From positions 1 through 21,188 of IMG/VR virus record IMGVR_UViG_3300008113_000675: a stretch of DNA of 21,188 nt; one strand, given 5' to 3'. Both the position numbers and the translations under genes were made by a program. The DNA comes from a virus. Below the pieces are notes generated by a model. It did not search any database, was not told the origin of the DNA, and was given only the letters and a program-made list of their open reading frames with translations. Positions 1-21,188 of the stretch are shown piece by piece. How positions within the stretch are numbered: the stretch's first letter is position 1; the number at the start of each line of letters is the position of its first letter.

Positions 1-34
1 CCCAACCCAAAATCTAACAAGGAGTTAAAGCTAA

Positions 35-1105
35 ATGGCATCATCCATTACAGGTACAGGCAATCTTGCCGCTGCGCCTACCGCGTATTCAGGTACCAAC
101 ACACAGCTGACTCAGGCGATTCAGACCATTTGGTCAAAGGAAATTCTTTTCCAGGCCATGCCTATCCTTCGCTTTGAGCAGTTCGCAGTAAAGAAGACAG
201 AACTTGGTGTTGCACCAGGTCTCCAGATTAACTTCATGCGTTACAACAACCTCGGTTTTGCATCTTCACTAGTTGAAGGTGTTCGCATGCAGACAAACGC
301 ACTAACAGCACAGCAGTTCTCAATCACAGTATCAGAGCATGGTTATGCTCTTGCTGTTTCAGAGCTATTGCTTAACGCTTCATTTGATGACGTAATGGCT
401 TCAGCCTCACGTCTTCTAGGTCGTAACATGGCTATCTACCTTGACCAGCTATCACGCGACACACTATACGCAGCAACATCAACAATCTACGGTGAAGACC
501 GCTCAAACCTCTCAGCAGTTAATAACTGGTATGCAGATGGTACAAAGGGTACATCACGTGCTTCTATGACAGGTGCATTTAACTTGACACCTAAGACAGT
601 CAAGGATGCAGTAGAGACACTTGCTACAAAGAACATCCCTCGCCTAGGTGAGACATATGTTGCGTTCATCCATCCACACCAGAGCCGTAAGCTTCGTGAC
701 AATCCAGAATTCATTGAAGTCACAAAGTACGCAGCTCCAGGAAACTTCATGCTCGGTGAAATCGGCCGCCTATACGACACAGTATTCATTGAGACCACAC
801 AGGTTCTCAAGGTTGCTGGTGGTGCAGGTACTGGTTACTCAGCTGATACAGCTGTTGCTAACCCAACAGTAACTGCTGGTGGAGGCTACACAACACCTGC
901 TACATTCACAGGTAACGGTGCTTCAGACCGCTATTCAGCTATCTTCATTGGAGATAACGCATTCGGTCACGCAATCTCTCTTCCAGTTGAACTCCGCGAT
1001 GGCGGTATTCTTGACTTCGGTCGTGAGCATGCGCTTGCTTGGTACTCAATCTTCGGACTTGGTCTAATCACTGACCAGTCTGTAGTTATTGCAGAAACCA
1101 ACTAA
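35..1105 (+). CDS. Major capsid protein, N4-gp56 family
   Basis: This 356-residue protein is the likely major capsid subunit that forms the phage head shell. It has the layout of N4-gp56/P22-coat-like capsid proteins: an N-terminal arm with TQAIQTIWSKEILFQAMP (residues 26-43), a SEHGYALAVSELLL stretch (100-113), a helix around LDQLSRDTLYAA (136-147), and the segment FIHPHQSRKLRDNPEFIE (211-228) followed by GEIGRLYDTVFIETTQ (241-256), typical of this family. An AAGGAG ribosome site lies about 10 bases before the ATG. Arginine codons are mostly CGC/CGT, as expected for a highly expressed gene, unlike the AGA-rich cassette downstream. It is followed by a strong hairpin. The family call is by motif recognition without a profile search; the role as capsid is fairly secure. 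Confidence 0.88.
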   Translation: MASSITGTGNLAAAPTAYSGTNTQLTQAIQTIWSKEILFQAMPILRFEQFAVKKTELGVAPGLQINFMRYNNLGFASSLVEGVRMQTNALTAQQFSITVSEHGYALAVSELLLNASFDDVMASASRLLGRNMAIYLDQLSRDTLYAATSTIYGEDRSNLSAVNNWYADGTKGTSRASMTGAFNLTPKTVKDAVETLATKNIPRLGETYVAFIHPHQSRKLRDNPEFIEVTKYAAPGNFMLGEIGRLYDTVFIETTQVLKVAGGAGTGYSADTAVANPTVTAGGGYTTPATFTGNGASDRYSAIFIGDNAFGHAISLPVELRDGGILDFGREHALAWYSIFGLGLITDQSVVIAETN

Positions 1106-1115
1106 TAACTTAATA

Positions 1116-1143
1116 GGTTGGGGGCCCTTCGGGGCCCCCAATC
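1116..1143 (+). terminator. Strong UUCG-loop hairpin after the capsid gene
   Basis: A perfect 10-bp stem (TTGGGGGCCC at 1118-1127 paired with GGGCCCCCAA at 1132-1141) closes a TTCG tetraloop, and two more pairs can extend the base. No run of T follows, so it is not a textbook intrinsic terminator. It may terminate partially, or stabilise the 3' end of the capsid mRNA. Confidence 0.65.
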
Positions 1144-1176
1144 AACCATTCACAGCCACTAATTAGGAGAATACAA

Positions 1177-1539
1177 ATGGCAACAAAGAAGCCTACCGAT
1201 GTAACTGGTCGTATGCGTGAGCAGCAACTAGAAGAAAATTTAGAAGTTTTGCAGGAGCGAGCAGCCGAGATGTCAATGGCATCAGCTACCGCAGCTCTAA
1301 AACTTGAAACAGAAGTTATTGATGCAACTATCCCAGACCGTCAAACTATCATTGTTGATGAGGTAATCACCGTAGGTGAGTCCTCAGATAGCGTGGAAAT
1401 CCGCGTAATTGAAACAATTGAAAACATGACCCTTGGAGCAGGCAACAACTATAACTTTAAAGCTGGTCAAAAGTACAAAGTAACTAAGCAAGTAGCTCAG
1501 CACCTTCGTGAAAAGGGCTATCTAGCGGGCGTTATTTAA
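1177..1539 (+). CDS. Small head-associated protein of unknown function
   Basis: This 120-residue protein sits directly after the capsid gene and has a TTAGGAGA ribosome site. Residues 10-45 are charged and probably helical (MREQQLEENLEVLQERAAEM), suggesting a coiled coil. Residues 48-85 look like beta strands rich in Val/Ile/Glu. The C-terminal part, with FKAGQKYKVTKQVAQHLREKGYL, resembles a short module common after capsid genes in actinobacterial-type phages. Position suggests a role in the head, such as decoration or packaging support, but no family of known function was recognised. Flanking hairpins on both sides make it look like its own transcriptional segment. Confidence 0.7.
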   Translation: MATKKPTDVTGRMREQQLEENLEVLQERAAEMSMASATAALKLETEVIDATIPDRQTIIVDEVITVGESSDSVEIRVIETIENMTLGAGNNYNFKAGQKYKVTKQVAQHLREKGYLAGVI

Positions 1540-1559
1540 GACTACTGTTACAGACAGGG

Positions 1560-1588
1560 GGCGGGCTTTCGGGCCCGCTTCTTCGTTT
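1560..1588 (+). terminator. Probable intrinsic terminator
   Basis: The stem GCGGGC (1561-1566) pairs with GCCCGC (1573-1578) around a six-base loop. It is followed by a T-rich tail (TTCTTCGTTTG). It lies 21 bases after the stop of the small head gene and is the better terminator of the two hairpins in this region. Confidence 0.65.
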
Positions 1589-1597
1589 GTAGAGATT

Positions 1598-1626
1598 TTT
1601 TATTAAATTACCGTCATCATTATATA
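1598..1626 (+). promoter_or_regulatory. Possible promoter, weak
   Basis: After the terminator, the AT-rich gap before the adaptor gene contains TATATA at 1621-1626, with a T-rich stretch about 17 bases upstream that matches a -35 box only poorly. Position after a terminator is the main argument. The ribosome site TAGGGAG follows at 1637-1643. Confidence 0.22.
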
Positions 1627-1648
1627 CACCGTAATGTAGGGAGTTCAT

Positions 1649-2707
1649 ATGGCTTTGTTGGCTGACTTGCTCTCTAGAGTCCGTCTAGAGATTGGCGACC
1701 AGCAAAAGCAGTTTACTTTTACTGCTACTGGCGACGGGGCTACTAAAGACTTCTATTTAAATGTAAAGCCCGTTGAGCTTACTAATCTTTATGTAACTGT
1801 GGCAGGTACTGCTATCGCGTACCCAGCTGGGTACACGCTTGAAGGCAACCTTGGAGTACTTCACTTTGTTACGGCTCCAGCGTCTAACGCAGCCATTAAA
1901 GTCACAGGAACAGCAAACCGCTACTTCTTAGATAGCGAGCTGACAACTTTTATTAATACCGCGGTCACTCAACACACTAACAACCGCACAGACTCTTTCG
2001 GTAGTTTAGTAGACCTAGCTGCTATCCCTCCCGTTGAAGAGTACCCACTTGCCATCTTGGCAAGCATTGAGGGTCTATGGGCCCTTGCTACAGACGCCGC
2101 ATTTGATATTAACATCACCGCCCCAGACGGGGTAGTTATCCCACGCTCACAGCGCTATCAACAGCTAACTGGAATTATTGCCCAGCGCATGGAGCAGTAC
2201 AAGCAGCTTTGCTCTGCATTAAACATTGGTTTGTGGCGGCTTGAGATGGGCACATTGCGCCGTGTTAGCCGTCATACTAACAAGCTTGTCCCTATCTATC
2301 TTGCTCAAGAGATAGATGACGCCCGCAAACCAGAGCGCGTTTACATTCAAAATGACCTTAATGGACGCAAGCCTCTACCAGGCTATTCTGGAATATACGA
2401 CATTGCTTTATACCAAGGAGACTCTTGGTCAGCAGAGTTTGACTTCCCATTCGACGTCTCTGCTCTTACTTTTAAAGCTCAAATCCGTACGTATCCAAAC
2501 GCTCCGCATTATTATGCAGAGTTTGGGGTTTCAGTTCTTGACGCTGCAACTGGAAGAATTAGACTCACACTAGCGCCATCGGTTACTAAGCGCCTTCCAG
2601 TAAGGGCTTTTTGGGATTTGCAAGCCACAAGCGCAACCGACTCAAGCTTTGAACAAACTTATGTTAGAGGTCAAGTTTTTGTCACTCAACAGGTAACATT
2701 GGATTAA
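1649..2707 (+). CDS. Head-tail adaptor-like protein with C-terminal Ig-like fibre domain
   Basis: This 352-residue protein seems to have two parts. Residues 1-215 begin with a helix (MALLADLLSRVRLEIGD), contain a beta insert (about 22-90) and a helical section with FLDSELTTFINTAVTQH (93-109) and a long helix near 165-190. This resembles gp6-like head-tail adaptors that sit between portal and tail. Residues 249-352 (IALYQGDSWSAEFDF at 252-266, then strands ending GQVFVTQQVTLD) resemble the Ig-like N-terminal domain of baseplate/upper fibre proteins such as BppU. The fusion would place a fibre-like domain at the neck. It is only one base from the next gene. Both domain calls are from pattern only and are moderate; virion structural protein is the safer statement. 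Confidence 0.55.
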   Translation: MALLADLLSRVRLEIGDQQKQFTFTATGDGATKDFYLNVKPVELTNLYVTVAGTAIAYPAGYTLEGNLGVLHFVTAPASNAAIKVTGTANRYFLDSELTTFINTAVTQHTNNRTDSFGSLVDLAAIPPVEEYPLAILASIEGLWALATDAAFDINITAPDGVVIPRSQRYQQLTGIIAQRMEQYKQLCSALNIGLWRLEMGTLRRVSRHTNKLVPIYLAQEIDDARKPERVYIQNDLNGRKPLPGYSGIYDIALYQGDSWSAEFDFPFDVSALTFKAQIRTYPNAPHYYAEFGVSVLDAATGRIRLTLAPSVTKRLPVRAFWDLQATSATDSSFEQTYVRGQVFVTQQVTLD

Positions 2708-2708
2708 C

Positions 2709-3011
2709 ATGTCTACATCAATCCCAGTAAATAGCCCAATTGTAGTTACAGTTACTCCACAAGCTTCCCCAACTGTTAACTTAAACCAAATTACAGTTGG
2801 CCCCATAAACCAACCTGCCATCGCGTACACTCATACTCAGGGAACTTCGTCTGCGACGTGGGTAATCAACCATAATTTGGGTTGGAACCCAAATGTAACA
2901 GTACAAGACTCAGCTGGAACGACTGTAGAAGGCAATGTTAGCTACACAAATGTAAGTAGTTTAACTATTACTTTTTCAGGCTCTTTTAGCGGTAAAGCGT
3001 ACCTTTCCTAA
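2709..3011 (+). CDS. Small beta-rich tail-fibre-type protein
   Basis: This 100-residue protein has a Pro/Val/Thr-rich N-terminus (residues 5-35, strand-like) and a C-terminal module with TWVINHNLGWNPNVTVQDS (50-68) and LTITFSGSFSGKAYLS (85-100). The 'W/Y-x-V-x-HNLG...V.V.D..G' pattern recurs in many phage fibres and also ends the next protein here (SYTVTHNLG). It starts one base after the adaptor stop, so it is probably translationally coupled. A role as a short fibre or fibre-tip component is inferred from the module and the neighbours. Confidence 0.65.
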   Translation: MSTSIPVNSPIVVTVTPQASPTVNLNQITVGPINQPAIAYTHTQGTSSATWVINHNLGWNPNVTVQDSAGTTVEGNVSYTNVSSLTITFSGSFSGKAYLS

Positions 3012-3022
3012 GGAGAAGATAA

Positions 3023-4444
3023 ATGGCACGTAAGTTTTTAACGTCGATTGACTTAGTCAAGAACGAGCTTCAAAACGCTCGTATTCAAAACTTAGCTACT
3101 GACCCATCAAGTCCCGTAACAGGCCAGGTTTACTACAACACTGCCTCCAATGAAATGCGCGTTTACAACGGCACTATTTGGGAAGCTGTTGGACTTAATG
3201 GCGTAACCGCAGATGCCGCGGAACTTAACATCCTTGACGGAGCAACGCTTACCACCACAGAGCTTAACTACGTTGACGGAGTTACCTCAGGTATTCAAGG
3301 TCAGCTTGACCTAAAGGCTCCTCTTGCTAACCCTACTTTTACAGGCACTGTTTCGCTGGACTCTTCAATTGTATTTGAAGGCTCTACTGCAGACGGTAAC
3401 GAGACTACGCTTACCGCAACTGACCCAACTGCTGACCGCACAATCACTCTCCCTGATGCTAGCGGAACAGTAATCCTTACTACAAATAAGGTTACAGATT
3501 TAACAGCTCCAACCAGCTCGTTCTCAATGAACAGCCAGACTATTACTTCTCTTGCTACGCCTGTAAACGCTACAGATGCAGCTAACAAGCAGTATGTAGA
3601 TGACGTAGCTCAAGGCTTAAACATTCATGCAGCTTCCCTTGCAGCTACTACAGCAGCTCTCAATGCTACATACGACAACGGGACTTCAGGCGTTGGTGCA
3701 ACCCTTACTAACGCAGGTACACAAGCAGCATTTGTTACTGACGGGGTAACCCCAACAGTCGGTGCACGTATTCTTGTTAAGCACCAGTCTACTGCTGCCC
3801 ATAACGGTATCTATACTGTTACTAACACAGGTAGTGGCTCTAGTAACTGGGTGTTGACTCGTGCAACAGATTTTGATTCAGCGGTTGAAATCGCTGGTGG
3901 TGACTTCACATTCGTTGATACAGGTACAACTTTAGCTAATACTGGCTGGGTTAACTCTACAGAAGTAACAAGTGTTGGAACAGACGCTATTGAGTTCGTA
4001 CAGTTCTCAGGTGCTGGAACCTACACAGCCTCTAACGGCGTAACTCTTACAGGAACTAACTTCACGTTTACTCCGCTTTCAACAGGTGGTTTGCAAACAG
4101 CTTCTGGTGGCGCATCTATCAAACTTGCTACCAACTCAGGTGCTGCTACAGACGGCGATGGCTTTGCAATTGGTGCTGGAAACGGTATCACCGTTGGAAC
4201 CAACACAATTTCTGTTGACGCTTCCGTAGTAGCTAGAAAGTACTCAACAACCCTTTCTACCTCAGCTACCTCATATACAGTAACCCATAACCTAGGGACA
4301 CTAGATGTTCACGTTCAAGTTTATGAAGTGGCAACTGGAGAAGAAGTTATTGTAGATAACGCCCGCGCCACAACAAACACTATAACTCTTGGCTTTGCGT
4401 CTGCACCGACATCTAACGCCTACAGGGTAGTTGTAATCGGGTAA
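3023..4444 (+). CDS. Modular tail fibre protein
   Basis: This 473-residue protein is built from modules typical of phage tail fibres: a start module with GQVYYNTASNEMRVYNGTIW (34-53), ELNYVDGVTSGIQGQLDLK (80-98), the APLANPTFTGTVSL repeat (99-112), DPTADRTITLPDASGTV (134-150), a linker ending NAADAANKQYV-like (about 180-192), a larger beta domain (about 196-330), and a C-terminal SYTVTHNLG domain (about 415-473). Such proteins trimerise and bind receptors at the virion surface. An AAGGAGA ribosome site precedes the ATG. Residues 97-150 are closely matched by residues 61-116 of the fibre gene at 4585, showing shared ancestry. Confidence 0.82.
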   Translation: MARKFLTSIDLVKNELQNARIQNLATDPSSPVTGQVYYNTASNEMRVYNGTIWEAVGLNGVTADAAELNILDGATLTTTELNYVDGVTSGIQGQLDLKAPLANPTFTGTVSLDSSIVFEGSTADGNETTLTATDPTADRTITLPDASGTVILTTNKVTDLTAPTSSFSMNSQTITSLATPVNATDAANKQYVDDVAQGLNIHAASLAATTAALNATYDNGTSGVGATLTNAGTQAAFVTDGVTPTVGARILVKHQSTAAHNGIYTVTNTGSGSSNWVLTRATDFDSAVEIAGGDFTFVDTGTTLANTGWVNSTEVTSVGTDAIEFVQFSGAGTYTASNGVTLTGTNFTFTPLSTGGLQTASGGASIKLATNSGAATDGDGFAIGAGNGITVGTNTISVDASVVARKYSTTLSTSATSYTVTHNLGTLDVHVQVYEVATGEEVIVDNARATTNTITLGFASAPTSNAYRVVVIG

Positions 4445-4449
4445 TATAC

Positions 4450-4585
4450 ATGAGTACAAAAGCATTAGTACCTCTAAACGTACTGGCTAAGAGCAGCGAG
4501 CCTGTTGGCCAACGAGCGGGGAGGATTTCCACTTTCTACATCTGCAGGGGCTTATACAGGGTCTTATGATGGAGGAGTTGCATAA
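4450..4585 (+). pseudogene. Frameshifted remnant of a short fibre-type gene
   Basis: From ATG 4450 one frame reads MSTKALVPLNVLAKSSEPVG (residues 1-20) then QRAG, a typical fibre start module, but soon runs to a stop. A different frame near the end reads STSAGAYTGSYDGGVA and ends in TAA at 4583-4585, which overlaps the next ATG as TAATG. Joined, the two parts resemble the 'PVTGQVYYNTASNEMRVYNG' module of the preceding fibre. This fits a gene of about 45 codons broken by one or two small indels around the GCGGGGAGGATTTCC region. A sequencing error or programmed frameshift is possible. Confidence 0.5.
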
Positions 4586-6633
4586 TGGCAGTTAATATTT
4601 TACTACGCAGAGGAACTGCGGCTGAGTGGACCTCTGCAAACCCAATTCTTCTTGAAGGTGAAGTCGGTGTAGAGACTGACACCAAAAAGCTTAAAGTTGG
4701 AGATGGCCTTACAGTCTGGGCGTCTCTACCTTATATCACTCTAACTCCAGCAGCTGCAGCAACCCTATACGCCCCACTTGCTAACCCTACTTTTACTGGC
4801 ACAGTATCCCTTGACACTGGTGTCAACCTTGTATTTGAAGGCGCAACTGCTAATGCTTTTGAAACGACACTAGCAGTAACAGACCCTACAGCAGATAGAA
4901 CCCTAACTCTTCCAGACTCCACAGGGACAGTTGCTACACAAGAATACGTAACAACTGAAATAGGAACGCATAGCTCAGACACAACCTCAGTACATGGAAT
5001 TGCAGACACAGCAGACCTTGCTACAAAGACTTATGCAGACACGGCTGTAAGCACACATAGCTCAGATACAACTTCTGTGCATGGAATTACAGACACAGCA
5101 GAGCTTGCTACAAAGACTTATGCAGATAATGCGGCTGCTACAGCAATTTCTACATCACTTTCCACACACACTCTAGATACTGTAGAGGTGCATGGAATAG
5201 CAGACACTAGCCTTCTTGTAACAACAACTGGAACTCAAACTCTTACAAATAAAACAATTACCACTCCAGCTGGCCTAGTTAAATCAGATGTAGGCTTAGG
5301 CAACGTAGATAACACCTCAGACGCAAATAAGCCTGTCTCAACAGCGCAACAGACCGCTCTTGATTTAAAAGCCAACCTTTCAGGCCCTACATTTACAGGG
5401 ACAGTTGGCGGAATTACAAAGTCTATGGTTGGCCTAGGTAATGTTGATAATACAGCGGACGCTGACAAGCCGATTTCAACTGATACACAGACAGCCCTTG
5501 ACCTTAAGGCCCCAAAAGCTGACCCTACCTTTACAGGAACATTAGTACTACCTTCAACAGTAAATGGTCCAAGCATTAGCACATCAGTTAATTTGTTGTT
5601 CCCAACTCAAGGTGGTCACATTACCCTTGGTGGGTCACAGACTACTGGAAACCTTACACTTGGTGGAGGAGCAACTAGAACAACTGGTGTAATTGGAATT
5701 GGAACTGGTGCAACAACATCTGGAACAAAGACAATTAATGTTGGAACTGGCTCAACAGGCGGAACTACAGAAATTACAATTGGCTCTTCAAGCGGAGCAA
5801 CATCTAATATTACGTTAAATGGCTCAGTTACAGCAGCAAATAACCTTGTTGTAGAAGGAGACTTTACTGTAAACGGAACTAACTTCTCAGCATCAGCAAC
5901 TTCTATCACAATTGAAGACAACATGCTTCAGCTTGCTCACCAAAATGCAGCAAATACAGTAGACCTCGGTCTTGTAGTTGCGTATAACGATGGTGCTGCA
6001 AAGCATGCAGGCCTTGTGCGAGACGTGTCAGACTCTACATGGAAGCTCTTTAAAGGCGTAACAACAGAGCCTGCAACAACCGTTGACTTTACCCAAGGGT
6101 CACTAGATGACCTTGCAGTGGCAGGGCTAACTGCAAGCTCACTTACAGTTGGGTCAGTTTCAAGCACAGAAATTGGGTATCTTGACGGCGTTACGTCAGC
6201 GATTCAAACACAAATCAATAATAAAGCCCCAATTGCTAGTCCAACCTTCACTGGAACTGTGACAGTTGCCGCAGATGGAATAGCCTTTACTGATGGCACA
6301 CAGACTGCAGAAGGCGTACCATCACGCACTCCTATTATCCAAAAGACAGCATCTTATACGCTTTCATCATTGACTGAAAGAGATGACCTAATTGAAATGA
6401 GCTCATCCTCAGCCATGACGCTCACCATACCTCTAAACTCAGCAGTCGCCTTTCCAGTAGGAACATCAATTGACATTCTTCAAACCTCTACAGGACAGGT
6501 AACAATTGCTGGAGACGCTGGAGTAACAGTAAACGCAACTCCAGGATTAAAGCTAAGAACTCAATGGTCATCTGCAACTCTTTTTAAGAGAGCAGAAAAC
6601 ACCTGGGTTGTCTTTGGCGACTTGACAGCTTAA
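4585..6633 (+). CDS. Long modular tail fibre protein with repeats
   Basis: This 682-residue protein opens with a short N-terminal module (RRGTAAEWTSANPILLEGE, 8-26; then TDTKKLKVGDGLTVW, 31-45) that is widespread at the start of phage fibres and the Mtd-type receptor-binding proteins. It then carries APLANPTFTGTVSL (63-76), three copies of a THSSDTTSVHGI module (from 128, 157 and, degenerate, 194), two 41-residue copies of a GLGNVDNT module (234-274 and 280-320), a Gly/Thr-rich beta-helix-like centre (about 340-410), DNMLQLAHQN-like segment (about 439-455), and a C-terminal beta domain ending TLFKRAENTWVVFGDL. It is a receptor-binding fibre candidate. Its start overlaps the stop of the remnant upstream as TAATG. 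Confidence 0.85.
   Translation: MAVNILLRRGTAAEWTSANPILLEGEVGVETDTKKLKVGDGLTVWASLPYITLTPAAAATLYAPLANPTFTGTVSLDTGVNLVFEGATANAFETTLAVTDPTADRTLTLPDSTGTVATQEYVTTEIGTHSSDTTSVHGIADTADLATKTYADTAVSTHSSDTTSVHGITDTAELATKTYADNAAATAISTSLSTHTLDTVEVHGIADTSLLVTTTGTQTLTNKTITTPAGLVKSDVGLGNVDNTSDANKPVSTAQQTALDLKANLSGPTFTGTVGGITKSMVGLGNVDNTADADKPISTDTQTALDLKAPKADPTFTGTLVLPSTVNGPSISTSVNLLFPTQGGHITLGGSQTTGNLTLGGGATRTTGVIGIGTGATTSGTKTINVGTGSTGGTTEITIGSSSGATSNITLNGSVTAANNLVVEGDFTVNGTNFSASATSITIEDNMLQLAHQNAANTVDLGLVVAYNDGAAKHAGLVRDVSDSTWKLFKGVTTEPATTVDFTQGSLDDLAVAGLTASSLTVGSVSSTEIGYLDGVTSAIQTQINNKAPIASPTFTGTVTVAADGIAFTDGTQTAEGVPSRTPIIQKTASYTLSSLTERDDLIEMSSSSAMTLTIPLNSAVAFPVGTSIDILQTSTGQVTIAGDAGVTVNATPGLKLRTQWSSATLFKRAENTWVVFGDLTA
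4966..5223 (+). repeat. Tandem THSSDTTSVHGI coding repeats
   Basis: Two 75-base copies (4966-5040 and 5053-5127) are nearly identical at the protein level (25 residues from T-H-S-S-D to T-Y-A-D) and similar in DNA. A degenerate third copy begins at 5164. They lie inside the long fibre gene and likely arose by duplication. Confidence 0.85.
5284..5544 (+). repeat. Duplicated GLGNVDNT fibre module
   Basis: Two 41-codon copies (5284-5406 and 5422-5544) each run VGLGNVDNT...KP(V/I)ST...QTALDLKA...PTFTGT(V/L). The DNA has diverged mostly at third codon positions, so the duplication is old and the protein module is under selection. Confidence 0.85.
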
Positions 6634-6654
6634 GAAAACACACAGGAGAATAAA

Positions 6655-7542
6655 ATGGGTAAAAGAGTTGGAAAAAAGTCGCAGGCTTCAAACGACTTTT
6701 TAGAGCCATTAGCGCCAATAAGTGTATCTGCTTCAAACGTTGGAACAGACAGAGCGTATAATGATGGAGCAGCGGTTGTTTCATTCTCTTTACCAGCACT
6801 TTCCCCTGCTGCCACTTCTTTTACAGTAACAGCAAGTAGCGGCCAGACAGCAACTGGGTCATCTTCTCCAATTACAGTTACTGGTATTCCTGTCAGCGCC
6901 TCTGTAACGTTTACAGTAACAGCGACAAATGCTGCAGGAACTTCTGCTGCCTCTTCTGCCTCCTCTGCTATAGCTATTACAACAAGACCACAAGCACCAC
7001 AGTCAGTTTCGGGGTCGACAGTCTCTGCAAACGTTAACAGAATCAGCTGGACCGCTGGAGCCGACGGCGGTAGCGCAATTACCTCTTACACAATCACTGG
7101 CTCTGACGGCACAAGCTACACAGGCATTTCAAGCTCAGCAGTAACTTATGATGCTGCGGATAGCACACCATCTTCTACTTCTCCAGGTTCACAGACGTAT
7201 AGTATTGTCGCTATTACTGCAGTAGGCACCTCAGACGCAGCCTCAACAAGTACTGTTACTACTATTGCTCCGTTCTTCCCACCGTTCTTTCCGCCATTCT
7301 TCCCCTTCTTCCCGCCCTTCTTCCCGCCGTTTTTTCCATTCTTCCCGCCCTTTTTCCCGCCGTTCTTCCCGTTCTTCCCGTTCTTTCCGCCGTTCTTCCC
7401 ACCATTCTTCCCGTTCTTCCCACCATTTTTCCCACCGTTCTTCCCACCGTTCTTCCCATCCTTCGGAAGCTGTACCTATTCATGCCCATCAGGGTGCACC
7501 CCATGCGGTTGCTTCTGTAACAGAGGAACATGCATCTGCTAA
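6655..7542 (+). CDS. FN3-like surface protein with FFPP stalk and Cys-rich tip
   Basis: This 295-residue protein has a basic N-terminus, two fibronectin-III-like beta domains (about 18-108 and 112-204; the second contains ISWTAGADGGSAITSYTI), then an almost pure Phe/Pro stretch at 206-268 made of 17 FFP or FFPP units (29 Pro, 34 Phe), then a tip at 271-295 with eight cysteines in 24 residues. No signal peptide or collagen Gly-X-Y pattern is present. It follows the fibre genes and has an AGGAG ribosome site, so a virion surface or fibre-accessory role is likely. It lies just upstream of the oxygenase cassette, which makes its prolines candidate substrates for hydroxylation; that link is inference. 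Confidence 0.8.
   Translation: MGKRVGKKSQASNDFLEPLAPISVSASNVGTDRAYNDGAAVVSFSLPALSPAATSFTVTASSGQTATGSSSPITVTGIPVSASVTFTVTATNAAGTSAASSASSAIAITTRPQAPQSVSGSTVSANVNRISWTAGADGGSAITSYTITGSDGTSYTGISSSAVTYDAADSTPSSTSPGSQTYSIVAITAVGTSDAASTSTVTTIAPFFPPFFPPFFPFFPPFFPPFFPFFPPFFPPFFPFFPFFPPFFPPFFPFFPPFFPPFFPPFFPSFGSCTYSCPSGCTPCGCFCNRGTCIC
7270..7458 (+). repeat. FFPP-encoding polypyrimidine repeat
   Basis: This tract encodes residues 206-268. The core unit is 33 bases (FFPPFFPPFFP, 11 residues), present three times in a row, then a single FFP, then further copies with one longer variant. The + strand is nearly all C and T, broken mainly by G or A at the third base of proline codons. Confidence 0.92.
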
Positions 7543-7586
7543 GTTAGAGACTGGTGTGATACTCTTAGGCCCTGAAAGGACTAAAA

Positions 7587-8033
7587 ATGAAATATTTAGT
7601 AATGACTGCGCCAGATGAAAACGGCATTTCTGAAGTTTTTTATTCGGTAATTATGCCTGAGGGGGTTGCCCCAGCAGGTTTAATAGAGCGCTGGGACCTG
7701 CTGGTAGAGTCTTCTCCAGTAAAGGTAGTGTCTACTGCGTCTGCAGAAAACCTAGGACTCAACGCGGTATGGGACGAGAAGTCTAAAACGTTTTCTGAGT
7801 CAAGCGACAAGCCGTTGCAGAATAGAAAGCCCCTAGATACAAAAGCCCATTCTTTTGTAATCAACAACGAAGTTATCAGTGTCATTGTAGATAATGAGCC
7901 AGAAGTGACTGGTCCAAAGTTTGATGCTGGATTTGCTGAGCCAGTAATCGTGAAGTCGGTCTCTGAAGACAGTGAGATAGACCTAGGATACCTTTGGAAT
8001 GGGAATGAGTTTTTAGCCCCAGAGAGCCTTTAA
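7587..8033 (+). CDS. Small protein of unknown function with two weak W/F repeats
   Basis: This 148-residue protein was not matched to a named family. Two segments look alike: GLNAVWDEKSKTF (57-69) and DLGYLWNGNEFLAP (132-145). Each follows a beta-strand stretch (for example KAHSFVINNEVISVIVDN, 86-103). This 'strand, then G..W..(5)F' pattern is common in small proteins encoded near phage fibres, including assembly or cap proteins. It has an AAAGGA ribosome site and ends one base before the next gene. A role in fibre assembly is a guess from position and pattern. Confidence 0.6.
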   Translation: MKYLVMTAPDENGISEVFYSVIMPEGVAPAGLIERWDLLVESSPVKVVSTASAENLGLNAVWDEKSKTFSESSDKPLQNRKPLDTKAHSFVINNEVISVIVDNEPEVTGPKFDAGFAEPVIVKSVSEDSEIDLGYLWNGNEFLAPESL

Positions 8034-8034
8034 T

Positions 8035-8286
8035 ATGTCTGACGCTTGGAAAGAATGGAAAAAGAACCAAGGGGAAGCTAGGCCGTGGCATTTGTTAGAC
8101 CCAAATGCTAGAATAACCGACCAAGACAAGATAGATAAAAGATACGACCTGTGCAAAAGCTGTGAGCATTTTATAAAGTTAACGACACAATGCACCCAGT
8201 GTGGATGCATAATGAAGGTAAAGACCACGCTACTTATTGCAGAGTGTCCCATAGGTAAGTGGGGTAAAGAAGAAAATGCACAATGA
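8035..8286 (+). CDS. Small zinc-ribbon-like protein
   Basis: This 83-residue protein has six cysteines in a clear metal-binding order: C40-x2-C43, C53-x2-C56-x-C58 and C71, with CPIGKW (71-76) near the end. The pattern CxxC...CxxCGC.M..K......CP.GKW is one I recognise from small phage proteins of unknown role, including ones in cyanophages. Zinc or iron binding is likely. It overlaps the first oxygenase gene by 11 bases, so the two are probably translated together, and it could serve as a metal-handling or docking partner; that is inference. Confidence 0.72.
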   Translation: MSDAWKEWKKNQGEARPWHLLDPNARITDQDKIDKRYDLCKSCEHFIKLTTQCTQCGCIMKVKTTLLIAECPIGKWGKEENAQ

Positions 8287-8983
8287 GAACGAGAACGCTT
8301 GGTTTACAAAAGATAGGTCAGAGACCGCGTCAAATAGGGTACCTGAACGAGCGCTAGATAATAAGGTAAGTGTTAAAAACTTAGGTTTGGGCTTACACGT
8401 TTATCAAAATACCTTTTCTAATGAGGATGCTGCAAGGTACATCAGCACCCTTGAGTCTAACCTATCAACGGGTGGCAAATATAAATGGTCAGAGGCGCAA
8501 GTAACAAACTCTGCTGTTCCAGTTAAAAAAGCAAGAGACTGTGTAGATTTTAAGTATAAGCAAGAAAACCTTGGGCCTAGAGACGCCTCAAATGCAGAAT
8601 TAATAGACTTGCATGAGGAGATATACCAAAAGCTTAAGTACTGCATAGACGACTATGCTAGGTACTGGGGCATTAACGTAGTCTATTATGAGGCCTTTAA
8701 CTTTGTAAAGTATGAAGGTAGCGGAACCCACTTTAATATTCACGCAGACCACGGCCCAGCGTACAACTGCACAGTATCTGCTGTTATTTATATTAATGAT
8801 GACTATGAGGGCGGGGATATAAAGTTCCCAAGACTTGATAATCTAGTTTATAAGCCAAAAGTAGGCGATATTGCGGTGTTCCCATCAAACTACATCTACG
8901 AGCATGCCTCCTTGCCAATGGTGTCAGGCACAAAGTACTGCGTTGTCGTTATGACAGACATTAATGAGTTAGGGCACAAGTAA
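8276..8983 (+). CDS. 2OG-Fe(II) oxygenase, prolyl-4-hydroxylase-like (copy 1)
   Basis: This 235-residue protein has the double-stranded beta-helix core of P4H-type oxygenases, which use iron, O2 and 2-oxoglutarate to hydroxylate a substrate. The facial triad is visible as H156-A-D158 (in HFNIHADHG) and H210 (in YIYEHASLP), with K220 (GTKY) as the probable 2OG-binding base. The signature VIYINDDYEGGDIKFP (170-185) lies between. Residues 1-35 are polar and not shared with the other copies. It is most like the copy at 9760: both have YNCT, PSN(Y/F)xY, and SGTKY. It starts inside the previous gene and its stop overlaps the next start (TAATG). Confidence 0.9.
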   Translation: MHNENENAWFTKDRSETASNRVPERALDNKVSVKNLGLGLHVYQNTFSNEDAARYISTLESNLSTGGKYKWSEAQVTNSAVPVKKARDCVDFKYKQENLGPRDASNAELIDLHEEIYQKLKYCIDDYARYWGINVVYYEAFNFVKYEGSGTHFNIHADHGPAYNCTVSAVIYINDDYEGGDIKFPRLDNLVYKPKVGDIAVFPSNYIYEHASLPMVSGTKYCVVVMTDINELGHK

Positions 8984-9750
8984 TGTCTTTGGTTGCCATA
9001 TTTAGACCTTTTAGGCCGTGGATAAAAAAAGAAGACGTTTCTGCACCTGTGCCAACACAAAAAGAAATTCCAAATTGGTATAAAGACGCAGACAGGTTTG
9101 CAAAAATGCCAAACGGGGAGTACTACAAGGCGCCAAAAGAGGTTTGCCCTTTCCCTAAAGAAGGAACAACCGATGACTATGGAAAGATTCCTACATGGAA
9201 AGCGTGTCCTGCTATCTTGGACGCGTTTACAACTGGATACCTTTTTAAAACACCTTGCGATTTAGTATTTTATAAAAACAGCCAGGGGGTCATAGATGTA
9301 AAAATTGACGACCCTAACTATAAAGACTTTTGCACTCAACGGCCCCCAATGCCGCAGTTTGAACACCCAAAGGGCTATTACCAAAGCCATTTTGCTTGGA
9401 GCTCTCCTTGGGGACTAGAGCTTCCAGAGGGGTACAGCGCATTGTTTATGACCCCAATGAATAGATTTGACTTACCATTTTTAAATACTACGGGCGTTGT
9501 AGATTCTGATAAAGTTCATTTACTTGGAACCTTTCCTTTTTTTATTGCAGAGGGTTGGGAAGGCACATTACCAGCAGGGACTCCTTATCTGCAGGTGCTT
9601 CCTTTTAAACGAGAAGACTGGGAACACAAAATAGAAATTTTAGACCAGTCTACGATGTATGATAAAATGGTTAATAACATGAGGTTTTACCGACAGCCTG
9701 ACGGCGGGGTATACAAAAATAGTGTTTGGTCAATGCGAGAATACAGATAA
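8983..9750 (+). CDS. DUF6065-like phage protein (copy 1)
   Basis: This 255-residue protein has no known activity. It has an N-terminal PNWYKDADRF motif (30-39), KACPAILDAFTTGYLF (73-88), SPWGLELPEGYSALFMTP (141-158), and AGTPYLQVLPFKREDW (198-213). The order CP...GY...P.G...F...P.N.F...G.V...AGTP...P matches, with gaps, the DUF6065-like protein at 10416, so I read them as distant relatives. Similar proteins with 'P.WW/Y...CP...' starts occur in cyanomyophages. It lies between two oxygenase genes and starts on the stop of the first (TAATG). The fold looks beta-rich, perhaps a jelly roll. A partner or substrate-binding role for the oxygenases is inference. Confidence 0.65.
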   Translation: MSLVAIFRPFRPWIKKEDVSAPVPTQKEIPNWYKDADRFAKMPNGEYYKAPKEVCPFPKEGTTDDYGKIPTWKACPAILDAFTTGYLFKTPCDLVFYKNSQGVIDVKIDDPNYKDFCTQRPPMPQFEHPKGYYQSHFAWSSPWGLELPEGYSALFMTPMNRFDLPFLNTTGVVDSDKVHLLGTFPFFIAEGWEGTLPAGTPYLQVLPFKREDWEHKIEILDQSTMYDKMVNNMRFYRQPDGGVYKNSVWSMREYR

Positions 9751-9759
9751 GGACTAATA

Positions 9760-10416
9760 ATGCAAACATGGACGGAAAAAGTTGATTTAGGCAACGGCAT
9801 TTTTTGCTATAAGGGCGTAATCAATAAAGATATTGATGTTATAGGTCGGATTGAGGCCAATCTTAAGCCCGTCGGGGATACGACTGGGTACGCCTGGCAA
9901 CCCGCATATGTTGGGTATAAGCAGCTTATGCCAGAGTACAGAGACTGCAACGACTTTAAGTTTAAGAAGACAGACATTGAAAACGACAAGAGCCAGGTCA
10001 GTTTAAATCTGCAATCTTTGTGGCAAGACCTATATGACGTTAAATTGCCTGCGGTTCAAGACTACTCAAGGATGTATAACATTAACAACCTAAAATACTG
10101 GGAAGCCTTTAACTTTATTAAGTACGGCCCAGGACAGCACTTTATGGAGCATCACGACCATGGCTTCTCTTATAACTGTACCCTCTCTTTAGTTGCTTAC
10201 CCAAATGATGATTACGAGGGTGGAGAGCTTTACTTTAGATTACAAAACTTAAAAGTTAAGGCAGATGCTGGGGACCTGTTCATTTTTCCATCAAACTTTA
10301 TGTACCCACACCAAGCAATGCCAGTAACCTCTGGAACTAAATACTCTATTGTGACCATGCTTGACTACAGCAAAAAGTTCCACACCCCAGAAATGTATAG
10401 CGCAGACTTAGATTAA
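9760..10416 (+). CDS. 2OG-Fe(II) oxygenase, prolyl-4-hydroxylase-like (copy 2)
   Basis: This 218-residue oxygenase has H131-H-D133 (in FMEHHDHG), H184 (YPHQAMP) and K194 (SGTKY), so iron and 2OG sites look complete. The core signature is PNDDYEGGELYFR (148-160). It is the closest relative of copy 1 in the window: both share YEAFNF(V/I)KY or WEAFNFIKY before the HxD, then YNCT. The Lys at the 2OG site follows the canonical prolyl-4-hydroxylases. An AAGGA ribosome site precedes the ATG, and the stop overlaps the next start as TAATG. The substrate is not shown by the sequence. Confidence 0.9.
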   Translation: MQTWTEKVDLGNGIFCYKGVINKDIDVIGRIEANLKPVGDTTGYAWQPAYVGYKQLMPEYRDCNDFKFKKTDIENDKSQVSLNLQSLWQDLYDVKLPAVQDYSRMYNINNLKYWEAFNFIKYGPGQHFMEHHDHGFSYNCTLSLVAYPNDDYEGGELYFRLQNLKVKADAGDLFIFPSNFMYPHQAMPVTSGTKYSIVTMLDYSKKFHTPEMYSADLD

Positions 10417-11132
10417 TGTTTAATATCTCTGTTGAAAAAACACAAGGGGCTTTGTTTGAGATTCATCCTATGTCTATTAAAAGGGACTGGATGGACGCAA
10501 CATCAGAGAACCATGCTTATAGATGTTTTCCAGTAACCCAGTCAAATGTAGTTGGCTGGAGCCTTTCTTGTTTAGAGGATATTGAATTTATTTGGGATGG
10601 GGTAACCGACCAAACCCCAGACCGTGTTCAAATATTTAGTCCAGAGGGGGCCTATTCTGGAAGAGGTCAGGCCTCCATAAGCTTAAATACTGGTCTAGTT
10701 TTTAGAACAGATGCGGATGTTAGTATCTTTACCATCAATCCAGTAAATTATTTTAGTGACAAGTTTGAAACGATGTCCTCTGTAATCAGTACTTCTTTTT
10801 ATGACCACCCTCTGCCGTTAGCTATTAAAGCAAAAGCTGCAAATAAAAGAGTGGTTATTAAGGCTGGAACCCCAGTTGCCACAATTATTCCTATATCTTT
10901 ATCAAACTTAAATGGGACAACTATTGAAATCGTTAATTACCAAGACCCAGATAAAAAAAGATTAGACGCAAACGTGTCCTACGGCATTGCTGCACAAAAA
11001 GTAAATACTGCTGGAAAATGGACAGATTGGTATAGAGACGCTGTAAACGAAAAAGGGGAAGCCCTAGGCTCTCACGAGGTAAAAACATTAAAATTAGGGG
11101 TAATAGACACAACAAAGAGAGATACAATATAA
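10416..11132 (+). CDS. DUF6065-like protein (copy 2)
   Basis: This 238-residue protein resembles the DUF6065 family of unknown function. Recognisable points are RDWMDAT (23-29), AYRCFPVTQSNVVGWSL (34-50), FIWDG (58-62), TGLVFRTDADVSIFTINPVN (92-111) and IKAGTPVATIIPI (148-160). It is mostly beta strand with no catalytic motif, and no signal peptide. It sits between oxygenase copies 2 and 3, joined to the former by a TAATG overlap and two bases from the latter. From memory, DUF6065 genes can neighbour 2OG oxygenases elsewhere, which would fit a joint job, but this is not verified here. Confidence 0.7.
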   Translation: MFNISVEKTQGALFEIHPMSIKRDWMDATSENHAYRCFPVTQSNVVGWSLSCLEDIEFIWDGVTDQTPDRVQIFSPEGAYSGRGQASISLNTGLVFRTDADVSIFTINPVNYFSDKFETMSSVISTSFYDHPLPLAIKAKAANKRVVIKAGTPVATIIPISLSNLNGTTIEIVNYQDPDKKRLDANVSYGIAAQKVNTAGKWTDWYRDAVNEKGEALGSHEVKTLKLGVIDTTKRDTI

Positions 11133-11134
11133 AA

Positions 11135-11809
11135 ATGGATAAAAGCTCATACAAGGTAGTTCAAAGAACCCCATCTATAACTCCATCAGGCTGGTTTGGG
11201 GATAGCAAAGACATGATTGTTGAGCTAGAGAACTTTATGACCCAAGAAGAGATAGAGTTTTTAGAAAAAGCTGCTAAGTCTTTAACAATTTGGGATGTTA
11301 CCGAGAGCCATACAAATGAGAATGGGACCGTCACCTATGACTCAGACTATTGGAAAGACAGGGTTGCGACTCAACCAACCTTAGATAAAAATGACCCAAA
11401 GATATCCCCGATAATCGCAGGGCTATTTCAAAGACTAAGGCCGATTATTGAAGATTTTTATAAGGTAGAGGTTATCCCGACTGGTACAACTATTGTTAAA
11501 TGGCTTCCTGGGCAGTTTCAAAAGCCCCATGCCGATAAAGAGTTGCATGAGGGGCCTGATGCTGGAACGCCTAATGACTTTCCAAACTATGACCTCTCAA
11601 GTTTGTTCTATTTGAACGACGACTATGAGGGCGGAGAGCTGTACTTTCCGCTGCAAGGCGTACAGTTTAAACCTAAAAAAGGCGCTGCTTATTTCTTCCC
11701 AGGCGATAAGAACTATATCCATGGGGTTACTGAAATAAAGAGTGGCTTAAGGTTTACCTGCCCATTTTTCTGGGAAATCACAAAACATACTGGAGATAGA
11801 CAGCCGTAA
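11135..11809 (+). CDS. 2OG-Fe(II) oxygenase, prolyl-4-hydroxylase-like (copy 3)
   Basis: This 224-residue oxygenase has H132-A-D134 (QKPHADKE), H196 (YIHGVTEI) and R206 (SGLRF) as metal and 2OG ligands. The core is LFYLNDDYEGGELYFPL (157-173), followed by FKPKKGAAYFFPGD. The N-terminal helix FMTQEEIEFLEKAAKSL (34-50) matches the usual P4H start, where the helix precedes the beta core. It has Arg rather than Lys at the 2OG position, like copies 4, 5 and 7. It follows the DUF6065-like gene by two bases with no clear ribosome site, so translation is probably coupled. Confidence 0.9.
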   Translation: MDKSSYKVVQRTPSITPSGWFGDSKDMIVELENFMTQEEIEFLEKAAKSLTIWDVTESHTNENGTVTYDSDYWKDRVATQPTLDKNDPKISPIIAGLFQRLRPIIEDFYKVEVIPTGTTIVKWLPGQFQKPHADKELHEGPDAGTPNDFPNYDLSSLFYLNDDYEGGELYFPLQGVQFKPKKGAAYFFPGDKNYIHGVTEIKSGLRFTCPFFWEITKHTGDRQP

Positions 11810-11838
11810 CGACATGCTCATAAGGTATAGTAGAGCGT

Positions 11839-12612
11839 ATGAAATCACTTTACGATATCCCGCTTAACTCTGCTGAGGGCTCTCCTGGCTTTTTAAGTCA
11901 ATTTAAGGGTAAAGTAACGCTATTAGCAAATACCACAGTTGGCTGCGGCAACGCTAACCAAATGGAAGTCCTCCAATGGCTTCAAGATAAATATGGAGGC
12001 GATGATTTTCAAATAATTGCTATTCCTACCAATGACTACTGCGGGACAGGGGTTACTAAAGGCAAGTGGTCTCAAGGTATTACCTGTGGGGCTGATTCAG
12101 CAGATTACGGCAAAGAAGTATATGGAACTACTTTTCAATTTTCAGAAATGATATCCTCAATCCCAAATGAACTTGCTAATGAGCTTAGTGAGCACCGTGG
12201 AAACACAAATGTAAACGGACTAGGCCAACCCAACCAAGAACCACATGAACTGTACAAAGAAATATCAGAGCAGGTCCTTGCCTATGCTGCAAAACAAAAA
12301 GAACTTGGAATTCCAGATAGAAGTGGGTATTTGTCACCTTGGCTTAACTATCCTATTGCAAATGGCGCTAAACAAGGTGGAAACTTTGAAAAGTACCTTA
12401 TTGATAAAGATGGATACGTGGCCGATTGGTTTTCGTGCACTGTGCTAAATTATGATATTGAAAAGACTCTTAAAGAAGAGTTACTAGCTAAAGGCACCCC
12501 TGCGGCTATGGGGGAAGGAAGAACCCCAGAAGTGTTTGATGAAGAGTACGCTCTTGTTCAACAAAAGATAGAAAAGCTTCTTGCTGGAGACAAATCCCTT
12601 ATAAATAACTAG
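11839..12612 (+). CDS. Glutathione-peroxidase-like thioredoxin-fold protein
   Basis: This 257-residue protein has the outline of glutathione/thioredoxin peroxidases, which reduce peroxides through a catalytic Cys: LYDIPLNSAEG (4-14), LSQFKGKVTLLANTTVGCGN (19-38) with the candidate peroxidatic Cys C36, AIPTNDYCG (61-69) where the family usually has NQFGGQE, and GNFEKYLIDKDGYVADWF (181-198) where it usually has WNF.KFLVD..G. The Trp of the catalytic tetrad is therefore replaced by Gly, and extra cysteines appear (C68, C83, C200). It is longer than usual (about 160-180 residues) because of an insert at about 105-180 and a charged C-terminal helix. Activity as a true peroxidase is uncertain. It could protect the oxygenases or act as a thiol oxidoreductase. 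Confidence 0.75.
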   Translation: MKSLYDIPLNSAEGSPGFLSQFKGKVTLLANTTVGCGNANQMEVLQWLQDKYGGDDFQIIAIPTNDYCGTGVTKGKWSQGITCGADSADYGKEVYGTTFQFSEMISSIPNELANELSEHRGNTNVNGLGQPNQEPHELYKEISEQVLAYAAKQKELGIPDRSGYLSPWLNYPIANGAKQGGNFEKYLIDKDGYVADWFSCTVLNYDIEKTLKEELLAKGTPAAMGEGRTPEVFDEEYALVQQKIEKLLAGDKSLINN

Positions 12613-12628
12613 ACGGAGTAAACGCACA

Positions 12629-13375
12629 ATGAACTTAACGAACAAAAAAAGACTAACAAAAGACATAGTTGTTTATGAGAACTTTATAAGCAAAGAAGAT
12701 TGCAAAAAGATGATTCAAGCCCTAGATGCTCAAGCAGACAGCGGAGCAATTTCTTGGATGCCAATATCATTCTATGAATCATATTCTTCAGTTTTACCTC
12801 AAGACAACGACCAAGAAGTCATTGACGCTGGGCTATCTCCAACCATATTTTCAGACATTGAAAAGGCAATGCCTGAAGCAATTGCTTCAGTCCACGACCT
12901 TGACCCAAAAACAATTTGTAAAATTGGATACCACACACAGAAGTGGGAGCCTGGAGCATACGCAAGAATTCACTCTGATAACACAGATGCCGAAGGTAAT
13001 TCAGGCGCGTTTACAAGAAGCCGCTATGCGGGCTTTCTATACCTTAACGATGATTTTGAAGGTGGGCTTTTACGGTTCCCAGCACAAAACCTAGAGATTA
13101 AACCAGAGGTAGGGATGCTTGCGGTGTTTGATGGAGGGTTCAACAACATGCACGAAGTATCCCTTATCACAGGTGGGGTTAGATACACCATTGGTTCTTT
13201 TTGGGATGATAGAGAAGAGTCAGCGTACCCACAAGAGGTACGAGATGCATGGGCCGAAGAAATGAAAGCCACTAGAGCACAACAAGAAATTGAAAGAGCA
13301 GAGTGGCAGGAGCTGCTTAAGCAAGGGTGGAAGATAGATGCGTCTGGAAATAAGTACAAAGTAGAAGAGCTATAA
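12629..13375 (+). CDS. 2OG-Fe(II) oxygenase, P4H-like (copy 4)
   Basis: This 248-residue oxygenase has H115-S-D117 (ARIHSDN), H175 (NNMHEVSLI) and R185 (GGVRY). The core is LYLNDDFEGGLLRFP (137-151). The first part, VVYENFISKEDCKKMIQAL (14-32), is the usual N-terminal helix. It differs from the others by a C-terminal tail (195-248) rich in Glu, Arg and Trp that looks helical and ends with WKIDASGNKYKVEEL, a possible interaction tail. A GGAG-like site precedes the ATG. Its stop is immediately followed by the next oxygenase start. Confidence 0.9.
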   Translation: MNLTNKKRLTKDIVVYENFISKEDCKKMIQALDAQADSGAISWMPISFYESYSSVLPQDNDQEVIDAGLSPTIFSDIEKAMPEAIASVHDLDPKTICKIGYHTQKWEPGAYARIHSDNTDAEGNSGAFTRSRYAGFLYLNDDFEGGLLRFPAQNLEIKPEVGMLAVFDGGFNNMHEVSLITGGVRYTIGSFWDDREESAYPQEVRDAWAEEMKATRAQQEIERAEWQELLKQGWKIDASGNKYKVEEL

Positions 13376-14035
13376 ATGATTGAGTCTTTTAAACAACAGT
13401 TAATAGATAGCGGTTATGTAGTTAACGATATTACTTCAGAGCTATTCTCTGTTGAAAACTTTTTATCACAAGACCAGATAAATACCTTTTTGGATATTAT
13501 AAATAGTACCTCTCAAGAAGATTGGGAAGTTGAGTACCACTCAAACTTAAAAAGGTTTTGCATGCAAAAGTTTGGCAGAGACGACGTGGATAACTTGGTT
13601 GCTGAAGGTAAGTTTGAAGTTACTCAAAATTGGAAAGATAAAAACTTTAACATATTAAATCATAAGATATATAGACCACTATACGATGGTTTAAATTCAA
13701 TGGTGGTAAAAGCCGACCCAGAATTAATTTTAAGTGGTTTTGCAACAATTCAAAGAATGCAACCAGGAGTAGAGTTAAAAGCGCATACTGACCAAAGAAC
13801 AGACCCGTCTATAAAATACGCTACGATTGTGTATATTAATGATGACTACGCAGATGGCGAATTATTTTTTCCAAACCTTGACATCCAGTTAAAGCCCAAG
13901 CCAGGAACTATGTTATTTTTTCCAGGTAACGAGCAGTATGAGCATGGAGTTAAGCATGTAGGAGAAGGGCCAATAAGATATGTTCTTGTCGGGTTCATTA
14001 AAGAAAAAGACCACTATATAAAGAATAGATACTAA
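13376..14035 (+). CDS. 2OG-Fe(II) oxygenase, P4H-like (copy 5)
   Basis: This 219-residue oxygenase has H137-T-D139 (LKAHTDQ), H190 (YEHGVKHV) and R201 (PIRYVLV). The core is IVYINDDYADGELFFPNLD (151-169), where the usual GG is DG. ATIQRMQPGVELKAHTDQ (123-140) is the standard 'm..G..l..H.D' approach to the iron site. It starts directly after the stop of copy 4, so the two are probably made in step. The substrate is unknown. The N-terminal 90 residues are not shared in detail with other copies. Confidence 0.9.
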   Translation: MIESFKQQLIDSGYVVNDITSELFSVENFLSQDQINTFLDIINSTSQEDWEVEYHSNLKRFCMQKFGRDDVDNLVAEGKFEVTQNWKDKNFNILNHKIYRPLYDGLNSMVVKADPELILSGFATIQRMQPGVELKAHTDQRTDPSIKYATIVYINDDYADGELFFPNLDIQLKPKPGTMLFFPGNEQYEHGVKHVGEGPIRYVLVGFIKEKDHYIKNRY

Positions 14036-14046
14036 GGAGACACAAA

Positions 14047-14673
14047 ATGGACAGAGAGATACTTGAAGAAAAAGTTTACTACTACACAAACGTAATTGAA
14101 GACCCAAAGAAACTTGTTGATGCAATTGAACAAGACAATGAGAACCCTTGGGGCGAATGGATGGCATGTAGTGGTGAGGCGTATGTCTATGGAACAGATA
14201 AGAGTATCTTTGCGGACCCGTCAGACATTCAGAAGACCTATATCTACTCTACATTACAAAAGGCTTTTGATGATGTAGCAAGAGATTACGCGGTAGCCCA
14301 CGGCATCACAGATGAGCCTAAACTGTTTCCAATGTATCCAATTAAAAAGTATAAGGCAGGCACATATATGGGTGCTCACTTTGACCAACAAGAGGGCGAT
14401 GGCCGTCTTAAAGTATCTTTTGTTATGTACTTAAACGATGATTATGAAGGTGGGGAGCTATCTTTTACCATTGCCTCTCCAGATGGCATATTGCAAAAAG
14501 CTAGCCCAAACCCAGATTTTGAAATCGCAAAGCAAGAAGGAAGCTACACTTTTGCTATCAAGCCAAAAGCTGGAAGCATTATTGTTTTCCCACCATCTCC
14601 GCCATATCACCACACGGCGCACTTAGTGAAGAGTGGCGAAAAGATAATGGTGCCTCAACACTGGATTCATTAA
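14047..14673 (+). CDS. 2OG-Fe(II) oxygenase, P4H-like (copy 6)
   Basis: This 208-residue oxygenase has H111-F-D113 (MGAHFDQQ), H189 and K199 (in YHHTAHLVKSGEKIMV). I chose H189 because spacing to the GxK motif equals that in the other copies. The core is VMYLNDDYEGGELSF (126-140). An insert at about 141-165 (SPDGILQKASPNPDFEIAK) separates the core strands and is not found in the other copies. The ATG has an AAGGAGACAC ribosome site. The next gene starts on TTG two bases after this stop. Confidence 0.9.
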   Translation: MDREILEEKVYYYTNVIEDPKKLVDAIEQDNENPWGEWMACSGEAYVYGTDKSIFADPSDIQKTYIYSTLQKAFDDVARDYAVAHGITDEPKLFPMYPIKKYKAGTYMGAHFDQQEGDGRLKVSFVMYLNDDYEGGELSFTIASPDGILQKASPNPDFEIAKQEGSYTFAIKPKAGSIIVFPPSPPYHHTAHLVKSGEKIMVPQHWIH

Positions 14674-14675
14674 CA

Positions 14676-15344
14676 TTGAAAACAGCGATTGTAACTGGGG
14701 CAAGCAAAGGCGTAGGGTTAGCAACAGTAAAACGCCTGTCTGAAAATGGGTACAAGGTTATTGCTGTTTCAAGAAACCTCTCTAAAGTGTCTGAGCTTGT
14801 ATCTGACAACGTTGAGGTATATAGCCTAGACGTAACAGACCCTAAAGCACTAGAGAACTTCTATCAACAATACAAAGACATAACTCTAGACCTTTTAGTT
14901 AATAACGCTGGTGGCGGCTCTAGCCCCACTAGTATTATTAATGAAACCATGGATAACTTTAGACGAGCCTACGATATAAACGTATCTGGCCCTATGTACC
15001 TTTCTCAATTATTTGTTCCTTGTATGCAACGGTCAGACTCACCAACAATTGTCTTTGTTACCTCTTTTGGAGGTAAGGTGCCCTACCGCGGTGGGGGAAA
15101 CTACACAAACGCTAAAAGAGGTGAGCGCGGTCTAATTGAAACAATGAGGCTTGAGTTCCCTCAATTTGGTATTAAAATTACAGAAATTTGCCCAGCAACT
15201 ATTGACACCCAAGAGCAAAAACGAGACTATGCCTTAACTGCAGAAGACTTAGCAGAGGCTATCTACTGGGTAGGGTCGCTACCAAGCCATGTTAATATAA
15301 ACGAAATTGAAATCTGCCATATCAACAGTAGTAAGTATAACTAA
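14676..15344 (+). CDS. Short-chain dehydrogenase/reductase
   Basis: This 222-residue SDR oxidises or reduces a hydroxyl/carbonyl group using NAD(P). It has the Rossmann motif TGASKGVG (7-14), NNAG (76-79), and the catalytic Ser130, Tyr143 and Lys147 (YTNAK). The acidic/basic cofactor region SRN (32-34) suggests NADP preference. The chosen start is TTG at 14676, since it gives the standard 'MKTAIVTGAS' beginning and lies two bases after the previous stop; no ribosome site is clear. The gene sits among oxygenases and before a methyltransferase, so it may act on a hydroxylated product, which is inference. Confidence 0.85.
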   Translation: MKTAIVTGASKGVGLATVKRLSENGYKVIAVSRNLSKVSELVSDNVEVYSLDVTDPKALENFYQQYKDITLDLLVNNAGGGSSPTSIINETMDNFRRAYDINVSGPMYLSQLFVPCMQRSDSPTIVFVTSFGGKVPYRGGGNYTNAKRGERGLIETMRLEFPQFGIKITEICPATIDTQEQKRDYALTAEDLAEAIYWVGSLPSHVNINEIEICHINSSKYN

Positions 15345-15346
15345 TC

Positions 15347-15940
15347 ATGATTAACTACAAAAACAGTAAAAGTTCTACTTTTCAAGAATCATTTGTTATC
15401 TCTATGACTCAAGAAAAAAAGAATGGATTTTATGTAGAGCTGGGCTCGGGAGACCCATACGCGGATAGTAATACGTCCTTGTTAGAGTCTGAGTTTGGAT
15501 GGAAGGGTCTTGCTCTTGAAATTGACAAAGAAGTGTCTGAAAAGTACAACTTATCTGACCGCAAGAACAAGTGTATTAACAAGAACGCCTTAAGCTTTGA
15601 CTATCTTAGTCATTTTAAAGAAAACAATTTTCCAAAAACTATTGATTTTTTGCAAATTGATATAGATGGGCATGATGATGGGAACTGTCTTTTAGCCCTT
15701 GTAGCGCTACCTATGCTGCAATATAGATTTTCAACAATAATTATTGAGCATGATTTATCTCAAAATTATAAAAGGTACTCTATGAGAGATGCTCAAAGAG
15801 AGATTTTAAGCAGTTTAGGGTACAAACTTATTGGACAGACCTTAAGTGAAGATTGGTGGGTTGACCCAGAGTCTGTAAACCAAGAGGCTTACAGGTACGA
15901 CATATTTAACGGGATACCGCACATTGGGGGGACCAAATGA
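15347..15940 (+). CDS. FkbM-like SAM-dependent methyltransferase
   Basis: This 197-residue protein fits class I methyltransferases related to FkbM, which often methylate oxygen on sugars or other small groups. Visible points are the SAM-binding loop GFYVELGSGDPYADSNTS (27-44), the acidic end of the second strand LALEID (55-60), IDFLQIDIDGHDDGN (99-113), IIIEHD (131-136) and EDWWVDP (168-174). The ATG follows the SDR stop by two bases, and its own stop overlaps the next gene as ATGA. Target not known; a hydroxyl made by an oxygenase would suit this family, but that is inference. Confidence 0.75.
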   Translation: MINYKNSKSSTFQESFVISMTQEKKNGFYVELGSGDPYADSNTSLLESEFGWKGLALEIDKEVSEKYNLSDRKNKCINKNALSFDYLSHFKENNFPKTIDFLQIDIDGHDDGNCLLALVALPMLQYRFSTIIIEHDLSQNYKRYSMRDAQREILSSLGYKLIGQTLSEDWWVDPESVNQEAYRYDIFNGIPHIGGTK

Positions 15941-16464
15941 AATTAATAAAACACGCTGAAGGTGTACACGAAATTGAAGAGTTTTTAGATGAAGAACTGA
16001 GAACGGCTTTTTTATCTAAGGCTAGCGAGAACGTAAACTGGAATACCTCACATATAGGGAACACAGTTAAAGATATGGGTGATGAGCTATACTTTAAGAT
16101 ATGGGATGTGTATAAAAATATTGAAACATTTTTTACTAATATAGGGTCAGTAATTTACTCTCGTGATTTACGAAGGCTAACAAATTCAGAGTTTATGTGG
16201 CCGCATGAAGACGGTGGAAACCCCGATGACCCACGAAAAATAGTCTTTGGGGTTGCTATTTATTTAAATGACGATTTTACTGGGGGAGAGCTAATATACC
16301 CAACTCTTGGTCTCAGTGTTACCCCGAAGGCAGGAAGCATGGTTATTCACAACGCCGACCTTAAACATCAAGTATTCCCAGTTTTAAAGGGAGAAAGGTA
16401 TTCAATAACTACCTTTGTTTTTGGCGATGAATCTACTAAATTTGTCCCTATAATAGAAGAATGA
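15937..16464 (+). CDS. 2OG-Fe(II) oxygenase, P4H-like (copy 7, short)
   Basis: At 175 residues this is the shortest oxygenase here. It keeps all key residues: H90-E-D92 (WPHEDGG), H144 (LKHQVFPV) and R154 (GERYS). The core is AIYLNDDFTGGELIYPTLG (107-125), followed by TPKAGSMVIHNAD. It has only a short N-terminal helical part (11-30), so it is close to a minimal catalytic domain. It overlaps the methyltransferase before it (ATGA) and the connector-like gene after it (ATGA), showing that the cassette is stitched into the structural operon without a gap. Confidence 0.88.
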   Translation: MKLIKHAEGVHEIEEFLDEELRTAFLSKASENVNWNTSHIGNTVKDMGDELYFKIWDVYKNIETFFTNIGSVIYSRDLRRLTNSEFMWPHEDGGNPDDPRKIVFGVAIYLNDDFTGGELIYPTLGLSVTPKAGSMVIHNADLKHQVFPVLKGERYSITTFVFGDESTKFVPIIEE

Positions 16465-16982
16465 AAGCATATACCCCAGGCGGGCGTTTTGACGCAGACT
16501 TTGAAACCACAGACCTTCTTGCTGGTATTGATGCTGACCTTAAGATGCCAGTAGGCACTAACGCTTTATGGTATATCTATAGCCCTTCTGCCACTGTACT
16601 AGACCCTATCTACGATACTGGCCAGGACCTCAGCGGGTCTCTTGGAGGAAAGCGTTGGACGGGGCCTTTCTCTATACCTGTAGTACGGGCAGTTATTGAC
16701 CAGGGCTCGGCTAAAACTTCAGCAGTTGGTTACTACAATGCGGACACCCTGCACCTTACCTTCAACATTGAAGACGTTGCCAAGTACGCCCCTAATATCA
16801 TTATCCGACCCGACACAAACAACCGAGACCGTATTGTCTGGCGTGGCCAGGTATATCGCCCATTCTCAATCCAAGAACGCGGTATCATTGCGGATAGGTT
16901 TACAATCCTGTCTGTTGACTGTATTCAGGTTATGCCTGAAGAAATGGTCAATGACCCTCAGTTTCAGACATACGCTTCTTAA
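16461..16982 (+). CDS. Head-tail connector/stopper-like protein
   Basis: This 173-residue protein resembles small head-completion or neck proteins: LWYIYSPSA (36-44), DPIYDTG (48-54), GGKRWTGPFSIPV (62-74), then strands with LHLTF (97-101), DRIVWRGQVYRPFSIQERGI (123-142, in two pieces) and a final strand LSVDCIQVMP (150-159). Such proteins close the portal and join the tail. The family was not confirmed. Its start overlaps oxygenase copy 7 as ATGA. Codon use shifts back to CGC/CGT arginine, like the head genes, which marks the end of the AGA-rich cassette. Confidence 0.6.
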   Translation: MKAYTPGGRFDADFETTDLLAGIDADLKMPVGTNALWYIYSPSATVLDPIYDTGQDLSGSLGGKRWTGPFSIPVVRAVIDQGSAKTSAVGYYNADTLHLTFNIEDVAKYAPNIIIRPDTNNRDRIVWRGQVYRPFSIQERGIIADRFTILSVDCIQVMPEEMVNDPQFQTYAS

Positions 16983-16991
16983 GGAGATACA

Positions 16992-17282
16992 ATGGCCGTT
17001 ACTCATCAATCTTTCACTGTAGGCACCAGTCCCGTTTTACTTGTTACAGTCCCAGAAAAAAGCCAAGAAACAACTGTTCAAATCGTTAATGACGATAACA
17101 ACAGCATCTATATTGGCGATGCAACTGTTACAACTAGCGGAGTAGACAGGGGCCTTACAGTAAAGAAGGACTCTGTTTACAGCATCAAACTAAATGCGGG
17201 CGATAAGCTCTATGGAGTTGCCGCTATTGCTACAGGCTCTAACGCCGTATCCGTTCTCTACTCAAGTGTATTTCCAAGCTAA
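16992..17282 (+). CDS. Small beta-sandwich-like phage protein
   Basis: This 96-residue protein has a run of short strands: SPVLLVTVPE (13-22), TTVQIVNDDNNSIYIGDATV (27-46), GLTVKKDSVYSIKL (54-67), and GDKLYGVAAI (70-79). The order 'V.I.N.....IYIG...V....G..V....S......G..LY' appears in small phage structural proteins, often near head or neck genes. Possible roles are capsid or fibre decoration. An AAGGAGA ribosome site precedes the ATG, and the stop overlaps the next gene (TAATG). Confidence 0.65.
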   Translation: MAVTHQSFTVGTSPVLLVTVPEKSQETTVQIVNDDNNSIYIGDATVTTSGVDRGLTVKKDSVYSIKLNAGDKLYGVAAIATGSNAVSVLYSSVFPS

Positions 17283-17431
17283 TGGCTAAAGACACTAACC
17301 CTTGTTGGGATGGCTACGTTCAAGTAGGCATGAAGATGAAGAACGGAAAAAAGGTTCCGAACTGCGTACCTGCAGGCTCTGGAAAAAAGAAAGTTGCAAA
17401 ACCTACTACAAAGAAGGCTGGTAAAAAATAA
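17282..17431 (+). CDS. Tiny Lys-rich protein with CWDGY...NCVP motif
   Basis: This 49-residue protein contains PCWDGYVQVGMKMKNGKK (7-24) followed by VPNCVP (25-30) and a Lys-rich C-terminus. The 'PCW.GY...G.K.K.G..VPNCVP' motif is one I recognise from small or C-terminal segments of phage proteins, including in cyanophages. Two Cys may pair or bind metal. It overlaps its neighbours as TAATG on both sides. Its function is unknown. Its basic charge suggests contact with DNA or an acidic partner. Confidence 0.7.
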   Translation: MAKDTNPCWDGYVQVGMKMKNGKKVPNCVPAGSGKKKVAKPTTKKAGKK

Positions 17432-17613
17432 TGTGCGCAGCATGCGGATGTGGAAAGAAAAAGGGCGAGCCAGGCTTTGGCAAGGGCCCAAAGAAGACTG
17501 CTAAGAAGGCAGCCGCTAAGGGAATGTCCCCAAAGCAGAAGAAGCTTGATGTTGATAAAGACGGCAAGCTAGAAGGCTCTGACTTTGCTGCTCTACGAAA
17601 GAAGAAGAAGTAA
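17431..17613 (+). CDS. Tiny Cys/Lys-rich protein with EF-hand-like loop
   Basis: This 60-residue protein starts MCAACGCG, with three cysteines in six residues, then a Lys/Ala-rich middle, then an EF-hand-type loop DVDKDGKLEGSD (40-51) with Asp at positions 1, 3, 5 and 12 and Glu at 9, followed by FAALRKKKK. Calcium binding by the loop is plausible; metal binding by the Cys cluster also. It is part of the TAATG-coupled run. Function not known. Confidence 0.72.
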   Translation: MCAACGCGKKKGEPGFGKGPKKTAKKAAAKGMSPKQKKLDVDKDGKLEGSDFAALRKKKK

Positions 17614-17753
17614 TGTGCGCCACCTGTGGCTGCATGAAGCCAAAGGATAAGCACGGTATGAAGTCCCTAGCTGCTGCTAATAAGAAGTTTGCTAAGAAGG
17701 CAGCGCCTTCAAAGGCTAAGAAAGCGGCTATGCCTAGAAAGAAAGGCATGTAA
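17613..17753 (+). CDS. Tiny Cys/Lys-rich protein
   Basis: This 46-residue protein begins MCATCGCMKPKD, a start very like that of the preceding gene (MCAACGCGKKK), and continues as a Lys/Ala-rich tail. The shared MCxxCGC start suggests a duplicated short metal-binding or lipid-anchor-like motif. It is linked to both neighbours by TAATG overlaps, which supports it as a real gene despite its size. Confidence 0.65.
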   Translation: MCATCGCMKPKDKHGMKSLAAANKKFAKKAAPSKAKKAAMPRKKGM

Positions 17754-18043
17754 TGAAGAAGGTTACCTCTGGCGGCACTAAGCCATATAACAAACTAAAC
17801 GACAAGGCTCAGGATGCCAAGACCACTCGTGGCTTGGACAAAGAAGAAAAAGCCAAGTTTGAGAAGATGGACAAGCAGCATCGTAAGCCTGTCAACCAAA
17901 AGGAAGACACCTACATGGACAAGGCAAACGTAGAGCGCATCAAGGAACGCGAGCGAGCTCACGAAGCTAAAGAAGGCAAAAAGGGCGAAAAGGCTGAAGA
18001 CAAAAAAGAAGTCAAAAAGAAGAAACCAACAAAAAAGAAGTAA
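17753..18043 (+). CDS. Highly charged Lys/Glu-rich protein
   Basis: This 96-residue protein is almost all hydrophilic and probably helical, with a basic C-terminal run (KKEVKKKKPTKKK, 84-96). It resembles small phage DNA-associated or scaffold-type proteins by composition only. Cysteine is absent, unlike the three genes before it. It is the last gene of the coupled run and is followed within 10 bases by a strong terminator. Confidence 0.7.
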   Translation: MKKVTSGGTKPYNKLNDKAQDAKTTRGLDKEEKAKFEKMDKQHRKPVNQKEDTYMDKANVERIKERERAHEAKEGKKGEKAEDKKEVKKKKPTKKK

Positions 18044-18047
18044 GGTT

Positions 18048-18070
18048 AAGGCCCCGCAAGGGGCCTTTTT
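18048..18070 (+). terminator. Intrinsic terminator
   Basis: GGCCCC (18050-18055) pairs with GGGGCC (18060-18065) around GCAA, with an A-T extension and five T at 18066-18070. It ends the run of small genes. Confidence 0.85.
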
Positions 18071-18083
18071 CTTTATACTTATA

Positions 18084-18104
18084 TTGACCTCATGCGGGGG
18101 TCAA
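18084..18104 (+). promoter_or_regulatory. Inverted repeat in a possible promoter region
   Basis: TTGACC (18084-18089) and GGTCAA (18099-18104) form a perfect 6-bp inverted repeat with a 9-base centre, between the terminator and the next gene. TTGACC resembles a -35 box, but no good -10 box lies 17 bases on (TTTACC). It could be an operator or a small hairpin. Confidence 0.3.
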
Positions 18105-18148
18105 GCTTTACCTTGCGAAGTGCGTTGCTTAGTCTTAGGAGACTTGCC

Positions 18149-18298
18149 ATGTCTAATGTAGACAAACCAGATGAAGTGGCTTTTGCTAAAGCCGCTATAG
18201 AAAATCTCCCTTCGCAGGATGATAAAAACAAACAACTTCTTGGTCTTGGCGCAGCGTACATCTTAGGTAGAGTGGCTAGACGTGTACGAGGACGATAA
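18149..18298 (+). CDS. Tiny protein of unknown function
   Basis: This 49-residue protein starts at 18149 because TTAGGAGA lies seven bases before that ATG; a longer in-frame start at 18092 has no such site and would reach into the inverted repeat. The protein has an acidic first half and a Gly/Ala helix with a basic end (AAYILGRVARRVRGR, 35-49), which could touch membrane or nucleic acid. It overlaps the next gene by 17 bases. No family was recognised. Confidence 0.62.
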   Translation: MSNVDKPDEVAFAKAAIENLPSQDDKNKQLLGLGAAYILGRVARRVRGR

Positions 18299-18617
18299 AA
18301 ACATAGAAGTTGCGGCCTCTGATGCCGCATACAATCTAATCCCTCAACTGGAGTCTCTCCTTGCCCTCTCAGCCGATGCTATGGGCTGGCCAGACAATAT
18401 TATTTCGCGTCTAACTATTACCTATGATGACGGGAAACTTACCCTGACCTACCCAGAAGACATCGCTAAGCAGGTAGATGACCTTGAGTACGGAGCTGAA
18501 GGAAACCCTCCTCGCGCCCTTATCCGTAACTTTACACGTAGAGCCGAAAACGCTATTCAAAAGTCTTTGGCTAATAACACCCTGGACCTTCTATTAGAGA
18601 TGAAGGAGGTGTTCTAA
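18282..18617 (+). CDS. Unknown tail-region protein
   Basis: This 111-residue protein starts with GTG at 18282, inside the end of the previous gene. It has a helical first part (AAYNLIPQLESLLALSADAMG, in two pieces around 14-35), strands LTITYDDGKLTLTYPED (44-60), and a C-terminal helix. Length and position just before tail terminator-like and sheath genes suggest a neck or tail-completion protein. No family was recognised. Its stop overlaps the next start (TAATG), and the AAGGAGGTG near its end acts as the ribosome site for that gene. Confidence 0.65.
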   Translation: MYEDDKNIEVAASDAAYNLIPQLESLLALSADAMGWPDNIISRLTITYDDGKLTLTYPEDIAKQVDDLEYGAEGNPPRALIRNFTRRAENAIQKSLANNTLDLLLEMKEVF

Positions 18618-19240
18618 TGGGAAACCCATTTATTATTGCTGAGGACGCTGCTCTTAAAGCTCACCTAGCTGGAATGACAGTATCTGACGAGAAAAACGCG
18701 GCGCGCCCAGTAAAGGTGTGGTTTGGCTACCCAGACGTGGAAGTACGTGCGCAAGAGTTCCCATTCATAACTATTGACCTTATTGACATCAACCCTGCAA
18801 ATGACCGCCAGCACTCTGGGGTTATATACGACGCAGACTATAACGGTACTTTGCCTTTGGCAACAACCGCTCAATATAAATACACAATACCAGTGGCATA
18901 CGACCTTGTGTATCAAATTACATCGTATGCGCGTCACCCACGCCATGATAGAGCTCTAATGATGCAGCTCTTAAATAAGTTTCCATCAAAGTTCGGAAAA
19001 CTAGCTGTGCCTAATTTTACAGGTACAGAGACTGGTTACCGTTCTATGTTCCTGGATGGATTTGTAAAACGAGACGCGGTAGAAAGTGAAACTGGAAACC
19101 GTCGTCTTCTAAGGAACGCCCTTTCTGTAAGAGTTGTCAGTGAGATGACTCCTACAGTAGCTGCCTCTCTAGTACCACTTACAGAGACAGTGTTCTTGGA
19201 TAAGACTTCGACTCCCCCTTCTGGATACCAGACCGTTTAA
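18617..19240 (+). CDS. Tail-terminator/neck-like protein
   Basis: This 207-residue protein lies immediately before the sheath gene, where contractile-tail phages often have a tail terminator or completion protein that caps the tail. It contains PVKVWFGYPDVEVRAQEFPF (31-50), FITIDLIDI (50-58), YDLVYQITSYARHPRHDRAL (94-113), and strands leading to a variable end. The 'YP..E.....P.I.I........Y.Y..P....Y.I...A....H...L...L...FP' pattern fits such proteins in general. The role is inferred from position and pattern. Confidence 0.6.
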   Translation: MGNPFIIAEDAALKAHLAGMTVSDEKNAARPVKVWFGYPDVEVRAQEFPFITIDLIDINPANDRQHSGVIYDADYNGTLPLATTAQYKYTIPVAYDLVYQITSYARHPRHDRALMMQLLNKFPSKFGKLAVPNFTGTETGYRSMFLDGFVKRDAVESETGNRRLLRNALSVRVVSEMTPTVAASLVPLTETVFLDKTSTPPSGYQTV

Positions 19241-19249
19241 CATATGTTA
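19238..19249. repeat. 12-bp perfect palindrome before the sheath gene
   Basis: TAACATATGTTA is a perfect palindrome that includes the stop codon of the gene upstream and lies in the 38-base gap before the sheath gene. It could be an operator half of a site or chance. Confidence 0.35.
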
Positions 19250-19278
19250 CCTATGAGACAATTTAAGGAGATAATCTA

Positions 19279-20808
19279 ATGGCATTTCAACGCCCTGGGG
19301 TGTACGTCCAAGAGACGCTTAACCCTGTTCAGTCTGTAGTTGGTTCCAACTCAGATTCATATGGTGCTTTTATTGGACCTAACGACCGTGGCCCAGTCAA
19401 CACACCTACTCTTGTTACATCCTGGAGCCAGTATGTAACGCTGTTTGGTCAGTGGAATACAACAGCATCTAATGACCTACCTCTTGCTATCTACATGTTC
19501 TTTGCAAACGGCGGAAGCGCTTGCTACGTTGTTCGTGTAGTTGGTAGCAGCTCAGCAGTTGCAACACGTAGCTTTAGCGACCGTGCGTCTACCCCGCTTG
19601 CAACACTAAGACTATCTGCGGCAAACGTAGGTATCTGGGGTAACGACATTAACGTATCTATTTCAGATGCAACTACAACTGGCCTTTTTGATGTGACGAT
19701 TTATTATGGTGGAAACACCGATTCAGAGATTGTTGAAAAGTTTACTGACCTTTCAATGACAGCTACAAACACACGCTATGCTCCAAACGTAATCAACAAT
19801 GGTTCAAAGTTTGTAGTCGCTCTTGATTTAAATAACGTAACTACGGGTGCAACTAAGAACCCATCAGTTGTTACAAACCAATCACTATCTAGCGGTACAA
19901 ACGGTGGCGCAGTTTCTACAATCGCAACCTACACCTACTTTGATACAGTTCTTCAGTCTTTGGTTTTAAACGTGCCAGGATTCACTGACGCTACAACAGT
20001 TAACGCAGCAATTGCTTACGCAGTAGCTCGCGGAGATATATTTGTTGTTATCGACTCAGCGGTTGCTTCTGGAGTTGACATGGAACTAGGAGCACCTGCT
20101 ACCTCTAGCACACAGCTAAACCTTGCTGCTTCTTACACAGCGTCTTCACAAGCTGCTGTCTATTACCCACGCCTATACATCGCAGACCCTACTTTGGGCT
20201 TAGGTGCGGCTACAGGTCAAACAAAGCTAGTTGGAGCTGGTGGAGCTGTTGTCGGTCTATACGCTGCAACAGATGCTTCTCGCGGAGTATTTAAGGCGCC
20301 AGCTGGTCTTCAAGCTCGTCTTGCAGGAGTAGTTTCTGTAAAGAAGCTAACTAACGCAGAGCTAGACATTGCTAACTCATCTGCCGCACCAGTTAACGCA
20401 ATTAAGTTTGTTGCGGGAACAGGTATTGTAGTAATGGGCGCTCGTACGCTAAAGGCTGGATATGTTGATAAGTACGTACCAGTTCGTCGTACACTTATCT
20501 ACTTGCGTAAGTCTGCAACCGACCTTACTGAGTTTGCCCTATTTGAGCCAAACGACGCTTTCCTATGGCGCCGTGTAAAAGCTGCTTTGAGCAGCTTCTT
20601 AACTAACTTCTGGGCACAGGGTGGCCTAGTTGGAGCAACACCAGCAGAGGCATACTATGTCCGATGCGATGAGTCAATCAACCCTCAATCACTAATTGAT
20701 AACGGCGAACTCCACATTGAAATTGGTGTGGCTCTTCAGCGACCAGCTGAGTTCGTAATTGTCAAAATTGGTCAGTTCAACGGTAACACTACCGTTACTG
20801 TGGCGTAA
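19279..20808 (+). CDS. Tail sheath protein
   Basis: This 509-residue protein is the contractile sheath subunit. The start FQRPGVYVQET (3-13) followed by GAFIGPNDRGPVNTPTLVTS (29-48), the 'YMFFANGGSACYVVRV' segment (72-87), and the conserved end (LIYLRKSATDLTEFALFEPN, then LWRRVKAALSSFLTNFWAQG and the AYYVRCDESIN stretch, finishing with VALQRPAEFVIVKIGQ) are all typical. It shows the phage has a myovirus-type tail. An AAGGAGAT ribosome site precedes the ATG, and the tail tube gene follows as expected. Confidence 0.95.
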   Translation: MAFQRPGVYVQETLNPVQSVVGSNSDSYGAFIGPNDRGPVNTPTLVTSWSQYVTLFGQWNTTASNDLPLAIYMFFANGGSACYVVRVVGSSSAVATRSFSDRASTPLATLRLSAANVGIWGNDINVSISDATTTGLFDVTIYYGGNTDSEIVEKFTDLSMTATNTRYAPNVINNGSKFVVALDLNNVTTGATKNPSVVTNQSLSSGTNGGAVSTIATYTYFDTVLQSLVLNVPGFTDATTVNAAIAYAVARGDIFVVIDSAVASGVDMELGAPATSSTQLNLAASYTASSQAAVYYPRLYIADPTLGLGAATGQTKLVGAGGAVVGLYAATDASRGVFKAPAGLQARLAGVVSVKKLTNAELDIANSSAAPVNAIKFVAGTGIVVMGARTLKAGYVDKYVPVRRTLIYLRKSATDLTEFALFEPNDAFLWRRVKAALSSFLTNFWAQGGLVGATPAEAYYVRCDESINPQSLIDNGELHIEIGVALQRPAEFVIVKIGQFNGNTTVTVA

Positions 20809-20823
20809 AGGAGATAAACAAAA

Positions 20824-21188
20824 ATGCCAAATAGTTCAATCGGTAAGTTCTCTACTCTGGCGTCTGACCCGTTACGCTCGTTTCGGTTCCAAGTAGAGTT
20901 TACAAAAGCGGACACGGACCCATTTAGTACCAAGCTGCTTACATCAAATGCAGCCCCTAACGGGGCTATTCAAGATGGCTGGATTGGTGGATTCTCATCA
21001 GTTAGCGGGTTGAGCATTACAACTCAATCTATCCCATATCGTGAAGGCGGCTACAACACAACTGTCCACCAGATACCTGGTATGACAACTTTTGGGCCAA
21101 TCTCACTACAGCGTGGCGTTCTATACGGAAATGACCAAGCAATCACTTGGATGCGTGGAATGTTTGCAGCAGTTGCTGGAGATGGATT
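20824..21188 (+). CDS. Tail tube protein, 3' end cut off by the window
   Basis: The first 121 codons of a gp19-like tail tube protein are present. Key points are SDPLRSFRFQVEF (14-26), GFSSVSGLSITTQSI then PYREGGYNTTV (near 55-80), and PGMTTFGPISLQRGVLYGN. It follows the sheath gene with an AAGGAGATAAAC ribosome site. The inner tube forms the channel that the sheath drives through the host envelope. Confidence 0.9.
   Translation, partial: MPNSSIGKFSTLASDPLRSFRFQVEFTKADTDPFSTKLLTSNAAPNGAIQDGWIGGFSSVSGLSITTQSIPYREGGYNTTVHQIPGMTTFGPISLQRGVLYGNDQAITWMRGMFAAVAGDG

Follow-up and report, generated by a model that had tools for sequence, protein, structure and literature searches.

Aquatic phages often carry 2OG-Fe(II) oxygenases as 'auxiliary' genes. 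Those of PHROG 61 ('auxiliary metabolic genes') have been published without a known substrate, and phage 2OG-Fe(II) oxygenases include those phage proteins for which a structural match to a human protein, EGLN3, is most frequent (PMC12774648). How viruses use prolyl 4-hydroxylase (P4H) is called cryptic in one survey (PMC9301287). Paramecium bursaria Chlorella virus 1 encodes a 2OG prolyl hydroxylase, vCPH (PDB 5c5t), thought to target the virus's own proteins; viral peptide substrates are named in the title of Eriksson et al. 1999, as cited in PMC9301287. Mimivirus L230 (6ax6), a procollagen lysyl hydroxylase-glycosyltransferase with a collagen substrate, is likewise a viral 2OG enzyme for repeat fibres. 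The P4H of Bacillus anthracis (PDB 3itq/5hv0), which is not a phage enzyme, acts on collagen-type substrates. Among phage isolates, Synechococcus phage S-SCSM1 carries four tandem 2OG genes beside its tail fibres, and one of these fibres bears RQPRxFR Pro/Arg repeats.

We analysed a window of 21,188 nucleotides of viral DNA (IMG/VR record IMGVR_UViG_3300008113_000675) in which seven oxygenase genes, from og1 at 8276 through og7 ending at 16464, follow a gene for a Phe/Pro stalk protein. Whereas vCPH is one enzyme of a giant algal virus, this is a tailed phage of a kind in which 3-11 paralogous enzymes stand behind one swappable stalk gene. The enzymes of the window belong to the same superfamily and PHROG as the PHROG 61 oxygenases, but they occur in arrays linked to one particular candidate substrate of virion type. 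S-SCSM1 is a single example with other enzyme subfamilies and another repeat. The features of the locus are as follows.

6655..7542, + strand: FFPP stalk protein, 295 aa (ORF and translation, Pfam fn3); proposed substrate
7270..7464, + strand: FFP/FFPP repeat DNA with mixed synonymous codons (TRF, codon inspection)
7587..8033, + strand: 148-aa ORF without family match, present only in some cassettes
8035..8286, + strand: 83-aa Cys-rich zinc-ribbon-like small protein (PHROG 13558, weak DUF6171), preceding the 2OG genes and overlapping the og1 start
8276..8983, + strand: og1, 2OG-Fe(II) oxygenase group A (Pfam PF13640, alignment, AF2 model)
8983..9750, + strand: p7084a, PHROG 7084 protein with a weakly dUTPase-like fold, interleaved with og1/og2
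9760..10416, + strand: og2, 2OG-Fe(II) oxygenase group A (Pfam, alignment)
10416..11132, + strand: p7084b, DUF6065, paralogue of p7084a
11135..11809, + strand: og3, 2OG-Fe(II) oxygenase group B; closest relatives of known structure are prolyl 3-hydroxylase 1 (P3H1) and B. anthracis P4H
11839..12612, + strand: glutathione-peroxidase-like protein (PF00255), present in some cassettes
12629..13375, + strand: og4, 2OG-Fe(II) oxygenase group C; closest relatives of known structure are P3H1 and P4H
13376..14035, + strand: og5, 2OG-Fe(II) oxygenase group E
14047..14673, + strand: og6, 2OG-Fe(II) oxygenase group D
14676..15344, + strand: short-chain dehydrogenase (SDR)
15347..15940, + strand: FkbM-type methyltransferase (PF05050, Pfam)
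15937..16464, + strand: og7, 2OG-Fe(II) oxygenase, P4H-like

The stalk ORF was judged real, with an AGGAGA ribosome site directly 5' of it. Its product consists of two Fn3-like domains (residues ~22-205), a Phe/Pro stalk (206-268) and a tip (269-295). A Pfam fn3 match covers residues 114-161 (26 bits against a cut-off of 25) and reaches up to 41 bits in relatives, of which IMG/VR holds more than 360. The first-pass annotation had counted 29 prolines in 63 residues, arranged as FFP/FFPP units and lying 5' of the first P4H-like gene, and the translated ORF confirms this; the remaining stalk residues are Phe, and the core from the first to the last FFP (207-268) comprises 34 Phe and 28 Pro in 62 residues. 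Two small ORFs, at 7587 and 8035, separate the stalk gene from og1. Because the codons within the repeat are mixed (TTC/TTT for Phe, CCG/CCA/CCC for Pro), the repeat appears to be kept at the protein level and is not a simple DNA array, which rules out a DNA-level simple-repeat artefact. Across 187 FFPP tracts Phe and Pro make up 94% of residues. The FFPP tract has no Gly and thus no collagen-like Gly-X-Y triplets, in which it differs from the substrates of B. anthracis P4H. The gene lies in the structural block between tail-fibre-type genes and the sheath, and this location, with the modular build of head, stalk and variable tip, makes its product a candidate virion spike or fibre. BLAST found no isolated phage with an FFPP protein; because the low-complexity filter masks the repeat, this negative reflects the Fn3 and tip regions.

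The tip of the window's protein, SFGSCTYSCPSGCTPCGCFCNRGTCIC, contains 8 Cys. The number of tip cysteines is even in 55 of 56 families, implying that the tips are disulfide-bonded; parity over whole proteins is less clean (44 even, 7 odd). Tips have been swapped among relatives while the arrays persist, and heads also vary or are swapped. In some relatives the tip may be a Hint (hedgehog/intein) domain, with matches to Hint_2, Hom_end_hint or Intein_splicing at E 3e-5 to 6e-3, all under the curated Pfam cut-offs.

All seven oxygenases score above the Pfam cut-off for the 2OG-Fe(II) oxygenase superfamily (PF13640). In an alignment of 39 sequences H156, D158 and H210 (og1 numbering) are invariant and K220 nearly so, and the iron-triad residues are invariant in the other groups too. 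The AF2 model of og1 (pLDDT 89.8) shows the double-stranded beta-helix fold and matches prolyl hydroxylases, with Z 20.9 against an algal P4H in complex with (Ser-Pro)5 (3gze), 21.4 against the Trichoplax PHD and 17.9 against vCPH (5c5t). Profile searches with og1/og2 placed B. anthracis P4H first (2e-9), followed by P3H1 (5e-8), and gave a weak match to Mimivirus L230 (3e-4); this P4H is the closest solved sequence relative of og7 as well (5e-9). Searches with og3, og4 and og5 led to P3H1, and og3 and og4 also to P4H; og6 found no solved relative. By homology, and by modelled fold for og1, og1-og5 and og7 are thus closest to protein prolyl hydroxylases (P4H/P3H/PHD), in agreement with the earlier labelling of these genes as prolyl-hydroxylase-like. 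The gene at 8983-9750 (p7084a) was also considered as an oxygenase; Pfam did not support this, and Foldseek returned weak dUTPase-like matches for a model of middling confidence. Bacterial homologues of PHROG 7084 have no 2OG neighbour. Small contigs assigned to Microbacteriaceae and Ilumatobacteraceae bins (L493, L505) carry PHROG 7084 homologues, which only hint at a host. PADLOC gave generic 2OG matches only, and a promoter and terminator scan stayed at chance level.

Co-occurrence was examined in both directions, with loci fetched by og1 alone and loci selected by the FFPP gene. An FFPP gene lay directly upstream in 66 of 73 IMG/VR loci fetched with og1, and the other 7 were cut off less than 1.75 kb upstream. 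Conversely, same-strand 2OG genes followed in 59 of 64 FFPP-selected loci with at least 8 kb of downstream sequence (at least three in 52 of 64; median 6), while only 6 of 40 FFPP-selected loci had 2OG genes upstream. As a control, 120 viral loci picked arbitrarily (1.08 Mb in all) contained no FFPP protein. The expected association of the FFPP protein with multi-copy P4H in related phages is therefore borne out. The order of the cassette is conserved: FFPP, small Cys protein, A, p7084a, A, p7084b, B, C, (E), D, SDR. No correlation was seen between the length of the stalk and the number of oxygenases (rho 0.23, p 0.17).

The phage backbone resembles the Streptomyces myophages BRock, LuckySocke, GiJojo and pSt2308 (major capsid protein, MCP, 72-74%; sheath ~39%). 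The window belongs to a myophage of freshwater type, and the isolates closest to it infect Streptomyces. In those four phages the interval from MCP to sheath is free of any stalk/oxygenase cassette, and in LuckySocke, GiJojo and pSt2308 it holds a tailspike gene. Among phages whose capsid protein is 89-98% identical, none of 20 long contigs carried FFPP and five had one stray 2OG gene, while the relative L297 (MCP 85% identical) carries the cassette, its og1 being 94% identical. Close capsid relatives without the cassette, together with L297, point to gain and loss as a unit. An assembly artefact joining a Borockvirus-like phage to the cassette of another phage would explain why GC content falls at ~8000 from 0.46-0.48 to ~0.40 and the skew flips. 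We give this practically no credence and reject it, as the MCP-to-cassette junction recurs in a contig of another IMG data set (L284) and in L297, and a further contig (L200) spans MCP to FFPP.

The block is clearly mobile, and if fibre modules recombine as blocks, stalk and oxygenases could move jointly even if neither acts on the other. This seems very improbable, given that the genes around the stalk-array pair vary between loci while the pair itself stays, and that collagen-like GPT fibres occupy the cassette site in capsid relatives with no oxygenase array.

We fetched loci with the og7 family independently and sought a Pro-repeat ORF within 3 kb upstream. Such an ORF was present in 20 of 25 clusters of at least three oxygenases versus 2 of 36 with one or two (p 1.5e-9, which overstates independence because the loci are kin by descent); among control loci, it lay upstream of 58 of 1647 genes. 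Ten of the 20 Pro-repeat-bearing clusters use non-FFPP stalks, namely GFFAPP/GFFSPP, PPPF and PPPIIAT. In a blind search for PPPF stalks, 15 loci had a stalk ORF of at least 190 aa and at least 2 kb of downstream sequence; a same-strand 2OG gene follows in 14 of them. An 'LPILP' repeat (L533) proved to be a frameshifted FFPP gene and not a new stalk. PPPIIAT stalks have no Phe, and Pro is the sole residue common to all stalk types. This bears on the reading in which the oxygenases modify the spike mainly at other residues (Phe, Asn/Asp of the Fn3 head, or the tip) and the Pro stalk is an uninvolved linker. Seven paralogues per cassette do suggest several target residues, and og5 tends to accompany Cys-rich tips and FFP triads, an association that is confounded by ancestry. 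We nevertheless regard it as unlikely: heads and tips vary and Phe can be missing, yet the arrays stay, Pro is constant, and the nearest solved relatives are prolyl hydroxylases.

The oxygenases might alternatively be auxiliary metabolic genes drawing on 2-oxoglutarate, or act on host factors, their adjacency to the stalk reflecting a shared fibre/moron region. The og1 model also matches the P. putida P4H:EF-Tu structure, and this P4H acts on EF-Tu, a host factor. Among phage 2OG genes, many stand alone and at a distance from fibres (L589, L590), and cyanophage 2OG genes have been proposed to draw on 2-oxoglutarate (PMC3037559). Three loose oxygenase groups (L545, L584, L585) had no Pro-repeat neighbour, and none was obvious from annotations for the 2OG genes of S-RIM2, ACG-2014d and S-SCSM2R. 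With 34 of 36 small oxygenase groups also free of such a neighbour, other substrates exist for loose groups and lone genes. For the arrays, however, such roles appear improbable: they lie immediately behind the stalk gene in an order conserved across backbones, are missing where the stalk is missing, and change in 2OG set while the Pro stalk stays.

We therefore favour the reading that the cassette is probably a virion-maturation unit hydroxylating a proline-repeat spike stalk. The first-pass annotation had suggested that the phage hydroxylates its own fibre stalk, and the two-way co-occurrence and the nearest solved relatives support it. The first gene would yield a spike with an Fn3 head, an FFP/FFPP stalk and a small disulfide-bonded tip. 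The P4H/P3H-like array would then hydroxylate stalk prolines in the oxygenated host cytoplasm, before or during assembly. Hydroxylation may lock polyproline-II geometry and turn a very greasy Phe/Pro rod into a more polar and stiffer one; stiffening is a plausible consequence, and a mechanical role in the virion would follow. The new hydroxyls might be open to the cassette's FkbM methyltransferase or dehydrogenase. Seven enzymes exceed the obvious need of one two-letter repeat, which counts against the proposal. A bolder and less likely reading is a multi-enzyme modification line that works on the same principle as the maturation of collagen or RiPPs. Different paralogues would introduce 3- and 4-hydroxyproline along the rod, which would be modified further or cured by the FkbM methyltransferase, the dehydrogenase and the peroxidase-like protein. 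The resulting spike would be of a new chemical kind and depend on oxygen; its exchangeable tips would be disulfide-bonded or of Hint type, the latter possibly transferring the stalk to another nucleophile.

Phage 'prolyl hydroxylases', long puzzling, thus gain a concrete and testable candidate substrate. Their co-inheritance with a Pro-repeat stalk and the constancy of Pro suggest that many such genes encode virion-maturation rather than metabolic enzymes. If this is true, phage assembly would be oxygen-dependent, and these cassettes would be a source of compact prolyl hydroxylases with new sequence specificity.

The window, a virus record of 21,188 bases, comes from a tailed phage whose major capsid protein is 72–74% identical to those of the Streptomyces myophages BRock, LuckySocke, GiJojo and pSt2308, and whose contractile-tail sheath shares about 39% identity with theirs. 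Between capsid and sheath these isolates have small genes and no oxygenase genes; a tailspike is annotated in three of them. The same stretch of the window holds two small genes, seven 2OG-Fe(II) oxygenases (og1–og7) and the following:

3023, tail-fibre-like gene
4585, tail-fibre-like gene
6655–7542 (+), FFPP gene, encoding the Phe/Pro stalk protein

The cassette formed by the FFPP gene and the oxygenases also encodes a glutathione-peroxidase-like protein, a short-chain dehydrogenase, an FkbM methyltransferase and two PHROG 7084-type proteins, the second being DUF6065. Across 8000–16500, GC falls from about 0.46–0.48 to 0.38–0.42, and the sign of the GC skew flips close to the boundary between FFPP gene and oxygenases; an acquired block would be expected to look like this.

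The FFPP protein has two Fn3-like domains (Pfam fn3 match for the second), a proline-rich tract and a tip of 27 residues with 8 Cys. The translated tract gave the same count as the first-pass annotation, 29 Pro in 63 residues, with a core of 34 Phe and 28 Pro in 62. Over 187 distinct tracts of relatives, built of FFP and FFPP units, Phe or Pro makes up 94% of residues. Synonymous codons are mixed within the repeat, and therefore selection acts on the protein.

The first-pass annotation had proposed examining whether stalk and oxygenases co-occur across phages, and they do, in both directions. With og1 (8276) as the sole query, 73 new loci were fetched; the FFPP gene lay directly upstream on the same strand in 66, and in the remaining seven og1 is preceded by less than 1.75 kb of sequence. 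Conversely, among loci fetched solely with the FFPP protein or an FFPP DNA pattern, 59 of the 64 distinct FFPP genes with at least 8 kb downstream were followed within 8 kb by same-strand oxygenases. Three or more stood behind 52/64 (median six), while the upstream side had any oxygenase in just 6/40. By comparison, 120 control loci picked by an arbitrary 14-base pattern (1.08 Mb) contained no FFPP genes and 3 oxygenase genes. Gene order is conserved across loci, and the first oxygenase starts a median of 539 bases after the stalk gene (pooled set including og1-fetched loci). At least one of the FFPP genes lacking oxygenases behind them is a second copy, in L056, where the phage's cassette lies elsewhere in the same locus.

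We also fetched 80 loci with an og7-family profile, disregarding stalks, and counted oxygenase groups with at least 2.5 kb upstream present. A same-strand Pro-repeat ORF lay within 3 kb upstream of 20/25 clusters (three or more oxygenases) versus 2/36 groups of one or two (Fisher p 1.5e-9, a guide only, as the compared loci are related by descent) and 58/1647 control-locus genes. Two of the other five clusters have a frameshifted FFPP gene (L533) or a QPAPV-repeat protein just below threshold (L547). Half of the 20 stalks were not FFPP but GFFAPP/GFFSPP, PPPF or PPPIIAT. When PPPF stalks were searched for blind at the DNA level, an oxygenase followed directly in 14 of the 15 loci that had at least 2 kb downstream and a stalk ORF no shorter than 190 aa (our tally from the table). 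Fn3-type heads occur on FFPP, GFFAPP and PPPF stalks; no residue but proline occurs in every stalk type.

Capsid relatives were then compared. Among eighty loci with capsid proteins 89–100% identical to the window's, one, L200, duplicates the window's capsid-to-FFPP stretch at 100% identity; none of the others had an FFPP gene and one had a stray oxygenase. Searching the whole contigs of 20 of these loci (about 1 Mb) gave no FFPP gene; five contained a single oxygenase each. L297, with a capsid identity of just 85%, nevertheless carries the full cassette, its og1 94% identical. These patterns indicate that stalk and oxygenase array are gained and lost as one unit. Many of the close capsid relatives (L203, L220–L271) bear long collagen-like GPTGPTG fibres at the cassette site. 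The array is absent from these relatives, so collagen-like fibres here manage without hydroxylases.

The prolyl-hydroxylase-like character given to the oxygenases in the first-pass annotation held up for og1–og5 and og7. Iron and 2OG residues are conserved in the og1 family and in other oxygenase groups. In a PDB profile search, og1/og2 matched B. anthracis prolyl 4-hydroxylase (P4H, 2e-9) and prolyl 3-hydroxylase 1 (P3H1, 5e-8); og3, og4 and og5 adjoined P3H1, og3 and og4 also P4H; og7 was nearest P4H and og6 had no match. The predicted og1 model (mean pLDDT 89.8) agrees, with matches to Trichoplax PHD at Z 21.4 and to algal P4H in complex with (Ser-Pro)5 at Z 20.9 (2.3 Å, 177 residues), as well as to PHD2-peptide complexes, P. 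putida P4H and chlorella-virus vCPH. Sequence, fold and genomic context thus concur, although a shared fold alone is no proof of substrate.

Other proteins accompany the oxygenases. A small Cys-rich DUF6171-like protein (8035–8286) is a possible adaptor; such proteins lie immediately before 2OG genes in many phages, and not in FFPP cassettes alone (L026, L056, L073, L314, L323). The interleaved PHROG 7084/DUF6065 proteins (8983–9750 and 10416–11132) have a weakly dUTPase-like fold, and homologues are solitary in haloarchaeal tailed viruses and gammaproteobacterial MAGs (L477, L485–L492). The phage probably has disulfide-rich spike tips, and its glutathione-peroxidase-like protein (11839–12612) might assist oxidative folding.

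Cys number was even in 55/56 non-redundant Cys-containing tip families (47/48 in an earlier count with a different cut), and the head is free of Cys in 62/70, together a strong sign of disulfide-bonded tips. Unrelated tips occur on proteins whose heads are at least 90% identical. Conversely, L022 and L615 share the tip CVPSG.C.IT.C..TCGGGSC...DNCG.VCGCDD (74% identity), which follows an FFPP stalk in the first and a PPPF stalk in the second. This swapping is the pattern of exchangeable, presumably receptor-binding, tips. Cys-rich mini-tips of 15–70 aa swapped between stalks (window 7459–7542, L022, L615, L287, L341 and others) appear to form a family of disulfide mini-proteins, encoded by phages and serving as binding tips. 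Other relatives end in an S74-like segment (L023) or in Hint-like (hedgehog/intein) domains (weak matches):

L017:6101–7480, Hint-like C-terminus
L035:9992–11260, Hint-like C-terminus
L562:3196–4632, Hint-like C-terminus
L552:2896–4224, Hint-like C-terminus
L565:4646–5851, Hint-like C-terminus

These ends have an initial Cys right after the stalk and mostly HN at the terminus, and could cleave, transferring the stalk to a nucleophile.

Stalk and oxygenases are co-inherited in a conserved gene order, the enzymes are of the prolyl-hydroxylase kind and proline is the constant. Our best reading is that the cassette is a maturation set; we infer that it hydroxylates the stalk prolines and that the stalk is located in the virion. 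Hydroxylation would stiffen or solubilise the stalk, and the methyltransferase and dehydrogenase may also be used in maturation. Lone phage 2OG genes are unlinked to Pro-repeats, and the claim is therefore restricted to arrays.

The kind of process, hydroxylation by viruses of prolines in viral repeats, is already known, and comparable ideas have been put forward for collagen-like fibres and giant algal viruses (PMC9301287 and references therein). A resemblance of phage 2OG enzymes to EGLN3 is on record (PMC12774648); our literature search found no paper naming a phage substrate. What appears new is a tailed-phage cassette with 3–11 prolyl-hydroxylase-like paralogues behind an exchangeable Pro-repeat stalk (Phe/Pro, PPPF, GFFAPP or PPPIIAT) with predicted disulfide tips. 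Judged from its genes, this cassette is widespread in IMG/VR. In Synechococcus phage S-SCSM1 (L478:882–5346), four 2OG oxygenase genes in tandem immediately precede tail fibre genes, one of which carries RQPRxFR repeats; this phage is cultured, and the hydroxylation idea is testable in it.
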